Assembly: GCA_958295785.1 (NCBI GenBank) | Contig: OY282377.1 | Location: forward strand, 5,520,896 to 5,584,895 | DNA length: 64,000 nt | Source of the DNA: an uncultured Latescibacterota bacterium | Lineage (GTDB): Bacteria > Latescibacterota > UBA2968 | Direction: 5' to 3' | Shown: one piece after another, positions 1 to 64,000 of the stretch | Position numbering within the stretch: the first letter of the stretch is position 1 | How the letters are laid out: each line of letters begins with the position of its first letter | Made by a program: the position numbers and the translations under genes | Notes under the pieces: model-generated | Databases searched by the model: none | What the model saw: only the letters and a program-made list of their open reading frames with translations | What the model was told of the DNA's origin: nothing

Positions 1-383
1 GGACCGGGGTTGACCGCGTGCGCTTGGCCTATCGAGACAGCGTGATCGATTGCACAAAGGACAGCGCGGGCGCGTGGGATGTGGTGATCGGAGATGAGCG
101 CGTTGCCGATGCGGAGGTGGAGGATTTGATCGACCGGGTTCACAACTTGGTCGCGGCCGAATTTCTCGATCAGGCGGATAAATCGACAGGGCATTATGGC
201 TTGGATGATCCCGCGTTGAAAATTTCGCTTTGGCGGGGCGACGCGTTGGTTCAAGAACTCGTCATTGGGCGGGCCGACAAGTTGTGGTACGGCAAGGTCA
301 AAACATTTTCCGAAGTGGTTGTGTTGCCGCATTCGGCGATGGCGTGGTTGCAACTCAACTGGGCGACAAGAGAAGGAGCATAG
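1..383 (+). CDS. DUF4340-like protein, C-terminal part (5' end outside window)
   Basis: The frame is open from the window edge (codons in phase with position 3) to the stop at 381-383, so this is the C-terminal part of a longer protein. A GTG at 18 is internal by appearance, because the residues before it (VDRV) continue the same strand pattern. The short beta/alpha repeats with a late WYGK segment resemble DUF4340 proteins, which usually sit beside ABC-type gliding/export genes and Bat/MoxR loci. It ends 9 bases before the BatD-like gene and probably belongs to that operon. The family call rests on pattern and context only; the function of DUF4340 is not known. Confidence 0.55.
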   Translation, partial: TGVDRVRLAYRDSVIDCTKDSAGAWDVVIGDERVADAEVEDLIDRVHNLVAAEFLDQADKSTGHYGLDDPALKISLWRGDALVQELVIGRADKLWYGKVKTFSEVVVLPHSAMAWLQLNWATREGA

Positions 384-392
384 CGGACGGCG

Positions 393-1307
393 ATGCGTGC
401 GATTTTTTACTTTTTGATCGCGGTGGGGATACAAGCGGTTCCGGCGGGCGCGGCAGTGGAGTTTTTCACGGGGGTTGACCGCGATACATTGACTATTGGC
501 GATCCCTTTGTGTTGCGCCTGCGCGTGCATCGCGGGGCCGATGACCGGGCGGAAATCGCATTTGGAAAAGACTTTCCCGGGCCATTTGAGATTCGGCACA
601 CCGGCACGGTGGCAACAGAGCGACTCGAAGATGGGCGGATGCGGGAGACGCAAGACCTCATCATGGTCATTTATCAGGTGGGCGCGTTTGCGGTGCCACC
701 GGTTGCCGTGCATTTTGTAGATGCCGCGGGCGATTCCGGAACGATAGCGTCGCAACCCATCGACATTTTGGTGCAAAGCGCGAGGCCCGAGGGCACGACG
801 GATATCCGCGATGTGAAGCCCCCGGTCGCTGTGGATGTACAAATTCCCCTGTGGTTTTGGCTGGCGTGTGGCGGACTGATTTTGGTGATCTCGGGGGTGA
901 TTTGGTACGTGTATCGCCGCAGGCGTCGGCCAAAGGCCGAGGCGCCGCCGCCACCTGTCAATTGGTTGGAAGAGTTGGACGAGGTCGGGCGGTTGGGGTT
1001 GCTGGAGCGGGAAAATTACCGGCAGTACTATTCCCTGCTGTCGTCTGTGTTGCGGCGTTGCTTGGAGGCCAAGACCCCGGTGCAAGCGGTGGAGCGCACG
1101 ACGTTTGAGATTGCGCGAGATTTGCAGGCCCAGGCAGTTGACGATCAGTTGGCGATAGAGATCGAGCGGTTTTTGAACGAGGCGGATCGGGTGAAGTTCG
1201 CCAAGTTCGCGCCGCACGAGGCGATGGCACGCGAGGCGATAGACGATGTGCGCGAGATTGTGAAAGTGCTGCTGACGCCTTCTGCACCACAGGAGGAGGC
1301 CGAGTGA
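393..1307 (+). CDS. BatD-like membrane-anchored protein
   Basis: A 304-residue protein with an N-terminal signal segment (about residues 1-20), a beta-rich extracytoplasmic domain (about 21-145), one transmembrane helix (about 152-175) followed by an Arg-rich stop-transfer, a Pro-rich linker, and a cytoplasmic helical domain (about 190-295). This is the layout of BatD/oxygen-tolerance proteins that accompany the VWA proteins BatA and BatB. The stop overlaps the start of the next gene in a TGATG arrangement, indicating translational coupling. BatD family members are thought to assemble with BatA/B in the envelope; the biochemical role is unsettled. The family call is good; naming it strictly BatD would be an inference. 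Confidence 0.7.
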   Translation: MRAIFYFLIAVGIQAVPAGAAVEFFTGVDRDTLTIGDPFVLRLRVHRGADDRAEIAFGKDFPGPFEIRHTGTVATERLEDGRMRETQDLIMVIYQVGAFAVPPVAVHFVDAAGDSGTIASQPIDILVQSARPEGTTDIRDVKPPVAVDVQIPLWFWLACGGLILVISGVIWYVYRRRRRPKAEAPPPPVNWLEELDEVGRLGLLERENYRQYYSLLSSVLRRCLEAKTPVQAVERTTFEIARDLQAQAVDDQLAIEIERFLNEADRVKFAKFAPHEAMAREAIDDVREIVKVLLTPSAPQEEAE

Positions 1308-2302
1308 TGCGGTTTGCCAATCCCGAGTGGCTGTTGCTGTTGCTGTTGATTCCCGTGCTCATCTACCGCTACATGGGGCGCGAAAAACGCAAGTCCGGGC
1401 GCATCCGGTTTTCCGATACGCGCATTTTGCGGCGGATTGGCCCGTCCCTGTCCCTGAGATTGCGGCACAGTTTGATCGCGTTGCGTTGCGTCGCGCTGGC
1501 CTTGCTCATCGCGGCGATGGCGCGGCCGCAGTCCGGGCGCGAGGGCCGGGAAATTTTGAGCCAAGGGATCGATATCGCGCTCGCCATTGATGTGTCGAGC
1601 AGCATGGAGGCCAAAGATTTGGCGAACCAACGCAAGACGCGCTTGGAGGTGTGCAAAGAGGTGGTGGCCCAATTTGCACAGGGCCGCGCCCACGACCGCT
1701 TGGGTCTCGTGGTCTTTGCCGCAGAAGCCTATACGCAATGCCCGCTCACGCTGGATTACGGGGTGTTTTTGAGTTTTCTCGACGGTGTCGAGATTGCCGA
1801 TAAAGACTGGGATGGCACCGCGATTGGGTTGGGGATCGCCACTGCCGTGAATCGGTTGCGCGACTCAGAGGCCAAGAGCAAGGTGATTATTTTGTTGACC
1901 GATGGGAAGAACAACCGCGGCGAGATCGATCCGATGACCGCCGCACGCGCCGCCGAGGCGGTGGGCATTCGCATTTACGCCATCGGCGCGGGCAGCGAGG
2001 GGACGATTATGCAGGAGGTTGACGGGATTTTCGGCAAGCGATTTGTGCCCGTCAAAGTGGAGATCGACGAGGAGACTTTGAAAAAAGTGGCCGATGCAAC
2101 GGGCGGAAAATATTTCAGGGCCACGAGTGCGGAAAAGCTGGAAAAAATTTACGCCGAGATCGGGGAGATGGAAAAGACCGAGATCAAAATGCGCGAATAC
2201 GTGGACTACCGCGAGTTATTTCACAAGTTTCTCTACCCCGGCTTGGCCTTGCTGTCATTGGAACTGGTGCTGGGCAATACGCGGTTTCGGCGGTTGCCTT
2301 AG
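1307..2302 (+). CDS. batA: VWA-domain membrane protein, BatA-like
   Basis: A 331-residue protein. It has two N-terminal hydrophobic segments (about residues 5-20 and 55-72), a von Willebrand factor A domain with the metal-binding motif DVSSSM (about residue 90), the conserved Thr region DWDGTAIG and LLTDGKNN, and a C-terminal membrane helix. I chose the ATG at 1307, inside the TGATG overlap with the upstream stop, because an AGGAGG stands at 1291-1296; a GTG at 1304 is also possible. BatA proteins are linked to stress and aerotolerance and work with BatB and the TPR protein, both encoded next. The intact MIDAS residues suggest a functional metal site. Confidence 0.85.
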   Translation: MRFANPEWLLLLLLIPVLIYRYMGREKRKSGRIRFSDTRILRRIGPSLSLRLRHSLIALRCVALALLIAAMARPQSGREGREILSQGIDIALAIDVSSSMEAKDLANQRKTRLEVCKEVVAQFAQGRAHDRLGLVVFAAEAYTQCPLTLDYGVFLSFLDGVEIADKDWDGTAIGLGIATAVNRLRDSEAKSKVIILLTDGKNNRGEIDPMTAARAAEAVGIRIYAIGAGSEGTIMQEVDGIFGKRFVPVKVEIDEETLKKVADATGGKYFRATSAEKLEKIYAEIGEMEKTEIKMREYVDYRELFHKFLYPGLALLSLELVLGNTRFRRLP

Positions 2303-2310
2303 AGGTGAGA

Positions 2311-2400
2311 TGCGAGGATAGAAACGCAGGGGCGATGCCCCCGTGCTCGCCCGAAAATGCGAGCAGTGTATGTAGGGGCGATGCCTCCGTGCTCGCCCGA
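2311..2400. repeat. Two tandem copies of the short GTAGGGGCGATGCC-type palindromic repeat (family A)
   Basis: Two copies lie between batA and batB, at about 2321-2353 and 2371-2400. Each has the core G(C/T)AGGGGCGATGCC followed by CCGTGCTCGCCCG. The first copy is preceded by AGATGCGAGGATAGAAACG, an extension also found reversed at 14700-14716 and 61001-61019. At least 15 family A copies occur in this window in both orientations. Confidence 0.9.
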
Positions 2401-2417
2401 ATAGAGGAATCAATGAG

Positions 2418-3443
2418 ATGCAATTTGGCGATCCGCAGGCTTTTTATTTTTTGGTCGGCGTGCCGGTTTTCGCGCTTTTTTACTGGTGGGCGTTTCGGCG
2501 CAAGCGCAAGGCATTGTACGCGTTTGGCGCGCCCGCGTTGATGGACAAACTCGCTTCGGGCGTCAGCCGGGTTCGGCAGGGCGTCAAAGCCGCGCTGATG
2601 TGCGTTGGGTTTGCGTTTTTGGTGCTGGCACTGGTGCAACCGCAATTTGGCACGGAGTTGGAGGTGATTCACCGCCGGGGCGTGGATTTGGTGATCGTGC
2701 TGGATACGTCCTTGAGCATGCTGGCCGAAGATATTAAGCCCAACCGACTCGACCGTGCGCGATTTGAAATTGAAGGCTTGATCGACCGCCTCGAAGGCGA
2801 CCGCATCGGGTTGGTGGCGTTTGCCGGGTATAGCCATGTGCTCTGCCCGCTCACGTTGGATTACGACGCTGCCAAGATGTTTTTGGGGCAGGCCGATGTG
2901 GCCCTTATTTCAGAACAGGGTACAGCGGTTGCCGAGGCCATTCGCACGGCCATTCGGGGATTTGGGGCAACCGAAGGCAAGTACAAAGCGTTGATTTTGA
3001 TTACAGATGGCGAAAATCACGCGAACGATCCCATTGCCGCCGCACAGGCAGCCGCTGAAGAGGGCGTGCGAATTTTTGCCGTGGGCGTGGGCACGGCAGA
3101 AGGCGAGTTGATTCCCCTGCGCGATGGCGACCGCGTGGATTATTTGAAGGATGCCGAGGGCAAGATCGTGAAGACGCGATTGGACGAAGCGACTTTGAAA
3201 GAGATCGCGCGCATCACCGATGGATTGTACGTGCGTGCCAGCGGCGGAGGCATTGGGTTGCAAGCCGTGTATGAACGGATTTCCGAGATGGAGAAGCGCG
3301 ATTTGGGCACGCAGCGTTACGCCCAATACATTCACAGGTTTCAATGGCCGCTCGCGGTCGCGCTGTTGTGTTTTGCAAGCGAAGCCCTGTTGTCCGACCG
3401 GCGGCGAGAACGAGAAGCGTGGCGCGGGCGATTTGAGGCGTAG
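2418..3443 (+). CDS. batB: VWA-domain membrane protein, BatB-like
   Basis: A 341-residue paralogue of the upstream BatA-like protein. It has two N-terminal hydrophobic segments, a VWA domain with the MIDAS motif DTSLSM, the Thr-containing EQGTAVAEA segment and LITDGENH, and a C-terminal transmembrane helix (about residues 305-325). A GAGG lies about 10 bases before the ATG. It is separated from batA by a pair of family A repeats rather than the usual tight spacing, so repeat insertion has stretched the operon. Paired VWA proteins are the hallmark of Bat loci; they are thought to form an envelope complex with BatD and the TPR protein. Confidence 0.85.
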   Translation: MQFGDPQAFYFLVGVPVFALFYWWAFRRKRKALYAFGAPALMDKLASGVSRVRQGVKAALMCVGFAFLVLALVQPQFGTELEVIHRRGVDLVIVLDTSLSMLAEDIKPNRLDRARFEIEGLIDRLEGDRIGLVAFAGYSHVLCPLTLDYDAAKMFLGQADVALISEQGTAVAEAIRTAIRGFGATEGKYKALILITDGENHANDPIAAAQAAAEEGVRIFAVGVGTAEGELIPLRDGDRVDYLKDAEGKIVKTRLDEATLKEIARITDGLYVRASGGGIGLQAVYERISEMEKRDLGTQRYAQYIHRFQWPLAVALLCFASEALLSDRRREREAWRGRFEA

Positions 3444-3500
3444 AGGCAGTGGTCAGTGGTCAGCCCTAACCCAACCGCCCACAAAGACGAGAGGTGCGGC

Positions 3501-3530
3501 CGTAGGGGCGCGGCCCCCGTGCCCGCCCGA
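3501..3530. repeat. Family A palindromic repeat
   Basis: A copy with core GTAGGGGCGCGGCC and tail CCGTGCCCGCCCG, lying between batB and the TPR gene. It is preceded at 3449-3462 by the heptamer-style CAGTGGTCAGTGGTCAG found in many spacers here. Confidence 0.85.
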
Positions 3531-3582
3531 AGATAGGACTACGAAAAGCGCGAAAAGACGCGAAAATGCTTGGCCCATGATT

Positions 3583-3650
3583 AAGGCATGAACTGGTCTG
3601 AGCAATGACCAGTTGTACCCCGTTTCAGGGACGAACTCTGTAGATATACG
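3583..3650. repeat. Hairpin repeat with core CCAGTTGTACCCCG (family E)
   Basis: The sequence contains the inverted pair AACTGGTC...GACCAGTT followed by GTACCCCGTTTCAGGG. A closely similar 65-base copy lies at about 31898-31960, and shorter related copies at 15980, 18757, 30018, 39241, 52361 and 53738 carry GGGGTACAACTG...CAGTT. It occupies the spacer just before the TPR gene. Confidence 0.7.
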
Positions 3651-3660
3651 AGGCGAGATT

Positions 3661-4428
3661 ATGAGACGATTTTTATGCGTTTTGCTGGCGTTGCCATTGT
3701 TGGGGTGGACATTTCTCGATCCCGTGGCAAAAAAGAACGAAGAGGGCAATGCCCTGTTTGAAAAGGGAGAGTACGAAGCCGCGTTGCGCCGGTATTTGGA
3801 AGCGCAACAAGAGGCGCGAGACCATCTTGCGTTGCATTTTAATGCCGGCGATGCACTCTACAAGCAGGGCAAATACGCCGAGGCCATGCAGGAAATGGCA
3901 CGCGCTGCGGAGGGGGAACACCCGCATCTGTCCGCGCCTGCGTTCTACAATTTGGGCAACGCGCTGTTTCGGCAGGAGAAATTTCAAGAAGCGGTTGGCG
4001 CGTACAAAAAATCGCTGGAACTGAAGCCGGATGATGTGGATGCCAAAGTGAATCTGGAATTGGCGTTGGAAAAACTAGATCAAAATGAACAGGAACAGAA
4101 ACGGGAAGGACAGGATCAGAACGAGGATCAAAACGAGGATCAGAACGAGGGCAAGAAGCAGGAAGGACAGGAGGAGCAAGATCAACAGGATCAGCAGCGA
4201 GATCAACAACAGCAGGATCAGCAAAATCAAGAGGGTCAGAACCAAGATGGACAGGCACAGCAGGATCGGGCAGGGCAGCCGAATGAGGAGCAGCAATCAA
4301 GGCCCGAGGAGATGACGCCCGAGGAAGCGGCTCGGATTCTCAATGCGATGAAAGCGCGAGAAGAAGAATCCCAGAAGCGACGAAAATTAAAGCTGCGCGG
4401 CAAGAGGTATCACGGCAATGAATGGTAG
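3661..4428 (+). CDS. batC: TPR protein with Gln/Asp/Glu-rich tail, BatC-like
   Basis: A 255-residue protein. It has a signal segment (about residues 1-18), three tetratricopeptide repeats (about 27-130) and a very low-complexity stretch rich in Gln, Asp, Glu and Asn (about 138-225). The tail repeats are visible in the DNA as GATCAGAACGAG-like units. A short basic C-terminus follows. I start at ATG 3661, which gives a clean signal peptide; an in-frame ATG at 3613 lies inside a repeat. It closes the Bat-type operon. BatC-like TPR proteins are thought to act as the periplasmic scaffold for BatA/BatB. Confidence 0.75.
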   Translation: MRRFLCVLLALPLLGWTFLDPVAKKNEEGNALFEKGEYEAALRRYLEAQQEARDHLALHFNAGDALYKQGKYAEAMQEMARAAEGEHPHLSAPAFYNLGNALFRQEKFQEAVGAYKKSLELKPDDVDAKVNLELALEKLDQNEQEQKREGQDQNEDQNEDQNEGKKQEGQEEQDQQDQQRDQQQQDQQNQEGQNQDGQAQQDRAGQPNEEQQSRPEEMTPEEAARILNAMKAREEESQKRRKLKLRGKRYHGNEW

Positions 4429-4750
4429 TGGGATCTATCGGCTTTCAGTCCCCGTTGCGCCCGAGAGACGGGCTATGCGGCGTGGCGGTGCGCGCACAAC
4501 CGGCTGTGTTTCTGCCCATGCGAAATGTGTTCTCTCGGGGCGTTTCGCTTGGATGCGAGACGGCCGGCTCGTTCGCTGGTCGCATTGCGGTCATTGACGA
4601 TTTGCAACGGCTCAAGCAGTTGCATCGTGCGGCAGTGCAAGTGGACGACCTGAAGGCATTTCAGCGCGTGTTGGATGCAGAGTAGTGACGCGATTTCCCG
4701 ATGAATGACAAGAGGGTTATTGCGTAACATCATTTAACGAGGAGGATGTC
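4429..4750. other. Spacer of about 320 bases with no convincing gene
   Basis: An 87-codon plus-strand frame begins at 4422 inside the TPR gene and runs to 4685. It has no ribosome-binding site and resembles no family I know. Its last 25 residues look like an amphipathic helix, so it may be a decayed gene end. The GAGGAGG at about 4739-4745 belongs to the following gene. Confidence 0.5.
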
Positions 4751-5614
4751 ATGACCTTTGGACAGGGCGATTACGTGTATGCGGTGCAGGAAAATTGGTG
4801 GACATTGCCCGAAGGCTGGTCGTTTGGGTGGATTCCCGCGGTGGCTGTTGATTCGCGGGATCGCGTTTATGTGTATAGCCGCAGCGAGCATCCAATGGTG
4901 GTCTTTGACCGTGCGGGCAACTTTTTGGCCTCGTGGGGCGAGGATGTCCTGCAAGACGCGCACGGCATTTACATTGACGCAGCGGATAACATCTATTGCG
5001 TGGAGCGCAACACCCATTGTTTGCGTAAGTTTAACGCGGATGGCGAATTGTTGATGACCGTGGGAACGCCCGGGCGGGAAGGCGCCGAAGGCGAGCCGTT
5101 TCGGTTGCCCACGGATGTCGCGTTTGACTCGCAGGGGTTTATGTACGTGTCCGACGGGTATGGCAATGCGCGGATGCACAAGTTCACGCCCGATGGCGCG
5201 TTGATCAAATCATGGGGCGAGCCGGGCACTGGGCCGGGGCAATTCGATCTGGTGCATTGCGTGCGAGTCGATAAAGACGACCGCTTGTGGGTGGCGGATC
5301 GCAGCAACAATCGCATTCAATTTTTCGATACCGAGGGCAATTTCCAGGGCGAGTGGACCGGCTTGCACCATCCCGACACCATCTATATCGACGAGGAAGA
5401 GGGCGTGGTCTATATCGCAGAATTGGATCAGCGGGTGAGCATCTGGACGGTTGCGGGCGAGAAATTGTCCGAGTGGGGACGGGGCGTTGAAAGCGATACC
5501 CCCGGCGAGTTCAAGAAGTGCCCGCACGGCATCTGGCTGGATTCGCACGGCGATTTGTATGTGGGCGAAGTGCAGACCGATGGTCGATTGCAAAAGTTCA
5601 TCCGACAGAAATAG
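4751..5614 (+). CDS. NHL-repeat beta-propeller protein
   Basis: A 287-residue protein built almost entirely of NHL repeats. Each has the pattern P..VAVDS.DRVYV....N..V..FD..G.....WG, and about six blades can be counted. There is no signal peptide, so it is probably cytoplasmic. A GAGGAGG lies 5 bases before the ATG. NHL propellers bind ligands or proteins and resemble the peptidylglycine alpha-amidating lyase fold, but no catalytic site is evident, so no enzyme activity is claimed. It is a single-gene unit flanked by spacers. Proteins like this are common in Latescibacterota-type genomes. Confidence 0.8.
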   Translation: MTFGQGDYVYAVQENWWTLPEGWSFGWIPAVAVDSRDRVYVYSRSEHPMVVFDRAGNFLASWGEDVLQDAHGIYIDAADNIYCVERNTHCLRKFNADGELLMTVGTPGREGAEGEPFRLPTDVAFDSQGFMYVSDGYGNARMHKFTPDGALIKSWGEPGTGPGQFDLVHCVRVDKDDRLWVADRSNNRIQFFDTEGNFQGEWTGLHHPDTIYIDEEEGVVYIAELDQRVSIWTVAGEKLSEWGRGVESDTPGEFKKCPHGIWLDSHGDLYVGEVQTDGRLQKFIRQK

Positions 5615-5711
5615 GGCGAGGAGTGAATCGGGCAACCCGACAAGCCCTTTGAGCGAGCCATTGCAGGGGGCATCACCCTTTGCCGCTGAACCAAGCGGCG
5701 GCCTTGCAATT

Positions 5712-5751
5712 CCCTAAAAAGCTGTCTTAAAATGAAAGATGCCCCCTCCCT
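5712..5751. repeat. End fragment of a repeat also present at 15227-15360
   Basis: CCCTAAAAAGCTGTCTTAAAATG matches, with few changes, both ends of the element at 15227-15360 (CCCTAAGAAGTTGTTTTAAT reading inward from its right end). The ATG at 5732 used as the upstream start of the RusA-like gene lies inside this repeat. Confidence 0.6.
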
Positions 5752-6178
5752 TTATCCCAGAGGCGTTGTGGTGTTGCCATTTGAGTTTGTCATTGATGGG
5801 CCTCCTGTTTCCCAGCAGACAAGGCGTAGGGAAAGACTGCGAAATTGGATCTGTGAAGTGCAAAACGAAGCGAAACGCCATTGGCCCAATGATGAATTGC
5901 CCATTTCAAGTTTGGTTATGGTGAAAATTACGTATTTTTACGAAGACGTATCCATAGATGTAGATAACATTAGCAAACCAATTTTAGATGCCTTAAAAGG
6001 ATTGGTTTTTGCCGATGACGACCAAGTCACAGACCTGTTGTGTCGAAAGCGAAATTTGAGGGGAATATTCAGAGCGGGAAACGCCTCTATTGTTTTGTCT
6101 GAACGATTAGATCGAGAAAATGAATTTTTATACATTGCCGTGCAAGATGCCCCCAATCAGGAGGTGATCAATGGCTGA
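5732..6178 (+). CDS. RusA-like Holliday junction resolvase family protein
   Basis: A protein of up to 148 residues. It carries the RusA family signature: an N-terminal F.I.GPP.SQQ strand, then DVDNISKPILDAL and FADDDQVTDL, which hold the conserved acidic residues and Lys of this Mg-dependent junction endonuclease fold. The ATG at 5732 lies within a repeat end, so GTG at 5768 or 5771 (giving VVLPFEF...) may be the true start. Its last 8 bases overlap the next gene, whose strong ribosome-binding site AGGAGGTGATC sits inside this one, so the two are co-translated. Base composition is more AT-rich than the neighbours, suggesting transfer. A role in DNA cleavage is inferred. Confidence 0.75.
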   Translation: MKDAPSLYPRGVVVLPFEFVIDGPPVSQQTRRRERLRNWICEVQNEAKRHWPNDELPISSLVMVKITYFYEDVSIDVDNISKPILDALKGLVFADDDQVTDLLCRKRNLRGIFRAGNASIVLSERLDRENEFLYIAVQDAPNQEVING

Positions 6179-6857
6179 CTTAACTGTTCGAGAAAACGAA
6201 AGATCGCACATTCATGCGATAGCGCGGTCGTATAAAGAAAAAGGCTATGAGGTGTTGGCAGAGCCTCAAGGCCATCAATTGCCTGAGTTCTTAAGGCCAT
6301 TCCAGCCGGATTTGATCGCGCACAAAGCTCATAAACACATTGTTGTTGCCGTAAAATCGCGCGGGCAATGTTCCAGATCTTCTCGCGTCAATGAATTGGC
6401 ACAGGCTGTCCGCAAAAAGGCCGACTGGAAATTTGAGCTCGTCTTATTGGGACCGGAAAATTCACTGTCTGTGGGACAGGCTTCACCTCTCACTATCGAA
6501 GAAGTTCGCTCTAAAATGTTAGATGTGGCTTCATTTTTACACCATGGATATTTAGAAGCCGCTTTTCTGATTGCGTGGTCTTTGGCGGAAGCGACTTTGA
6601 GAACGCTTGCTGTGAACGAGGGGATGGAGGCAGCAAAAGCATCCCCCGCTTATCTGCTTAAACACCTGACTTATGAAGGGATTATTCCACGGAGCACCTA
6701 TCGTCATCTTATGCAATTACAGCAAACGAGAAATGCCATTAGCCACGGTTTTAAGCCCTTACAACTCACCGTGGAGACAGTGCAAGAATTGATCGATTTG
6801 ATCGATAATATTCTGTTGCCCGAACTGGATAACGCGAGTGGTGTCCCCTCTCTTTAA
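6171..6857 (+). CDS. REase-like plus HEPN-like two-domain protein
   Basis: A 228-residue protein. The N-terminal part (about residues 10-85) reads like a restriction-endonuclease-fold domain: E near residue 27, then PDLIAHK and VVAVKSRG, matching a PD...(D/E)xK-style core of the AHJR-like group. The C-terminal part (about 110-220) is helical and contains TRNAISHG, an R(N/x)...H signature of HEPN or HEPN-like domains. It starts 8 bases inside the RusA-like gene behind a near-perfect AGGAGGTGATC. A nuclease plus HEPN layout next to a junction-resolvase-like gene suggests a selfish or defence function; this is inference, and the nuclease motif is only approximate. Confidence 0.55.
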   Translation: MADLTVRENERSHIHAIARSYKEKGYEVLAEPQGHQLPEFLRPFQPDLIAHKAHKHIVVAVKSRGQCSRSSRVNELAQAVRKKADWKFELVLLGPENSLSVGQASPLTIEEVRSKMLDVASFLHHGYLEAAFLIAWSLAEATLRTLAVNEGMEAAKASPAYLLKHLTYEGIIPRSTYRHLMQLQQTRNAISHGFKPLQLTVETVQELIDLIDNILLPELDNASGVPSL

Positions 6858-6899
6858 TGCTTGTATAGACATTCTCGAATCTATCCATTGAGGTATCCG

Positions 6900-7757
6900 A
6901 TGGTACTTAGAGGGCTCGTTGCATACAGCCGAATGATCAAATTCGGCCACAGTGTTTTTGCCTTGCCATTTGCATTTTCGGGCGCGGCACTGGCGGCTGT
7001 TGAATATGGGATTTCGCTCGAACAGGTGTTCTGGATCGCGGTGGCGATGGTGGGGGCGAGAAGCGCGGCGATGGGATTTAATCGGCTCGTGGATCGCAAA
7101 ATGGATGCGGCCAACCCGCGCACAGCCAATCGCGAGTTGCCGCAGGGGATCATTTCTGCGGGCGCGGTGAAAGTGTTTGTCTTTGTCTTTGCGGCGGTCT
7201 TCGTTTTTGCTGCCTACATGCTGAATCCCCTGTGTTTGATGTTCTCGCCCATCGCACTCGGCATTGTGTTTTTTTATTCTTACACAAAGCGATTTACATG
7301 GGCAACCCAACTCTTTCTCGGTTTGGCATTGGCCCTCGCGCCGGTGGGGGCGTGGATTGCGGTCACGGGATACTTGGAACTGAAAATTTTGCTGTTGGGA
7401 GGCGCGGTGTTGATGTGGGTCGCGGGCTTTGACGCGATTTACGCCTGCCAAGATGCCGAGTTTGATCGGTACTTTGGCGTGTGTTCAATCCCGCAAAAAT
7501 ACGGTATCGCCTCCGCATTGTGGATCGCACGGGTATTCCATCTGATCGCTTTTGGTTTGATGATAGGCGTGGGGTGGGCATTTTCACTGGGAACGATCTA
7601 TTTGGCCGGCGTCGTTGTCGTGGGCGGGTTGCTGATTTACGAGCACTGTTTGGTGCGACACCGCGATTTGTCAAAAGCGGGCATGGCGTCGTTGACGATG
7701 AATGGCGTGGTCAGTGTGGTGTATTTTGCGGGCACGCTATCAGATTTGTTGATATAA
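6900..7757 (+). CDS. mqnP: UbiA-family prenyltransferase, MqnP type
   Basis: A 285-residue integral membrane protein with about eight hydrophobic helices. It carries both Asp-rich motifs of UbiA prenyltransferases: NRLVDRKMDAANPRT (about residue 60) and DAIYACQDAEFD (about 180). The first motif with NPRTANRELP is typical of the menaquinone futalosine-pathway prenyltransferase group. It would attach an isoprenoid chain to a naphthoate-type ring acid at the membrane. ATG 6900 follows a GAGG at 6890-6893. UbiX follows 17 bases later; mqnD, mqnB and a UbiD relative lie elsewhere in the window, supporting the menaquinone role. Confidence 0.8.
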   Translation: MVLRGLVAYSRMIKFGHSVFALPFAFSGAALAAVEYGISLEQVFWIAVAMVGARSAAMGFNRLVDRKMDAANPRTANRELPQGIISAGAVKVFVFVFAAVFVFAAYMLNPLCLMFSPIALGIVFFYSYTKRFTWATQLFLGLALALAPVGAWIAVTGYLELKILLLGGAVLMWVAGFDAIYACQDAEFDRYFGVCSIPQKYGIASALWIARVFHLIAFGLMIGVGWAFSLGTIYLAGVVVVGGLLIYEHCLVRHRDLSKAGMASLTMNGVVSVVYFAGTLSDLLI

Positions 7758-7774
7758 GAGATGTTGGGGTTGCT

Positions 7775-8374
7775 ATGAAACGAATGACAGTTGCGATTAC
7801 AGGGGCGAGTGGGGCAATTTATGCGTTGCGTACTGTGCGCGCCCTGCTGATGTGCGAGGTTGCCGTGGATGTGGTCATCTCCGAATTTGGTTGGATGCTA
7901 CTGCGCGATGAGGCGGGCTTTGCGGGAAAACAGCGAAATTTTGCCGGGTTCATCCGAGACCTGTACGGTGTGTCAACAGACCATCTCGCCCTGCATCCGC
8001 TGAAAGACCTCGCGGCCACGCTGGCGAGTGGTTCGGCGCGATCAGACGGCATGGTGGTCGTGCCGTGTTCGATGAAAACACTGGCGGGCATTGCCCACGG
8101 GTTGTCGCGCAATTTGATCGAGCGGGCAGCAGATGTCGCGCTGAAAGAACGCCGCACGCTCGTCATTGTACCGCGCGAGACCCCGATGAATTTGATTCAA
8201 CTCCGCAATATGGTGGCAGTGGCCGAAGCAGGAGCCGTCATCGTACCCGCGATGCCCGCGTTTTATCAAAAGCCCGAAACATTTGACGATTTGGCCGATT
8301 TCATTGTCGGGCGCGTTTTGAGCTTGCTGGGCATTGAACACAATTTGTATCCGGCGTGGGAAGGCAGGGGATAG
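7775..8374 (+). CDS. ubiX: UbiX-family flavin prenyltransferase
   Basis: A 199-residue protein of normal family length. UbiX enzymes make prenylated FMN from FMN and dimethylallyl phosphate for UbiD-type decarboxylases. Visible motifs are the N-terminal flavin-binding TGASGAIYALR, the VVVPCSMKTLAGIAHG loop, the NLIERAADV helix, RETPMNLI, and PAFYQKP near the end. It follows the UbiA gene at short distance on the same strand, so the two probably form one transcript. A UbiD-family decarboxylase that could use its cofactor is encoded at 49382-51205. Confidence 0.92.
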   Translation: MKRMTVAITGASGAIYALRTVRALLMCEVAVDVVISEFGWMLLRDEAGFAGKQRNFAGFIRDLYGVSTDHLALHPLKDLAATLASGSARSDGMVVVPCSMKTLAGIAHGLSRNLIERAADVALKERRTLVIVPRETPMNLIQLRNMVAVAEAGAVIVPAMPAFYQKPETFDDLADFIVGRVLSLLGIEHNLYPAWEGRG

Positions 8375-8439
8375 TGCCCAAAGCAACCACAGATAAACAC
8401 GGATAAAAGGCGAGATCAGTGCAGAGTGACGACTGAAAA

Positions 8440-8484
8440 CAGCTATCAGTAGTCAGCTATCAGCTATCAGCTATCAGCTATCAG
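8440..8484. repeat. Tandem 7-bp repeat, unit CAGCTAT
   Basis: Four to five consecutive copies of a heptamer (CAGCTAT, with CAGTAGT variants) form a direct array. Related heptamers (CAGTGGT) occur in shorter runs at 3449, 14640, 15880, 18841, 19675 and 51241. Confidence 0.85.
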
Positions 8485-8503
8485 CCCCGCCCATCCACCG
8501 CAC

Positions 8504-8540
8504 AAGCCCGGGTTCGCAAGGAACTCGGGCTTTCTCTTTG
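8504..8540 (+). terminator. Intrinsic terminator-like hairpin after ubiX
   Basis: AAGCCCGGGTTC and GAACTCGGGCTT form a stem with loop GCAAG, followed by TCTCTTTG. The same hairpin recurs at 11907-11941 and 14525-14566, so it is itself a repeated unit. Confidence 0.65.
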
Positions 8541-8793
8541 TCTGAATCGCGGATTGTCGCGGATTTAGGGATTGCGCGGATTAACCCCACCCCCTGCGTC
8601 CTTCACACCTGCTACATCCTTTACACCCCCTACGCTCTGCCCTACCGGCACCGCCCAATCCTCGATATAGACAAATGACGCGGATGAACGGCGAACGCAG
8701 AGGCGCGGCCCCGTGCCCACCCCGAAGCAACCACCAGCGCAGACACAGACGAAAAAATTTTAGGGAGTAATTTTTTCTTGCAAACACTATCTA

Positions 8794-9983
8794 CTCTGTA
8801 AATTAAGTTATTTTGAGTTTTGAATTGTCTGGATAAACGCGTTGATAATGGGTATTCATCTTGTCTCTGGCCTTGGGCAAAGTGAACTGCCAATTCAAGG
8901 GGATACCCTTGGCCTCCCGCTCCTGAAAGAAGGCCAAAACTTCCCGGCGCAGTTCCGCCTGCGTCGCAATGCGCCTATTCAAACATCCTCGCGCCAGAGC
9001 CGAAAATTCGATCTCGATCATGTTCAACCAACTCGCCGACTTGGGAGTAAAGAAGAACTCAAACTTCTGCGCGAGGGCAAACGCCTCATCGGCCGGCAAG
9101 TAACGATAGAAGGCATGGCGGGTATGCGTATTGAGATTGTCTTGCACCAAGCGGATTTTCTCCGCCTGTGGCCAATGCTGTGTCAGGGCCTGACAAAAGT
9201 GGGTGTATTCCTTCATCGTGCGCCGGGGATAGATTTCGGCAAGCCGTTTGCCGGTTAAAGGCTCAATGGCAGCCAACAGCGCACGCGAGCCGTGTTTGGT
9301 ATAGGCATAATGTTCTTTGGTCACTTGGCCTGTTGTCAGGGGCAAGGGATCCAGGACTTGTCCGATGAGAAAACAAGGACGTTCATCAAAGCAGACCACA
9401 GGAACGTTGGGATCATAAGGTTGGTCATACAGCCAAAGCAAGGCTTCCATGCGTGCGAGAAAGGACGCATCCACTTTGCGGATGCACCATGTTTTCTTCA
9501 AGTGGGGCTTCAATTCGTTTTTTTTAGAATCGTCTTGACATGCGTGTGTGAGAGATGCTCACAATAGCCCAATTCCACGCAGTGATCCGCCAAGAGGCGC
9601 AACGTCCATCTGCCATGGCCTGCCGGGGGGGTTGAACAGGCCAAGGCGGTGATTTGGGCCCGTTGCTTGCCGGTCATCTCCACCGGGCGTCCTGGCCGCG
9701 GGGCATCTTTGAGGCCATCCAAGCCGAGGGTGCGGTATTTCTTTGCCCAATTGCTCAGGGTCTGCCCGGTCATGCCGAGGGTTTGAGCCACTTGGGTGTA
9801 GGTTTTGCCTCGGTCAAGTTCAAGCAAGCCCAAGGCGCGTTTGTAGATTCGGGCTTTTTGGTCTCCTTTGGTGATCAAGGCGGTCAAAGTATCTCGGTCT
9901 GTGGGGGTGAGTTGGACGTGTTGTTTGGGCATCAGAACGCCTCCTTGAAACAATTGAAATTCCAAATTATTTAATTTACGGAG
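8794..9983 (-). mobile_element. IS630-family insertion sequence, 1190 bp
   Basis: The element is bounded by imperfect inverted repeats that start CTCTGTAAATTAA on the left and CTCCGTAAATTAA on the right (reverse complement). It is flanked on both sides by TA (8792-8793 and 9984-9985), the target duplicated by IS630/Tc1 elements. Removing the element restores CACTATC-TA-CTATCTC. It carries a transposase in two overlapping frames on the minus strand. Confidence 0.9.
8803..9932 (-). CDS. IS630 transposase, two frames joined by a -1 frameshift at A8
   Basis: The upstream frame (start ATG at 9932 behind AAGGAGG, ending at 9510) encodes a helix-turn-helix domain with YTQVAQTLGMTGQTLSNW. The downstream frame (to 8803) encodes the DDE catalytic core: D in VCFDERP, D in LVQDNLNTH and E in NMIEIEF. 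The junction is a run of eight A on the coding strand (9518-9525). A -1 slip there gives a continuous ...KTILKKNELKPHLKKTW product. Frameshifting at an A-run is a known control in this family, so the element may be active. Both halves look intact. Confidence 0.88.
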
Positions 9984-9999
9984 TACTATCTCAATGCCG

Positions 10000-10005
10000 T
10001 ATAAT
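10000..10005 (+). promoter_or_regulatory. Candidate -10 box TATAAT
   Basis: A perfect TATAAT lies just outside the right end of the IS630 and about 30 bases before the first helix of the structured RNA. No good -35 is seen at 16-18 bases upstream; any upstream contact would now fall inside the IS. Confidence 0.4.
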
Positions 10006-10011
10006 CAAATC

Positions 10012-10210
10012 CCCCATCAGTCAATAGTCCATGGCTGGAAGAGCCAAGGTAAAATTTGTGTCCCTTCCAGCCAGCTAAATGGTATGGCTTCGGAATCCGA
10101 AAGGACCGAACTCAATCTGGGCTATAGACTGAGTGGGTAGCCTATGGCATTTAGCTGGCCTATACGGAGACTAACCGAGTGTCATAGTATTATGGCACTC
10201 GGATTTTTTT
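10012..10210 (+). ncRNA. Structured RNA of unknown class ending in an intrinsic terminator
   Basis: Helix 1 pairs GGCTGGAAG (10033-10041) with CTTCCAGCC (10064-10072). Immediately after it, helix 2 pairs AGCTAAATG (10073-10081) with CATTTAGCT (10148-10156) and encloses the hairpin TTCGG-AAT-CCGAA and the stem ACTCA/TGAGT. A strong terminator follows: CCGAGTGTCATA (10175-10186) with TATGGCACTCGG (10191-10202) and a U run. I could not match it to SRP, 6S, tmRNA, RNase P or a riboswitch I know. It could be a stand-alone sRNA or a terminating leader for the following gene. Confidence 0.6.
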
Positions 10211-10306
10211 GTACTCTTGAAAAACCTATAAAAGGAGTTTTTATGACGTGATCTGATGGCGTGGGAATTACGAGTAGAAATGTCTATCTGGTTGGAAATA
10301 AGGAGG

Positions 10307-10440
10307 TGATAAAAAAATGCCCTCAGACCTATCGTATCTGAGGGAACGGCAGAGGGCCTCTTGGTTTAGCGGCCTGTGGCCCTCCGCCGCAAAATACAGA
10401 GACAGGAACGACCTGTGGGGACGTATCCCGCTCTATTCAC
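10307..10440 (+). other. Leader with strong Shine-Dalgarno and three consecutive hairpins; overlaps a 61-codon frame
   Basis: TAAGGAGGTGAT (10300-10311) precedes ATG 10317, which opens a 61-codon frame ending at 10502. The same DNA forms three successive hairpins: CCTCAGA/TCTGAGG (10321-10343), GGCAGAGGGCC/GGCCCTCCGCC (10348-10388) and ACAGG/CCTGT (near 10400-10415). The peptide has no recognisable family. It may be a structured leader with a small peptide, or an RNA only. A similar GTTGGAAAGGAGGTGA occurs upstream of the glycine-rich gene at about 13507. Confidence 0.4.
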
Positions 10441-10488
10441 AATGTAACCCCCCACAACGAAAAATCAAATTGCATTTTTTGTTTTCGC

Positions 10489-11812
10489 TTGTTGGAAACT
10501 GAGATGTTGTTTCAACCCATTCATTGGAGGGCGTTTTACCATTGGTGGTCGGGCAACGGCGACAGTGGGATGCTTGGCACCATTGGGTTTCGCACCACAG
10601 CGAGCTTTGACAGTGGGTCGATTCGGTTGGTGCGTGGCGAATTGCGTGGGCGTGGTTCACCCATTGTGATAATGCCGAATCTGACCATCGCGTTATCCTC
10701 TGCCCTTTCTCCGGACTTTGATGGCGATGGCGAAGTGGGCTTTAATGATTTTGTCCTTTTTGCCGGTGCCTTTGGTGCGAAGCGTGGGGAGAATCGTTTT
10801 GACGCCCGCTTTGATTTGGACAGTAGCGGGGATATTGGGTTTGGCGACTTTGTGGAATTTGCAGGGTCGTTTGGGCAACCAGTGGGCACAGGTGGCGGTA
10901 GTGGTAGCGGCAGTGGTAGTGGAAGCGGCGGTGGTAGCGGCGGCGTTGGCACCCGTTTTCAGGACTGCACCGAGTGCCCCGTGATGGTAGAAGTGCCAAC
11001 AGGTTCATTCATTATGGGTTCGCCGCCGATTGAGGAGGAGCGTCTTAGTGACGAAGGTCCTCAGCATCGCGTTGAGATAGGGTATCGGTTGGCAGTGGGA
11101 GTGTATGAGGTGACGTTTGCCGAGTGGGATGCCTGCGTGGAGGCGGGTGGGTGTAACGGGTATCATCCGGCGGATAAGGGTTGGGGGCGCGGTAATCTTC
11201 CTGTGATCCATGTGAGTTGGAACGATGCCCAGGCTTAGAAGCCCTAACATAAAGAAATCAAGCGTCTGAAACAGATGAGTGAACACCCGCAGGAACGCCT
11301 CAAAGTCGGCCTCTCACAAATCCATGTCAACGCTTTTTGTTAGGGACTCTTATGTGCGTTGGCTGTCTAATAAGACAGGGCATTCGTATCGTTTGTTGAG
11401 CGAAGCGGAATGGGAGTATGTGGCGCGTGCGGGGACAACGACGACCTTTCACTTTGGGCCGACGATCTCGACAGATGAAGCAAACTATCATGGGGATTAC
11501 ACGTATGGTTCCGGCAGGCAAGGAGTGAATCGCGGGAGGACCGTGCCAGTAGGGTCATTTCCATCGAATGCGTTTGGATTGCACGATGTTCACGGGAATG
11601 TATGGGAATGGGTTGAGGATTGTTACAATAGCAGCTATACAGGTGCCCCTCGTGACGGTTCAGCGTGGCGGACTGGGGATTGCACTAAGCATGTGGAGCG
11701 TGGCGGTGCTTGGAACAATGCTCCCGATCCTTTGCGCTCTGCCCGCCGCTACAGGATCCCCACCGGAGACAGGAGCGATTCCCTCGGTTTTCGAGTTGCC
11801 CGGACTTTCTAA
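10489..11812 (+). pseudogene. Formylglycine-generating-enzyme-like (SUMF1/sulfatase-modifying) gene, broken
   Basis: The first frame (to the TAG at 11236-11238) has part of a cohesin-like strand region, two EF-hand/dockerin-like loops ([13 protein letters not shown] and [13 protein letters not shown]), a Gly/Ser linker, and the start of an FGE domain ([22 protein letters not shown]). The second frame (to 11812) resumes with YVRWLSNKTG, LLSEAEWEYVAR, GLHDVHGNVWEW and RGGAWNN. The two are separated by a 115-bp insert that adds stops and shifts the frame by one. The N-terminus is also missing: the related protein at 27132-28727 has a signal peptide and about 120 more residues before the matching FRT...SIRLVR. 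So the gene is doubly damaged. Confidence 0.85.
11234..11352. mobile_element. 115-bp MITE-like insertion inside the FGE-like gene
   Basis: The insert ends in inverted repeats: GAAGCCCTAACATAAAG on the left and, reversed, GAGTCCCTAACAAAAAG on the right. It is bordered by CTTA on both sides (11234-11237 and 11349-11352), a possible target duplication. Deleting it rejoins GCC CAG GCT with TAT GTG CGT TGG and restores the expected AQAYVRW. The interior encodes no complete transposase; one frame reads KEIKRLKQMSEHPQERL, which I do not recognise. Confidence 0.8.
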
Positions 11813-11906
11813 TTGTTTAAGTCATGGTCTGATTTTGTGTATGGAAATCTCATCCTGAAAATCCTCCAATCTTAGAAATCCCGATCCAGACAAGGGGCCA
11901 CAAAAC

Positions 11907-11941
11907 AAGCCCGGGTTCGCAGTGAACTCGGGCTTTTGTTT
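11907..11941 (+). terminator. Terminator-like hairpin, repeated type
   Basis: AAGCCCGGGTTC-GCAGT-GAACTCGGGCTT followed by TTGTTT. It is nearly identical to the hairpins at 8504 and 14525 and stands downstream of the FGE-like pseudogene. Confidence 0.7.
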
Positions 11942-11999
11942 AGGGAGATGTTCTGCCCCCTTGTATCTTGCGAGAAAGGGTTAATTAGGTGTTGCCCCG

Positions 12000-12200
12000 T
12001 CGTATCGAGACAAGGCATCTTAATGCCCGGCTCGGGGAAGGCCGATCCCCCTTGAAGGCGATGACCTTGTAGAAAAGATAGGCCCCCCGACCGCCGGGTC
12101 TATACCGAAGAGTATCTAAGTCCATTGAGGCTGCATAGACAAGGTCGGTAGGCTTGGCGTGAAAAGGTCGGGACGCGAGCGAAGACCGTATCCCTTAGCA
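12000..12200 (+). ncRNA. Possible bridge RNA of the IS110 element
   Basis: The roughly 200 bases upstream of the transposase are non-coding and structured. GGCAT/ATGCC forms a hairpin at 12014-12027. GACCTTGT (12063-12070) pairs with ACAAGGTC (12139-12146), enclosing a large loop. GGTC...GACC forms a further stem at about 12166-12187. IS110 elements are known to express a bridge RNA from this position that pairs with target and donor DNA. Assigning the loops to target or donor is not possible without the exact IS ends. Confidence 0.5.
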
Positions 12201-12223
12201 CCCCCTCATCACAGGAGGCCGCG

Positions 12224-13230
12224 ATGTCGAAATCCCCCCCTCTTTTGCAGGCATTGATGTCAGTGCCCGTGCGTTGCGCGTTGCCCTGTCAAGCACTGGG
12301 CAAGCTGTCAAGCAAGCGACCTTTGACAACGATCCCCCGGCACACAAGCGTTTGCTGAAGTGGCTCACCAAGGGCGGACGGACGGTCTGTGTCTGCCTTG
12401 AAGCCACCGGGCTTTATCGCCTGGAGGTGGCTTTGGCCTTGCATCATCATCGCCGCACGCACGTCATGGTCGTCAATCCCAAAGCGATGCACAATGACGC
12501 GCAAGCCCGCATGCAACGGGCGAAGACAGACGCGATGGATGCGCTGTTGATCCTCGATGATGCCCAGCGCATGCCCTTTGTGGCTTGGCAACCCCCGAGC
12601 GAGCATGTCCTGCAACGGCAAGCCCTGACACGCCGGATGGAGCAACTCAAACAAGCGATCATCCGCGAGCGCAACCGATCCCACGCACAGGGCTACCACA
12701 TCCGTAGCACACACCTCATCGCACGCGATATTCAGGTGCATATTCGACACCTCAAACGCCGAATCCAGTACCTGCAAGCCCAAGCCCTTGACTGGGTCAA
12801 GCAGGACTTGACCCTCAAGCGCGCTTATCAACGCCTCTGCTCTGTCCGGGGTATCGCACAAACCAGTGCCTGGCGGATCTTGGCCGAACTGGCACTCCTG
12901 CCACAAGATATGAAACCGTCCCAATGGGTTGCACACGCAGGGCTTGACCCGAAACCGAAACAATCGGGCACAGCAAATCCGCCCAGACGCATCTCAAAAA
13001 CAGGGAATAAGTACCTCCGACATGCCCTCTATATGCCTGCGTGGGTGGCCTGCAGGCATGAAGTCCATGTCAAAGCCTTCTATGACAAACTCATGGCCAG
13101 AGGCAAAAAGCCCTTACAAGCCATCGTTGCCGTGATGCGAAAGGTGCTCCATTCGATCTGGGGGATGTTGCGGCACGACCAAGATTTTGAGGGCGAAAAA
13201 TTCTATCGCATCACCTCTCAAACCCCTTGA
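12224..13230 (+). CDS. IS110 transposase, N-terminus out of frame at a C7 run
   Basis: A DEDD-type transposase. The reading frame contains GIDVSARALRVAL (first catalytic Asp), ATGLYR, VVNPKAMHNDAQARMQRAKTD and a C-terminal Tnp_20 region with SVRGIAQTSAWRIL, HAGLDPKPKQSG and ISKTGNKYLRHAL. The natural start, ATG 12224 behind AGGAGG, is out of frame with this by one base. One extra C in the C7 run at 12234-12240 would give MSKSPPSFAGIDVS. Otherwise the first in-frame start is TTG 12274, which loses the catalytic Asp. It is therefore inactive, expressed by slippage, or a sequencing error in a homopolymer. Confidence 0.8.
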
Positions 13231-13284
13231 CCTTTAAGAGAGTATCTTTTCTCGTAGGGAGGGCTTGATTCCCCCCTTTCTCTT

Positions 13285-13330
13285 AGCATAGGTGTAGCCT
13301 ACAACGAGCGGAGCGAGTAACGGGGTTAGG
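13285..13330. repeat. AGGCGTAGCCTACAACG-type repeat (family D)
   Basis: CATAGGTGTAGCCTACAACG followed by AGCGGAGCGAGTAACGGGG. Similar copies stand at 16784-16822 and 18782-18822 (AGGCGTAGCCTAMAACGCAGCGRAGCAAG). It lies just beyond the IS110. Confidence 0.75.
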
Positions 13331-13392
13331 GGGGTAGGTCCCATACAAGATCAGGGACATAGATAATTTTAATACAGCCTATTAATTTTTTG

Positions 13393-13441
13393 TTGCAAAA
13401 GCTTTTTAATTGCCATATATTAACGACGATTAACGACGGTT
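13393..13441 (+). promoter_or_regulatory. Promoter with direct repeats upstream of the glycine-rich gene
   Basis: TTGCAA (13393-13398), a 17-base spacer, then TATATT (13416-13421) make a good sigma-70-type promoter. ATTAACGACG is repeated directly at 13419-13438, covering the -10 and start region, and may be a regulator site. The implied leader is about 160 bases and contains GGAAAGGAGGTGAAAAC (13508-13524) with no adjacent gene. Confidence 0.55.
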
Positions 13442-13587
13442 AAATTTCTCTATGGCACTTGAGATGAAAAATCTTTTTCGTGAACCACAAGGTCAAATTC
13501 GAGCAGTTGGAAAGGAGGTGAAAACTGAATATCTGAAGTGATTCACCAGATCAAACCAATCACTCATTTCCGCAAAGGAGAAACAAC

Positions 13588-14475
13588 ATGAAAAAACGCA
13601 TCGTTAGATTCGTTATCAAGGCTGTTGGATTCGTTGCCGCATTGATCGCCATCTGGGAATTTTTTATTTTCCCGCTCCTAGACAAAGAAATCCCCATTGT
13701 TTCTGAAGAAACTCCCAGTGTTGTTCTCACTTCCAGCGAGGACATCGTTCAACCGATAGTCGGCGACACGATCACTGTCCAAGGCACTGTTGTATTTGAC
13801 GAACCTGTTTACATAGTGGGAAACCACCTTGACCTCGGCGATTCAAACCGCATCAAGGCACCCGAGATCAACATCATTTCAACCCGCGTTATAGGTGGGA
13901 TTTTGGATGCGTCCGGCACGGATGCCGAATCACCTGGCGGAGATGGTGCCAATGCCGGATCAATTTTCATTGCTTCCGCCAAAATCCATAATACTCATTT
14001 TCTCACGGCCGGAGGCAATGGCGCAAATGGGAATAATGGCGCAAATGGGAATAATGGTCGCAATGGGGACTGTAGAGGGTTTGGCAGATTTCGTAGTCCG
14101 CAACCCGGCGGGAATGGCAAACCTGGTGGGAATGGCGGGGCTGGCGGGAATGGCGGGGCAGTTTCACTGCTTGTCTCGCAAAAAGACGGTTTGTCCGAGC
14201 CAAATGTTGCTGGCGGCACAGGAGGTCAAGGAGGCGAAGGAGGCCAAGGAGGCACGGGTGGCGAGGGTTGCACTGGCCTCGGTGGCATCCAACACACCCA
14301 ACCAAATGGGCAAAAAGGAACTGATGGCACAGGAGGGAATAATGGCGAAAATGGGAGGGTAGTTAAGCGGGAAATCAAATTTAAGAAAGTAAAAGAAATC
14401 ATTGATAAATCTGACTTGAGGAGCATGGAATCGCTTAGGAATGCAAGACAGAAACTCTTGAATGACCCGGATTGA
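13588..14475 (+). CDS. Membrane-anchored glycine-rich protein of unknown function
   Basis: A 295-residue protein. It has an N-terminal membrane helix (about residues 7-30), a small beta-rich region (about 45-125), then about 110 residues of Gly/Asn-rich sequence. Examples are GGNGANGNNGANGNNG and GGTGGQGGEGGQGG. A charged helical C-terminus (about 255-295) follows. AAAGGAG stands 8 bases before the ATG. The Gly-rich part resembles PGRS or collagen-like low-complexity regions, but there is no regular G-X-Y triplet over its length. The segment is more AT-rich than its surroundings and sits in a region full of mobile elements, so it was probably acquired. Function unknown. Confidence 0.6.
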   Translation: MKKRIVRFVIKAVGFVAALIAIWEFFIFPLLDKEIPIVSEETPSVVLTSSEDIVQPIVGDTITVQGTVVFDEPVYIVGNHLDLGDSNRIKAPEINIISTRVIGGILDASGTDAESPGGDGANAGSIFIASAKIHNTHFLTAGGNGANGNNGANGNNGRNGDCRGFGRFRSPQPGGNGKPGGNGGAGGNGGAVSLLVSQKDGLSEPNVAGGTGGQGGEGGQGGTGGEGCTGLGGIQHTQPNGQKGTDGTGGNNGENGRVVKREIKFKKVKEIIDKSDLRSMESLRNARQKLLNDPD

Positions 14476-14524
14476 GATCGGCAAATCCACTTGCCCCCAA
14501 TCCTGCTGTCACGTTTATCGCCAC

Positions 14525-14566
14525 AAAACACGAGCCCGGGTTCGCAAGGAACTCGGGCTCGTGTTT
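14525..14566. terminator. Bidirectional terminator-like hairpin, repeated type
   Basis: AAAACACGAGCCCGGGTTC and GAACTCGGGCTCGTGTTTT form an extended stem (loop GCAAG) flanked by A and T runs on both sides. It stands between the plus-strand glycine-rich gene and minus-strand lptE, so it could stop transcription from either direction. It shares its core with the hairpins at 8504 and 11907. Confidence 0.75.
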
Positions 14567-14572
14567 TGTGCT

Positions 14573-14716
14573 TTCGGGCGAGCACGGGGGCATCGCCCCT
14601 ACGGTCTCACGTCTCGCTTTTGTGGGTGGATGGGCAGGGACTAACCACTGACCACTAACCACTGATTTTCAGGCGGGCACAGGGGCATCGCCCCTACGTT
14701 TCTATCCTCGCATCTT
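14573..14716. repeat. Two family A repeats separated by heptamer repeats
   Basis: Reversed copies of family A lie at 14573-14603 and 14670-14716. The second carries the extension CTACGTTTCTATCCTCGCATC that also ends the copy inside the higB pseudogene at 60966-61019. Between them is ACTAACCACTGACCACTAACC. Confidence 0.85.
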
Positions 14717-14731
14717 TTTTTGTCTTCCGTT

Positions 14732-15367
14732 TCACCATCCACCGACCTGCGTGCGATCTACCACATCTTTGGCGAGCATTTGCAGCGCGTCGCCGATGCC
14801 TTCTGCGCGGGCGAGGTCGCGTTGGCGCGTCGCATCGTAAATGCCATAGCCTCGCATGCGATCCATTTCCCAAAGCGTTTGCTTTTGCCGCGCGTCGTAA
14901 AAAACCATTTTGACAAAAACAGAGATCTGATATTGTTCGGCATTTGTTTGACCGTAAGTGAAGGGTTCTTCTTTGATCTCCAGCACCGCGCCTTGCAACA
15001 CGGCATCGGCGCGGTCTTCTTCAACCACGCGCAAGGCGCCATCGGAGACAAATCCCCGAATCAAGCTGTCGGTCAATGCCTGATGAATGCCCGCCTCGAG
15101 ACTCTCGTTGTCGAGCAGGGGAACGGCCACAGAGCGAATGCCGCCGCTTCCCGTGGCCGATGTGGAATAATGGGCGCAATTCAGACAAGCGATGAGCAGG
15201 AGGCAGCAAGCCGACCATTTGTTTAAAAGTTGTCTTAAAACGAAATATGACCCCTCTCCCGGCCTTTCCTCGCAACGGGGAGGAGAGAGATTATTCCCCT
15301 CTTTCTCGCCGGAGGAGGTAGGGAGATAGGTTCCGAAAAAATTAAAACAACTTCTTAGGGCGATCAA
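14732..15367 (-). CDS. lptE: LptE-like outer-membrane lipoprotein, start uncertain
   Basis: From about residue 50 the protein has a lipoprotein signal (ACCLLLIAC, lipobox LIAC). The LptE-type core follows: SVAVPLLDNES, LTDSLIRGFV, ADAVLQGAVLEIKEEPFTY, and a C-terminal TLWEMDRMRGYG region. LptE partners LptD in placing lipopolysaccharide in the outer membrane, so this supports a Gram-negative envelope. No ATG or GTG lies near the signal peptide. The frame runs back through a repeat (15227-15360) to a TTG at 15367 that overlaps the upstream stop. The repeat has probably replaced the natural start, so the first 45 residues are doubtful. It is likely co-transcribed with the DUF1844 gene. Confidence 0.7.
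   Translation of the reverse strand: MIALRSCFNFFGTYLPTSSGEKEGNNLSPPRCEERPGEGSYFVLRQLLNKWSACCLLLIACLNCAHYSTSATGSGGIRSVAVPLLDNESLEAGIHQALTDSLIRGFVSDGALRVVEEDRADAVLQGAVLEIKEEPFTYGQTNAEQYQISVFVKMVFYDARQKQTLWEMDRMRGYGIYDATRQRDLARAEGIGDALQMLAKDVVDRTQVGGW
15227..15360. mobile_element. About 130-bp repeat with inverted ends, inserted at the 5' end of lptE
   Basis: The left end AAGTTGTCTTAAAACGAA and the right end (reversed) AAGTTGTTTTAATTTTTTCGGAA are inverted repeats. The interior contains CCCCTCTCCCGGCCTTTCCT. A related end occurs at 5712-5751. Its position between the DUF1844 stop and the lptE signal peptide explains the lack of a normal lptE start. Confidence 0.6.
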
Positions 15368-15750
15368 CTCGTTTGCTCCGAATCTGCGGATGTCGATCCC
15401 GCGTCCGCAGGGGTATTGTCGGATGTCTGTTCCTCGTCGGATGCTTGTTCGCCAGATGTTGCTGGGGCGTCCTTTTTGATTTCATCCACGTAATTCATTC
15501 GCAACTCAAACAGGGCGTGTTCCAACAGCCTTTGCTCATTGTCATTTAAGTTGCCTTTTGTTTTGGCGTCTAACATGCCGAGAATATCGATCATGTTTTT
15601 CGCCTGTTCCAAATTGCGCTCAATCTGGTTGGTGACCGGGTTCATCACTTTGCCCAAATTTTGCAAAGCCATGCCCTGAAACATCATCACCAATTGCATG
15701 AACAGCAATTCGTTGTGTTGATCTTGTGTCGGGTTGTCTTGATCGGCCAT
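15364..15750 (-). CDS. DUF1844 family protein
   Basis: A 128-residue protein. The family core reads LLFMQLVMMFQGMALQNLGK then MNPVTNQIERNLEQAK, MIDILGML and KTKGNLNDNEQRLLE with YELRMNYV-like FELRMNYVDE (about residues 15-90). A disordered acidic Ser/Asp/Glu tail follows. The start at 15750 (MADQDNPT) follows AAAGGAGGG; an upstream in-frame start at 15831 is less likely. DUF1844 proteins are small, widely conserved and of unknown function. It precedes lptE on the minus strand with a 4-base stop/start overlap if TTG 15367 is used. Confidence 0.85.
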   Translation of the reverse strand: MADQDNPTQDQHNELLFMQLVMMFQGMALQNLGKVMNPVTNQIERNLEQAKNMIDILGMLDAKTKGNLNDNEQRLLEHALFELRMNYVDEIKKDAPATSGEQASDEEQTSDNTPADAGSTSADSEQTS

Positions 15751-16148
15751 TTTGCCCTCCTTTGAATGATGAGATATGGCGTTGCTGCGGGTAATATTTG
15801 AAAACTTCAAATTGATGTCAAGCACTCGCACGCGATGTTCAGAATGACGAATAGACGAACCCGCCCGACCCGACCACCAAGTGGTCAGTGGTCAGGCCCC
15901 GCCCTACCACCCATCCACAAGTGAGGAGCGAATCGTAGGGGCGTGGCCCCTGTGTCCGCCCGAATGCACGAATCAACGGATGGGGTACAACTGCGGCAAC
16001 AGTTCATCGGCAAATTGAAGCGCGGCGGGGTTCGTCTATTCGCTGATTCGCTCTAATGGGCTTGCAAGGAGCCTTTTTTTCGGGTATTTTTTGCACCTGA
16101 ACGTTGACGCAGAGAAGGCATTGTCATTATTCACTCGGAGGGTTTCCC
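15751..16148. other. Repeat-rich spacer, no gene
   Basis: It holds heptamer repeats (about 15881), a 60-base block CCTACCACCCATCCACAAG...CGCCCG (15905-15963) that is duplicated at 16834-16893, and a GGGGTACAACTG...CAGTTCATCGG hairpin repeat (15980-16010). The Uma2 ribosome-binding site GGAGGG lies at 16137-16142. Confidence 0.8.
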
Positions 16149-16760
16149 ATGACCGCCATTGCCTTGCAACCCCAACAGAATGCCCTGACACTTCATTTTG
16201 GGGCTGTATTACGCATGAACAGGCATGAGTTTTTTCAATTCTGCCGAGCCAATCCCGATTTGAGAATGGAACTTACCAGCGAAGGAGATCTGATCATTGT
16301 GCCGCCAACAGGGAGCAAAACTGGACATCGCAACTTTACACTCACGACCCAATTTGGCATGTGGATGCAATCCGATGAAACGGGTTTGGGATTTGATTCA
16401 TCCACGGGTTTCACCCTTCCGAATGGCGCGGTGCGAGCACCTGATCTGGCTTGGATTCGCAAAGAGCGATGGGAGGCACTTTCCGCAGATGAGCAGGAGG
16501 AATTTGCGCCGATTTGTCCCGATTTTGTCGTCGAATTGCTTTCCCGAACAGACCGTCTTGAGACCGTGAAAAACAAGATGCGGGAATACATCGCCAATGG
16601 GGCGCAACTCGGCTGGCTCATCGATACCAAAGCGCGAAATGTTTATATTTACCGTCCAGATGAAGCGGTCGTTTGCCTGTCTGATCCCAAAACCATCTCG
16701 GGCGATCCCCTGTTGCCCAAGTTTGAATGTCATGTGGGCAAACTTTGGCAAGACGAATAG
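16149..16760 (+). CDS. Uma2 family (DUF820) PD-(D/E)xK nuclease-fold protein
   Basis: A 203-residue protein. It carries the Uma2 signatures: E in MELTSEGDLIIVPP, HRNFTLTTQF, RAPDLAWI with the catalytic Asp, and CPDFVVELLSRTDRLETVKNKM with E and the later K. The end is AQLGWLIDTKARNVYIYRP. ATG 16149 follows GGAGGG. Uma2 proteins are abundant in cyanobacteria and some other phyla and share the restriction-endonuclease fold. Their role is unknown and often linked to mobile DNA. All core motifs look intact. Confidence 0.88.
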   Translation: MTAIALQPQQNALTLHFGAVLRMNRHEFFQFCRANPDLRMELTSEGDLIIVPPTGSKTGHRNFTLTTQFGMWMQSDETGLGFDSSTGFTLPNGAVRAPDLAWIRKERWEALSADEQEEFAPICPDFVVELLSRTDRLETVKNKMREYIANGAQLGWLIDTKARNVYIYRPDEAVVCLSDPKTISGDPLLPKFECHVGKLWQDE

Positions 16761-16779
16761 ACGAAATCAGCGAATAGCG

Positions 16780-16893
16780 AATCGGCGCACAGGCGTAGCC
16801 TACAACGCAGCGGAGCAAGCAATGACCCTCCGCCCTACCACCTATCCACAAGTGAGGAGCGAATCGTAGGGGCGCGGCCCCTGTGCCCGTCCA
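16780..16893. repeat. Family D repeat followed by a family A block
   Basis: GCACAGGCGTAGCCTACAACG...AGCAAG (16784-16822), then a 60-base block (16834-16893) that is almost identical to 15905-15963. So the larger unit including the family A core has been duplicated around the Uma2 gene. Confidence 0.85.
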
Positions 16894-16921
16894 GATATTC
16901 GTTGATTTGTACATTCGCATT

Positions 16922-17530
16922 CTACCTCAGTGCTGCGTGCAACCGGGCCAATACGGTTTCTGCATCGGCATACCCTCTTGCGACGAATATCACAGACGCC
17001 TCATCTCTTACGACCAGACTGGGAAACTGATTGGCGTTCATCAACCGCCTGAGATTGAACCCATCCTGCATCTGCTGTTCAATTTCAGGCGATGATAGAT
17101 CGCACGCAAAGAGATCTGTATCCAGCCCGATTTCGCCTGCCAATGCAACCAAGATTTCGACATCCGATGGGTTGCGTGCCTCTTGGTAATACGCGCGTTG
17201 AATCGCTTCGTACATCGCGGTTCCCGCGCGTTGCTTTTGGGCCGCATAAAAAGCCCGACAAGATGGATAGGTGCATCGGCGCGGTTTGCACATTTTCCAA
17301 AAATCCCAATTAAAATGTGCGCCCGTCCTCGTTGCCACTTCTCGCCAGGCGTGCTGGATATGGGCGCGCACGGCATCGGGCATCGGCTCGTCTGTGTCGC
17401 GTGCCAGCCCGCCCATGACATAGATCGGCGATAGGTCGTCGGGCACGGCGTCCTTCACTTTTTTGAGCACAGGGTGAAATCCCCAGCACCACGAACACAT
17501 CGGGTCGGCAACGTAGTAAATTGTTTTCAT
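16922..17530 (-). CDS. DsbA-family (FrnE-like) thioredoxin-fold protein
   Basis: A 202-residue protein starting YYVADPMCSWCWGFHPVL, with a CSWC redox motif at about residue 13. It has an inserted helical domain with extra Cys residues (MCKPRRCTYPSC) and the cis-Pro loop NQFPSLVV near residue 165. There is no signal peptide, which fits the cytoplasmic FrnE-like branch of DsbA proteins (thiol-disulfide oxidoreductase, possibly stress related). The start at 17530 follows AAGGAA. It stands alone on the minus strand. Confidence 0.85.
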   Translation of the reverse strand: MKTIYYVADPMCSWCWGFHPVLKKVKDAVPDDLSPIYVMGGLARDTDEPMPDAVRAHIQHAWREVATRTGAHFNWDFWKMCKPRRCTYPSCRAFYAAQKQRAGTAMYEAIQRAYYQEARNPSDVEILVALAGEIGLDTDLFACDLSSPEIEQQMQDGFNLRRLMNANQFPSLVVRDEASVIFVARGYADAETVLARLHAALR

Positions 17531-17871
17531 TGTTTTTCCTTGTAGCGACCAGCGGTCAGCCCCCGCCGCTCCACCCCTGATCGCTTGTTTTGCTGAATGC
17601 TGATATACTGAAGCTGAAACTAACATAGTGGGAAAACGATGGTTTGCCAAGTCGGAAAGGGGTAAAAGGATGCGTTGAAGCTATTCGCTCCTGACCTTCT
17701 ATATTTAACTTTTGTCGGGAAATATTGAGGCGTCGTTGAGCCAGGTGCTCAACTGACCGCTAATTTTCAAACTGTAACTTTATTTTCACTTGCACTTAAT
17801 ACGCAAGAAACAATGAGACCCTATTTTTGCACGTCATTGTTTTGCGTTCTGTCTCAGCAAGGAGTTGGGGT
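17531..17871. other. Divergent spacer between the DsbA-like and sigma factor genes
   Basis: About 340 bases with AGCGGTCAGC-type repeat remnants near 17550. An AT-rich stretch at 17690-17850 presumably holds the sigma factor promoter; I cannot pick a convincing -35/-10 pair. CAAGGAG at 17858-17864 is the ribosome-binding site of the sigma gene. No gene or RNA was recognised. Confidence 0.6.
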
Positions 17872-18720
17872 ATGGCCCATACCGCATTCAAACAAGCAGA
17901 TAAGGCTCTTGAACACTATCTCAAAGAACTCGCCAATTCTCATCCCCTCTCGAGCGAAGAAGAAGTCGAACTCGCCATCAAAATGAAGCGCGGCGACCTC
18001 CAAGCTCGCAATCGCTTGGTCAGTGCCAACTTGCGTTTTGTGGTCACTGTGGCCCTGAAATATCGCAATCAAGGCGTGCCCTTAGTCGATTTGATCAGCG
18101 CGGGCAATATGGGTCTCATCACGGCCACCGAACGCTTTGATGAAACGCGCGGTTTCAAATTTATCTCTTATGCGGTCTGGTGGATTCGCCAGTCTATTTT
18201 GCAAACGCTCGCCGAGCATGGGCGTTTGATCCGGTTGCCCATTAACCGGACGGATCTGTTGCGGCGGATTAAAAATTTCCGCGACCAGTATCAAAACAAT
18301 GCGGGCGACATGCCTACGGAAAAAGAAATTGCCAATGAATTTCACATCACAGAAGATCAGGTCGTTGACATGCTGTCTCACTGCCCGGTTGTCTTTTCTT
18401 TGGACAAACCCATTTGCGAGACCGAGACGCCCCTCATCGATATGATGCCCGACGAAGACCAAGCCCCTCCGGATGCTGAAATGTTTCACAATGCCCTGCG
18501 AGATGAAGTCCATGAGTTGCTCTACACACTGGACAACCGCGAAGCCGATATTATTCGTCTCTATTTTGGCCTCAATGGCCCCAGTTGGACGCTTCAGGCC
18601 ATTGCCAAAAAATACAGCCTCACGCGAGAGCGCGTGCGCCAAATCAAAGAAAATGCCCTTCGCAAATTGCGCCACCCCTCTCGAGGGCGCAAACTCGTCT
18701 CCTATGCAGAAGCGGGATGA
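17872..18720 (+). CDS. Group 2 (RpoD/SigA-like) RNA polymerase sigma factor
   Basis: A 282-residue sigma-70 protein without region 1.1. Region 1.2 is at about residues 8-40 (LEHYLKELANSHPLSSEEE). Region 2 is at about 45-115, with LVSANLRFVV, GLITATERFDETRGFKF and the -10 recognition helix around YAVWWIRQSI. Region 3 is at about 120-200. Region 4.2 is at about 235-275, with WTLQAIAKKYSLTRERVRQIK. All parts needed for promoter recognition are present. The short length and missing 1.1 suggest an alternative or accessory primary-type sigma rather than the main RpoD. It is preceded by AAGGAG and is a single-gene unit. Confidence 0.88.
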   Translation: MAHTAFKQADKALEHYLKELANSHPLSSEEEVELAIKMKRGDLQARNRLVSANLRFVVTVALKYRNQGVPLVDLISAGNMGLITATERFDETRGFKFISYAVWWIRQSILQTLAEHGRLIRLPINRTDLLRRIKNFRDQYQNNAGDMPTEKEIANEFHITEDQVVDMLSHCPVVFSLDKPICETETPLIDMMPDEDQAPPDAEMFHNALRDEVHELLYTLDNREADIIRLYFGLNGPSWTLQAIAKKYSLTRERVRQIKENALRKLRHPSRGRKLVSYAEAG

Positions 18721-19101
18721 CCAAAAAATTAGAATACACGACAAAAAGCGCGGAGCGGGGTACAACTGCGATAGCAGTTTATAGACGCACAGGCGTAGCC
18801 TAAAACGCAGCGAAGCAAGTAGTCCCGCCCAACCCCAAAATCAGTGGTCAGTGGTCAGCCCCCACCCAATCCCCAAAACCGCTACGCACTTCGATTTGCT
18901 GATAAATTGCTGACCCGGCCACCCATTGCGCTGGTGCGAAGATCGCAATGAATGCGCTGCGCCAGATGAACTGACCTGTCTGAGTTCCTGAAAAGGAGAA
19001 GGGAGAACCCGTCAAATCGTTCTTCTTTCTCCTTTCTTTTTTCGAGATTCTGCCTTATTTTTTTGGGTCACTTTCACAGAGAATCCAATAGGAGGCAAGC
19101 G
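18721..19101. other. Repeat-rich spacer, no gene
   Basis: It contains a GGGGTACAACTGCGATAGCAG hairpin repeat (18757-18783), a family D repeat (18782-18822) and CAGTGGTCAGTGGTCAG (18841-18857). A purine-rich AAAAGGAGAAGGGAGAA near 18992 is mirrored by TTCTTCTTTCTCCTTTC near 19020, which could form a hairpin before the nitroreductase gene. Confidence 0.7.
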
Positions 19102-19671
19102 ATGGATGTTCTGAAAGCCATTCACACGCGGCGCACGATTTTTAAGTTTCGGCCGGGCGGTGTGCCCAAAGAGGTGATTGAGAAAATTTTTGAGGCCGGC
19201 CTGTGGGCGCCCAATCACCATCTGACCGAACCGTGGCGCTTTGTGGTGTTGGGAGAACAGACAAAAGAAAAATTGGCGAGACGCTACGCTGAAATTCAGG
19301 AGGCAAAAGCCGCTGAAGGCGCGAGTGACGAGGCAAAAGGAATATTGAAAGAAGCCGGTTATGCCAAGTTCATGTCCAAGCCGACCATTGTCGCTGTGGC
19401 GTGTTTGCAGGATGGCGACGAGGTGAAGAACCGAGAAGATTACGCGGCGGCGTGCTGTGCGATGCAAAATGTGCAACTGGCTGCATGGGCAGAAGGGGTT
19501 GGCATGCAGTGGAGCACGGGGCCGATTACATTGGAAAAAAACACCTACGACGCGCTGGATATCAACGCCGATAAAGAATATATCATCGGCTTTTTTTATA
19601 CGGGGTATCCGGATGAAATCCCAGAACCGCGGCGGAAACCCCTCGATGAAGTTATGAGTTGGACAGATTAG
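19102..19671 (+). CDS. Nitroreductase family flavoprotein
   Basis: A 189-residue protein with the nitroreductase pattern: IHTRRTIFKFRPGG at the start (FMN phosphate contact), GLWAPNHHLTEPWRFVV, an insertion of helices, then AAACCAMQNVQLAAWAEGVG and IIGFFYTGYP near the end. These enzymes bind FMN and reduce nitro, quinone or other acceptors with NAD(P)H. GGAGG lies 6 bases before ATG 19102. It is on the same strand as the DsrM/K-like genes but separated by 124 bases containing heptamer repeats, so shared transcription is possible but unproven. Confidence 0.9.
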   Translation: MDVLKAIHTRRTIFKFRPGGVPKEVIEKIFEAGLWAPNHHLTEPWRFVVLGEQTKEKLARRYAEIQEAKAAEGASDEAKGILKEAGYAKFMSKPTIVAVACLQDGDEVKNREDYAAACCAMQNVQLAAWAEGVGMQWSTGPITLEKNTYDALDINADKEYIIGFFYTGYPDEIPEPRRKPLDEVMSWTD

Positions 19672-19795
19672 TAGTCAGTGGTTAGTGGTCAGTCTCTATC
19701 CATCCGTCCCTGAACGCGACTTGTTTTGCTGACTGCTGATCGCTAACCGCTTGGGATGCGGGGTTGGGCGAACTGACCGCTGACCATTGTCTCCT

Positions 19796-20554
19796 ATGGA
19801 CGCTTTCGATCTCTTCATACTGTATCGCCTGCCCTATTTCGCCTGTCCTTTTTATGTGATTATGCTGACCTTGCGGATCTGGGTGTGGCTGCGGTTTTAC
19901 AATCCGGCACTCAAGTTGTTGCCCGGCGGCAAAGGGCGTGTGTATCGCGTGTGGAAGCGGCAGTATCGACCAACCATTCGCATTTTTCCCGGGCGACCGC
20001 GCACTCGGGGGATGGAATGGAAACGCACGATTATGGGGTTTGTGTTTTTCACCGGCCTTTGGAAGCGCGATAGGGTGTTGTGGTTGGGGTCTTGGTGCCT
20101 GCATTTGGGGCTGTTGCTATTGGTCGTCGCCCATGTGCGCGTGGCGTTGCCGCCCGAATGGGATCCGATCTGTTTGAATATCGCATTGGTCGGCAGTGGG
20201 TTGATGGCTGTGTCGGGCGTTTATTTGTTGCTGCGCCGAGTGGTGGTTCAGCGCGTGCGCGAGATTACAGATTTTCGGGATTATCTGGCAGAGTTCATTC
20301 TCCTGTGCTTTTCTGCCACGGCATTTCTCATGTTGTTAGAGGGTGGGGTGACATCCGAAACCCTGCGCCGCTATGTAACTGCGCTGTTGACCGGCAGGAC
20401 AATTGTTCTCGACGTGCAACGCATGTTTGTTTGGCACTTGCTCGCCGCACACCTGTTGCTGATTGTGATCCCGTTTTCCCATCTGCTGCATTTGGGCGGG
20501 GTTTTTTTTAGCCGCGAATTTTTGGGCACATCCGATACGTTTGCCGGTGAATAG
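19796..20554 (+). CDS. NarI/DsrM-like membrane cytochrome b subunit
   Basis: A 252-residue membrane protein with five to six hydrophobic segments. Candidate heme-binding His residues stand in WCLHLGLLLLVVAHVRV and in VWHLLAAHLLLIVIPFSHLLHLGG. This is the pattern of NarI, DsrM and HmeC quinol-oxidising subunits. The downstream gene, 13 bases away, encodes the matching HdrD/DsrK-type iron-sulfur protein. Together they would pass electrons between menaquinol and a thiol/disulfide or sulfur-carrier substrate. ATG 19796 is preferred over TTG 19787; no strong ribosome-binding site is visible. Confidence 0.75.
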   Translation: MDAFDLFILYRLPYFACPFYVIMLTLRIWVWLRFYNPALKLLPGGKGRVYRVWKRQYRPTIRIFPGRPRTRGMEWKRTIMGFVFFTGLWKRDRVLWLGSWCLHLGLLLLVVAHVRVALPPEWDPICLNIALVGSGLMAVSGVYLLLRRVVVQRVREITDFRDYLAEFILLCFSATAFLMLLEGGVTSETLRRYVTALLTGRTIVLDVQRMFVWHLLAAHLLLIVIPFSHLLHLGGVFFSREFLGTSDTFAGE

Positions 20555-20567
20555 AGGGGATTGAACG

Positions 20568-21923
20568 GTGGAAAAGCCGAAGCAGACAGAACGCGAGAAA
20601 AAGTACATTCCGCCGGGGCTTGTCCGCACGTATATGCGGCGGATTGCGGAGTCGGATCCCTTTGTGCGCGAGATTCAGGACGAGCCGTCAGCACTGCGCT
20701 TGTACATGGATACGTGTACCAAATGCGGGGTGTGCGCGCAGGAATGCCCGGTGTATTACGGGCAACCCGATAAGCGCATGCATCCGGTGGAACGCTCTCG
20801 GCAAGTGATTCGTTTGTACAAAAAGTACGCCACATTTTGGGGGCGGTTTTGGAACGCGATTTTTCCAAAGCCAGATTTTGAAAATGACGACGCCGAGGTG
20901 TTTGCCCAGCGCGTGTACGAGTGTTTGACGTGCCGGCGGTGCGCGGCATTTTGTCCGGTGGGAATCGATCATTCGGTGATTTCGCGCGTCGGGCGCTCGC
21001 TCGTGGATTTGATGGGTCTCACGCCGCCATCCCTCGCGCAGGGCACGCACAATTCGTTTGAAACCGGCAATTTGGAAGGCGCGTCGCCCGAGGCGTTTTT
21101 GGACGCGATTCAATTTATTGAAGGGGAACTGAAAGAAGAAACCGGACGGGACATCCGCATTCCGTTAGACCGCGAAGGCGCGGACATTTTCTTTTTGCCC
21201 CCGTCGGGCGATGTGCTGGTTTACGCTGAAAATTTGATGGGCATGGCAAAGGTTTTTCACGCCACAGGCGCGGATTGGACGATGAGTTCGCGGGCGTTTG
21301 ACGGATCGAATTTTGGATTTACGACCGGAAACAACTTTTCGATGAAGTACGAAAACAAGCACTACATCGACGCGTGTGAAAAATTGGGGTGCAAGGTCAT
21401 GGTGATGGGCGAGTGTGGGCACGCCTATCGCGTGATGAAGTTCATGGCGAGCGAAGGCCGCTGGTGGGGCGCGTTGCCTTTTGAAATTACGAGTGGATTT
21501 GAATATACGGCGAACCTGATCCGCAAGGGCAAATTGAAATTGGATCCGGGCAAGAATCCCGAGCCAGTGACCTATCACGATGCGTGCCAATTCGCCGCTG
21601 GGTGCGGGATTGTCGAGGAGCCGAGACAAATTTTGAAAGCGGCCTGCGCGGATTACCGCGAGATGCCAGATGGCGGATATACTCAGTGGTGTTGCGGCGG
21701 TGGGGGCGGGTTGTCGGCACTGCGCTCGGTGCGTGCGTTTCGGATGCGGGTTTCGGGAAAAAAGAAAGCCGAGCAACTGCGCGAGACCGACGCGAAAATC
21801 ATCTCGACCTCGTGTTTGCAATGCCGCACACAACTCAAAGAACTCGCACGCCATTACGATATGCCGTTGAAAATTACAGGTGTACACGAGTTGGTGAACA
21901 ATGCGATTGTGTTCGATCAATAG
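20568..21923 (+). CDS. DsrK/HdrD-like iron-sulfur protein
   Basis: A 451-residue protein starting at GTG. It has two 4Fe-4S cluster motifs, CTKCGVCAQECPV (about residue 50) and CLTCRRCAAFCPV (about 118). Two CCG-type domains follow: GECGHAYRVM with DACQFAAGCG, and QWCCGGGGG with CLQC near the C-terminus. These domains bind the noncubane cluster that cleaves disulfides in HdrB/HdrD and occur in DsrK. Paired with the cytochrome b subunit, it resembles a minimal DsrMK complex. With dsrC close downstream, the likely substrate is the DsrC disulfide or trisulfide. No dsrAB is in the window. Confidence 0.8.
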   Translation: MEKPKQTEREKKYIPPGLVRTYMRRIAESDPFVREIQDEPSALRLYMDTCTKCGVCAQECPVYYGQPDKRMHPVERSRQVIRLYKKYATFWGRFWNAIFPKPDFENDDAEVFAQRVYECLTCRRCAAFCPVGIDHSVISRVGRSLVDLMGLTPPSLAQGTHNSFETGNLEGASPEAFLDAIQFIEGELKEETGRDIRIPLDREGADIFFLPPSGDVLVYAENLMGMAKVFHATGADWTMSSRAFDGSNFGFTTGNNFSMKYENKHYIDACEKLGCKVMVMGECGHAYRVMKFMASEGRWWGALPFEITSGFEYTANLIRKGKLKLDPGKNPEPVTYHDACQFAAGCGIVEEPRQILKAACADYREMPDGGYTQWCCGGGGGLSALRSVRAFRMRVSGKKKAEQLRETDAKIISTSCLQCRTQLKELARHYDMPLKITGVHELVNNAIVFDQ

Positions 21924-21931
21924 TCAAAGGC

Positions 21932-22030
21932 GGATCGCGGATTAAACGGATTGCGCGGATGACGCGGATGAAAGGCAAAGGGCAAGAGGCGAAGGTAGAA
22001 ACGTAGGGGCGATGCCTCTGTGCTCGTCCG
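21932..22030. repeat. Composite repeat: GCGGATT-type plus family A
   Basis: GATCGCGGATTAAACGG...GATGAAAGGCAAAGG leads into GAAGGTAGAAACGTAGGGGCGATGCC. A block of the same order and about 100 bases lies at 26848-26945. The upstream frame start of the next gene (22012) is made of this repeat. Confidence 0.85.
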
Positions 22031-22062
22031 TCAGGGGTCAGATAGCCCGTAACCGAAAGCTC

Positions 22063-23283
22063 ATGATGCCCAATTTAATTTATATGGACAATGCGGCGAC
22101 GACATTTCCAAAGCCCCCCAATGTGCTGGAGGACGCGCTGGCGTTTTATCGGAACTACGGGGTGAATCCCGGGCGCAGTGGCACGGATTTGGCGCGGGAG
22201 GCCGAGGCGATGGTCGCCGAGGCGCGTGTTGCGTTGACATCGTTCTTTGGAGCCGCGGGCAGTCCCGACCGGTTGGTTTTTACCCAAAATGCGTCAGACG
22301 CCTTGAATATTGCGATTCAGGGCACGTTGCAAGCCGGGGATCATGTGATTGCGACGCTTGTGGATCACAATTCGGTTTTGCGCCCCATTTACCATCTGTC
22401 AAGGTATGAGGGGATTGACGTGACGCATGTGGCGTTTGGGGCAGATGGCGTTGTCGATCCCGAGGATGTTGCCAAAGCGATCAAAGCCAATACCAAATTG
22501 GTGGTGATGACGCATGCGTCCAATGCGCTAGGCACAGTGCAACCCGTGCAGGCGGTCGGCGCGATCTGTCGGTCACGCGGCGTGATTTTCTGCGTTGATG
22601 TGGCGCAAACCGCGGGGGTGTTGCCGATAGATATGGAGGCGATGCAGGCCGATATTTTGTGTTTTACGGGGCACAAGTCCCTCATGGGGCCAACGGGCAC
22701 GGGTGGGATGTATGTGCGCGAGGGAATATCTGTTGCGCCGTTGCGATACGGTGGGACGGGTGTGCGGTCAGAATATCCCGATCACTTGGACGAGTATCCC
22801 TGGCGGTTGGAATGCGGCACGGGCAATTTGATGGGCATTGCGGGGTTGTTGACCGCGCAAAAATGGCTTCTGCGCGAAGGTGTGGAAAAGATTCACGCAC
22901 GCGAAATGGCGTTGTTCGCACAATTGCTCAATGGTCTCCGCAATATTGAGGGGTGCATTTTGTACTGCGCTGAAGAAACCGATCAGCGCGTGCCCGTGCT
23001 GTCGCTCAATGTCGCGGGGATGACGGCAAATAATGTGGGCACTTTGCTGGACGTGAAGTTCAATGTGGCAACGCGCACGGGGTTGCAATGCGCGCCAAAG
23101 GTACACGAGCGATTGGGCACCAAAGCGATGAAGGGGACAGTGCGTCTTTCGCTGGGCCCGTTCAATACCGAGGCGCAAATTGAAACCGCAATTGAGGGCG
23201 TGCGCGATATCGCCAAACGACACGGGCGAACAGGAGGCGGCGTTGGCATATCGACTTGTGACGCTGGGCGACAAAGAAATTGA
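22063..23283 (+). CDS. Cysteine desulfurase-like class V aminotransferase
   Basis: A 406-residue PLP enzyme. It begins YMDNAATTFPKPP and contains the PLP contacts VDHNS (His), CVDVAQTAG and the Schiff-base Lys in TGHKSLMGPTGTGG. It also has a candidate persulfide Cys in GLQCAPKVHERLGT. This matches the NifS/SufS-like branch that moves sulfur from cysteine. I start at ATG 22063; the further upstream in-frame codons come from a repeat. The 3' end overlaps the dsrC start by 41 bases, so the two are coupled. This suggests that the enzyme may load sulfur onto DsrC. Confidence 0.85.
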   Translation: MMPNLIYMDNAATTFPKPPNVLEDALAFYRNYGVNPGRSGTDLAREAEAMVAEARVALTSFFGAAGSPDRLVFTQNASDALNIAIQGTLQAGDHVIATLVDHNSVLRPIYHLSRYEGIDVTHVAFGADGVVDPEDVAKAIKANTKLVVMTHASNALGTVQPVQAVGAICRSRGVIFCVDVAQTAGVLPIDMEAMQADILCFTGHKSLMGPTGTGGMYVREGISVAPLRYGGTGVRSEYPDHLDEYPWRLECGTGNLMGIAGLLTAQKWLLREGVEKIHAREMALFAQLLNGLRNIEGCILYCAEETDQRVPVLSLNVAGMTANNVGTLLDVKFNVATRTGLQCAPKVHERLGTKAMKGTVRLSLGPFNTEAQIETAIEGVRDIAKRHGRTGGGVGISTCDAGRQRN

Positions 23284-23566
23284 GGTGGATGAAGACGGGT
23301 TCATCCAGCAACCCGAGTTGTGGGACGAAGACGTGGCGCGCGACCTCGCCCGGCAAGAAGGCATTGAAGAGATGAGCGATGATCACTGGCAGGTGGTGTA
23401 TTACATCCGCAATTACTGGCTGAAATTCGAGATCGCCCCGCTGATCCGGCGGCTGTGCAAAGAGACCGAGAAAGACATTGACACCATTTACGATCTGTTT
23501 CCCGCAGGCCCGGCAGATGGCGCGTGCAAACTCGCGGGTTTGCCAACGCCGACGGGATGCACGTAA
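23243..23566 (+). CDS. dsrC: DsrC/TusE sulfur-carrier protein with both C-terminal cysteines
   Basis: A 107-residue protein. The DsrC/TusE fold is evident from EIEVDEDGFIQQPELW, HWQVVYYIRNYW and LCKETEKDIDTIYDLFP. The C-terminal arm reads GACKLAGLPTPTGCT, with two cysteines spaced as in true DsrC, not only the last Cys of TusE. The start is TTG 23243, decided by AGGAGG at 23232-23237; it lies inside the upstream gene. DsrC carries sulfur as a trisulfide that DsrMK-type complexes reduce. Its presence beside DsrM/K-like genes and a desulfurase-like gene is coherent. It may serve sulfur trafficking rather than dissimilatory sulfite reduction, as dsrAB is not seen here. Confidence 0.9.
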   Translation: MAYRLVTLGDKEIEVDEDGFIQQPELWDEDVARDLARQEGIEEMSDDHWQVVYYIRNYWLKFEIAPLIRRLCKETEKDIDTIYDLFPAGPADGACKLAGLPTPTGCT

Positions 23567-23582
23567 TCAAAAGGGGATTCAC

Positions 23583-23723
23583 ATGACCCAAACGACAACA
23601 CATCCTTGTATTATGCCGACGGAACATCCCTACATCATGACAGATGATCGGATTCTCGGCGGCGAGCCTATTGTCAAAGATACGCGCACGCCGGTTCGGG
23701 CGATTGTCGAAATCTGGCGTTAA
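23583..23723 (+). pseudogene. Truncated DUF433 antitoxin-like gene
   Basis: A 46-codon frame ends in YIMTDDRILGGEPIVKDTRTPVR then AIVEIWR and stops. This is the first half of a DUF433 domain (normally about 75 residues with a C-terminal helix-turn-helix). The second half is absent downstream, where repeats and a terminator follow. It is preceded by AAAAGGGG. It is probably a remnant of a VapB-like antitoxin. Confidence 0.7.
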
Positions 23724-23795
23724 TGAAAAATCAAATCCGATATATCTAAACGCACGGTGGTGACATATTCCCCCCAAAGACAATTCCAAATAAGA

Positions 23796-23840
23796 CGAGG
23801 CGATCTCCAAAAAGGAAATCGCCTCGTTTTTGTTTTTTTT
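23796..23840 (+). terminator. Intrinsic terminator
   Basis: CGAGGCGATCTCC (23796-23808) pairs with GGAAATCGCCTCG (23814-23826) around AAAAA and is followed by a long T run. It closes the dsrC transcript. Confidence 0.9.
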
Positions 23841-23908
23841 CGGCGAGCACGGGGGCATCGCCCCTACATTTTCATCTCTTTGGGCGAGCACAGGGGCATC
23901 GCCCCTAC
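23840..23908. repeat. Two family A repeats in tandem
   Basis: CGGCGAGCACGGGGGCATCGCCCCTAC (23841-23867) and GGGCGAGCACAGGGGCATCGCCCCTAC (23882-23908), both in the reversed orientation, stand between the terminator and the end of the dehydrogenase gene. Confidence 0.9.
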
Positions 23909-23927
23909 TCTCACTCCTCTCATTTGA

Positions 23928-24824
23928 CTATCCCGTGCGGGCTTGGATGTCCGCCATATCTTCGACAACCGTGAGCAAGCCCGAGTGGTCGAGTTCGCCG
24001 CGGCCTTTGACTATCGCCGTTTTGAAGAGTTCAAAAACCTCGCTGGTGACAGGCAGGGGCACGCCGAAGTCATTGCTCGTTTTTTGGATGATGTTGAGGT
24101 CTTTGTAGTGCAGCCGAATGCGAAAGCCCGGGTCAAAGTCGCCGTTGACCATGCGCTCGCCCCTGTTTTCGAGCACGCCGCAGCGCGCGAGGCCCCCGCT
24201 GAGCACTTGGACAATTTTAATCGGATCAACGCCCGCTTTGGCGCCCATTGTGAGGGCTTCGGATACGCCGGCAATGGTGACGGCAACGAGGATTTGATTG
24301 CACGCTTTCACGGTTTGCCCCGCGCCGAGCGACCCGCACAAAACCGCGCTTTGGCCCATGACGTCAAAGAGCGGTTTGACGGTGTTGAATGTGTCTTCGT
24401 CCCCGCCGACCATGATGGACAGGGTGGCGTTTTGCGCGCCGATGTCGCCGCCGCTGACGGGTGCGTCCAGGCTTTTGACGCCTTTTTTCGCGAGCACCTC
24501 CCCCACATGCGCGGCAGTGCTGGGCGCGATGGTGCTCATATCGACAAAGATCATGCCCTCGTGCGCGCCTTCAACAATGCCGCCCGTGCCCAAAGCGACG
24601 CTTTCCACGTCGGGCGAATCGGGCAACATGGTGATGACGATGTCACTTTGTTCGGCTACGGTTTTGCCCGAGCAAGCGGGCGTGGCCCCTTTGCCGACGA
24701 GTTCGTCAACCGCGTCTCGGCTGCGATTGTGAACGATGAGTTCATACCCGGCATTGCGTAAATGCCCGGCCATGGGCTTGCCCATGATCCCAAGGCCGAT
24801 AAATCCAACTTTTGGTTGCGACAT
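23928..24824 (-). CDS. garR: 2-hydroxy-3-oxopropionate reductase-like beta-hydroxyacid dehydrogenase
   Basis: A 298-residue protein of the beta-hydroxyacid dehydrogenase family. It has the NAD(P)-binding GFIGLGIMGKPMA, the substrate-binding DAPVSGGDIGA (about residue 118) and the catalytic Lys in GAGQTVKACNQ (about 170). It also has KDLNIIQKTSNDFGVPLP late. This matches tartronate semialdehyde reductase and 3-hydroxyisobutyrate dehydrogenase; which substrate is used cannot be told from sequence. The start at 24824 follows GGAAAGGAA. It is a single gene on the minus strand. Confidence 0.85.
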   Translation of the reverse strand: MSQPKVGFIGLGIMGKPMAGHLRNAGYELIVHNRSRDAVDELVGKGATPACSGKTVAEQSDIVITMLPDSPDVESVALGTGGIVEGAHEGMIFVDMSTIAPSTAAHVGEVLAKKGVKSLDAPVSGGDIGAQNATLSIMVGGDEDTFNTVKPLFDVMGQSAVLCGSLGAGQTVKACNQILVAVTIAGVSEALTMGAKAGVDPIKIVQVLSGGLARCGVLENRGERMVNGDFDPGFRIRLHYKDLNIIQKTSNDFGVPLPVTSEVFELFKTAIVKGRGELDHSGLLTVVEDMADIQARTG

Positions 24825-24920
24825 GTGTCAAATTCCTTTCCTTTTGTAAGTGAAAGATGCAGGCGACTACCACATTGATCATTCAAAAGTGATGCAATGC
24901 GATTGCTTTTCGGCTTATGC

Positions 24921-25232
24921 TCACCCAACAGGCATGATTCCTGCAAGTTCATCTTTCAAACGCCGCTTTGCCTGCCACAAATCGCACGCTTGTTGCATCC
25001 GCAACCAAAGTTCTGGACCATTCCCGACGAGTTTCCCTATTCTGAGTGCCATTTCTGTGGTCACGGGATGCGTGCAAGCCAAAACGCGGTGCAATTCTCG
25101 ATGTGAAACCCCGAGGCGTTGCGCCGCTTCGGGAACCGATAGGGCGATCGACGGCAAGATCTCTTCGCGCAAAATTTCGCCCGGATGAATCGGCGCACGC
25201 GCCAATGGACGCTTGACGAGATATTCAGTCAT
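24921..25232 (-). CDS. higA: HigA-type antitoxin (XRE helix-turn-helix)
   Basis: A 103-residue protein. It reads PIHPGEILREEILPS, then a helix-turn-helix (LSVPEAAQRLGVSHRELHRVL), VTTEMALRIGKLVGNGPELWLRMQQ and a C-terminal helix. This is the usual HigA antitoxin sequence, which binds and neutralises HigB and represses its own operon. GAGGTGACA stands just before the ATG at 25232. It is intact, while the toxin gene upstream of it is broken and cut off from its promoter. Confidence 0.92.
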   Translation of the reverse strand: MTEYLVKRPLARAPIHPGEILREEILPSIALSVPEAAQRLGVSHRELHRVLACTHPVTTEMALRIGKLVGNGPELWLRMQQACDLWQAKRRLKDELAGIMPVG

Positions 25233-25239
25233 TGTCACC

Positions 25240-25510
25240 TCAATGATATTGTTCAAGATTAACCCTGAGTGCATTCCCCTCTTGCCACTCGAAAGTGATA
25301 CACCACGGACCGTTGACGTGAATACTGTAACGTTACCCCTTGCAGACCGTGAAAGTTGAAACCCGGTATGTTCAAGTCTGTCAATGATTTCGCTTGATCG
25401 AGAACTTCCAGACGCCGTAAGCAACGTCTTTGTAAATCCGAATGTACGCGACGACTGATACCACGTTCAAAAAGTTCGATCAACCCTTTATGTTTGAAAC
25501 TTATGATCAT
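25240..25510 (-). pseudogene. higB: HigB toxin gene with a frameshift
   Basis: The first part reads MIISFKHKGLIELFERG and NIPGFNFHGLQG, as in HigB (RelE-like mRNA interferase). The frame then runs out as a 83-residue product. In another frame the expected ending, SIHVNGPWCITFEW then QEGNALRVNLEQYH, continues to a stop at 25240, 7 bases before higA. The switch is near 25322-25327 (GGGGTAACGTTAC), equal to a net +1 or -2 change. The start codon lies directly against the IS701-type element, whose target duplication includes its A-T base pair. Confidence 0.88.
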
Positions 25511-25513
25511 TTG

Positions 25514-26606
25514 TAGGACTTACGCATGCTGAGTTAAAAAAGGGTGCAATTCCGTAAAATTTATCACTTTGAGGAGGTATCAATGCGCCACCCGACGCGT
25601 TTGGATGACTGTCAGTATCTGCTTAGCAGTCCCCTCAACGATACCTTGACCCATTTCGCCGACCATAGCGAAGGGTTCAGTCATGATATGATCAACCGCT
25701 ATCTCGCCGGTGATCGTATCCCCCCCCCGCTTGGTGTGGGAACACGTCAAAGACCACATCGCGCTGACGCCTGAAGGCTATGTGATCTTTGATGACACGG
25801 TTTTAGACAAGCGACACGCGCGCAAGATCGCGTTAGTGCGCCGTCAATATAGCGGCAACGCCCAAGGCGTCATCAATGGCATCGGGGTGGTCACATGTGT
25901 CTATGTCAATCCGCAACAGGATCGATTCTGGTTGATTGACTATCGGATTTATGACCCGCAAGGCGATGGCAAAACCAAATTGGATCATCTCAAGGACATG
26001 CTCTCTGGGTTGGTCTATCAGAAGCGCCTTCCTTTTACCGGGGTCTTGATGGACAGTTGGTATGCGACCAAAACGGTCATGCTACACATAGAGCAGATGC
26101 AAAAAACCTATTATTGTCCCCTCAAGACGAACCGGCGCGTGGACGATTCGGCAGGCACAACCCCCTACCAGCGCGTAGATAGCTTAACTTGGACTCAAGC
26201 GCAACGCAAACAAGGCAAGTCAATTAAAATCAGAGGGTTTCCCAAAGACCACAAAGTGAAATTATTCCGGGTGGCGTCTGCTGATAGACGCACGGCGTAT
26301 GTCGTGACTAACGACCATGCTCAAAACGATTCTTCAGGGGTACAACAGGTGTGTCACCAAAGATGGAAAATTGAGCAATTTCACCGCGAAGTCAAACAGG
26401 TAACCGGGCTTGAAAAGTGTCAATGTCGGTTGGCACGCATTGTACGAAATCATATTGGGTGTGCGATGTTAGTTTGGATAAGACTCGAGCAGGTGGCCTA
26501 TCAAACAGGACAAACCATTTATCAAGTCAAATACCGAGGGCTGGCTGACTTCTTGAGACAACAACTCAAAGCACCTCATATTCCAATGGTGATTGCGTAA
26601 GTCCTA
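25514..26606 (+). mobile_element. IS701/IS4-type insertion sequence, 1093 bp
   Basis: The inverted ends are TAGGACTTACGCA (25514-25526) and TGCGTAAGTCCTA (26594-26606), a perfect match. TTTG is duplicated on both sides (25510-25513 and 26607-26610). It inserted between the promoter of higBA and the higB start codon. Confidence 0.93.
25583..26600 (+). CDS. IS701/IS4-type DDE transposase, split at a C9 run
   Basis: The first frame starts at ATG 25583 behind GAGGAGG (MRHPTRLDDCQYLLSS). The second frame covers VWEHVKDH to the stop at 26600, which lies in the right inverted repeat. Catalytic residues are visible: Asp in YVIFDDTVLDK, Asp in GVLMDSWYATK and Glu in WKIEQFHREVKQVTG. The two frames meet at a run of nine C (25720-25728). 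With eight C the product would be continuous (AGDRIPPRLVWEHV). This copy is therefore frameshifted, or made by slippage on the C run, or miscalled in a homopolymer. Confidence 0.85.
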
Positions 26607-26614
26607 TTTGTAAA

Positions 26615-26642
26615 AGTGTAACAGATTTTGTTCTGTTGTCAA
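26615..26642 (-). promoter_or_regulatory. Original higBA promoter and operator, stranded by the IS
   Basis: On the minus strand TTGACA (26642-26637), a 16-base spacer and TACACT (26620-26615) form a sigma-70 promoter. The spacer is filled by the palindrome AACAGA-TTTTGT-TCTGTT (26620-26637), a likely HigA operator. Without the IS, ACAAATG would place the higB ATG about 8 bases after the -10. The promoter now points into the right end of the IS. Confidence 0.75.
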
Positions 26643-26681
26643 CAATTGAATGTGAAACAATATCAAAGGACAAAGGACCAA

Positions 26682-26720
26682 AAAACGCCATCGGCAAATC
26701 GCTGATGGCGTTTGTGTTTA
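26682..26720 (+). terminator. Terminator-like hairpin
   Basis: AACGCCATCGGC (26684-26695) pairs with GCTGATGGCGTT (26701-26712) around AAATC, followed by TGTGTTT. It would act on plus-strand transcripts leaving the IS element. Confidence 0.65.
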
Positions 26721-26756
26721 TTGGGCGCGGGCAATCCGCAAGGCGAAAGGCGGAAA

Positions 26757-26945
26757 GCAACCACAGATGAACACAGAGAAACACGGATGAAAGGCATGTA
26801 GGGGTGTGGCTCAGTGTTTGACCAAAAAGCAAGTGGTAAGATGGGAATCGCGGATTAAGCAGATTGCGCGGATTACACGGATGAAAGGCAAAGGCAAAAG
26901 GCGAGGATAGAAACGTAGGGGCGGTGCCCCCGTGCCCGCCCGAAA
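26757..26945. repeat. Composite intergenic repeat block
   Basis: The block contains CAACCACAGATGAACACAG with GAGAAACACGGATGAAAGG (26757-26795) and a degenerate family A copy (26800-26825). The GATTAAGCAGATTGCGCGG...ATGAAAGGC unit (26848-26890) leads into GAGGATAGAAACG and a family A core (26912-26943). The 26848-26945 part is a second copy of 21932-22030. The rest of this 525-base spacer (26946-27131) contains a perfect hairpin GGGCGGGACTTCCCGCCC (27029-27046). It also holds a 38-codon minus frame (27008-27124) of doubtful reality. Confidence 0.85.
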
Positions 26946-27131
26946 ATGTAAGATACAAGATGGGGAACGCACTTGGGCGGCGGGTTGGGTGTCTTGTTCG
27001 TCTTTTTTTATCTAGGTGGTGGATTGAAGGGCGGGACTTCCCGCCCAGGTGCTGTGGTACCGCCTGTCACCGCGGCGATCAGTTCTTCGCCGAACTTGGT
27101 CGGGATCCGCCAAAGTGTCGGCATTGAGAGA

Positions 27132-28727
27132 TCAATCGTCATCATCATCTCGGTCATCATCATCTCGGTCATCGTCATCGTCATCATCGTCATCATCATC
27201 GTCTCGTTCATCATCGTCATAGCGGTCATCATAGCGGTCAGAGAAAATGATAATCTCAGAGCCATCAGGAGACCAAACGAGATATTCCACCTCGCGATAG
27301 TTCTGCGTCAATCGTATGGGATTGCTACCATCGGCATTCATGACGTAGATCGCGTCATTATCGCCGCGTTCAGAGACGAAAGCGATTCGAGTGCCATCTG
27401 GAGAATAGGCGATGTATTCCACCTCGCGATAGTTCTGCGTTAAACGTATGGGATTAGTGCCATCGGCATTCATGACGTAGATCGCGTCATTATCGCCGCG
27501 TTCAGAGACGAAAGCGATCTGAGTGCCATCAGGTGAATAGGCGATGTATTCCACTTCGCGATAGTTCTGCGTTAAACGTATGGGATTGCTACCATCGGCG
27601 TTCATGACGTAGATCGCGTCATTATCGCCGCGTTCAGAGACGAAAGCGATTCGAGTGCCATCTGGAGAATAGGCCAAATATTCAACATCATAATAGTTCT
27701 GCGTTAAGCGTATGGGATTAGTGCCATCGGCGTTTATGACGTAGATCGCGTCATTATCGCCGCGTTCAGAGATGAAAGCGATCTGAGTGCCATCTGGAGA
27801 ATAGGCCAAATATTCAACATCATAATAGTTCTGCGTTAAACGTATGGGATTAGTGCCATCGGCGTTCATGATGTAGATCGCATCATTATCGCCGCGTTCA
27901 GAGATGAAAGCGATTCGAGTGCCATCAGGTGAATAGACCAAATATTCAACATCGCGATAATTTTGCGCCAAGCGGAGGAGGCGGACTCGTGGCATTGTCA
28001 CCGACTCAATAGGCGGGGGCGTTGGAGGAGATTCAGGCGATGATACTCGTTTGCCAAAGTTGTTGCCAAAGATCACAAAATCGCCAAACCCAATCTCGCC
28101 ATTGCCATCCAGATCGTACCGCGCTTCGTATCGCCCATCGTCCTTCTGCGCGTCGAACAGGCTGGCAAACAACACAAAGTCCGTGAACCCGACCACACCA
28201 TCGCCATCAAAGTCGGGCGTGAGGGCCGCGGATCCAGATTGCAACTCGACACGCACATTCAGGGTCACGCGCTCGAATTGCCCACCAAGGGCGAGATCAG
28301 CACGCACCAAGCGAATGCTCGTTCCCGAAAATCCGGTCATCGTGCGAAACCGAACCGTGCCCACCAGACCCGTGTTGACAGCGGCTTTATTACCAAAAGA
28401 AGTAAGGTTAATCTCGACAAAGGTCGGATTCGCTCCCTGGGTTGAAAGCTCTCGGGCATCCGGCAAAACACTTCCCGCGTCGAACCCTTCGTAAACGACC
28501 TGAGTTGCGTCGTATTCAAAGCGTGTAGCAAGGCCGTTCGCGTTCTGAATATTCGCGCCAAAAACCTGAATGGAAACAACTTGATCGGGAGAGATATTGA
28601 CAGACGTGACCGCTTGATCGCCTGTGGCACTATCCGTATCCAGCGACAGGGAAAAGCGGTTTTGCGCCGAAAGAGACAACGGGCAAATCAAAAACGCAGC
28701 TATCGTCAGCAGAATCAATTTACGCAT
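27132..28727 (-). CDS. Secreted cohesin/dockerin-like protein with PD40 propeller and Asp-rich tail
   Basis: A 531-residue protein. A signal peptide (about 1-21) is followed by a cohesin-like beta domain (about 25-160). Two EF-hand/dockerin-like loops follow, DFDGDGVVGFTDF and DLDGNGEIGFGDF (about 170-220). Six TolB/PD40-type repeats come next (about 240-490), each with NY..VEYLAYSPDGT and IAFVSERGDNDAIY. The end is a tail of almost pure Asp and Arg. The repeats are about 132 bp long and nearly identical in DNA. AGGAGG precedes ATG 28727. Calcium binding by the loops and tail is plausible. The dockerin-like module is shared with the FGE-like pseudogene at 10489-11812, suggesting a common surface-protein family. 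Confidence 0.8.
   Translation of the reverse strand: MRKLILLTIAAFLICPLSLSAQNRFSLSLDTDSATGDQAVTSVNISPDQVVSIQVFGANIQNANGLATRFEYDATQVVYEGFDAGSVLPDARELSTQGANPTFVEINLTSFGNKAAVNTGLVGTVRFRTMTGFSGTSIRLVRADLALGGQFERVTLNVRVELQSGSAALTPDFDGDGVVGFTDFVLFASLFDAQKDDGRYEARYDLDGNGEIGFGDFVIFGNNFGKRVSSPESPPTPPPIESVTMPRVRLLRLAQNYRDVEYLVYSPDGTRIAFISERGDNDAIYIMNADGTNPIRLTQNYYDVEYLAYSPDGTQIAFISERGDNDAIYVINADGTNPIRLTQNYYDVEYLAYSPDGTRIAFVSERGDNDAIYVMNADGSNPIRLTQNYREVEYIAYSPDGTQIAFVSERGDNDAIYVMNADGTNPIRLTQNYREVEYIAYSPDGTRIAFVSERGDNDAIYVMNADGSNPIRLTQNYREVEYLVWSPDGSEIIIFSDRYDDRYDDDERDDDDDDDDDDDDRDDDDRDDDDD
27245..27965. repeat. Tandem 132-bp coding repeats, about 5.5 copies
   Basis: TGACGTAGATCGCGTCATT recurs at 27341, 27473, 27605, 27737 and (with one change) 27869, exactly 132 bases apart. 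Each copy encodes one 44-residue propeller blade; neighbours differ by only a few bases, so the array is recent or homogenised. Confidence 0.95.
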
Positions 28728-28747
28728 GGGGAACCTCCTGTTGGGGT

Positions 28748-28824
28748 TTAAACAGCGGCTGATCGCATTGTGGGACAATGTCCGCTTCTTCTGCTCGCGC
28801 AAATAGGTCGGCATTGGCCTTCTC
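28748..28824. repeat. Duplicate of the mqnD 3' end
   Basis: AAACAGCGGCTGATCGCATT and the following 55 bases match 29168-29246, the last 25 codons of mqnD, with few differences. The two copies are 420 bases apart in direct orientation and enclose the 89-residue gene at 28831-29100. Confidence 0.9.
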
Positions 28825-28830
28825 GTACCA

Positions 28831-29100
28831 TCAGCGAATGGAATATTCTGTTTGGGAGAAAACGGGTGTCACCTCTCGAATGGCATCCCAGTCGATCACA
28901 GCAACCCACAGATTTTCTTTTTTCGAATATTGAGCCACGCCATCAACTTCCAAATTTTCGCTGTAAAGAACCAGCGATTGCCCATCTCGTAAGGAGATTT
29001 TTTGACATGCGAGGTCTTCCACAGTGCCAACGCAGTTCAAACGCAACCGGCCTTTTGCATCTGCATTGTGAAAATCGGCGAACACACTCGGGATTTTCAT
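28831..29100 (-). CDS. Small conserved-type protein of unknown function
   Basis: An 89-residue protein beginning MKIPSVFADFHNADAKGRL, with a beta-rich look (SLRDGQSLVLYSENLEVDG and ENLWVAVIDWDAI). GGAGG stands 8 bases before the ATG at 29100. I do not know a named family, although similar short proteins occur in cyanobacteria and planctomycetes to my recollection. It lies between two direct copies of the mqnD 3' end, so it may have arrived by insertion or duplication. Likely cytoplasmic, with no signal peptide. Confidence 0.6.
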   Translation of the reverse strand: MKIPSVFADFHNADAKGRLRLNCVGTVEDLACQKISLRDGQSLVLYSENLEVDGVAQYSKKENLWVAVIDWDAIREVTPVFSQTEYSIR

Positions 29101-29165
29101 CTGCTTTCCTCCCGTGCGGGATTTGAAATTGTCGGTCTCATTTCGCAATCCCCATGTATCTCGCG

Positions 29166-29993
29166 CTAAACAAACAAAGGCTGATCGCATTGTGGGACAA
29201 TGCCCGCTTCTTCTGCTCGCGCAAATAGGTCGGCAATGGCGGCCTCGCCATCTGCGCCGTAATCCAGGGTGTAATGGTTGACGTAGAGATCGATGTGTTG
29301 CTGCATCACCGCTTCGTCTATTTCCTGCGCGTGTTGGCGGATATAATTTTTGACCGCATCGGGATTGGCGTGTGCGTATTCAATGCTGGCGCGCAGGGAT
29401 TGGTCAATGTGTCGAATTTTCTCTTTTCCGAGATCGCGGAGGGCGAGAATGCCGCCGAGGGGAATGGGATGCCCGGTGTTTGCTTCCCACCATTCGCCCA
29501 AGTCCATGACTTTGTGCAAGCCGTAATCGGGATAGGTGAACCGCGATTCGTGGATGATCACGCCAGCGTCAACATGGCCTTTTTGCGCGGCGTCCATAAT
29601 CTCATCAAAGGGCATCGCGACGAGGTCGTCCAACGCGGGATTAAAGAGGCGCAGCAAGAGCGCGGCTGTGGTGAGCCGGCCGGGAATGGCGATGCGTTTG
29701 CCCAATAGATCGTTCGGGTCGAGCGCGTCACGGGCGACGACGAGCGGGCCACACCCTCGGCCCAACGCGCCTCCTGCATGCAACAGGCAATACCGGTCGC
29801 GCATCAAAGCGAGGGCGTGGAATGAAATTTTGGTCATGTCCAATTTGCCATTCATCGCCAGCCGATTCAAGGTCTCGATATCTTCGAGCACCTCGCGGCA
29901 GGTCGGCGCGCCATCAATTTTGCCGTGAACCAGACCGTAGAAGATGTACGTGTCATTGGGACACGGGGAATAGCCGAGAGAGATGGGGGACAT
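29166..29993 (-). CDS. mqnD: 1,4-dihydroxy-6-naphthoate synthase MqnD
   Basis: A 275-residue protein with the MqnD opening SLGYSPCPNDTYIFYGL. Also visible are the ligand-binding residues in KISFHAL, the GCGPLVVARD segment, IAIPGRLTTAALLLRL, GVIIHESRFTY and the ending VNHYTLDYGADGEAAI. MqnD converts cyclic dehypoxanthine futalosine to 1,4-dihydroxy-6-naphthoate in the futalosine route to menaquinone. The start at 29993 follows TTGAGG. mqnB is encoded upstream on the same strand after a 262-base repeat-containing gap. Confidence 0.93.
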   Translation of the reverse strand: MSPISLGYSPCPNDTYIFYGLVHGKIDGAPTCREVLEDIETLNRLAMNGKLDMTKISFHALALMRDRYCLLHAGGALGRGCGPLVVARDALDPNDLLGKRIAIPGRLTTAALLLRLFNPALDDLVAMPFDEIMDAAQKGHVDAGVIIHESRFTYPDYGLHKVMDLGEWWEANTGHPIPLGGILALRDLGKEKIRHIDQSLRASIEYAHANPDAVKNYIRQHAQEIDEAVMQQHIDLYVNHYTLDYGADGEAAIADLFARAEEAGIVPQCDQPLFV

Positions 29994-30255
29994 GGTGAAC
30001 CTCAAGCGAATGGATGGAACGGGGGACGACTGCGTAGCAGTTCATCGGCGAATCGGCGAATCGGCGGACGGGGGACAATGGGTCGTATCTCAGGCCAGTT
30101 CATCGACGAATCTCACCCAACCCGATCACCTCCGCAGGGGCGGTGCCCCTGTGCCCGCCCGAATCGGCGCATAATGGGGTAGGTAGGCCCTCCCATCATT
30201 TTCTTCGTGTCGTGAACTGCTATCGCAGCCACCATCCGTGGATACCACCTTGCCT
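29994..30255. repeat. Spacer with family E and family A repeats
   Basis: GGGGGACGACTGCGTAGCAGTTCATCGG (30018-30045) is a family E type hairpin. CGCAGGGGCGGTGCCCCTGTGCCCGCCCG (30134-30163) is family A. GAATCGGCG-like triplets surround them. No gene seen. Confidence 0.8.
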
Positions 30256-31011
30256 TCAACCGATGGCGTCAACGAGTTTTCGCGCGGCGGTTTGGGCGCG
30301 GTGGACTGCTCGGGGGATTTCCCACGCGGCTTTGTCGCGATCTTCCACGCGGTTGCTGATGGCGCGCAGTTCGAGAAAGGGGACCGCATAGAGGGTGCAA
30401 AGATGCGCGGCGGCTGCGCCCTCCATATTTTCGCATATCGCGTTGAAACGCGCTGCCAACGCATCGCCGATGTCGCGGCGACCCGTGCATTGTTGCACGG
30501 TGACAAAAGGCCCTCGCGCCACGGGTTCGCCCGATAGTTTGAGGATGCGTTCTGCATTGGCGACGCGTTCGGGATTGAGGGGATACGCATTGTAATGGTC
30601 GCGGTCTGTCGAGAGAATGGGAATGCCGATTTCCTCTGCGGGGAACCAACCCGCAGGCGTGATGACGCCAAGGTCGCCGTAATTTTCTTGCGTGGCGAGC
30701 GCGAGGTCGCCCGGGTTGAGGCCAGAGGCGAGATAGGCGCCGCCAATGCCGATTTGCAGAACGAGGGCGGGATGGAGGTGTTCCAGCGCGGCGGTGAGGG
30801 CCTGCGCCGCGTTGACCACTCCGATGCCCGTTTCGACGAGGACCACGCGCCTGCTGTTGAGCAGACCGCGACAATGGAAGCGATGCCCAATGCGTCTCAT
30901 GGTCACATCCCGAAGGCCCTCGCGCAAATTTTGTTGCTCATACGCCGTGGCGGTGAGGATGAGCAGGGGATCAGGCGCCGCGCCAAGTTGTGTCGATGCT
31001 CGTATAGCCAT
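30256..31011 (-). CDS. mqnB: Futalosine hydrolase MqnB
   Basis: A 251-residue nucleoside phosphorylase-like protein. It has LLILTATAYEQQNL at the start, VLVETGIGVVNAAQALTAAL, VLQIGIGGAYLASGL, and the catalytic-type ENMEGAAAAHLC (MEG for ribose contact) and FLELRAISNRVEDRD. MqnB hydrolyses futalosine to release hypoxanthine. The ATG at 31011 lies 41 bases inside the end of the PhyH gene; no other good start is available, so the overlap is probably real and means coupling. mqnD follows downstream. Confidence 0.9.
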   Translation of the reverse strand: MAIRASTQLGAAPDPLLILTATAYEQQNLREGLRDVTMRRIGHRFHCRGLLNSRRVVLVETGIGVVNAAQALTAALEHLHPALVLQIGIGGAYLASGLNPGDLALATQENYGDLGVITPAGWFPAEEIGIPILSTDRDHYNAYPLNPERVANAERILKLSGEPVARGPFVTVQQCTGRRDIGDALAARFNAICENMEGAAAAHLCTLYAVPFLELRAISNRVEDRDKAAWEIPRAVHRAQTAARKLVDAIG

Positions 31012-31843
31012 CGGTATATTTCTTCAGATGATCGGGCAGATGATCCAAAAACCACTTGCCCGATTGCGGGATTTCCCAGGGTATGTCGATTTTGTGATTG
31101 CGATCTCGAAACCCTATCGCGCACGAGAGTCGCGTCTCGTCCAACTGGTTGGGAAACGCGCCGTGATACGTGCGATGGGCAAACACGATCATATCGCCCC
31201 CATTGGTGAACAGGGGCACCAATCCCGGAATATCAAACCCAGCGTATTGGTGTTCGGCCTCGCCTTCGGGATAAAACGAGCGTCTGTCCGCGGTCAATAC
31301 AAAGCCTTCGGGACCTTCCCAGTTTTCGACATGGGAATCTTCGATCACGCACAAGCCGCCGTGGATCGGACGCGAGCCGGTCAGATAAAACCACTTGCCA
31401 GATGGCCAAAGCCCGCGGTTCAACACGTCGCCCGTGCTCACAATTTCATCGGAAAACCCACACCAATCCGTATGCCAACGCACGGGCTGGGACCCGGACA
31501 TGCGGATGATCGCGGCGGAGCGATGCACGGTCAACGCATCTGTTTCGATCAAATGCCGGTGGATGTCCATAAACGGTTTGTATGCCAAAAGCTCCCACGC
31601 GCCTGGCCCGGATTCGATCCACGCATGGCGCGTGCGGCTCTCGCCATGCTTCAGCGCGCCCTCTGGATCCGTGCCGTCATACACGGCTTGTTTGAGCTTT
31701 TCGACGATCTCATCGGGCAACACGTCTTTGACAATCGCAAACCCGTGCGCCTCGAGGCAGCCGGACATGGCGTCGAGTTCATCGGTCGCAAACTCGTAGC
31801 GATACCCCAAATCGGGTTTTTCGATATGCGCGTAGTCTTTCAT
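30971..31843 (-). CDS. Phytanoyl-CoA dioxygenase (PhyH) family protein
   Basis: A 290-residue Fe(II)/2-oxoglutarate oxygenase. It reads GFAIVKDVLPDEIVEKL near the start, VRWHTDWCG (HxD iron ligands, about residue 135), and MIVFAHRTYHGAFPN with the distal His and ATRLSC-like ETRLSC for 2-oxoglutarate. The start at 31843 follows GGAGGAAACC. PhyH family members hydroxylate diverse small molecules; the substrate is unknown. This is the first of three such genes in the window and overlaps mqnB. Confidence 0.88.
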   Translation of the reverse strand: MKDYAHIEKPDLGYRYEFATDELDAMSGCLEAHGFAIVKDVLPDEIVEKLKQAVYDGTDPEGALKHGESRTRHAWIESGPGAWELLAYKPFMDIHRHLIETDALTVHRSAAIIRMSGSQPVRWHTDWCGFSDEIVSTGDVLNRGLWPSGKWFYLTGSRPIHGGLCVIEDSHVENWEGPEGFVLTADRRSFYPEGEAEHQYAGFDIPGLVPLFTNGGDMIVFAHRTYHGAFPNQLDETRLSCAIGFRDRNHKIDIPWEIPQSGKWFLDHLPDHLKKYTDGYTSIDTTWRGA

Positions 31844-31897
31844 GGTTTCCTCCAAAGGCGAGAAGTGAGTCTCCGCAGATGACGCAGGTATGTCCCT

Positions 31898-31960
31898 TGA
31901 TAAGGCGTGAACCAGCCTGAGAATCGGCCAGTTGTACCCCGTTTCAAGGGCAGGCTCTGC
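31898..31960. repeat. Family E hairpin repeat
   Basis: GGCGTGAACCAGCCTGAGAA and GGCCAGTTGTACCCCGTTTC match 3588-3640. The copy lies between the heparinase and PhyH genes. Confidence 0.75.
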
Positions 31961-31989
31961 GGGTGTAAGCAGCGATGAAGTAACATCAA

Positions 31990-34629
31990 TTATTTCACAA
32001 ACGCGGACGTGCGAATTTTATACCGCACAGGCCCATCAACAGATCGGAGTGGAAAAAAGCAATGCGCGATGCCCGTTTCTGTCATGCGAAAACCGGGGTC
32101 GTCTGCGAGCGCGATCATCTCGCCATCTCTGCGTTGAACGCGCAACCCGCGCGTTGTGCCATCGCCAAAGGTGACAATGGCAGTGGCCCCTTCTATATCG
32201 CCAACTTCGGGCACGGGATTTACAATCAACGCATGGTACGGATCGCCGTCCTGTTTTCGCAAGACATCTGTGACCTGCCCCTCATACGTGCCATCGCCCG
32301 TCAATTGATCCGTTTGCCATTGCAGCGTTTTCCCACCCCACAAGCCCATCATTTGAACCTCGCCATTCCGTTCTCGCACAAACCCCACCTCGCCTTGCAA
32401 GATGAGATCTCCTGCGCGAAATGGTTCCACACCGGGGCGCAGAACAATGTGATCTGTGACGCCTCGGTGGCGAATTTTTAGATAGATGCCCCGCGTACCG
32501 ATATTTTTTGCATTGACAGAGTCGATAAACGCCCGCGCTTGAAAGGGTTCGTGAACCGCCAAGAATTGACTCGCCGATCCCCCGGTATGCCGAACCATCG
32601 CCATGGGCATGCGAAAGTGATCGAGCATCAATTCGTCTTCATCTGTGCGGCGCACCGAGGGCGCGTCTCCCACAAAGAGGTCTCTGTGCTTCAGGCCCAT
32701 GAGATGAGTCCGCACGGCAATCCCGTCGTTTTCCCGGAATGTGACACGCGCATTGTCTGCGCTGTGGTTGTGCAACACATTTTGAAAAAATGCGTAATTG
32801 ATATTTCGGCCCTCGGCGTCGCCATTGTCGCGCTCGTGTTCTGGCAATCGCACCTCGACGCCCGGCAACAGGTTTTCGCCGTATCGCTGCAACGGTATGT
32901 TGACATCGGCTCGCATGTCGCCATCTGCGCTGCCGTGCATCACCCAATCGCGCTGAGTGCCGCCCCGAACGCGGAAGAGATCGACCACATAGTGATCTCC
33001 TTTTCCCGCGTTGACGAGCATCACCCATCGCCGATATTCTTCGGCGCGTTTGGGATACGCGCCTTCGCCGCGCGCTTCTAGCCATTGCACATCGCCATGA
33101 GCAGATTCATACGCGATCAGAGACCCGTCTGTCAGCCCCTGTCTGTTGTTGAGTTGCTGTTCTCGTTCGTCGATCAGCACGGTATTGTGACACAATGTGC
33201 TGACCGTCCACTTCCGATAGCGGGTGTGGGTATAGCCCACATCGGAGAGCAGTTCGCGCCCTTTGGCGAAAAGTATGAGGTTCAAATTGTCGGCATGGGC
33301 GTGCCCATAAGCCCCGGAAAAGTGCAGATGCACCTGCACTTGATCGTCGCCTTTTCCGCGCCCCAACCACGCATGCCCAACCCCGGACAACAGGGTTGAG
33401 CGCGATTGTGCAAGCGGTTTGATATTGGGATCGACGCGCTTGCTGTCCAACCGCGCCCATGCATCGTGCATGGGAATCCACCGCCCATCTGGATAGCGGC
33501 AAATATCCAAAAGCCGATTGGCCTTTTTTGCGATGGCGATGTCGCGCTCCAAATTTAGATCGTCGTATCGCCCGCCCTCGGCAGACGCATAGCCCGGTGG
33601 ATCGGAATACCCCTTCAGCGCGTGGAACACCTCTTGCATCCCGGCCATCGTCATGCGGTGATAGCCCAAACTGCCCTCGTGCCAAAATCCATCCGCGTAA
33701 AATTGACGCTCAAACAGGCCGAGGCTGCGCCGAATGGCTTCGCGTACCAGAACGGGATCGTTGAGCACGCGCCCGATAACCGCGTACCCCGCGTAAATCC
33801 GGGGGCTCGCATTGGTATAGAGAACCTCGTGAAAACCGTCTTGCCGAATGGCCCCGCGAAAAAGGTCATGCTCAACGCGCTGTTTGACGTCAATGCCGAG
33901 GGCATCGGACAATCGCGCCAGTTCGCCGCTGTTGTAAATCGCGTCGTAGGCCATTGCCAGATCGGTCGGCATTTCATCGTGCCGCCACCGCCCCCACTTT
34001 CCGCCAAAATTGGGATAGGGCGGTTTAAGTACAAAGCCCTTTTGCTCGTGCGGGCGATCATAGCTCACCAAAAAACCGGGATAGTATCGGGCAAACGCAT
34101 CGAGAATTAACGCCGCACGCCGCGCATGCGCCCTGTCGCCTGTCGCCTGGTACAATTGCCCCAAACTTTCCGCTATCGCCGCAAAATATCCCCGCGCTTC
34201 CCGCCACGCCTTGGCGCGAAAATGATACCGATATCCCGTCTCATCTTCCCAAAACGGATAGGTCGCGGTCTCGCCGACTGGGTTGACGACCGCCAGCACC
34301 TGATCATCGGGATACTGCTCGTTGGGAAACACCATTTCGCAATAGCGACACTGCACGCGATGCGGGTCTCGAATGGTCCATCGCAACTGCCCCTCTTGGG
34401 CACCCGCGTCGCAATGGGGACAGCCCACAAAGCGGAACCCCGTCTTGTCGGGGATCAATGCGACCATCTCCGCTTCGGACAGTGCCATCACCGGGCGCAC
34501 GCGCCGTTTCAAACGCGCGATTTCCCGATCCGTTAAATGCATGCGATATATCGGATGCTCTTCTGCCTGCATAGCGAATACTCCCGAGAAAATTTGAGCT
34601 GTGACGAAAAAAAATATGCGTATTGACAT
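31990..34629 (-). CDS. Secreted heparinase II/III family protein
   Basis: An 879-residue protein. It has a signal peptide (about 1-22), an unusual zinc-ribbon-like pair FVGCPHCDAG and QCRYCEMVF (about 65-100), and an (alpha/alpha) toroid domain (about 110-400) with YTNASPRIYAG and FWHEGSLGYHRM. A beta-sandwich follows with HAHADNLNLILFAKGRE, SDVGYTHTRYR and CHNTVLIDE. The Asn/His/Tyr pattern fits polysaccharide lyases of the heparinase II/III group, which cleave uronic-acid glycans by beta-elimination. It is encoded alone and divergently from the nucleotidyltransferase pair, with only about 60 bases between. Substrate unknown. Confidence 0.85.
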   Translation of the reverse strand: MSIRIFFFVTAQIFSGVFAMQAEEHPIYRMHLTDREIARLKRRVRPVMALSEAEMVALIPDKTGFRFVGCPHCDAGAQEGQLRWTIRDPHRVQCRYCEMVFPNEQYPDDQVLAVVNPVGETATYPFWEDETGYRYHFRAKAWREARGYFAAIAESLGQLYQATGDRAHARRAALILDAFARYYPGFLVSYDRPHEQKGFVLKPPYPNFGGKWGRWRHDEMPTDLAMAYDAIYNSGELARLSDALGIDVKQRVEHDLFRGAIRQDGFHEVLYTNASPRIYAGYAVIGRVLNDPVLVREAIRRSLGLFERQFYADGFWHEGSLGYHRMTMAGMQEVFHALKGYSDPPGYASAEGGRYDDLNLERDIAIAKKANRLLDICRYPDGRWIPMHDAWARLDSKRVDPNIKPLAQSRSTLLSGVGHAWLGRGKGDDQVQVHLHFSGAYGHAHADNLNLILFAKGRELLSDVGYTHTRYRKWTVSTLCHNTVLIDEREQQLNNRQGLTDGSLIAYESAHGDVQWLEARGEGAYPKRAEEYRRWVMLVNAGKGDHYVVDLFRVRGGTQRDWVMHGSADGDMRADVNIPLQRYGENLLPGVEVRLPEHERDNGDAEGRNINYAFFQNVLHNHSADNARVTFRENDGIAVRTHLMGLKHRDLFVGDAPSVRRTDEDELMLDHFRMPMAMVRHTGGSASQFLAVHEPFQARAFIDSVNAKNIGTRGIYLKIRHRGVTDHIVLRPGVEPFRAGDLILQGEVGFVRERNGEVQMMGLWGGKTLQWQTDQLTGDGTYEGQVTDVLRKQDGDPYHALIVNPVPEVGDIEGATAIVTFGDGTTRGLRVQRRDGEMIALADDPGFRMTETGIAHCFFPLRSVDGPVRYKIRTSAFVK

Positions 34630-34691
34630 GATATATACAGTTCTCTACCTTGTTCTCCATTGCAAATCCAAACGCAATCTCGGAGAAAGCG

Positions 34692-34874
34692 ATGATACAA
34701 AAAAACGTTCACAAGCGAAACACGACAACGCATGATCAGGCGAAAGAAGATCTGGCTTACTGGCTGAGTCGGCCAGCGGAAGAGCGGGTTTTGGCCGTGG
34801 ATCATCTCAGGCGACAACGACATGGAAGCACAGCGAGACTTCAAAGGGTTGCTCGCGTTGTTCAACGCGCATAA
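34692..34874 (+). CDS. Small partner protein of a nucleotidyltransferase pair
   Basis: A 60-residue protein reading QAKEDLAYWLSRPAEERVLAV then LRRQRHG and ARLQRVARVVQR. This short sequence type is commonly found just upstream of MNT/DUF6036 nucleotidyltransferases and may act as the antitoxin or partner; this is from remembered context. ATG 34692 follows GGAGAAAG. Its last 53 bases overlap the next gene in another frame. Confidence 0.65.
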   Translation: MIQKNVHKRNTTTHDQAKEDLAYWLSRPAEERVLAVDHLRRQRHGSTARLQRVARVVQRA

Positions 34875-35271
34875 TGTCGAATACGCAATCGTGGGTGCTT
34901 ACGCACTGTCGCATTACGGTGTGCCGCGATACACTGGGGATTTAGACATTTTGATTCTGTCAGACGCTGAAAATGCGCGCCGAATTTTAGACGCTCTGTC
35001 TGAATTTGGATTCGGAAATCTCGGTCTGACCGCGATGGACTTTACTGCGCTCAATCGAGTCATTCAACTCGGATATCCGCCCGTGCGCGTCGATCTGCTC
35101 ACGTCAATCACGGGCGTTTCATGGCAAGAGGTTGCAGACAACCGGGAAACGGGAATCTATGGCGGCGTCCCGGTTTTTTATATTGGGCGCGCTCAACTGG
35201 TAAAAAACAAACGCCTGACCGCGCGCCAAAAAGATCTGGCCGACTTGGAGGCGCTCGGGGAAAGCGCGTAA
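34822..35271 (+). CDS. Nucleotidyltransferase-fold protein (DUF6036/AbiEii-like)
   Basis: A 149-residue protein. It has the motif AIVGAYALSHYGVPRYTGDLDIL (Gly-rich turn plus DLD metal-binding pair), RRILDALSEFGFG and VRVDLLTSITGVSW. The C-terminal segment is LVKNKRLTARQKDLADLEAL. This is the minimal nucleotidyltransferase fold used by several type IV-like toxin systems. The gene overlaps its small partner by 53 bases. Unlike the other toxin genes in the window, it looks intact. A terminator follows at 35295. A toxin role is inferred from family and pairing. Confidence 0.8.
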   Translation: MEAQRDFKGLLALFNAHNVEYAIVGAYALSHYGVPRYTGDLDILILSDAENARRILDALSEFGFGNLGLTAMDFTALNRVIQLGYPPVRVDLLTSITGVSWQEVADNRETGIYGGVPVFYIGRAQLVKNKRLTARQKDLADLEALGESA

Positions 35272-35294
35272 AAATTCCCGGTTATTTGAGAAAG

Positions 35295-35323
35295 CCTCGC
35301 AGAATGATCTGCGGGGATTTTTT
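35295..35323 (+). terminator. Intrinsic terminator after the nucleotidyltransferase pair
   Basis: CCTCGCAGA and TCTGCGGGG form a stem around ATGA, followed by ATTTTTT. It overlaps the last bases of the converging MFS gene. Confidence 0.85.
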
Positions 35324-36608
35324 ATCTGCGTTCTCCGCCCAAGCGGGCGCGAAACCTTGGCAAAAGAGCCGCGACCAGGGCCGTTGCGACCATGGCGACA
35401 CTCGTGTGCAAGCCGAGGGCGATGGGCGCGCCATAGACCTCGGTGAGTTTGCCAATTTGCAAACGGCCGAGCGGGCCCGTGCCAATGGCGAGGACGAGGC
35501 TGCCCATGGCGCGGTCTCGCATGTCATCGCGGGCAGCGGTCAGGATGATGGCACTTTGCATCACGCTGAAAAAGGCCTGGCCCAAACCGGAGAGCACGAG
35601 GAGAAAAATGGCGAGCGGATAGGCCAGGGCAAACGGCGTTCCGAACAGGGTCAGCGCGCCCATCCACGAGGTGCCAAAGGCAAAGGCGAACAGCGCGAGG
35701 GACTGGAAGACAGACCCGATAGAAAAGATCCACCCGCGACTGAGGCGCGCGCGCAATACGTTGATGGCGTAAAGCCCAAAAAACGCCCCGATGCCATTGC
35801 ACGCGCCCAGCACGCCGTATTCATAAGGGCCTTTGCCGAGAATGTCGTGCGCGAAAACCGGCAGGATGGTCTGGTAGGGGAAGGCCAAAAAATTCATGAT
35901 CGCCGTGATGAGCAACGCGCCCATAATGGGCTGGCTGGTACGCATGTACTTTAGGCCCTCGCGCATCAGGTTCCACTGCGAGGTATTGAGAAGCGCGGGG
36001 CGATGGGGCGAATGGACGCGCAACATGCACAGAAAGGAGATGAACGAGACGCCAAAAATTGCAAAATAACAGGCTGTCGCCCCCAACTGGGCATAGAGGT
36101 ATCCGCAGGAAAACGGGCCGATCACGCGGGCGATGTTTTGCGTGAAGCTTTCGATCATCATCGCTTCAACGGTGCGTTGCTTGCCGACCAAGTCCGGGAT
36201 GAGCGCGCGGCGAGCCGTCCAACTCAGGGACCACGACATCCCAAACAATCCCGCGCCTATCGCGAGGTGCCAAAATGCCAAGCGATTGTACCACAGCAGA
36301 ATGCCAAGGGTTGCAGTGACCAGTACACCGATCCATTGCGAGAGAATCACGACGCGCACGCGACCGAGGCGATTGGCCAATGGCCCGGCGATGAATCCGG
36401 TGAGCAAAAGGGGGATGGATCGGTAAAATCCGATGAGTGCCACGTCAAACGCAGAGTGGGTCATCTCGAAAACGAGCCACCCGGTGACGATCATTTCCAT
36501 CCACATGGCCTGCCACCACAGCGCGTTGCTCATCAGCAGATTGCGAAAGCTGCGGTTGCCCAAAGGCGCGAGGGTTCTGACCAATTTTACGCTCTCAGGA
36601 AGTGCCAA
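35322..36608 (-). CDS. MFS transporter (EntS-like exporter group)
   Basis: A 428-residue membrane protein with about twelve hydrophobic helices. It reads NRSFRNLLMSNALWWQAMWM at the start, as in the MFS_3/enterobactin-exporter type, with GPLANRLGRVRVVILSQ as the loop 2-3 motif and RALIPDLVGKQRTVEAM after helix 5. The only nearby starts are TTG codons (36608, or 36582 before VRTLAPLGN), and no strong ribosome-binding site is seen, so the start is uncertain. Substrate unknown. It converges on the nucleotidyltransferase gene. Confidence 0.85.
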   Translation of the reverse strand: MALPESVKLVRTLAPLGNRSFRNLLMSNALWWQAMWMEMIVTGWLVFEMTHSAFDVALIGFYRSIPLLLTGFIAGPLANRLGRVRVVILSQWIGVLVTATLGILLWYNRLAFWHLAIGAGLFGMSWSLSWTARRALIPDLVGKQRTVEAMMIESFTQNIARVIGPFSCGYLYAQLGATACYFAIFGVSFISFLCMLRVHSPHRPALLNTSQWNLMREGLKYMRTSQPIMGALLITAIMNFLAFPYQTILPVFAHDILGKGPYEYGVLGACNGIGAFFGLYAINVLRARLSRGWIFSIGSVFQSLALFAFAFGTSWMGALTLFGTPFALAYPLAIFLLVLSGLGQAFFSVMQSAIILTAARDDMRDRAMGSLVLAIGTGPLGRLQIGKLTEVYGAPIALGLHTSVAMVATALVAALLPRFRARLGGERR

Positions 36609-36747
36609 CTATCCGATACCATCGCATTGCGCGAAGTGACAGTTGGAAACCATCTTGTTGACGCGACCATGCAACCGATGACGCTGGCCGTTTTGCGAGT
36701 CTCCACATCCGGATACGCCGTCCCGTTCGCCAGGGCATGGACTGACT

Positions 36748-37320
36748 TTAGCGGCCAATTTCAGAATTGCGCGTCACTGTACGCGCCATCGCCATGAGCA
36801 CCTCGCCGTTTAGGCGCGCGCGATAATTGGGGTTGATATACTGAAATTGGATCGTTCGATCCGGTGCGATCACAAAAACAGAGGGCACGGGCAAAGGGCG
36901 CTTGCCGTTGTGCAAAAACGCAATGCCAAACGCCTTTGCCGCGTCAAAAGCCACATCCGATAGCTGCGTAAAGGCGAGGCCCAGGTGGTCGCGCACCTCG
37001 GCCAATTTTTCGGGTGGATCGGGCGCGATAGCGATGATTTCAAAACCCAAACTGTCCAGTTGTGCGTTCAGCCCTTGCAGTTGTCCCAACTGCCGGCGGC
37101 AATGCGGTCACCAGTGCCCGCGATAAAAAATCAAAACCGTGGGTTTTTTGTGCGTGCCCAGGTCAAAAGCGCGACCGTTCGCATCTGTGAGCGTCAGCGC
37201 GGGGACGCTATCGCCAACCATTAGGGGGCGCACCTGATGGGGCGCGTCGGGCAGTTGTGCATCAACCCGTCCAAAAGTGCCGAACACCACGAGCAATGCG
37301 ATCCAAGTGATTTTATTCAT
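36748..37320 (-). CDS. Peroxiredoxin-like selenoprotein (in-frame TGA read as Sec)
   Basis: One continuous frame of 191 codons with an in-frame TGA at codon 71 (37108-37110). It starts at ATG 37320 behind AAAAGGAG. A signal peptide (about 1-21) points to the periplasm. The redoxin domain follows: VPALTLTDANGRAFDLG, then VLIFYRGHW-U-PHCRRQLGQLQ. Relatives have a Cys at the TGA position (RGGWCPYC), so the TGA fits the peroxidatic residue, with Cys74 as partner in a UxxC motif. The downstream part (FEIIAIAPDPPEKL, AFGIAFL, VPSVFVIAPDRTIQFQYINP) is complete. A bacterial-type SECIS hairpin follows the TGA. Naive gene calling would split it in two. Selenocysteine genes are not in the window. Confidence 0.85.
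37077..37110 (-). promoter_or_regulatory. Candidate bacterial SECIS element downstream of the Sec TGA
   Basis: Fourteen bases after TGA, GCAGTTG and CAACTGC form a perfect 7-bp stem with loop GGA (37077-37093 on the plus strand). The loop begins 21 bases after the TGA and starts with G. This agrees with the general bacterial SECIS pattern of a short stem with a small G-containing apical loop about 16-37 bases after the UGA. Confidence 0.75.
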
Positions 37321-37377
37321 CGAGTCTCCTTTTTTGGGATGGACGCGCACGCCTCACTTAGGGGCAACGTGCGGCGA

Positions 37378-39042
37378 CTAACGCCGATAGATGATTGCAT
37401 CTCGCGTCTCCGCAAGGCGTAGAGGAAGTTGATGGGATTCCAATTCTCCTAGGGAGAGTATCTGTTTGATCTTACCCGGTTGCGCCCAGTTGCATTTTCC
37501 ATCTCCGTTGAGTTGTCTCAACAACGCGGGAATGCTCGGATGTTGGAGGGCAACGCGAATCCGCTTTGCATCGGCCTCGTTCCAACACGGGACGAAAGCG
37601 TGCATGGCTTGATTGGCTTGCCACACTTGCCCGGCCGCGCTGTTCAAGATGACGGGGTGGAAGTGGCTTTTGCCATAAGCTTCCCAAATAACCTTATAGG
37701 GCGCGAAAGAGTAGGGGCCAACGCCGAGCAGGGACCACCAGACGCCTTTGCCAATGGCAGAACGGATCAGGGTGCCTTTGCGATTTTCGAGTTTGTCTTT
37801 GGCTGCGGTGAGATGGTGTCTGAGTGCGGGGTGTTGCGCGATGTTTGCCCACGCAAGCGGTCTGCCCGTATTTCTATTGTACGGGATCAGAATCCATTTG
37901 TGCGGGGCAATGTCTTGCGCCCGCCATATCTCTTTTGTCGCGAGCGGAAAGAGAAATTCATCGGGCAGGTGGGTTGGCTTGTCCCCGAAAATGAAGACCG
38001 CATTCGCGCCACACGTATTCACGCCTTGCCGCGGTTTCTGGTGGGGCGACAGGGCGACTTCGATGGGGCTGCCCGCAGTGTCTCCGTTTTGCAGAACGCG
38101 CCACTGATCGCTGGGCATCTTGAGCGGAAGCGCGCGGTGCTCGATCCAGTTGCCATCGCGCTTTCTGAAATACCGAACGGGAAATTTTTGCGGCGCATCC
38201 ATCTGAAACTTGGCGCAACAATAAGAGGTGCCTATCTTTTTGAAGACTTCAGTCGCGGTAAATTCACAGACTTCATTGACTGCGAATTTTCTTTGGTTGG
38301 CCGTGTAGTCTCTGAATCCCCTGTGGGCATCGCCGCCCGAGAAGAGGGAGAGCGGCAGGTAGAAACATCCGATCCCTCCCTTGCACAGCAATTTGCCGAG
38401 AACGACTTTCAACGCCAAGGCCGCGATGTCGGTGCGCGAGGCGCCGAGGAGAACCCGTTTTTTATCGGGCACCAAGCCTTCTGCGAGAAAATAAGGCTTG
38501 AGTTTTTCTTTGTACGAATCGGGCAAATCGGCGAAATTCGCCCAAGGAGGATTGCCGCACAGGATGTCGTACTCAACATTGGGGGGAGAGGTGATCACAT
38601 CTAACGCGAGAAGTTGAGTTGCGGGGAAGTCGATCCCAAAGTCCCGCCGCGCCTTGTACCTGAAAGCTCGGAGGTGTGACGAGCGCACTTCGATCAAAGT
38701 CAGGCGCGAGAGAAGATCGGATGACACCCGAACGCCTCTTGATCGGGCGAGACGGAATAGCGCGAGCGCGAAAGCACCCTGTCCAGCGGTTGGGTCACAA
38801 ACAGAGGCCCCATCGATCCACGCATCGAAAATGCCCCACCGGTTGATGAGCCATTCCGCCCACCGAAGCGGGGTAAAAACTTGCCCGACCTCAACGGCGT
38901 GCGAATGTGAAATATTTGTACCCATTTTTATTTTCGCACCAAAGGCGCGGGAATCTTCGCGTTCGGATATGCCAGAACGCAATTCCTCAAAAATGTCAGA
39001 TAGCTTTTCTTCAATTTGGTCAGATACTGTTTTCAGATCCAT
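37378..39042 (-). CDS. N6-adenine DNA methyltransferase, no restriction partner seen
   Basis: A 554-residue protein. AdoMet-binding motif I is VCDPTAGQGAFALALFRL (about residue 80), preceded by GQVFTPLRWAEWLINRW. The catalytic motif IV is CGNPPWANF (about 162). The C-terminal half (about 290-554) is probably the target-recognition domain (WRAQDIAPHKWILIPYN, GVGPYSFAPYKVIWEAYG). The start at 39042 follows AAAGGAG. The layout resembles the methylase half of type IIG or type I-like systems. No nuclease domain is apparent, and neighbours are a peroxiredoxin and a glycosyltransferase. It may be a solitary regulatory or defence-remnant methylase. Confidence 0.82.
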   Translation of the reverse strand: MDLKTVSDQIEEKLSDIFEELRSGISEREDSRAFGAKIKMGTNISHSHAVEVGQVFTPLRWAEWLINRWGIFDAWIDGASVCDPTAGQGAFALALFRLARSRGVRVSSDLLSRLTLIEVRSSHLRAFRYKARRDFGIDFPATQLLALDVITSPPNVEYDILCGNPPWANFADLPDSYKEKLKPYFLAEGLVPDKKRVLLGASRTDIAALALKVVLGKLLCKGGIGCFYLPLSLFSGGDAHRGFRDYTANQRKFAVNEVCEFTATEVFKKIGTSYCCAKFQMDAPQKFPVRYFRKRDGNWIEHRALPLKMPSDQWRVLQNGDTAGSPIEVALSPHQKPRQGVNTCGANAVFIFGDKPTHLPDEFLFPLATKEIWRAQDIAPHKWILIPYNRNTGRPLAWANIAQHPALRHHLTAAKDKLENRKGTLIRSAIGKGVWWSLLGVGPYSFAPYKVIWEAYGKSHFHPVILNSAAGQVWQANQAMHAFVPCWNEADAKRIRVALQHPSIPALLRQLNGDGKCNWAQPGKIKQILSLGELESHQLPLRLAETRDAIIYRR

Positions 39043-39404
39043 TTCTACTCCTTTTATCATATTCGCAATTCAATCCGATTATACCCGCATAGCAAATGGG
39101 TGTCAACCGATTTGTAACACTTTCTACTTTGCTGTTAATCTCGCTATGGTGCAGAATTTTTGCACTTTGCACATGCCTTCAAAAGCCATACTTTATTTTT
39201 TGGCGAGCACGGGGGCGTCGCCCCTACATGCTTTTTGTGACTTTGAACTGGCTGTCGCCAGTTGTACCCCGCTCGTGCTTTTTGTGGCGAACCCCTCTTT
39301 CGCCTTCTTTTTTGACTGTAGAGAATCAGCTATCAGCCCCCTCGACTTCACCCCTACGCGCTTGTTTTTTTCACTGCTGACTGCTGAGAGCCTATTTTTC
39401 ACTT
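39043..39404. other. AT-rich spacer with repeats
   Basis: A promoter region for the methyltransferase lies near 39050-39120 on the minus strand (AT-rich). A family A repeat stands at 39202-39229 (GGCGAGCACGGGGGCGTCGCC). A family E type hairpin, AACTGGCTGTCGCCAGTTGTACCCCG, is at 39244-39270. CTGCTGACTGCTGAGAG heptamers stand at 39375. No gene seen. Confidence 0.75.
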
Positions 39405-40490
39405 ATGATTTATTTCACCACAAGCCTTTGCGCGGTGTACATGTTGCTCATCGCCGCGTTTTTACTAGGCCTTTTTCGCAGATCGCGTGCGGTACATACG
39501 CAGCGTCTAACGGCCTCGGTTGTCGTGCCAGCGCGCGACGAGGCCGCCAATATCGATGCGTGTTTGCGGGCATTGGTCGCGCAGACCCATCCCGCAGAGC
39601 ACATGGAAATCATCGTTGTCAATGACCGCTCCACCGATGACACGGCTGATCGCGTTGGGCAATGGACGCGCCGCTTGCCCCATATTCGTTGCATCTCCGT
39701 CGCGCAGGAATATTGCGGTTGCCCCAAAAAAAATGCCCTGTGGCACGGCATTGCCCAATCGCGTGGGGAGATTGTGTTCACGACGGACGCGGATTGTCGG
39801 CCCGGCCCCCGGTGGATCGCTTCCACCCTCGCGCACTTCGCGCCCGGTGTGGGTATGGTCATCGGCCATGCCCCTTTGCTAAAAAACGAGAAGGCGCTAT
39901 CGGGCCTCCTGTCTTTGCAAGCCCTCATCGTGTCAACGCTCGCTGCCGGTAGCGCGGGCCTGGGGTTTCCGCTGACGTGTTCGGGCCGCAACATGGCCTA
40001 TCGCAGGGAAGCTTTTGATGCGGTCAATGGCTTTGCGGAGATCGGACACATCGTCGGGGGAGATGACGTGTTGCTCATGCGGCAAGTCGCGCAGAAAAGC
40101 GCGTGGAAAATTCGGTTCAACGCCAACGCCGATGCGTTTGTGCCTTCGGCGTCTCATGCGGACCATCTCATCTATCGGCAGGTGCGCTACCAATCCAAAA
40201 CCATCCACTACGGCATTCCCGTCTTGATTCTGGCCGTTGCGGTGTATATATTCCACGCCATCTTGTTGACGCTGCCCGTTCTGTATTGGGTCAATGCGGG
40301 ATTGTTTCAGGCCATCGGCGTTTGTCTCGCGCTGAAGATGATCGCCGATGCGGCCTTTTTGTTTTCCGGCGCTCGGCGCTTCAAAAGCCTCAACTTGCTC
40401 TGGTGGTTTCCCGTGCTCGAAATCCTGATCGCGCCCTATATTGTCATTGTGTGCGCGCTCGGCACATGCTCGCCGTTCAAATGGAAATAA
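39405..40490 (+). CDS. Family 2 glycosyltransferase, membrane-bound
   Basis: A 361-residue protein. It has an N-terminal membrane helix, a GT2 catalytic domain with ASVVVPARDEAANI, VVNDRSTDDTAD, VFTTDADCRPGPRW (the DxD-like metal site) and GGDDVLLM. Two or three C-terminal membrane helices follow (about 265-350). It lacks a clear QxxRW, having RQVRYQSKT instead. It is followed after one base by a radical SAM gene and then by a second GT2. This indicates an operon for building or modifying a membrane-associated glycan or glycolipid. The acceptor is unknown. Confidence 0.85.
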   Translation: MIYFTTSLCAVYMLLIAAFLLGLFRRSRAVHTQRLTASVVVPARDEAANIDACLRALVAQTHPAEHMEIIVVNDRSTDDTADRVGQWTRRLPHIRCISVAQEYCGCPKKNALWHGIAQSRGEIVFTTDADCRPGPRWIASTLAHFAPGVGMVIGHAPLLKNEKALSGLLSLQALIVSTLAAGSAGLGFPLTCSGRNMAYRREAFDAVNGFAEIGHIVGGDDVLLMRQVAQKSAWKIRFNANADAFVPSASHADHLIYRQVRYQSKTIHYGIPVLILAVAVYIFHAILLTLPVLYWVNAGLFQAIGVCLALKMIADAAFLFSGARRFKSLNLLWWFPVLEILIAPYIVIVCALGTCSPFKWK

Positions 40491-40491
40491 T

Positions 40492-41550
40492 ATGCTCTCG
40501 ATCAAATTGCTGCCCGAAACCCTCGTGCGATACCATCGCGCAATTACGCCCAAGCGCGTGTGGAATGTCGCCAAAGTAGCGGCGTCTTATGCCCTGTCCA
40601 ATGTGTTTCGGCGGGATATTCGCATGGGCAAACCCTTTGTGCTCATGGTTGAACCCACCAATTTTTGCAACCTCAAATGCCCGCTGTGTCCCTCGGGCAA
40701 TGGCGATATGACCCGCACGCGCGGCATGATGCCTTATGAACACTTCAAGCGCGTGTTTGAACAACAGGCCGATCACTTGCTGCTCCTCATGTTGTGGAAC
40801 CAGGGCGAACCCTTTATCAACAAACGCCTCACCGATATGATCCGCTTGGCCGCCAGGCACAATGTGCCCACGCTGACGAGCACCAATGTCCACTATATCA
40901 AAGATCGGGAAACGGCGCGAGATATTGTCGATTCCGGCCTGTCTGAACTCGTGGTTTCCCTGGACGGGGTCACGCCTGAAAGCTATGTCAAATACCGCGT
41001 GGGAGGCAATTTTGACCGCGTGCTCAAAGGCATTCGCCTGCTCGTTCAGGCCAAGCGCGATTTGCAAAAGAGCCAGCCGCTGCTCCACTTGCAATTTATC
41101 ATTATGAAGCACAACGAGGGCGAAATTGAAGCCGCGCGCCAACTCGCCCGGGATTTGGAGGTAGATCGCCTGTCGCTCAAAACCGCCCAAGTCTATACGG
41201 AATCCGATGCCGAATCCTTTTTGCCTTCCGAAGAAAAATTCAGCCGCTACGATTACGACGCGGATCATCTTTCGACCAAAGGCAAAATCAGCAACACCTG
41301 CCGCCTTCTGTGGTACAGCACTGTCATCAATTGGGATGGCGCGGTATCGCCGTGTTGCTTTGACAAAGATGTTCACTACGGTCTGGGAGACGCCTTGGGC
41401 GAAGCGGACTTCGACCGGATTTGGACGGGCGAAAAATACGCGGCGTTTCGCAATGCCATTCTCAAAGACCGCGCCTCGGTGCCGATATGCAACAATTGCT
41501 CTGAAGGCGTGAAGGGCATGTTTTACGATATTGAAAAGGTTGCCCCCTGA
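40492..41550 (+). CDS. Radical SAM protein with SPASM-like C-terminus
   Basis: A 352-residue protein. The radical SAM cluster motif CNLKCPLC is at about residue 58, in EPTNFCNLKCPLCPSGNG. LLMLWNQGEPFIN and LVVSLDGVTPESYVKYR follow. The C-terminal Cys cluster is CRLLWYSTV, SPCCFD and CNNCSEG, which fits an auxiliary Fe-S SPASM or twitch domain. It starts two bases after the first GT2 stop and ends 5 bases before the second GT2. Such cassettes suggest radical modification of a sugar, lipid or peptide made by the glycosyltransferases. The substrate is not inferable. Confidence 0.85.
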   Translation: MLSIKLLPETLVRYHRAITPKRVWNVAKVAASYALSNVFRRDIRMGKPFVLMVEPTNFCNLKCPLCPSGNGDMTRTRGMMPYEHFKRVFEQQADHLLLLMLWNQGEPFINKRLTDMIRLAARHNVPTLTSTNVHYIKDRETARDIVDSGLSELVVSLDGVTPESYVKYRVGGNFDRVLKGIRLLVQAKRDLQKSQPLLHLQFIIMKHNEGEIEAARQLARDLEVDRLSLKTAQVYTESDAESFLPSEEKFSRYDYDADHLSTKGKISNTCRLLWYSTVINWDGAVSPCCFDKDVHYGLGDALGEADFDRIWTGEKYAAFRNAILKDRASVPICNNCSEGVKGMFYDIEKVAP

Positions 41551-41555
41551 TACCG

Positions 41556-42689
41556 ATGGTGCTCATCCTCTATTTGTTGCTCTGTTGCACGGTTCTCTAC
41601 ACCCTGGTCGCGCTGTGTTTTTTTGTTGGATTATGCCGATTGGGGGACCATGCGCGCACTCGTGAGACGCCGTTTATCTCTATCGTGATTGCCGCGCGCA
41701 ATGAAGCCGATTATATCGGTCAATGCCTCGACAGCCTCAAGCGGCAGACCTATCCGGCTGATCGATTTGAAGTCTTGGTCGTTGACGACGACTCGACCGA
41801 TAACACGGCTCAAATTGTCGCATCTGCGGGCATGAGCAACCTGCGCTTGTTGTTTGTCGATGATCGCTTTTTGGACATGGCGGCGAAAAAACGACCGCTG
41901 TCCGTTGGCATTCAACGCGCCCGAGGGGAATGGATCCTCACCACAGACGCGGATTGCACGGTGCCGCCGACATGGGTTGGGCACATGGCGTCTTATATGA
42001 CGGCGGATGCGGGCGTCGTGATTGGCTTTTCGCAACTGGGGGAAACGCGCTCGTTGTTCCATCGCTTGCAGGCGTTGGATTTTTTTGTGTTGATGGCAGC
42101 GGCGGCCGGGGCCGCGGGCGTGGGTATGCCCCTCGCGGCTTCGGGGCAAAATTTTGCCTATCGGAAAAGTCTGTTTGAACGAGTGGGCGGGTTCCGCGAC
42201 GTTGCACACCGCCCGTCTGGCGACGACGTGCTGCTGCTTCAGTTGTTGCACAAAGCATGGGATGGGCGCATCGCTTTTGCCGCGGATCCCGGCGCCTTCG
42301 CAACGACCCATCGGCCCGAAACCCCTGCGTCGCTGTGGCAACAACGCAAGCGGTGGGCGTCCAATGCCGCGTATCAACTGCGTCTCAATCCAGTTTTTTT
42401 TGCGTACATTGCCGCGGTCTTTACGGTGAACGCGCTCATTCCCCTTGGATTGCTCCTCTCGATGATATCGGGCGATTACAAACTTCTTCTGATCTGTTGG
42501 TGCGGCAAACTCCTATCTGATTTGCTCGTGGTGGGAAAAGGCGTTTCGACTTTCAAACGCAGGGGGATGCTCTCGATTTTTCCATTTTGGGAGATCGCGC
42601 AAATCCCGTACATCATTGCGATTGGTCTGGCGGGAACCGCGCGGGGATTTACGTGGAAAGAGCGGCATCACGGGCGAAAAAAGAAATGA
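41556..42689 (+). CDS. Family 2 glycosyltransferase, membrane-bound
   Basis: A 377-residue paralogue of the glycosyltransferase at 39405. It has an N-terminal membrane helix, ISIVIAARNEADYI, VVDDDSTDNTAQ, ILTTDADCTVPPTW, GDDVLLLQLLH, a good QQRKRW (QxxRW of processive types) and C-terminal membrane helices. The pair of GT2 proteins around one radical SAM protein is likely a single operon, with spacings of 1 and 5 bases. It would act at the inner membrane; the product is unknown. Confidence 0.87.
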   Translation: MVLILYLLLCCTVLYTLVALCFFVGLCRLGDHARTRETPFISIVIAARNEADYIGQCLDSLKRQTYPADRFEVLVVDDDSTDNTAQIVASAGMSNLRLLFVDDRFLDMAAKKRPLSVGIQRARGEWILTTDADCTVPPTWVGHMASYMTADAGVVIGFSQLGETRSLFHRLQALDFFVLMAAAAGAAGVGMPLAASGQNFAYRKSLFERVGGFRDVAHRPSGDDVLLLQLLHKAWDGRIAFAADPGAFATTHRPETPASLWQQRKRWASNAAYQLRLNPVFFAYIAAVFTVNALIPLGLLLSMISGDYKLLLICWCGKLLSDLLVVGKGVSTFKRRGMLSIFPFWEIAQIPYIIAIGLAGTARGFTWKERHHGRKKK

Positions 42690-42697
42690 GGTGTTTT

Positions 42698-43864
42698 ATG
42701 GGATTCAAATTTATCTGTACACTCTGTTTCCTCATCTCGCTGCTCGCAATGCCCTGTGAGGCACAGCGGGCGCGCGCTCGGGAGTTGGGCATTCAAATGG
42801 GTATGTTGCCCACGGGGCCATACAACGCCATTACCGATGTCGCGGGCGTGCTCGTTGGGCATGTGACCTTAATTGAAGGGCATGGCAAACTCGTCATAGG
42901 CAAAGGCCCTGTTCGCACGGGCGTCACGGCGGTTGTGCCACATGGCGAGGATATTTTTTTTCATCAGGTGTTTGCCGCGGCCGAGGCCCTCAATGGCAAT
43001 GGCGAAATGACGGGCATGGCCTGGGTCAATGAGCGCGGGCAACTCGAGGTGCCCATTGTGTTGACCAATACGCTCTCGGTGGGCGAAGGCTATAGCGGCG
43101 TGGTCGCGTACATGCTCAAACGAGGAGCCGGGCGCGTTCCCCTGCCCGTGGTTGCCGAATGTTACGACGGCGGGCTTAACGATATTGCCGGGCGACACGT
43201 CACAGTGGATCACGTTGTGGCGGCTATTGAAACGGCCAAAACCGGCCCGGTGCCCGAAGGCTCGGTCGGCGCGGGTACGGGGATGCGCGCATATCAATTC
43301 AAAGCCGGTATTGGCACGGCCTCCCGCGTTGTGCCCGATGGACATACCTTGGGCGTGCTCGTCAATGCCAACTGCGGGCGCAGGCAAAGGCTCGTCATCG
43401 ATGGCGTTCCCATCGGGCGGGAACTCCCGGTTGAGGCCGCGCCCACGCGCGATGGCTCGATCATCGTGGTCATTGCCACAGACGCGCCCCTTTTGCCGCA
43501 CCAATTGCGCCGCCTGTGCAAGCGTGCGGCCCTGGGCATTGGGCGCACGGGCACGGTTTCCCGCACGAGCAGCGGCGATTTTGCCATCGCTTTTTCAACG
43601 GCTTATCGCCTGTCGCGCACGCGCGCGGATCGCGATACCATTACAACCCTGCGCGACCACCGGCTCAACTCTCTTTTTCAGGCGACCATTGAAGCCACTG
43701 AAGAGGCGATAGTCAATGCCATGTGCGTGGCCGATTCCACGACCGGACGCGATGATCGCATCATGCCCGCGCTGCCGCATGACGAGTTGATCGAGATTTT
43801 GCGGAAATACGGTCGCGGGAGAGGCGAGAAGCAACCGCAGATGAACACAGATAAACGCGGATGA
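42698..43864 (+). CDS. P1-family peptidase (DmpA/BapA-like aminopeptidase)
   Basis: A 388-residue protein with a signal peptide (about 1-22). The Ntn-hydrolase-like DmpA signatures are present: YNAITDVAGVLVGHVTL, TGVTAVVPHG, GEMTGMAWVNERGQLEVPI, EGSVGAGTGM, and RDGSIIVVIATDAPLLPHQL. The last contains the Gly-Ser autocleavage site. The enzyme is expected to self-process and remove N-terminal residues from peptides. GAGG precedes ATG 42698. The last 12 codons (QPQMNTDKRG) are supplied by a copy of the CAACCACAGATGAACAC repeat (43832-43870), so the natural C-terminus has been replaced or extended. Confidence 0.9.
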   Translation: MGFKFICTLCFLISLLAMPCEAQRARARELGIQMGMLPTGPYNAITDVAGVLVGHVTLIEGHGKLVIGKGPVRTGVTAVVPHGEDIFFHQVFAAAEALNGNGEMTGMAWVNERGQLEVPIVLTNTLSVGEGYSGVVAYMLKRGAGRVPLPVVAECYDGGLNDIAGRHVTVDHVVAAIETAKTGPVPEGSVGAGTGMRAYQFKAGIGTASRVVPDGHTLGVLVNANCGRRQRLVIDGVPIGRELPVEAAPTRDGSIIVVIATDAPLLPHQLRRLCKRAALGIGRTGTVSRTSSGDFAIAFSTAYRLSRTRADRDTITTLRDHRLNSLFQATIEATEEAIVNAMCVADSTTGRDDRIMPALPHDELIEILRKYGRGRGEKQPQMNTDKRG

Positions 43865-44055
43865 AAGGCGCGCGGCGGGTTTCGCCACAAAAGGCACGAG
43901 AAACACAACAGGCGAGCGTGTAGGGGCGCGGCCCCTGTGCCCGCCCGAATCGACGAAGCAACGGAACGGGCTCGAGAGACAGGCCGTTGTACTCCATTGC
44001 TCAGGCCAGTTCATAGACGAATCGCAGGGGCGTGGCCTGTCCGCAGTCCCGAAGA
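43832..44055. repeat. AACC(A/G)CAGATGAACAC repeat, family A copy and a partial copy
   Basis: CAACCGCAGATGAACACAG with ATAAACGCGGATGAAAGG (43832-43870) begins inside the peptidase gene. A complete family A copy is at 43920-43948, and a partial one (GCAGGGGCGTGGCC) is at 44027-44052. Confidence 0.85.
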
Positions 44056-44102
44056 GTTTGTTATGCTGACCGCTGATCCATGACCACCAACCAAGGTGTC
44101 CC

Positions 44103-45578
44103 ATGTCCCAACTGCCCATCATCGCTGGCCTTTGTCTCTATGTTTTGCTCACCCTGTCGGTCGGCATTTATGCCAGCAGGCGCGTCAAGGATTCGGTGGA
44201 TTTTGTGGTTGCGGGTCGGCGTCTGGGCTTGGTGTTGACCACGGGCACGCTGTCCGCCACATGGTTTGGCACGGGCACGGTGCTCGGCGCGGCGGGCGCG
44301 GCTTACAAAGGGGGTTTTTTGGCCGTGATTGCCGATCCTTTTGGCGCGGCATTGTGTTTGTTTCTCGCGGGGATGTTCTACGTGAGGATGATGCGCCGCG
44401 CGGGCGTTTCGACCATTGCCGAATTTTTTGAACGCAGATTTGGCAAAACAGCCGGCGTGCTCGCGGCGGCCTGTACGATTCCTGCCTATCTCGGATGGGT
44501 TGCGTCGCTGATGGTCGGGTTTGGCAAGATCATCCACGCGCTGACCGGCTTGGACGCGGTGACCGGCACTTGCATCGGCGCCGCTATCGTGCTCATCTAT
44601 ACCGCTGCCGGAGGCATGTGGGCGGTGACGCTCACGGACTTCATCCAAGTTGCGGTCTTGACCTTGGGCCTCATTTTTATGACCCCCATCCTGCTGAACG
44701 ACATGGGCGGATGGGCTGCGATTCGCGCACAAATACCCGACGATCAATTTTATCTCTATCCCCGCGATGCCGGCCTGACCACATGGGCGGCTTATGTCCG
44801 CGATTGGTTGGTGATTGGCCTGGGCAACCTTGCCGGGCAAGACCTCTTGCAGCGCAGCCTGTCCAGTCGCGGCGAAGCCGTGGCGCAAAACAGTGCCTAT
44901 TTGTCGGGCGCGATTTATCTGACCGTTGGCCTGTTGCCGGTTTTTCTCGGCCTGGCCGCCACCCTCACATTTCCCAATTTGGGCGATCCCGAACAGGTCA
45001 TGATAAAACTCGCCCAAACCTATCTTCCCCCGCTGGGCATTGCGGTTTTTATCGGCGCGTTGATCTCCGCGCTGATGAGCAGTGCAGACAGTGCGTTGCT
45101 CGCGCCCGCCAGCGTGATCGGCAATGATTTGATCCGCTATTTGCGGCCCGAAATCGACGCGCAAACCCAGCTTCGCCTGTGCCGCCTCAGCGTGCCCATA
45201 CTCGGCGTTATCGCGCTGTATCTCGCGCTTTCACACAACGCGGTTTACAAGCTGATGGTCGATTCCTGGTCTGTGTTGCTGGCGACGCTTTTCGTGCCGT
45301 TCACCGCGGGTATCTGGTGGCCTAAAGCCAATCGCTCGGGCGCGCTTTGGGCGATAGTTGTCGGGGCGATGGTCTATCTCATGCTGCACAAACTCGCGCC
45401 CGACCAACCCGCGGATCTCCTCGCTGTTCCCTTTGGCCTCCTCGCGCTCGTCATTGTCAGCAAAGCCACGACCGAGACCGATCCACCCATGCCGCTGTGC
45501 AACGCCGAAGGCGCGCCGCTCGCATACCGCAACCGCTTGGGCACCCTCAATCCGTTTCGCAATTCGCCGAATAAGTGA
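44103..45578 (+). CDS. Sodium:solute symporter (SSS) family transporter
   Basis: A 491-residue membrane protein with about thirteen hydrophobic helices. SSS features are DFVVAGRRLGLVLTTGTLSATWFG in the first loop and helix, the GGMWAVTLTDFIQV signature, GQDLLQRSLSSRG and ALISALMSSADSALLAPASV. It would couple import of a small organic solute to sodium. The next gene, 104 bases on, encodes a PhyH protein, so the substrate might be a compound degraded by the PhyH enzymes; this is weak inference. Confidence 0.92.
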   Translation: MSQLPIIAGLCLYVLLTLSVGIYASRRVKDSVDFVVAGRRLGLVLTTGTLSATWFGTGTVLGAAGAAYKGGFLAVIADPFGAALCLFLAGMFYVRMMRRAGVSTIAEFFERRFGKTAGVLAAACTIPAYLGWVASLMVGFGKIIHALTGLDAVTGTCIGAAIVLIYTAAGGMWAVTLTDFIQVAVLTLGLIFMTPILLNDMGGWAAIRAQIPDDQFYLYPRDAGLTTWAAYVRDWLVIGLGNLAGQDLLQRSLSSRGEAVAQNSAYLSGAIYLTVGLLPVFLGLAATLTFPNLGDPEQVMIKLAQTYLPPLGIAVFIGALISALMSSADSALLAPASVIGNDLIRYLRPEIDAQTQLRLCRLSVPILGVIALYLALSHNAVYKLMVDSWSVLLATLFVPFTAGIWWPKANRSGALWAIVVGAMVYLMLHKLAPDQPADLLAVPFGLLALVIVSKATTETDPPMPLCNAEGAPLAYRNRLGTLNPFRNSPNK

Positions 45579-45681
45579 TGCGTCAATCGCGGTGTTGCTG
45601 CCACAACGCTCCGCCGCGATAAGAAACCGAATGACCTCTTCCACCGAGATGCCTGTTTTTGCCGCTAAGGAGACAGACGCT

Positions 45682-46509
45682 ATGGCGATAACAGACGCGC
45701 TTCCCGACATGAAACGGGAACTGAAATTTTACCCGGCCGAAACTGACGCGCCAAAAAAACTGACGCGGGCGCAAATTCAGCACTTCAATGAAAAGGGATA
45801 CCTCTTTCCGCTCGATGTTTTCACCGAGCGGGAAGCCGAAGCCAATCGCGCGTATTTCGACCAGTTGATGGACAACGCGCGGGCCGCGGGCAAAAACAGC
45901 TATGCCATCAATGGGTGGCACCGCACTTGCGAAGGCATTTACGACCTGCTCGTTGACGACCGCATCCTCGACTATGTCGAAGACCTGCTCGGCCCCAACT
46001 TGGTCTCGCGCATGACCCACTATTTCAGCAAAATGCCCGGAGATGGCAAACGAGTCGCCTATCACCAAGACGCTTCCTACTGGCCGCTCACCCCATCGAA
46101 GACCGTCACGGTTTGGCTCGCCATTGACGATGTCGATCTAAAAAACGGCCCCATGGAAGTCATTCCCGGCTCGCATCTGCACGGGCAAATCCCATTTGAC
46201 CACAGCAAACCCGAAGAAAATAATGTGCTCGGGCAATCTGTTCACCGCGCCGAGCGATTTGGCGACCCCGTGCCCTTGGTCATGAAAGCCGGGCAAATTT
46301 CCATTCATTCGGACTTGTTGCTGCACGGATCCAGACCCAACACCTCGCGCCGCCGTCGTTGCGGCTTGACCCTGCGCTATATGCCGCCCGATGTCCGCAC
46401 GCGAGAAACCGACCGCGCCCCCGCTGTTTTGTGTCGCGGCAGCGATCCGTCGGGATACTGGCAACGCATCCCCCGTCCAACAGGCGATCAACTCCCAACG
46501 GGAAAGTGA
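45682..46509 (+). CDS. Phytanoyl-CoA dioxygenase family protein
   Basis: A 275-residue PhyH oxygenase. It has HFNEKGYLFPLDVFTEREAE at the start, AYHQDASYWPL with the HxD iron ligands, GPMEVIPGSHLHG and ISIHSDLLLHGSRPNTSRRRR with the distal His and an Arg for 2-oxoglutarate. ATG 45682 follows AAGGAG by 10 bases. Another PhyH gene follows 98 bases later, on the same strand. Confidence 0.88.
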   Translation: MAITDALPDMKRELKFYPAETDAPKKLTRAQIQHFNEKGYLFPLDVFTEREAEANRAYFDQLMDNARAAGKNSYAINGWHRTCEGIYDLLVDDRILDYVEDLLGPNLVSRMTHYFSKMPGDGKRVAYHQDASYWPLTPSKTVTVWLAIDDVDLKNGPMEVIPGSHLHGQIPFDHSKPEENNVLGQSVHRAERFGDPVPLVMKAGQISIHSDLLLHGSRPNTSRRRRCGLTLRYMPPDVRTRETDRAPAVLCRGSDPSGYWQRIPRPTGDQLPTGK

Positions 46510-46607
46510 CAATTTCCATGATGACGCGCGAACTCGCGGCGCGGGCGGGTTATGGAGAAGTGAAAGAACTCACAAAACGGGACAATTACCGTATAAAGGA
46601 GACCCAA

Positions 46608-47411
46608 ATGGCTTACAAAACCACCCCTGAAACCCTGTCCGACGCGCAACGCCAATTCTATCGGGACAATGGCTTTGTTCACATTCCCGGCATCATCTCG
46701 CCGGAAGAAGCCGCTGAATTTCACGACGCCATTCAGGATTTCAGTGAAGGCGTGCGGCCCAATGAAGGCCGAGACCTCATGGTGCGCGACCAACCGGTTT
46801 TCACCCAACTCGTCAACTTTTGGCCTGAAAATGACGCCATCCGCCGCTTGACCTTTCATCCAAACGTCGGCGCAGTCGCAGAAGAACTCGCGGGCGTTCC
46901 CCTGCGCTTGTGGCACGATCACGTCCTCATCAAACAGCCGCACAACGAAACGCCCACGACTTTTCACCAAGATCAACCCTTTTGGCCGCACGACAATTCG
47001 CCCCAGTCCATCTCTGCATGGATCGCGTTGTGCGATGTGCCGGTCGAGCGCGGGTGCATGAGTTTTATCCCCGGTTCGCATCGGCACACGGACCTGCCCG
47101 CGCAGAGCACGCGAGACGCAAATATCCTGTTCACCGCGCAACCGGATCTCACATGGGCCACGCGCATCACCGTGCCCCTGCGCGCGGGCGACTGCACGTT
47201 TCACCACAGCCGCTGCGCCCACATGGCCACGCCGAACAACACCGATCAACCGCGCGTGGCGCACGTTGTCATTTTCATGGACTGCACCACCACGTACAGC
47301 GGCAAACGCCATATCGTCACGGACCCGCTCAATCTCGAAATAGGCGCGTTGCTCGATGGCAACCTTTTTCCGCCCGTGCGCGATTTCGCAACGCGGATAA
47401 AGGGCAGTTAA
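46608..47411 (+). CDS. Phytanoyl-CoA dioxygenase family protein
   Basis: A 267-residue PhyH oxygenase, diverged from the one just upstream. It has FYRDNGFVHIPGIISPEEA, TTFHQDQPFWP (HxD), GCMSFIPGSHRHTDLP and CTFHHSRCAHMATPNNTDQPRVAHVV with the distal His and Arg. ATG 46608 follows AAAGGAG. Tandem PhyH genes beside an SSS symporter suggest uptake and oxidative breakdown of a small organic compound. Expansion of PhyH genes is typical of marine Poribacteria/Latescibacterota-type genomes. Confidence 0.88.
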   Translation: MAYKTTPETLSDAQRQFYRDNGFVHIPGIISPEEAAEFHDAIQDFSEGVRPNEGRDLMVRDQPVFTQLVNFWPENDAIRRLTFHPNVGAVAEELAGVPLRLWHDHVLIKQPHNETPTTFHQDQPFWPHDNSPQSISAWIALCDVPVERGCMSFIPGSHRHTDLPAQSTRDANILFTAQPDLTWATRITVPLRAGDCTFHHSRCAHMATPNNTDQPRVAHVVIFMDCTTTYSGKRHIVTDPLNLEIGALLDGNLFPPVRDFATRIKGS

Positions 47412-47608
47412 TCGTCCAAAAACATGCACGAGTATGCGCCGAGACGGGCGTACCCCATAAGAAAATTCTCGGGCTATGAAGCGAAAGGCGAGAGAATCTG
47501 TCCCAAAGGACAGGTTGTTTTTGTCCGATAGGGCGGTGTTTTGGGCGTGCGGATGGCGTATTTTTTTTTTGATTTGCATGTCATACCAACACAAAAAGGA
47601 GGTTTCCC

Positions 47609-49363
47609 ATGGCTGTGACGACACTTGTGCGCGTTGAAGATATTCCCGAAGATGGGATTGTTGCCGTGAATGTGGAAGGACATGCCATTGCGCTGGCAAA
47701 GTCGGATGGCGAGATTCGGGCGGTGGATAACCGATGCCCGCACATGGGCTATCCGCTGAGTGAAGGGTCAATTCACAATGGGTTGATCATCTGCCACTGG
47801 CATCACGCGCGGTTTGATTTGGTCAGCGGGTGTACGTTTGATCCGTTTGCCGATGATGTACGCAGTTATCCGGTGGATGTGCAGGAGGGTGAAATTTACG
47901 TGGATGTGCATGCCACGCATCCCGATCCGGTGGGGCATTGGAAGCGGCGGTTGAGCGAGAGTTTGGAGCAGAATATCAATTTGGTGATCGCCAAGGCGGT
48001 GATCGCGCTTCGAGCACATCGGGTCGATGGCGATGAGATCGCAGAAATAGGCGCGCGGTATGGCGCGTTGCGGAGGCGTCAGGGTTGGGGGCCTGCGCTG
48101 ACCATTTTGACGTGTATGGCCAATGTGGTGCCCAAACTGGCCCGTGAGGATCAGGTGCTCGCGCTGTATCAGGGGTTGTTGCATGTGGCGCGCGAGACCA
48201 ATAATGCGTCGCCGAGGATTGTTTTTACGCCCTTGGAAACAGAAAACCTCACGCTATCGCGCATCGAGGAATGGTTCCGCTATCTCATTGAGGTGCGAAA
48301 TGCCGACGGCGCAGAACGCGCTCTGCTCACGGCGATTTCTATGGGCGCGACGCCTTCGGAAATGTGCGATATGATGGTGGCAGCGGCGACCGATCACTTC
48401 TATCGAGATGGCGGGCATGTGCTGGATTTTATCAACAAGGGGTTTGAATTGCTGGATCGCGTTGGGTGGGACAAAGCCGAGGAAATTTTGCCCTCGCTCG
48501 TGGGGGTGTTGTCGCGCTCGCAGCGCAGCGAAGAGCTCAACCGCTGGCGCAGTCCCATCGATCTCGTGCAGTTGTTGAACGCCGCTTTTGAAGAACTCGA
48601 GGATTTGATTCGAGAGGGCCGGGGAAAGACGTGGGACAATGCGGAGGCGTTGACGGACATTTTGTTGGGCGATGATCCCCATGCGATAGTGGATGGGTTG
48701 AAGGCCGCATTTGCCGAGGGCGCGACCCTGACGCAGTTGACCCAGACCTTGACCTATGCCGCTGCCGTGCGGATTGCGCGGTTTCACACGAAGAATGAGT
48801 TTGGCGATTGGATCGCCGTGTTGCACACGCATTCGGCGGCCAATGCCCTGCATCAATGTGCAAAGCGCGCGCCGTCATTGAAACTGGCACGGGGGATTTT
48901 CCACGCTGCGATGGCACTGTACTTTGACCGGTGGTTTAACAAACCGGCGGCCCGATTGCCTCGGGATCAGCGCGCGACCCAACAGTTGCCAAAAGACGCG
49001 GATGAATTGCTCGATTCTTTTGTCACCATGCTCGACACACAAGCGCGAGTCGATGAGGCCGGGCGGATTGCCTATCGGTATTTGTCCTTGGGACACCCGC
49101 GCGACGCCCTGCGCGAACGCTTGGGCCATGTGTTGCTGCGAGAAGATGCCGAGTTTCACTCGTTCCAGATGCTCGAGTCGGCATTTAGCCAAGCCGAGGA
49201 GCTCGATGAAGAACGCGCACGCATGACATTGGTGGCAGCAGCGCGCTATCTGGCCGCGCATGCACCCACCGCACGCGCTTTGAAACAGACGGCAAATTTG
49301 GCTCTTCGATTGCACCGGGGCGATGATCTTTCGGCGGAAGATCCAGATGAAGAGGTGGGGTAA
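47609..49363 (+). CDS. Rieske [2Fe-2S] domain fused to a large helical domain
   Basis: A 584-residue protein. Residues about 1-105 form a Rieske ferredoxin-like domain with the cluster ligands CPHMG (about 45) and CHWHHARFD (about 64). The remaining 470 residues are all-helical, His-rich (TCMANVVPKLAREDQ, HFYRDGGHVLDF, HTKNEFGDWIAVLHTHSAANALH) and of no family I can name. AAAGGAGG precedes the ATG. It may be an electron-transfer component with its own partner or catalytic domain. There is no partner oxygenase beside it; the next gene converges from the other strand. Confidence 0.8.
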   Translation: MAVTTLVRVEDIPEDGIVAVNVEGHAIALAKSDGEIRAVDNRCPHMGYPLSEGSIHNGLIICHWHHARFDLVSGCTFDPFADDVRSYPVDVQEGEIYVDVHATHPDPVGHWKRRLSESLEQNINLVIAKAVIALRAHRVDGDEIAEIGARYGALRRRQGWGPALTILTCMANVVPKLAREDQVLALYQGLLHVARETNNASPRIVFTPLETENLTLSRIEEWFRYLIEVRNADGAERALLTAISMGATPSEMCDMMVAAATDHFYRDGGHVLDFINKGFELLDRVGWDKAEEILPSLVGVLSRSQRSEELNRWRSPIDLVQLLNAAFEELEDLIREGRGKTWDNAEALTDILLGDDPHAIVDGLKAAFAEGATLTQLTQTLTYAAAVRIARFHTKNEFGDWIAVLHTHSAANALHQCAKRAPSLKLARGIFHAAMALYFDRWFNKPAARLPRDQRATQQLPKDADELLDSFVTMLDTQARVDEAGRIAYRYLSLGHPRDALRERLGHVLLREDAEFHSFQMLESAFSQAEELDEERARMTLVAAARYLAAHAPTARALKQTANLALRLHRGDDLSAEDPDEEVG

Positions 49364-49381
49364 GGCAGGGAGAGAGGGCTG

Positions 49382-51205
49382 TCATATAATCCCGTGAAGC
49401 GGGCCACCCATTGCGCCGAGAGCATCCACTCTTCTTGTCATTTTGGGGTCTTCAACGAGCGGTGGCGCGTGGTGGGGCTTGTGGCGTGCGTCGATAATGA
49501 GCGACCCGTTGCAGCCCCAGTGTTTGTGTTCCACAAAACTGTCGACGCCGTAAATATCGTGCGAGGGGTTGGAGCGGGTGAATGTCACCCAAAGAAAATT
49601 GTCGAGGGTGCGCGTGCTAAACGCGCTGTCATCCACAACGAGAATGAGCGGCAAACCATCGAGGGATTGACCCGCGAGCGTTGCGGCAAGGCGGTTCACG
49701 TCTTCGCCTTCCCCATCCCCAAACGCGGGGCCTTCGATAGCCGCGATGCCGGGCAGGGCGATGGCGGGATTTTTGAAGCCAGCGGGCAAGGTGAGATCGG
49801 GCGGAATCTCGCAGGAGAGATCGCGGCGTTTGTCACCGGCGGCGGCGATCACCACTTTGGAGCCTTCGTTAAACCCCGTCCCCGAATAATCCAGGGTGTC
49901 GATAGTGGTGCGGGTCTGAAAATGCAGATCGCGCCGCCAATCCACGCGCTCGAGAACGTGGACGAAATAGTCGGCGATGTGGTGGGTGTCCAAGTGGGGA
50001 TTGTCTTCATTCGCGCAAATAAAAAGGTATTTCGCCAACGAGCACGCGCCAAAACCGAGCAGGGCATTGGCTAAAGTGAGGATTTCTTGGGGTTGCCGCT
50101 CGCGGTAGGGCACATAGCGTTCAGAACCCATGGCAATGAGCAAGGGATGAACGCCCGCGGCATCTACGGCATTGATCGACTTGAGTCCGGGAATCTCAAC
50201 CGGCACCATCGGCCCGGCGATCTCGTGGATGAGCAGGCCAAACGCCGTATCTTCCTGCGGCGGACGCCCCACCACAGTAAAGGGATAGACCGCGTCTTTG
50301 CGGTGCCAAACGCGGTCGACGTGGAGAAGGGGAAAGTCATGTGTGAGGCTGTAATAGCCCAAGTGATCGCCAAACGGGCCTTCGGGTTTGGTTTCCCCGG
50401 GATGCACCGCGCCGGTAATGACAAAATCCGCGTCAGTGGAAATGACATGGGATCCCTTGCGCGCATAGCGAAACCGCCGCCCGGCCAAGCCCCCGGCAAA
50501 AATGACCTCAGACAAACCCTCGGGCAGGGGCATCACAGCCGAGAAAGTATGCGCGGGCGGGCCGCCGATGAAAATGCTCACGCGCAGCGGCTCCCCGCGT
50601 TTGAGGGCATTGGCGTGGTGAATGCCAATATCGCGGCGGATCTGGTAGTGAAGGCCAATTTCTTTGTTCTGCCTGTAAGCATTGCCGGCGAGTTGGAGGC
50701 GGTACATCCCCAGATTGCTGCTCATAATCCCCGGCTTCTCCGGGTCTTCGGTATAGACCTGGGGCAAGAGAACATAAGGCCCCCCATCGTCGGGCCAGCA
50801 TTGAATCTGAGGGAGTTGATCGATGGTCGTTTTGTGTTTGAGCGCGGCGCCAGAGCGCACTTTTTTTGGCAAAGTGTGAAATGCGATATTGGCAATGCCC
50901 ATTGCTCGCCACGGCGCGCGCAGAAACGCGATGGGGTCGGCTTTGGCTTCGATGAGGCGTTGCACCCATTTCAGGGTTGCGCGAAAGAGAAAGCGCGAAC
51001 GCTCGAGCGTGCCAAAAAGATTGGAAACCGCCGGGAAAGGGCTGTTCTTGACATTGGCATAGTAAATGGCCGGGCCTTGGGCTTGAAAAACGCGCCGATG
51101 GATTTCGGCCATCTCTAAATGGGGATCCACTTCCCGCTCGATGCGGACGAGATAACCGTTGCGCTCGAGGTCATCAATGCACTGTTTAAGGGACTTGTAT
51201 CGCAT
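49382..51205 (-). CDS. UbiD-family prFMN-dependent decarboxylase
   Basis: A 607-residue protein, longer than typical UbiD (about 490-500). It has LRDxIxxLE-like LKQCIDDLERNGYLVRIE at the start, and the conserved EGPFGDHLGYYSLTHDFP that lines the prFMN and metal site. Also visible are DFVITGAVHPGE, SINAVDAAGVHPLL and HWGCNGSLIIDARHK near the C-terminus. It needs the prenyl-FMN made by UbiX (7775-8374). In organisms with the futalosine route a UbiD relative (MqnL) decarboxylates the prenylated naphthoate, which is the likely role given mqnB/mqnD here. Other aromatic acids are possible. Confidence 0.85.
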   Translation of the reverse strand: MRYKSLKQCIDDLERNGYLVRIEREVDPHLEMAEIHRRVFQAQGPAIYYANVKNSPFPAVSNLFGTLERSRFLFRATLKWVQRLIEAKADPIAFLRAPWRAMGIANIAFHTLPKKVRSGAALKHKTTIDQLPQIQCWPDDGGPYVLLPQVYTEDPEKPGIMSSNLGMYRLQLAGNAYRQNKEIGLHYQIRRDIGIHHANALKRGEPLRVSIFIGGPPAHTFSAVMPLPEGLSEVIFAGGLAGRRFRYARKGSHVISTDADFVITGAVHPGETKPEGPFGDHLGYYSLTHDFPLLHVDRVWHRKDAVYPFTVVGRPPQEDTAFGLLIHEIAGPMVPVEIPGLKSINAVDAAGVHPLLIAMGSERYVPYRERQPQEILTLANALLGFGACSLAKYLFICANEDNPHLDTHHIADYFVHVLERVDWRRDLHFQTRTTIDTLDYSGTGFNEGSKVVIAAAGDKRRDLSCEIPPDLTLPAGFKNPAIALPGIAAIEGPAFGDGEGEDVNRLAATLAGQSLDGLPLILVVDDSAFSTRTLDNFLWVTFTRSNPSHDIYGVDSFVEHKHWGCNGSLIIDARHKPHHAPPLVEDPKMTRRVDALGAMGGPLHGII

Positions 51206-51354
51206 AATGGGATAGTGTACTTCACGCCGCGCATGTCAATCGGTGGTCGGTGGTCAGTCCGCCCTGCTACCCCATCGGATCGCGGATGAAGGCAATCGCA
51301 GAGCCCCGTGCCCGCCCGAAGAATGTAGGGCTGATAGCTGATATGGAGGAAGCC

Positions 51355-52344
51355 ATGACATCATTTCGCGCACTGGTCGCACGCGAAATAAACGGTCAGT
51401 TTGTGAGATCGGTAGAAGAACGACAGGTAGAGGCGTTGCCCGAGGGCGAGGCATTGATTCGGGTGAGATATTCCTCACTCAATTACAAAGACGCGCTCTC
51501 GGCAACCGGGCATCGCGGCGTGACCCGCGCTTTTCCGCATACGCCGGGCATTGATGCAGCGGGTGAAGTGGTCGAAAGTTCGGTTGTCGATTTCGCACCC
51601 GGCGACAAGGTATTGGTCACGGGCTACGACTTGGGCATGAACACCCCGGGCGGATTTGGACAATTCATCCGGGTGCCCGCGCATTGGTTGGTCGGGCTTC
51701 CAGTCGGATTGACCTTGAAAGAGAGCATGGGGTATGGCACAGGGGGATTGACCGCGGCCCTCTCTGTCCACCACCTCATTGAAGCAGGCGCGACCCCCGA
51801 TAGCGGTGACGTATTGATCACGGGCGCGACCGGCGGCGTGGGCAGCCTCTCGGTGGCGATATTGGCGCAGATGGGCTTTCGGGTTGTGGCGGTCACTGGG
51901 AAGGTATCAGAGGCGAATTTTTTGAAACGCCTCGGCGCGTCGGAGGTCATTGATCGGCGCGAATTGGACGACAATTCAGGCCAGCCTATTTTGTCGGCGC
52001 GCTGGGCCGCGGGCATAGATACCGTCGGCGGGAACATATTGTCAACCCTCATCAAAACAACGCAATACCGTGGCGTGATAACGTGTTGCGGTTTGGTCGC
52101 ATCGCCCGAATTGAACACAACCGTATTTCCATTTATTTTGCGCGGCGTAAAACTGATCGGCATCGATTCGGTATTGTGTCCGATGGATCTAAGATTGAAA
52201 ATTTGGCAGAAAATCGCTGTGGATTGGAAAGTCAACGCGCTGAACGACATAATCGCCGAGTGCGAATTGGAAGACCTCAATGTGCAAATCAACCGCATCC
52301 TATCCGGACAAATGCGCGGACGGGTCGTGGTCAATTTGGGGTGA
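51355..52344 (+). CDS. AcuI/YhdH-type acrylyl-CoA reductase or quinone oxidoreductase (MDR family)
   Basis: A 329-residue medium-chain dehydrogenase/reductase. It has SSLNYKDALSATGHRGVTR, FPHTPGIDAAGEVVES, the NADPH-binding LITGATGGVGSLSVAIL, and GIDSVLCPMDLR late. This fits the YhdH/AcuI subfamily, whose AcuI members reduce acryloyl-CoA in propionate or DMSP metabolism. ATG 51355 follows GGAGG; the frame extends further upstream only through a repeat remnant (51299-51330). It lacks the structural zinc Cys cluster, as expected for this branch. Confidence 0.87.
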   Translation: MTSFRALVAREINGQFVRSVEERQVEALPEGEALIRVRYSSLNYKDALSATGHRGVTRAFPHTPGIDAAGEVVESSVVDFAPGDKVLVTGYDLGMNTPGGFGQFIRVPAHWLVGLPVGLTLKESMGYGTGGLTAALSVHHLIEAGATPDSGDVLITGATGGVGSLSVAILAQMGFRVVAVTGKVSEANFLKRLGASEVIDRRELDDNSGQPILSARWAAGIDTVGGNILSTLIKTTQYRGVITCCGLVASPELNTTVFPFILRGVKLIGIDSVLCPMDLRLKIWQKIAVDWKVNALNDIIAECELEDLNVQINRILSGQMRGRVVVNLG

Positions 52345-52408
52345 GATGCGATCTGCGGGCGGGATACAACTGCGATATCCCTGCGGCGCCGGACGCCAGA
52401 TCGCGTGG

Positions 52409-53671
52409 CTACAGGCTCTGGAGATTATCAGGACAATTTAATTTTAAATTGGAATAAAACGCCAGCACCTCGTTCACATCCCGCGTATGGGGAAAAAACG
52501 ACAACGCACGCAACAGCACGCCATCCACCACCGCGTCGGGACACGATGCGCCGCAGGTCAGGACAATATCCACGGGCGTCTTATCGGGCAACCAATTCTC
52601 GGTCATCACCACGTCGCGCAAAGTCAGGGAAAAATGCCGAATTTCGCGTTTTGAAATCAATTCCTCCGCGTCCTTCACAAAAAATGTCGGCATGGCTTTT
52701 TCGCACAATTCCACAATATGAGACGTATTTGAAGAATTGTACCCGCCCACCACCAGCGCGAGGTCGGCATTTTGCTCGATCAGCGCGTAAGTGGCGTTCT
52801 GATTTTCGTTGGTCGCATAACAAAGCGTGTCCGAGGTGTCTGCAAAATGATCGGCGATGCGATTCGCGCCATAGCGGTCGATAAGGGCGCGGCGAATAAC
52901 CCGCGCGATCTCATGCGTCTCGGCGGCCAGCATCGTCGTCTGATTCACCACGCCAATGCGCGACAAATGGCGCGCCGGGTCAAATCCCTCTGAGCACTTG
53001 TGCCTAAAATGCCGCTCAAAAATCTCGAGATCGCATGTGCCCCGAATCGCATTTGCCAACAGACGCGCCTCTTCCAAATTGAGCACCACCACGGCCCGCG
53101 CACTCTGAACAGTATGTGAAAAAGTGGCCCGGGTCTCTTCGTGCGCGGCCTTCCCGTGAATGACCACCGTATAATCCCCCTCTCCCAACAGGGTGCTGCG
53201 CTTCCACACTTTTTCGACAAACGGACAGGTGGTATTGTACTGGTAGGGATCAATGCCGCGTCTGTCTAATTCTGCTTGAATTTCCACTGTCGTACCAAAT
53301 GCGGGCACCACCACGATATCATCGGGCCGAAGCGCGTCCCACGAAATGAGTTGTTCGCCCGAAGGTGTGAACATAAACCGCACGCCGCGCGCTTGCAAAT
53401 CCGCGTTCACACTGGGATTGTGAATCATCTCACTGAGAAAAAATACGCGCCGCCCCGCATGTGCCTCTAAGGTCTGATACGCAATTTCAATGGCATTTTC
53501 CACGCCAAAACAAAATCCAAAATGCCGCGCCAAAAAAAATCGTACAGGCCCAAAATTTAGCACCGAAGGTTGCAAATCGCGCTTTTTGGGATCCGATAGT
53601 TGCCGCGCCCTTTTCACCTGCGAAATGATCGGGCTTTGGTAAAAAATGGGAATATCAAATTTTCGGGCCAT
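52409..53671 (-). CDS. ispH: 4-hydroxy-3-methylbut-2-enyl diphosphate reductase (IspH/LytB)
   Basis: A 420-residue protein of the long IspH type known from cyanobacteria and plants. The three cluster cysteines stand in ARHFGFCFGVENA, NTTCPFVEKVW and LTCGASCPDAVVD. Also present are FLSEMIHNPSVN, TTMLAAET and SNTSHI. It makes IPP and DMAPP at the last step of the MEP pathway, feeding menaquinone side-chain and prFMN synthesis. The start at 53671 (MARKFDIP) has weak upstream signals. Convergent with the AcuI-like gene. Confidence 0.92.
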   Translation of the reverse strand: MARKFDIPIFYQSPIISQVKRARQLSDPKKRDLQPSVLNFGPVRFFLARHFGFCFGVENAIEIAYQTLEAHAGRRVFFLSEMIHNPSVNADLQARGVRFMFTPSGEQLISWDALRPDDIVVVPAFGTTVEIQAELDRRGIDPYQYNTTCPFVEKVWKRSTLLGEGDYTVVIHGKAAHEETRATFSHTVQSARAVVVLNLEEARLLANAIRGTCDLEIFERHFRHKCSEGFDPARHLSRIGVVNQTTMLAAETHEIARVIRRALIDRYGANRIADHFADTSDTLCYATNENQNATYALIEQNADLALVVGGYNSSNTSHIVELCEKAMPTFFVKDAEELISKREIRHFSLTLRDVVMTENWLPDKTPVDIVLTCGASCPDAVVDGVLLRALSFFPHTRDVNEVLAFYSNLKLNCPDNLQSL

Positions 53672-53847
53672 CGCATTTTATTCCGTAAGAAACTGCATGG
53701 TAAGCGACAAAATGCACAGATACAGCCTGCGACGAGCGAAACGGGGTACCACTGTGAGAGCAGTTCATCAGCGGGTGGGCACGGGGATTCGTGTCGCGCC
53801 TTTTGGGGGTGGATTACTCGCTTCGCTTTAGGATACCGCCTGTGCGT

Positions 53848-54861
53848 CTATTCCTCAAAAGGCAACCGGATGGATTCACCTGTCTCAATAGACCGGTACG
53901 CGGCCAATGCGATCTCCACGGCTGCGCGACCATCTGCGCCAGACACGGGCGGAGCGTCGCCGCGGAGTACGGCCTCGCAAAATGCGCGAATCTCTCGGCT
54001 CACCGGGTTTTCATCCTGCGCCAACTCGGATGCGGAAACCGCCGTCTCATCGCCGTCGTATCGCTTGTAGCGCAAGCCCCCATCCCGCCCCCAAAACGAT
54101 GGAAAGACCACGGAACCCGAGACGCAGTCCAGCCGCCCGCCATATCCCCCAATCGCGCTGGCCTGACTGGAATGCAAAACCCCGACCCCGCCATTTTTGA
54201 ATCGGATGGACACGAGCGCGACATCCGGGAAATCCGTTTCCTTTTGCACAAACTGCCCGCCCACGGCAAAAACCGATTCTGCCTCGCCCATGATGAAGCG
54301 CGTAAAATCAATTTCATGGGCATTCACTTCCATCAGCGTGCCCCCGCTTTTGGCCCGCGCCTCGCGCCACGTTGCCGCCCAAATGCCGCCCCAACCGCCT
54401 CCCAAGCGATGCACCGTCAAACACACGGGCATGCCCAAATCGCCCCCATGTGCCAAATCGCGCACCTTGCGATGCACTGCATGAAAGCGACACACCAGCC
54501 CAATGCCCAACGCGACACCGCCTTTTTCACACGCATTGATCATCGCATCGCACCCATCGAGCGTGGGCGCCATGGGCTTTTCGCAAAACACATGCACGCC
54601 CGCTTGTGCCGCCGCAAGGGTGGGATCGACGTGCAAAAATGGCGGCGTGGCAATCAATGCGACCTGCACATCTTCGCGCGCCAGCATCGCCTGATAATCG
54701 GCCTCGTAATCGCAGCTCATTTTCGAGGCCAGCGCGTGGCCTTTTTCGCCATCCACATCGCTGACGCAAACCACCTGAGCACAATCCAGATTTCGCGCGC
54801 CCTCTGCCAGACTCGCGCCCATGTTGCCGCATCCAATTACGCCTAATCCGAGTTTTGCCAT
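53848..54861 (-). CDS. Gfo/Idh/MocA family oxidoreductase
   Basis: A 337-residue protein. It has GVIGCGNMGASLAEGARN for NAD(P) binding, the EKPMA motif in VHVFCEKPMAPTL with the catalytic Lys, and the AHEIDFTRFIMG segment near residue 185. The C-terminal alpha/beta domain has GGRLDCVSGSVVF. Members oxidise or reduce sugars, inositols and related polyols; the substrate is unknown. The start at 54861 follows GAAAGGACG. It is a single-gene unit. Confidence 0.9.
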   Translation of the reverse strand: MAKLGLGVIGCGNMGASLAEGARNLDCAQVVCVSDVDGEKGHALASKMSCDYEADYQAMLAREDVQVALIATPPFLHVDPTLAAAQAGVHVFCEKPMAPTLDGCDAMINACEKGGVALGIGLVCRFHAVHRKVRDLAHGGDLGMPVCLTVHRLGGGWGGIWAATWREARAKSGGTLMEVNAHEIDFTRFIMGEAESVFAVGGQFVQKETDFPDVALVSIRFKNGGVGVLHSSQASAIGGYGGRLDCVSGSVVFPSFWGRDGGLRYKRYDGDETAVSASELAQDENPVSREIRAFCEAVLRGDAPPVSGADGRAAVEIALAAYRSIETGESIRLPFEE

Positions 54862-55115
54862 GTCGTCCTTTCAGTCGTCAGTTCAACCAAACGCTCAGTC
54901 AGTCGGATACTTACCACATTTCCCCAAAAAAGTCAATCTCGTTTCAACCCTTTTCAAAAATCGTTTTGAAATTTTCCAAAATGGAAATACCATGATTGCA
55001 ATATTTTCGGGGATTATATACAATAGTGCCAATAGTGCCAAAAAGGGCTTGATAGGTGGGCGTTAATGAATGGGGGTATATGAAACGTCATAATGAAAAA
55101 TGAAAGGAATGAGTT

Positions 55116-56558
55116 ATGGGAGTGTTGAATGTTGAAAACCGGACGTTGTTCACCTGTGACAACTTGCCTGTCATGCGTGGGTTCAATAGCAATTCAGTTG
55201 ATTTGATTTATCTCGATCCGCCTTTTAATAGCAATCGGAATTATGCGGCGCCTATTGGTTCTCAAGCTGCTGGCGCCGCTTTTGGTGATACCTGGTCATT
55301 GGACGATATTAAGCGTGAATGGGTTGAGGATTTGGAGGCAGAGGACAAGGCGATTTGGGGTTCGATTGTTAGTGCGGGTTTAATTTCGGGTGAGAGCATA
55401 CAGGCGTATTTAACGTATATGGCGATACGTTTGATGGAGATGAAAAGGGTATTGAAACCGATGGGCAGTATCTATTTGCATTGTGATCCGACGGCAAGTC
55501 ATTATTTGAAAACGCTTATGGATGCGATTTTTGGGGGTAAGAATTTTAGGAATGAGATTGTATGGGAACGGATTAAGGGGGCGGGAAAAACGAGTCAGCA
55601 TGGGTATCGGAGTTTTGGACGGTCAAGTGATACCTTGCTGTTTTATTCTGTTAGCGAGGAATACTGTTTTGCTTGGCAATCGGTTATGATGCCCTATTCT
55701 GATTTAAAGAAAAATTTTCCTTATGAAGATAGTAAAGGGCCTTTTAAGCGTCGTAGTCCTTTTCGTCCTCCGGGTTTGGGGCCTCGTCCTAATCTCTGCT
55801 ATGAGTATAAGGGAATTTTTCCTCCCCATGTTTCGGGTTGGACTGTTAAGGCGTCTAAACTCCAAGAGTTGGATGAATTTGGTGAACTTGAGTGGGTTTC
55901 TGATAGTGTAGTTTGGCGAAAACAACGGCCTGGACTTGGAATTTTTCCTACTTCTCTTTGGACTGATATCGGCATTCCTGTCGGTAAAGAGCGGACGGGT
56001 TATCCTACGCAGAAGCCATTGGCATTGCTTGAACGCATCATCAAAGCAAGTAGTAATGAGGGCGATGTTGTTCTCGATCCGTTTTGTGGTTGCGCGACAA
56101 CGTGCGTGGCTGCTGAGAAGTTAAATCGCCAATGGATAGGGATAGATATAGAGCCGAAGGCGCGGGAGTTGGTTATTGCGCGGTTAAAAAAAGAAGTTGA
56201 TGAAAGGGCATTGTTGAAGGCGGCCGGTGGCAAGCGAGTGGATGTGATACATAGGAAGAGTCCGCCGAGGCGTACAGAGGCTGATGCGCCTAAGCGGTCC
56301 CCGAATATCAAAGAGATTTTATATAAGAAACAGAGTGGGCGTTGCAATGGGGGTTGTAAGGATGGCGCGATAGGTCGGGCATTACCGATAGATATATTTG
56401 AGATTGATCATATTCGTCCGAAGTCGAAGGGTGGGCCGGATTTTGACGACAATTTGCAATTATTGTGTTCGACGTGCAATCAGAGCAAGGGAAATAAGAC
56501 GATGAAACGTTTTTTGGAATTGCAGGGTGTGCGATTTACAAAAGGGGATAGGGAGTAA
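55116..56558 (+). CDS. Site-specific DNA methyltransferase fused to an HNH nuclease domain
   Basis: A 480-residue protein. The N-terminal 350 residues are a beta-class methyltransferase: catalytic motif IV DLIYLDPPFNSNRNY (about 30) precedes the AdoMet motif I VVLDPFCGCATTCVAAEKL (about 325), with GYPTQKPLALLERII between. The C-terminal region (about 400-475) is an HNH domain: FEIDHIRPKSKGGPDFDDNL, then LLCSTCNQSKGNK and a Cys pair RCNGGCKDG for zinc. It is more AT-rich than its neighbours (TTT/ATT codons common), suggesting transfer. One polypeptide with methylase and nuclease halves and no separate partner is a compact restriction-modification candidate. Confidence 0.9.
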   Translation: MGVLNVENRTLFTCDNLPVMRGFNSNSVDLIYLDPPFNSNRNYAAPIGSQAAGAAFGDTWSLDDIKREWVEDLEAEDKAIWGSIVSAGLISGESIQAYLTYMAIRLMEMKRVLKPMGSIYLHCDPTASHYLKTLMDAIFGGKNFRNEIVWERIKGAGKTSQHGYRSFGRSSDTLLFYSVSEEYCFAWQSVMMPYSDLKKNFPYEDSKGPFKRRSPFRPPGLGPRPNLCYEYKGIFPPHVSGWTVKASKLQELDEFGELEWVSDSVVWRKQRPGLGIFPTSLWTDIGIPVGKERTGYPTQKPLALLERIIKASSNEGDVVLDPFCGCATTCVAAEKLNRQWIGIDIEPKARELVIARLKKEVDERALLKAAGGKRVDVIHRKSPPRRTEADAPKRSPNIKEILYKKQSGRCNGGCKDGAIGRALPIDIFEIDHIRPKSKGGPDFDDNLQLLCSTCNQSKGNKTMKRFLELQGVRFTKGDRE

Positions 56559-56691
56559 GAGTATTTGATTATGCGATTGAAAGAGCAGGGCATGTTGTAG
56601 GTGTAGATATATGGGGCGTGTTGTTGTGCTTATGTTTTGGCACTGTTGTATATAATTCCCATATTTTCAAACCCCAAAAGGAGCCTCCCAA

Positions 56692-57852
56692 ATGTCTGAA
56701 GCCACGATGTGGACCTATCCATGGGATTTGCGCGACGAAGGCTATGAAGCGGTGTTTCGCAACTTGCGCGAAGACGTCAAACTCAACGCCATCAACTTGG
56801 CATCGGCTTATCACACTTTCGATATGCTGCGCCCTCACTTGCCGGTCAACAACACCCTGGAAGCCCCACAGGCAGCGATTTATTTTCAGCCCCAGGAATC
56901 GCTTTACGGCGCGATAAAACCACATGTTAGCCCCCTGATGCAAAGCGAAAACTGGTGGGGAGAAGCCGCGAAAGCCGCGACATCTACAGGTATAAACCTC
57001 AATGCATGGACGGTCTTTTTTCACAACTCCCATCAGGCGCGGTCGCATCCAGAATGTGCCGAAGTTCGCTGCACGGGTGACATCAGCACATCCGCCCTTT
57101 GCCCGGCAAACCCAGACGCACGCGCCTTTGCCATCGCACTTTCCCGCGACTTGGTTTGCAATTATGGCATCTCACTGCTCGAATGCGAATCGCTCGCTTA
57201 CGCCGGTTGGGGCCATCTGCACTACCACGCCAAACGCGGCATTGACTTGGGTTCTGGCGGGCATTACCTCTTTTCACTCTGTTTCTGCAATGCCTGCAAA
57301 AAACGGGCAGCGAAAGCCGATATCGACATCGCACAACTACAACGAGCCGTCGCCCAAAAAATTCACGCGGCCTTTGAAACCGGTCAACCCGTTCGGGAAA
57401 CGCCCGAAGAACTCAATCGGTCAATACCCGGCCTTCGCGTTTATTGCAACATGCGCGAAGAGGTCGTCTCCTCTCTCGTGCGCGAACTCAAAGAGGCGGT
57501 GGATGTGCCGCTCTCCTACATCCTGATGGGCAACCCCCACATGACAGGCGCGAGTCCCCGCGCCATTGCACAAATTGCCGACAGTGTAGAAATCCTTTCC
57601 TACACCGCCGATACGCAACGCACCAAAACGCGCGTCGCCGAACTTTTGCCCATGCTCCAGCGCACCGACCAACTCGTCGTTGGGCTTCAAGCCTATCCAC
57701 CCGCATCACCCGATGCAGAAACCCTTTGTGCCAATCTCCGTGCTGCCCGAGAACAGGGCGTGACCAAATTCGCCTTCTACAACTACGGCATCATGCCCTT
57801 TGCCGCACTTGACTGGGTTCGCCAAGCCATCGAAATAAACGAATCGAAATAA
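56692..57852 (+). CDS. TIM-barrel-like protein of unknown function
   Basis: A 386-residue protein without a signal peptide. Alternating strands and helices include LNAINLASAYH, NLNAWTVFFHNSHQ, YGISLLECESLAYAGWGHLHYH (acidic pair possible) and FAFYNYGIMPFAALDWVRQ at the end. This looks like an (alpha/beta)8 barrel of the glycoside-hydrolase type. A CxxC-type pair sits in LCFCNACKKRA. I cannot name the family; glycoside hydrolase is only a guess. It is followed 64 bases later by an Ldh-family oxidoreductase, probably in one transcript. AAAGGAG precedes the ATG. Confidence 0.55.
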   Translation: MSEATMWTYPWDLRDEGYEAVFRNLREDVKLNAINLASAYHTFDMLRPHLPVNNTLEAPQAAIYFQPQESLYGAIKPHVSPLMQSENWWGEAAKAATSTGINLNAWTVFFHNSHQARSHPECAEVRCTGDISTSALCPANPDARAFAIALSRDLVCNYGISLLECESLAYAGWGHLHYHAKRGIDLGSGGHYLFSLCFCNACKKRAAKADIDIAQLQRAVAQKIHAAFETGQPVRETPEELNRSIPGLRVYCNMREEVVSSLVRELKEAVDVPLSYILMGNPHMTGASPRAIAQIADSVEILSYTADTQRTKTRVAELLPMLQRTDQLVVGLQAYPPASPDAETLCANLRAAREQGVTKFAFYNYGIMPFAALDWVRQAIEINESK

Positions 57853-57916
57853 ACGAATCGACAAATGTCTTTAACGCACCCGGCCAGCGTGCCTTTCACC
57901 GAAAGGACATCACAGC

Positions 57917-58966
57917 ATGCCCATCATTGACGCGACGCACCTCAGAACCTTGCAACGCGAACTGTACCGTGCTGCGGGATTTCCAGAAGATCAGGCCCAC
58001 ATTGTCGCCGATCACCTCGTAGATGCCAACCTCTACGGGCACGATTCGCACGGCGTTATCCGCACGCCGGGCTATATTCGCAGCATCTGCGCCGGCAACA
58101 TCAAACCCGTGCGCGAACTCAAAATCGTTCGAGAAACGCCCGTCTCTGCGGTCATTGACGCAGAGCGCACCATCGGCATTGTCGTTGCCCACAAAGCCAT
58201 GCAAATGGCGACAGACCGCGCCCTTGAACACACCATCGGCGCAGTGGCCGTTCACCGCTCCAGCCACATTGGTCGCCTGGGCGATTATCCGCCCAAAGCA
58301 GCGGAACACAACTGCATTGGCCTGCTGATGCTCAACGGCGGCGGGCGTTTTACCGCGCCTTTTGGCGGCACGAACCGACGCCTGCCCCCCAATCCCCTCG
58401 CTTTTGCTGCTCCTACGCCCCACGGCCCGCCGCTCATGCTCGACATCACCACCAGCATGTCTGCCGGCGGCAAGGTGGATGTGTATCGCGCACGCGGGCA
58501 GCAAACGCCCGACGGCTGGCTCATCGACGCAGATGGCAACGCCGTGACCGACCCCAATCGCTTCAAAGGCGACAACGTGGCGATGCTGCCCTTGGGCGGG
58601 CCGCAAGGTCACAAGGGATATGGCTTGGGCATGATGATCGACGCCATTGCGGGCGGCCTTTCATGGGCGGGATGCAGTTCAGAACAACCCACGCGCGGCG
58701 GCAGCGGTTACATCGCCATTGCCATCAAAATCGACAGCTTTATCGACCTCGACGACTATCTCAACGAAATCGGCCGGCTCTGCGCCTGGGTCAAGTCCTC
58801 CCGAACCCAACCCGGGACAGATAAAATCTATCTCCCGGGCGAAATCGAACACGATACCCGCGCCAAACGCGAAGCCGAAGGCATTTTTATCGAAGACGAA
58901 ACGTGGAACAACACGGTTGAAACGGCGAGTGAATTGGGCGTGTCAGTGGAGCGGCGGGGCCGATAG
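57917..58966 (+). CDS. Malate/L-lactate (Ldh2/MDH2) family oxidoreductase
   Basis: A 349-residue protein. Family signatures are DANLYGHDSHGVIRTPGY near the start, VAVHRSSHIGRLGDY, PPNPLAFAAPT and GGPQGHKGYGLGMMID, containing the conserved His, Asp and Lys of this NAD(P)-dependent group that is unrelated to classical MDH. Substrates in the family include malate, sulfolactate, ureidoglycolate and 2,3-diketogulonate, so the exact reaction is open. GAAAGGAC precedes ATG 57917. Confidence 0.9.
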   Translation: MPIIDATHLRTLQRELYRAAGFPEDQAHIVADHLVDANLYGHDSHGVIRTPGYIRSICAGNIKPVRELKIVRETPVSAVIDAERTIGIVVAHKAMQMATDRALEHTIGAVAVHRSSHIGRLGDYPPKAAEHNCIGLLMLNGGGRFTAPFGGTNRRLPPNPLAFAAPTPHGPPLMLDITTSMSAGGKVDVYRARGQQTPDGWLIDADGNAVTDPNRFKGDNVAMLPLGGPQGHKGYGLGMMIDAIAGGLSWAGCSSEQPTRGGSGYIAIAIKIDSFIDLDDYLNEIGRLCAWVKSSRTQPGTDKIYLPGEIEHDTRAKREAEGIFIEDETWNNTVETASELGVSVERRGR

Positions 58967-59073
58967 ATGATAGCCACACACCAACCGCTAATCCCTTGAC
59001 AATGAAAGGTGATTAACGTAAACTGATTTGAGCTTATTTTCCTCATCCGATCCACAACGGAGGATATATACCG

Positions 59074-59823
59074 ATGAATAAGGATATCCAGACTCTTTTG
59101 GATGATTGGCCTTGTGAACCCGGTCAACTGTGTGTTCGCAAAATCACGGGGCAGGACGGTCGAAAAAAAATTCAACTCCGCATTGAAATGGGAATTTTGC
59201 AAATGGATGTTACCGGTCGCCCCGACGGCCAAAGTCCCCACGGCTATGAATCGCTCTTGCACTATTATCGAGCACAGGCGCGAAAAGCTGGCAGCAAAGA
59301 CTTCGCGCTCGATACGGAAATTTGCATGGCCCTGCAAATGGAAGCCCTTCAATATTACCATCGGCGCATCAGCTTTCTCGAAATGGGCGATTACCTCAAC
59401 GCAAAAAAGGACGCGGAAAGAAACCTCAAGCTCTTCGACTTTGTCAAAGAATACGCAGAGGATGAGGAAGACCGTCTGGCGTTTGAGCACTATCGGCCCT
59501 TTGTTATTGGGCATCGCGTGCGCGCTGAAGTTCTGATGCACCTCGAACGCGAATCCTACGACCTGGCCTTGTCAAAAATTGACTCGGGCATTGAGGAACT
59601 CCAATCTTTCTTTGAGGAATTTGATCGGCACGACCTCATTGAGGAAAGTGAAGAAATCGCCTTTCTCCAAGAGTGGGCAGACGAGATTCGCCGCGACCGC
59701 CCCAAATCCCCGTCCCAGGATTTGCACGATCAGATCCGCGAAGCCGTGGGCCACGAAGACTTCGAGCGCGCCGCAGAGTTGCGCGATCAACTCCTCTCCC
59801 TCCAGGGCAAAACCGAAATTTAA
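59074..59823 (+). CDS. UVR-motif protein with helical N-terminal region
   Basis: A 249-residue protein. The N-terminal 60 residues read like a small beta domain (GQLCVRKITG, KIQLRIEMGILQMDVTGRPDG). The middle is helical, TPR-like (ALQYYHRRISFLEMGDYLNA, VRAEVLMHLERESYDLAL). The last 35 residues form a UvrB/UvrC motif (LHDQIREAVGHEDFERAAELRDQLLSL). UVR motifs mediate protein-protein contacts in UvrB/UvrC and in McsA-like regulators. There are no Cys clusters as in McsA. Function unknown; cytoplasmic. GGAGG precedes the ATG. Confidence 0.75.
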   Translation: MNKDIQTLLDDWPCEPGQLCVRKITGQDGRKKIQLRIEMGILQMDVTGRPDGQSPHGYESLLHYYRAQARKAGSKDFALDTEICMALQMEALQYYHRRISFLEMGDYLNAKKDAERNLKLFDFVKEYAEDEEDRLAFEHYRPFVIGHRVRAEVLMHLERESYDLALSKIDSGIEELQSFFEEFDRHDLIEESEEIAFLQEWADEIRRDRPKSPSQDLHDQIREAVGHEDFERAAELRDQLLSLQGKTEI

Positions 59824-59865
59824 TCGACCATGCGAGTTCCGGCCTGTCTCAACCCGATTGACAAT

Positions 59866-59921
59866 AAAAAAAAAGTGGGCGAACTGTTGAAACGCGCAAA
59901 ACCCCCAAAACAGTTCGCCCA
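59866..59921 (-). terminator. Intrinsic terminator for the minus-strand toxin-antitoxin operon
   Basis: A perfect 13-bp inverted repeat, TGGGCGAACTGTT (59876-59888) with AACAGTTCGCCCA (59909-59921). On the minus strand the hairpin is followed by a run of T (A run 59866-59874 on plus). It could also stop the plus-strand UVR gene less efficiently. Confidence 0.85.
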
Positions 59922-60008
59922 TTGGTTAATGTCTGGCGTCTTACAGAAAAAAATGGATACGATAAGGATGAGCCGGTTGAGAAATATGAATTTCACTTTC
60001 TCAACATC

Positions 60009-60458
60009 CTATTCTTCTGCAAGACGCAGAGCTTCTTCCTTCAAAGCAGTGCTGATATAGAATCCGGTATCATCCAAATTTTGAAGAACAGGCTCGATAG
60101 CGGATAGGATTTCTTTTTTTTTAGCGAGAATCAAAATACCGACTGTGCCAATCACTCTGAGTCCCATATTTATACCCACACTGCGTGCCTGTCGGTCATC
60201 CAAGATAATTCGGCACTTCTGCTCTTGGGCCAAGGCAATGGCCTCTGCTTCTCCATCATCAATCATCATTTTTCATGCGACAACCAGCGTTTGGTCAGAA
60301 AATTTCTCTACCCTTAACCACGGTAGGGAGATTCCAAATTCTCGTGCCACAGCGGGGGGTATGAAGACATGCTCAAAAAGGGCTGGCAGAATCTCGAGAT
60401 GGCCGATTCGTTCAAGAGCAATTAAACTTGTGCTGTCTGTTACGATGTGCTCGCTCAC
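60009..60458 (-). pseudogene. PIN-like (DUF3368) toxin gene with an in-frame TGA
   Basis: The first part is a 61-codon frame reading IVTDSTSLIALERIGHLEILP and VFIPPAVAREF, the N-terminus of a DUF3368/PIN-type ribonuclease toxin with its first Asp. A TGA stands at 60273-60275. The same frame continues one codon later with MMIDDGEAEAIALAQEQ, CRIILDDRQARSVGINMG and a normal C-terminus to 60009. Both parts together equal a full-length toxin, so a single substitution (for example TTA or CGA to TGA) explains the break. The ATG overlaps the stop of the antitoxin gene (ATGA), as in an intact pair. Confidence 0.88.
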
Positions 60459-60679
60459 TGGCTGATCTCCTGCCGCAACTCATCAGGAGAATAATCAAAG
60501 ATAGGAACGCGATGGTGCCCGAGAATCTCCATGAAGGCGCGTTTGGAATGTCCAGCGATTTTTGCTGCCTGACCAAGCGACACTTTGCCAACTTCATAGA
60601 GTTTGATAGCAAGGAAAACTTTTGCCTCATTTCCAGAAAGACTGGCGGGAAGTTCGACTTTCAAGTTAGCTGCGCCCAT
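60455..60679 (-). CDS. UPF0175-type antitoxin
   Basis: A 74-residue protein reading VELPASLSGNEAKVFLAIKL, YEVGKVSLGQAAKIAGHSKR and AFMEILGHHRVP, the usual UPF0175 sequence with a short helix-turn-helix. ATG 60679 follows AAGGA. It pairs with the DUF3368 toxin gene, which it overlaps by 4 bases. The antitoxin is intact while the toxin has a nonsense codon. Confidence 0.9.
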   Translation of the reverse strand: MGAANLKVELPASLSGNEAKVFLAIKLYEVGKVSLGQAAKIAGHSKRAFMEILGHHRVPIFDYSPDELRQEISQ

Positions 60680-60832
60680 AAAAAATATCCTTAGTTTTAG
60701 GGTCATATCCATTGCTGTCAAAATATAAGAGGCCATGACTGAAAATCAAGAACCAATGCTCCTGATCTCACCATCGGCAACGAAATCGTCTAATGTCAAC
60801 ACGACCTAACCGTCTAAAAGCGTATTGTATGA

Positions 60833-61172
60833 ATGCACATCATCTCACGCAAAGCCCTCCGGGTGTTTTGGGCACAACATCCCGACAGTCAGGAGCCGTT
60901 GAGTCGCTGGTTCAAGATCATGCGACAGACTCAATTTCGCAGTTTTGTAGCATTGCGCCGCCTTGTATCTTTGGGCGAGCACGGGGGCATCGCCCCTACG
61001 TTTCTATCCTCGCATCTTTCCTTCGGCTGACAAAGTCGGAGAATTTGTCGTGTTCAATATCGCCGGTAATAAGTACCGCTTGATTGCCTCGATTCACTTC
61101 AATCGGGGCAAAGTATATATTCGCCATGTGCTTACGCACCAAGCCTATGACCGTGGAGTATGGACCGCATGA
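60833..61172 (+). pseudogene. higB: HigB-type (HigB_toxin) gene interrupted by a family A repeat
   Basis: The first part reads MHIISRKALRVFWAQHPDSQ then EPLSRWFKIM and QFRSFVALRR. The second part, in another frame, reads FPSADKVGEFVVFNIAGNKY, RLIASIHFNRGKVYIRHVLT and HQAYDRGVW. Joined, they make a normal HigB mRNA interferase of about 95 residues. About 52-55 bases that are a family A repeat stand between (60962-61016). The stop overlaps the higA start (ATGA), so the operon layout is otherwise kept. Confidence 0.9.
60962..61016. mobile_element. Family A repeat copy inserted in higB
   Basis: GGGCGAGCACGGGGGCATCGCC followed by CCTACGTTTCTATCCTCGCATC, reversed relative to the batA-batB copies. 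Because flanking sequence on each side encodes adjacent parts of one protein, this copy arrived by insertion, and its borders approximate the unit (about 52-55 bp). The same full unit occurs at 14670-14716 and, reversed, at 2311-2353. Confidence 0.85.
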
Positions 61173-61567
61173 GCATTATGACCCCACAACTTCAGCAATC
61201 ATGGACGCAAGTGAGTGCCCTACTCGAGATAGGGAATGAGCGTGAATACGATTCGGCACTGGAACGCCTCAACAGCCTCATCGATGAAGTGGGCACGGAT
61301 GAGCGGCATCCGCTTTATTCTTTTTTCGATACGCTGGGCACTGTTGTCCATGCGTGGGAGGAACAACACCATCCCATGCCCCAGTTGGACGGTGTGGATT
61401 CACTGCGCTTTCTCTTGGATGAGCATGAATTGACCCAGTCGGATTTGCCCGAGGTGGGGACGCCAGAGATGATTGCAGAAATTTTGTGTAGAAAGCGGGA
61501 ACTGAACGCCCGGCAGATACGCGCTTTGTCCAAACGCTTTGGCGTTTCACCCTCTGTATTCGTATAG
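61169..61567 (+). CDS. higA: HigA-type antitoxin (COG5499-like)
   Basis: A 132-residue protein. The N-terminal helical region (EREYDSALERLNSLIDEVG, HPLYSFFDTLGTVVHAWEE) is followed by a helix-turn-helix in the second half (LRFLLDEHELTQSDLPEVG, RKRELNARQIRALSKRFGVS). This is the long HigA type that pairs with the HigB_toxin family. ATG 61169 overlaps the higB stop. The antitoxin is intact and its partner is broken. Confidence 0.88.
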   Translation: MSIMTPQLQQSWTQVSALLEIGNEREYDSALERLNSLIDEVGTDERHPLYSFFDTLGTVVHAWEEQHHPMPQLDGVDSLRFLLDEHELTQSDLPEVGTPEMIAEILCRKRELNARQIRALSKRFGVSPSVFV

Positions 61568-61700
61568 GGACAATCACCTGATCCAAGTCATATCGGACTG
61601 GTGTGTCGAGGAAGACCGCGGTCCGATTTCCAAAGCGCGGCTCGAACGCTTGCACAAATTCACGATTGCGTATGTCCATGCTTTGAGAGACTTTTTTGCT

Positions 61701-63002
61701 ATGCATGATCTAAAAAAAGAACGCGCCCCCGAGCGGGGCATCCTCGTCGGCCTCGCATTGCCCGGCGTCTCCCTTGGCGAAGCGCGAGACACCCTCGACG
61801 AACTCGGCCTGTTGGCTGACACGGCAGGGGTTGAGGTTGCCGCGCAAGTGCTTCAGGAACGCCAGCGCAGGGACCCCGCCTATCTCATCGGACGCGGCAA
61901 AGCCGAAGAACTCGTCCAGCAAGTTGCAGAACACCACGCAGAGGTCGTGATCTTTGACGAAGACCTCTCGCCAGCGCAAACCCGCAATCTCGAAACCCTG
62001 CTTGAAGTCAAAATCATCGACCGCAGCCGGCTCATCCTCGACATCTTTGCCAGTCGCGCCAAGACCCGAGAAGCGCAAACCCAAGTCGAGTTGGCCCAGC
62101 TCATCTATATGTTGCCCCGATTGACCCGTCAGTGGACGCATCTGTCGCGTCAGGCAGGCGGCACTGGGGGCACGGGCGGCGTGGGCACGCGCGGGCCGGG
62201 CGAAACGCAGCTCGAAGTGGATCGACGCACAACCCACCGCCGCATCATCGTCCTCAAACACGCCCTCGCCCGCATTGCCAAACAGCGCGAAATTGCCCGC
62301 AAACAACGCGCCGACCTCTTTCGCGCCGCACTCGTCGGCTATACCAACGCGGGCAAATCCACCTTGATGCGCGCCCTTTCCGGCGCCGATGTCTTCATCG
62401 AAAATCGCCTCTTTGCCACCTTGGATTCCACCACGCGGCGCGTCTCCCTCGGCTACAACCGCGATATGCTCCTCTCCGACACGGTCGGATTTATCAAAAA
62501 GCTCCCCCACCACTTGGTCGCTTCGTTTCACAGCACGCTTGAAGAAGCTATCGGCGCAGATCTCATGCTCCACATCGTAGATGCCAGCCATCCCTCCTGC
62601 GAAGAACACATGTCCACGGTTGTCGCCGTGCTCGGCGAACTCAACGTAGCGGACCGGCCGACCATGATGGTGTTCAACAAAAGCGATTTGCTGCGCGATC
62701 CCGCCAGACGCGCACACCTCGCAACGACCTATCCAGACGCGATCTGGATTTCCGCTGAAACGGGCGATGGCCTCGACGACCTGCGCTGGGCCATCTACAA
62801 CCACCTCGAGGGCGACCGCCTAACCCTCCAAGTTCAAATCCCGCAACGCGAGGGCAAACTCCTGTCCGAACTCTACCGCATTGGCGAAATTTTGCACATG
62901 GACTACAAGGGCAACGATGTCTTCATGGAGGTCAAACTCAGCCAACACAATGCCCGACGTCTCTTGCCCCAGGGGCGATATCAATCCTCTGTCTCAAAAT
63001 AA
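61701..63002 (+). CDS. hflX: Ribosome-associated GTPase HflX
   Basis: A 433-residue protein. The N-terminal HflX domain (ELGLLADTAGVEVAAQVLQ, DPAYLIGRGKAEEL, VVIFDEDLSPAQTRNLE, IIDRSRLILDIF, MLPRLTRQW) is followed by the Gly-rich GGTGGVGTRGPGETQLE. The G domain has G1 GYTNAGKST, G2/G3 FATLDSTTRR and DTVGFIKKLPH, G4 FNKSD and G5 SAETG. HflX splits stalled ribosomes after heat stress. I start at ATG 61701; the frame extends upstream to 61539 inside higA but that part is not family-like. No clear ribosome-binding site is seen. Confidence 0.93.
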   Translation: MHDLKKERAPERGILVGLALPGVSLGEARDTLDELGLLADTAGVEVAAQVLQERQRRDPAYLIGRGKAEELVQQVAEHHAEVVIFDEDLSPAQTRNLETLLEVKIIDRSRLILDIFASRAKTREAQTQVELAQLIYMLPRLTRQWTHLSRQAGGTGGTGGVGTRGPGETQLEVDRRTTHRRIIVLKHALARIAKQREIARKQRADLFRAALVGYTNAGKSTLMRALSGADVFIENRLFATLDSTTRRVSLGYNRDMLLSDTVGFIKKLPHHLVASFHSTLEEAIGADLMLHIVDASHPSCEEHMSTVVAVLGELNVADRPTMMVFNKSDLLRDPARRAHLATTYPDAIWISAETGDGLDDLRWAIYNHLEGDRLTLQVQIPQREGKLLSELYRIGEILHMDYKGNDVFMEVKLSQHNARRLLPQGRYQSSVSK

Positions 63003-63060
63003 AAAAACGCACGTCATAAACGCGCGTTTGATCTTTCAGCCCGCCCAACCTCATCCCGCT

Positions 63061-63846
63061 TTATTCCCCCGGCAGAAAATCGCGCGGATCGCATGCCCGT
63101 CCAGATTCAATGACTTCGTAGTGCATATAGGGCACACGGCTTTGCCTCGAACTGCCCACCAGCGCGATGTATTGCCCTTGCCGAACCCGCGTGCCTTCTT
63201 TGACCAGCAACACGCGATTGTTGCCATACCGAGTCGTATAAACCCCACCGTGATCGATAACCAACAGATGGCCCAACGCCGGATCGGCGCCTGTAAATTT
63301 CACCTGCCCATCGGCTGTGGCTCGCACGGGCGTTCCTTCGACCGCGGCGATATCGATTCCCGAATGGGGATTTTTGAATACGCCCTCCGCAGACTCAAAT
63401 CCGCGCATTATCCATCCCACCGCAGGCGATATGGGCCATATTGCGGGACGCCAATGCCCGTCTTGTCCGGCAGAAGGTCGTTTCAACAGCGTTGCGACCT
63501 CGGCAACTCGCGTTTCATAAGGGGCTGATGGCAAGCTGATGTGACTCGCCAATACAGAACGCAGTTGTTGCTCTCCGGCTTTCATGTGCGTCACCAGTTG
63601 TGCCAATTCATCCACGCGGGCAACGTCAGCACGCAGACGCGCATTGTCGTGTTCGCGAGTTTGTGCGGTGTGTTCCCAATATCTGGCTTTGAAAAAAAAA
63701 CCAAAGCCGGCAAAGACCATATACAGCGAAAAGACCAAGACAAAGCCCATCCCCCACAGCATGGGACAACTGAATTGAAACTTGAAGCTCTTTGAACCGT
63801 CGTCTGGAATGACCAGCACTGAAAACTTTTTGCGTCGCTTTGCCAA
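63061..63846 (-). CDS. M23 family peptidase, membrane-anchored
   Basis: A 261-residue protein. It begins AKRRKKFSVLVIPDDGSKS, a short strand motif common in such proteins, then one membrane helix (about 35-58) and a coiled coil (about 60-105). A C-terminal LytM/M23 domain has NPHSGIDIAAVEGTPVRAT (first His and Asp ligands), LVIDHGGVYTTRYGNN and VPYMHYEV (third His). It is expected to cut peptidoglycan cross-links or act as a regulator in the periplasm. The start is TTG 63846 with AGAGGG at the right distance; an upstream TTG at 63864 is less likely. Confidence 0.88.
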   Translation of the reverse strand: MAKRRKKFSVLVIPDDGSKSFKFQFSCPMLWGMGFVLVFSLYMVFAGFGFFFKARYWEHTAQTREHDNARLRADVARVDELAQLVTHMKAGEQQLRSVLASHISLPSAPYETRVAEVATLLKRPSAGQDGHWRPAIWPISPAVGWIMRGFESAEGVFKNPHSGIDIAAVEGTPVRATADGQVKFTGADPALGHLLVIDHGGVYTTRYGNNRVLLVKEGTRVRQGQYIALVGSSRQSRVPYMHYEVIESGRACDPRDFLPGE

Positions 63847-63867
63847 TTCAATTCCCTCTGCCAAAAG

Positions 63868-64000
63868 TCACCGGGCGTTTTTGAGCGTGTGATCAGCCGC
63901 GATGTGAAACAGATCGGGCAAACACAGCCCGGCAAATGCCCATAGAACCATTTTGAGATCGATCTGCTTCACATCGTCCACCGATAGATTCCATCCCAGG
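63868..64000 (-). CDS. C-terminal end of an unrecognised protein
   Basis: The minus frame is open from the window edge to the TGA at 63868-63870 and ends DDVKQIDLKMVLWAFAGLCL then PDLFHIAADHTLKNAR. It stops 21 bases before the M23 start, so the two are probably one operon. The family cannot be told from 44 residues. Confidence 0.5.
   Translation of the reverse strand, partial: LGWNLSVDDVKQIDLKMVLWAFAGLCLPDLFHIAADHTLKNAR

Follow-up and report, generated by a model that had tools for sequence, protein, structure and literature searches.

The window, by which we mean the whole stretch of 64,000 nucleotides analysed, is part of a single-contig genome of Candidatus Latescibacterota (5.66 Mb, 99.3% complete). 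On its minus strand an ATG at 37320 opens a frame of 190 codons that runs to a stop at 36748, with a TGA at 37110-37108 (residue 71) as its sole interruption; a single open frame was not found on the plus strand of 36748-37320. Without recoding, the gene splits into two minus-strand open reading frames, 37350-37108 (80 aa, GTG) and 37089-36748 (113 aa, TTG). Translated with TGA as selenocysteine (Sec, U), the product reads MNKITWIALLVVFGTFGRVDAQ...FYRGHWUPHCRRQL...LPVPSVFVIAP..., where the context FYRGHW-U-PHCRRQL contains a UxxC motif, U71-P-H-C74. The Pfam AhpC-TSA profile (PF00578) matches at 87 bits (cut-off 26) across the TGA, and Redoxin matches at 63 bits. The N-terminus, read by eye, resembles a signal peptide, with a short charged start, a hydrophobic core that is conserved in the orthologues and a VDA/Q cleavage-like site, and has no lipobox. 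In these respects the initial annotation stands, having joined two apparent frames into one gene for a peroxiredoxin (Prx)-like protein with a UxxC motif and a signal peptide.

Table 1. Positions of the features discussed; those without a locus name refer to the window
Feature	Coordinates	Strand	Basis or remarks
Predicted selenoprotein gene, 190 aa, PF00578 Prx-like fold	36748..37320	-	Open with TGA=U; profile matches; AlphaFold2 model
In-frame TGA, predicted Sec71	37108..37110	-	TGA kept in orthologues; 34 homologues have Cys here
Cys74, second residue of UxxC	37099..37101	-	Invariant in alignment A1; aligns with Prx peroxidatic Cys and second Cys of ResA/TlpA
Pro146, cis-Pro place of thioredoxin (Trx)-like proteins, catalytic Arg place of Prx	36883..36885	-	Alignment columns; invariant in alignment A1
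Candidate SECIS hairpin, 7 bp, GGA loop, TGA-to-loop 21 nt	37077..37093	-	Fold, genus invariance, covariation, Sec/Cys contrast
Predicted signal peptide, residues 1-21 (MNK-ITWIALLVVFGTFG-RVDA/Q), without lipobox Cys	37258..37320	-	By eye; orthologues keep the hydrophobic core
Shine-Dalgarno-like AGGAG, 5 nt 5' of ATG	37326..37330	-	Sequence
Upstream neighbour	37378-39060	-	NPPWAN methyltransferase motif
Menaquinone biosynthesis protein	29166-30005	-	VitK2_biosynth, 277 bits
selD and adjoining tRNA-Sec gene	L036 1327-2448; L016 1497-1594	- (both)	In-frame TGA (CGGUASK)
Second TGA-containing AhpC-TSA gene, same genome	L002 1441-1878 (G000:C1:3480614-3480982)	-	PRASTGG-U-TAEG
Third TGA-containing gene (redoxin), same genome	L012 1429-2721 (G000:C1:3642407-3642757)	+	VGFN-U-GTC
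Same-family paralogue in G004	L053 1501-1941	-	FFRGPW-U-PK-U

The upstream neighbour is matched by PADLOC type IIG restriction-methyltransferase profiles (82 bits) with no Pfam match, and in several of the genus's species the selenoprotein gene follows directly after its C-terminus. The menaquinone biosynthesis protein encoded elsewhere in the window is of the futalosine-pathway type.

Conservation of the TGA codon and selenocysteine decoding

An orthologue is present in 11/11 sampled species of the genus, the other ten proteins being 73-77% identical to that of the window and each having one TGA. Among the 64 genomes of the wider phylum the TGA recurs at this codon in the orthologues of G004 (42% identity), G044, G045 and G061, and a TGA-bearing copy in G033 (L074) looks truncated; the TGA is thus found in 15/15 full-length Latescibacterota orthologues as well as in one truncated copy. 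The initial annotation had expected cysteine at this site in relatives (RGGWCPYC), and Cys rather than a random residue indeed fills the column in 34/34 Cys homologues read, within WCPYC, WCPFC or WCEYC motifs. Thirty of these homologues come from genomes of the Verrucomicrobiota group (reached via an Opitutaceae record), two come from plasmids, and two are Latescibacterota paralogues. In the maximum-likelihood tree a branch supported at 99/95 sets the Sec proteins apart from the neighbouring Cys proteins, and a single change is placed on the tree. Judged from this tree, the position of the Sec clade beside Cys homologues represents a clear Cys/Sec exchange.

The genome carries a tRNA-Sec gene (Rfam RF01852, 70 bits with a gathering score of 47; ARAGORN tRNA-SeC, anticodon tca), selA followed by selB as an adjacent pair, and a selD gene with an in-frame TGA at CGGUASK, whose product, selenophosphate synthetase, is likely itself a selenoprotein. 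All four genes for which a search had been proposed, selA, selB, selC and selD, are present, and because selB and tRNA-Sec are found in a genome of this completeness, absence of selB or selC does not stand against Sec decoding here. Every genome with a Sec orthologue has selA except G008, a fragmented draft MAG, and in G044 it is represented by a contig-end fragment only. Across the phylum selA is present in 46/64 genomes; the class to which the window's genome belongs seems to decode Sec commonly, and the phylum's other families rarely.

In the mRNA the sequence 3' of the UGA reads CCGCAUUGCCGCCG-GCAGUUG-GGA-CAACUGC, and the hairpin originally described, a perfect 7-bp stem with a GGA loop starting 14 nt past the TGA, is found at 37093-37077; the 41-nt stretch folds at -14.6 kcal/mol. 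Its properties lie within every limit of the bacterial SECIS model quoted in PMC13188914, namely a loop of 3-9 nt (here 3 nt), a stem of 4-16 bp (7 bp), a G in the first two loop positions (GG), a UGA-to-loop spacing of 16-37 nt (21 nt) and a minimum free energy of -7.5 or below (-14.6). By itself the hairpin is weak evidence for a SECIS element, because 11% of random synonymous recodings of the same peptide place a stem of 7 bp or longer here and 4% reproduce the identical seven pairs, and because the fold z-score of only -0.9 is not significant, shuffled sequence folding nearly equally well. Synonymous-site conservation over the hairpin is not significant as a stand-alone test (permutation p 0.36), and the Rfam SECIS models give no match to it, even at E = 10. 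It is raised above chance by its conservation: the 17-nt hairpin DNA is invariant in 11/11 species of the genus, two pairs are changed on both sides in the G044 orthologue (G-C to A-U and U-A to C-G), one of the two is altered in the G033 copy as well, and a mean of 6.1/7 register pairs is kept in Sec homologues versus 3.3/7 in Cys homologues. Pairing is 92.9% in register versus at most 47% when slid, and the hairpin region is the gene's longest run (6) of unchanged amino-acid-invariant codons.

From its presence in frame, the usual sign of a pseudogene, and from the truncated look of the G033 relative, the TGA might be taken for a genuine stop in a gene that is decaying or was mis-sequenced. 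This is exceedingly improbable, however, given that every one of the genus's 11 species and four more full-length orthologues have the identical TGA, that the downstream half is conserved at the protein level, and that homologues carry Cys and no random residues at the site; pseudogene and sequencing error alike are rejected on these grounds. Read-through of the TGA as another amino acid, Trp or a near-cognate, would give a selenium-free product and require no SECIS, but it too is very improbable in a genome with the full Sec machinery and a tca tRNA-Sec, with Cys at the site in relatives and a SECIS-like hairpin that covaries, and decoding as Trp is discarded for the same reasons. On the comparative evidence of TGA conservation, Cys homologues, Sec machinery, a Sec clade and a SECIS-type hairpin, this is a real and well-conserved selenoprotein gene.

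Position of selenium in the active site

The initial annotation had put Sec at the peroxidatic position, a claim that is to be dropped: Sec71 lies three residues upstream of Cys74, the residue that aligns with the peroxidatic Cys of Prx (TxxC), and the alignments place Sec71 at the thioredoxin-type position. When the family profile is aligned by HMMER with three archaeal PrxQ/Bcp structures (2cx3, 2ywn and 3hjp), no gap falls in the active site: Sec71 pairs with the Ser/Thr of PxxxTxxC, and Cys74 pairs with the peroxidatic Cys, which by counting is Cys49 in 2cx3 and is replaced by Ser in the chain of 3hjp. The same columns are obtained in a MAFFT alignment with peroxiredoxins of the same genome (L001 PLAYTDVC, L003 PADFTPVC and L002 PRASTGGU) and with that genome's TlpA-like proteins (WCGPC, WCKPC and WCPPC). 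A PxxxTxxU/C motif with Sec at the TxxC Cys column is absent, the Pro, Thr and peroxidatic columns being occupied by R67, U71 and C74; the conserved active-site Arg of Prx is likewise absent from its alignment column, where there is an invariant P146. The protein therefore lacks three of the four residues of the Prx site. Sec71 aligns with the first (nucleophilic) Cys of the TlpA/ResA CxxC, and the Trx-like set of UxxC and cis-Pro is present.

An AlphaFold2 model of the selenoprotein (mean pLDDT 74, pTM 0.72) matches Bcp/PrxQ and AhpE peroxiredoxins slightly above ResA, of which a CPHC variant is among the structure matches. Since the model matches Bcp/AhpE first with ResA closely behind, the predicted scaffold is Prx-like, and the active site, as its alignment columns indicate, is Trx-like. 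Selenium in a Prx-fold protein is not automatically at the peroxidatic residue, and a tempting misreading is corrected here.

Two other TGA-containing genes, an AhpC-TSA gene and a redoxin gene, occur in the same genome. The L002 product resembles PrxQ: it is a PxxxTxxU peroxiredoxin whose Sec occupies the genuine peroxidatic position. In L012 the redoxin is fused to choice-of-anchor D and dockerin-like domains, and there is a sub-threshold match to an OS_HP2 (seleno)protein model.

Proposed activity and alternatives

The protein is quite probably a UxxC thiol-disulfide oxidoreductase that is exported and built on a Prx fold, a selenoprotein of the 'Prx-like thiol:disulfide oxidoreductase' family; we infer Sec insertion, export, redox direction and partners as parts of this best explanation. 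SelB and Sec-tRNA(Sec) would decode UGA 71, directed by the hairpin just downstream, and the exported protein would form a reversible selenenylsulfide between Sec71 and Cys74 of UPHC, the selenium version of the CPHC motif of DsbA, and swap disulfides with partner proteins in the cell envelope. Its reduced state would probably be maintained by a DsbD/CcdA-type membrane electron carrier. The genome encodes a DsbD_TM protein, a possible electron source, and the gene neighbourhood includes no redox gene that hints at a partner.

The best fold matches, to Bcp/PrxQ and AhpE peroxiredoxins, the annotation of CxxC relatives as peroxiredoxin-like and the frequent use of Sec by peroxidases in general would all accord with a true peroxidase, in which Sec71 attacks peroxide and Cys74 resolves, making the protein an atypical peroxiredoxin with its nucleophile shifted three residues. 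Such an activity is nonetheless unlikely, as the Pro, Thr and Arg of Prx are all missing and the peroxidatic column holds Cys rather than Sec. The Latescibacterota Sec clade might constitute an exported enzyme in its own right, in which a Prx scaffold bears a selenium-containing, DsbA-like UPHC site and whose function differs from that of the UxxC relatives described so far: it would act as an oxidising selenium disulfide catalyst or as a new relay from peroxide to disulfide in the periplasm. We consider this distinctly unlikely. The likeness of the UPHC and CPHC tetrapeptides, on different folds, says little about redox potential. A thiol-disulfide oxidoreductase of the UxxC type is the reading that we prefer.

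Relation to known families

Prx (TXXU) and Prx-like (UXXC) selenoproteins are distinguished in PMC1088965, and PMC1794560 tabulates the 'Prx-like thiol:disulfide oxidoreductase' with Cys-to-Sec events. A 2026 review (PMC13188914) lists PF00578 UxxC/UxxU proteins as predicted with high confidence, with WP_010940744.1 as representative, and the 225 pfam00578 UxxC sequences named 'Prx-like 1' in the GOS study (PMC2398784) are probably the same UxxC family. Full-text literature searching found no selenoprotein study on Latescibacterota, a candidate phylum in which the gene described here is well supported as a selenoprotein gene; one text match names the phylum solely as a reconstructed genome.

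Several known systems resemble the protein in part. The Sec peroxiredoxin Prx (PF00578, PxxxTxxU) has the same Pfam domain and overall fold, whereas here Sec lies three residues earlier and the site lacks the Pro, Thr and Arg of Prx. The Prx-like SelL-related redox protein (NCBIfam NF040769) is the best or second NCBIfam match, at 39.7 bits and far short of the curated cut-off of 120 bits, but SelL has UxxU and the protein described here has one Sec. The paralogue in G004 has a UxxU motif, the double-Sec form known from SelL-like proteins, and its top NCBIfam match is SelL-related, under the cut-off. With the periplasmic oxidoreductases ResA/TlpA the protein shares export (predicted here), the start of the WCxxC helix, the cis-Pro and the alignment of Sec71-Cys74 over CxxC, although its best sequence and fold matches are Prx-type and its scores lie well below the NCBIfam curated cut-offs for ResA/TlpA/DsbE (36.4/170 bits for ResA, 30.6/230 and 15.7/123 bits). 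The RGGWCPYC peroxiredoxin-like proteins (e.g. Bradyrhizobium WP_309185500.1) have the same active-site surroundings at about 30-33% identity, but carry Cys rather than Sec and lack a conserved SECIS hairpin.

By its motif and domain the gene fits the published definition of the UxxC PF00578 family, on which its assignment is based. With the Prx-like thiol:disulfide oxidoreductases it shares PF00578, a UxxC motif where Prx has TxxU, a distant relationship to Prx, homologues with Cys and a bacterial SECIS; it differs in its Latescibacterota host, its signal-peptide-like start and the UPHC found in one Sec clade. The UxxC Prx-like family is already described, and what is new here is the host phylum and the predicted exported, UPHC-type Sec clade.
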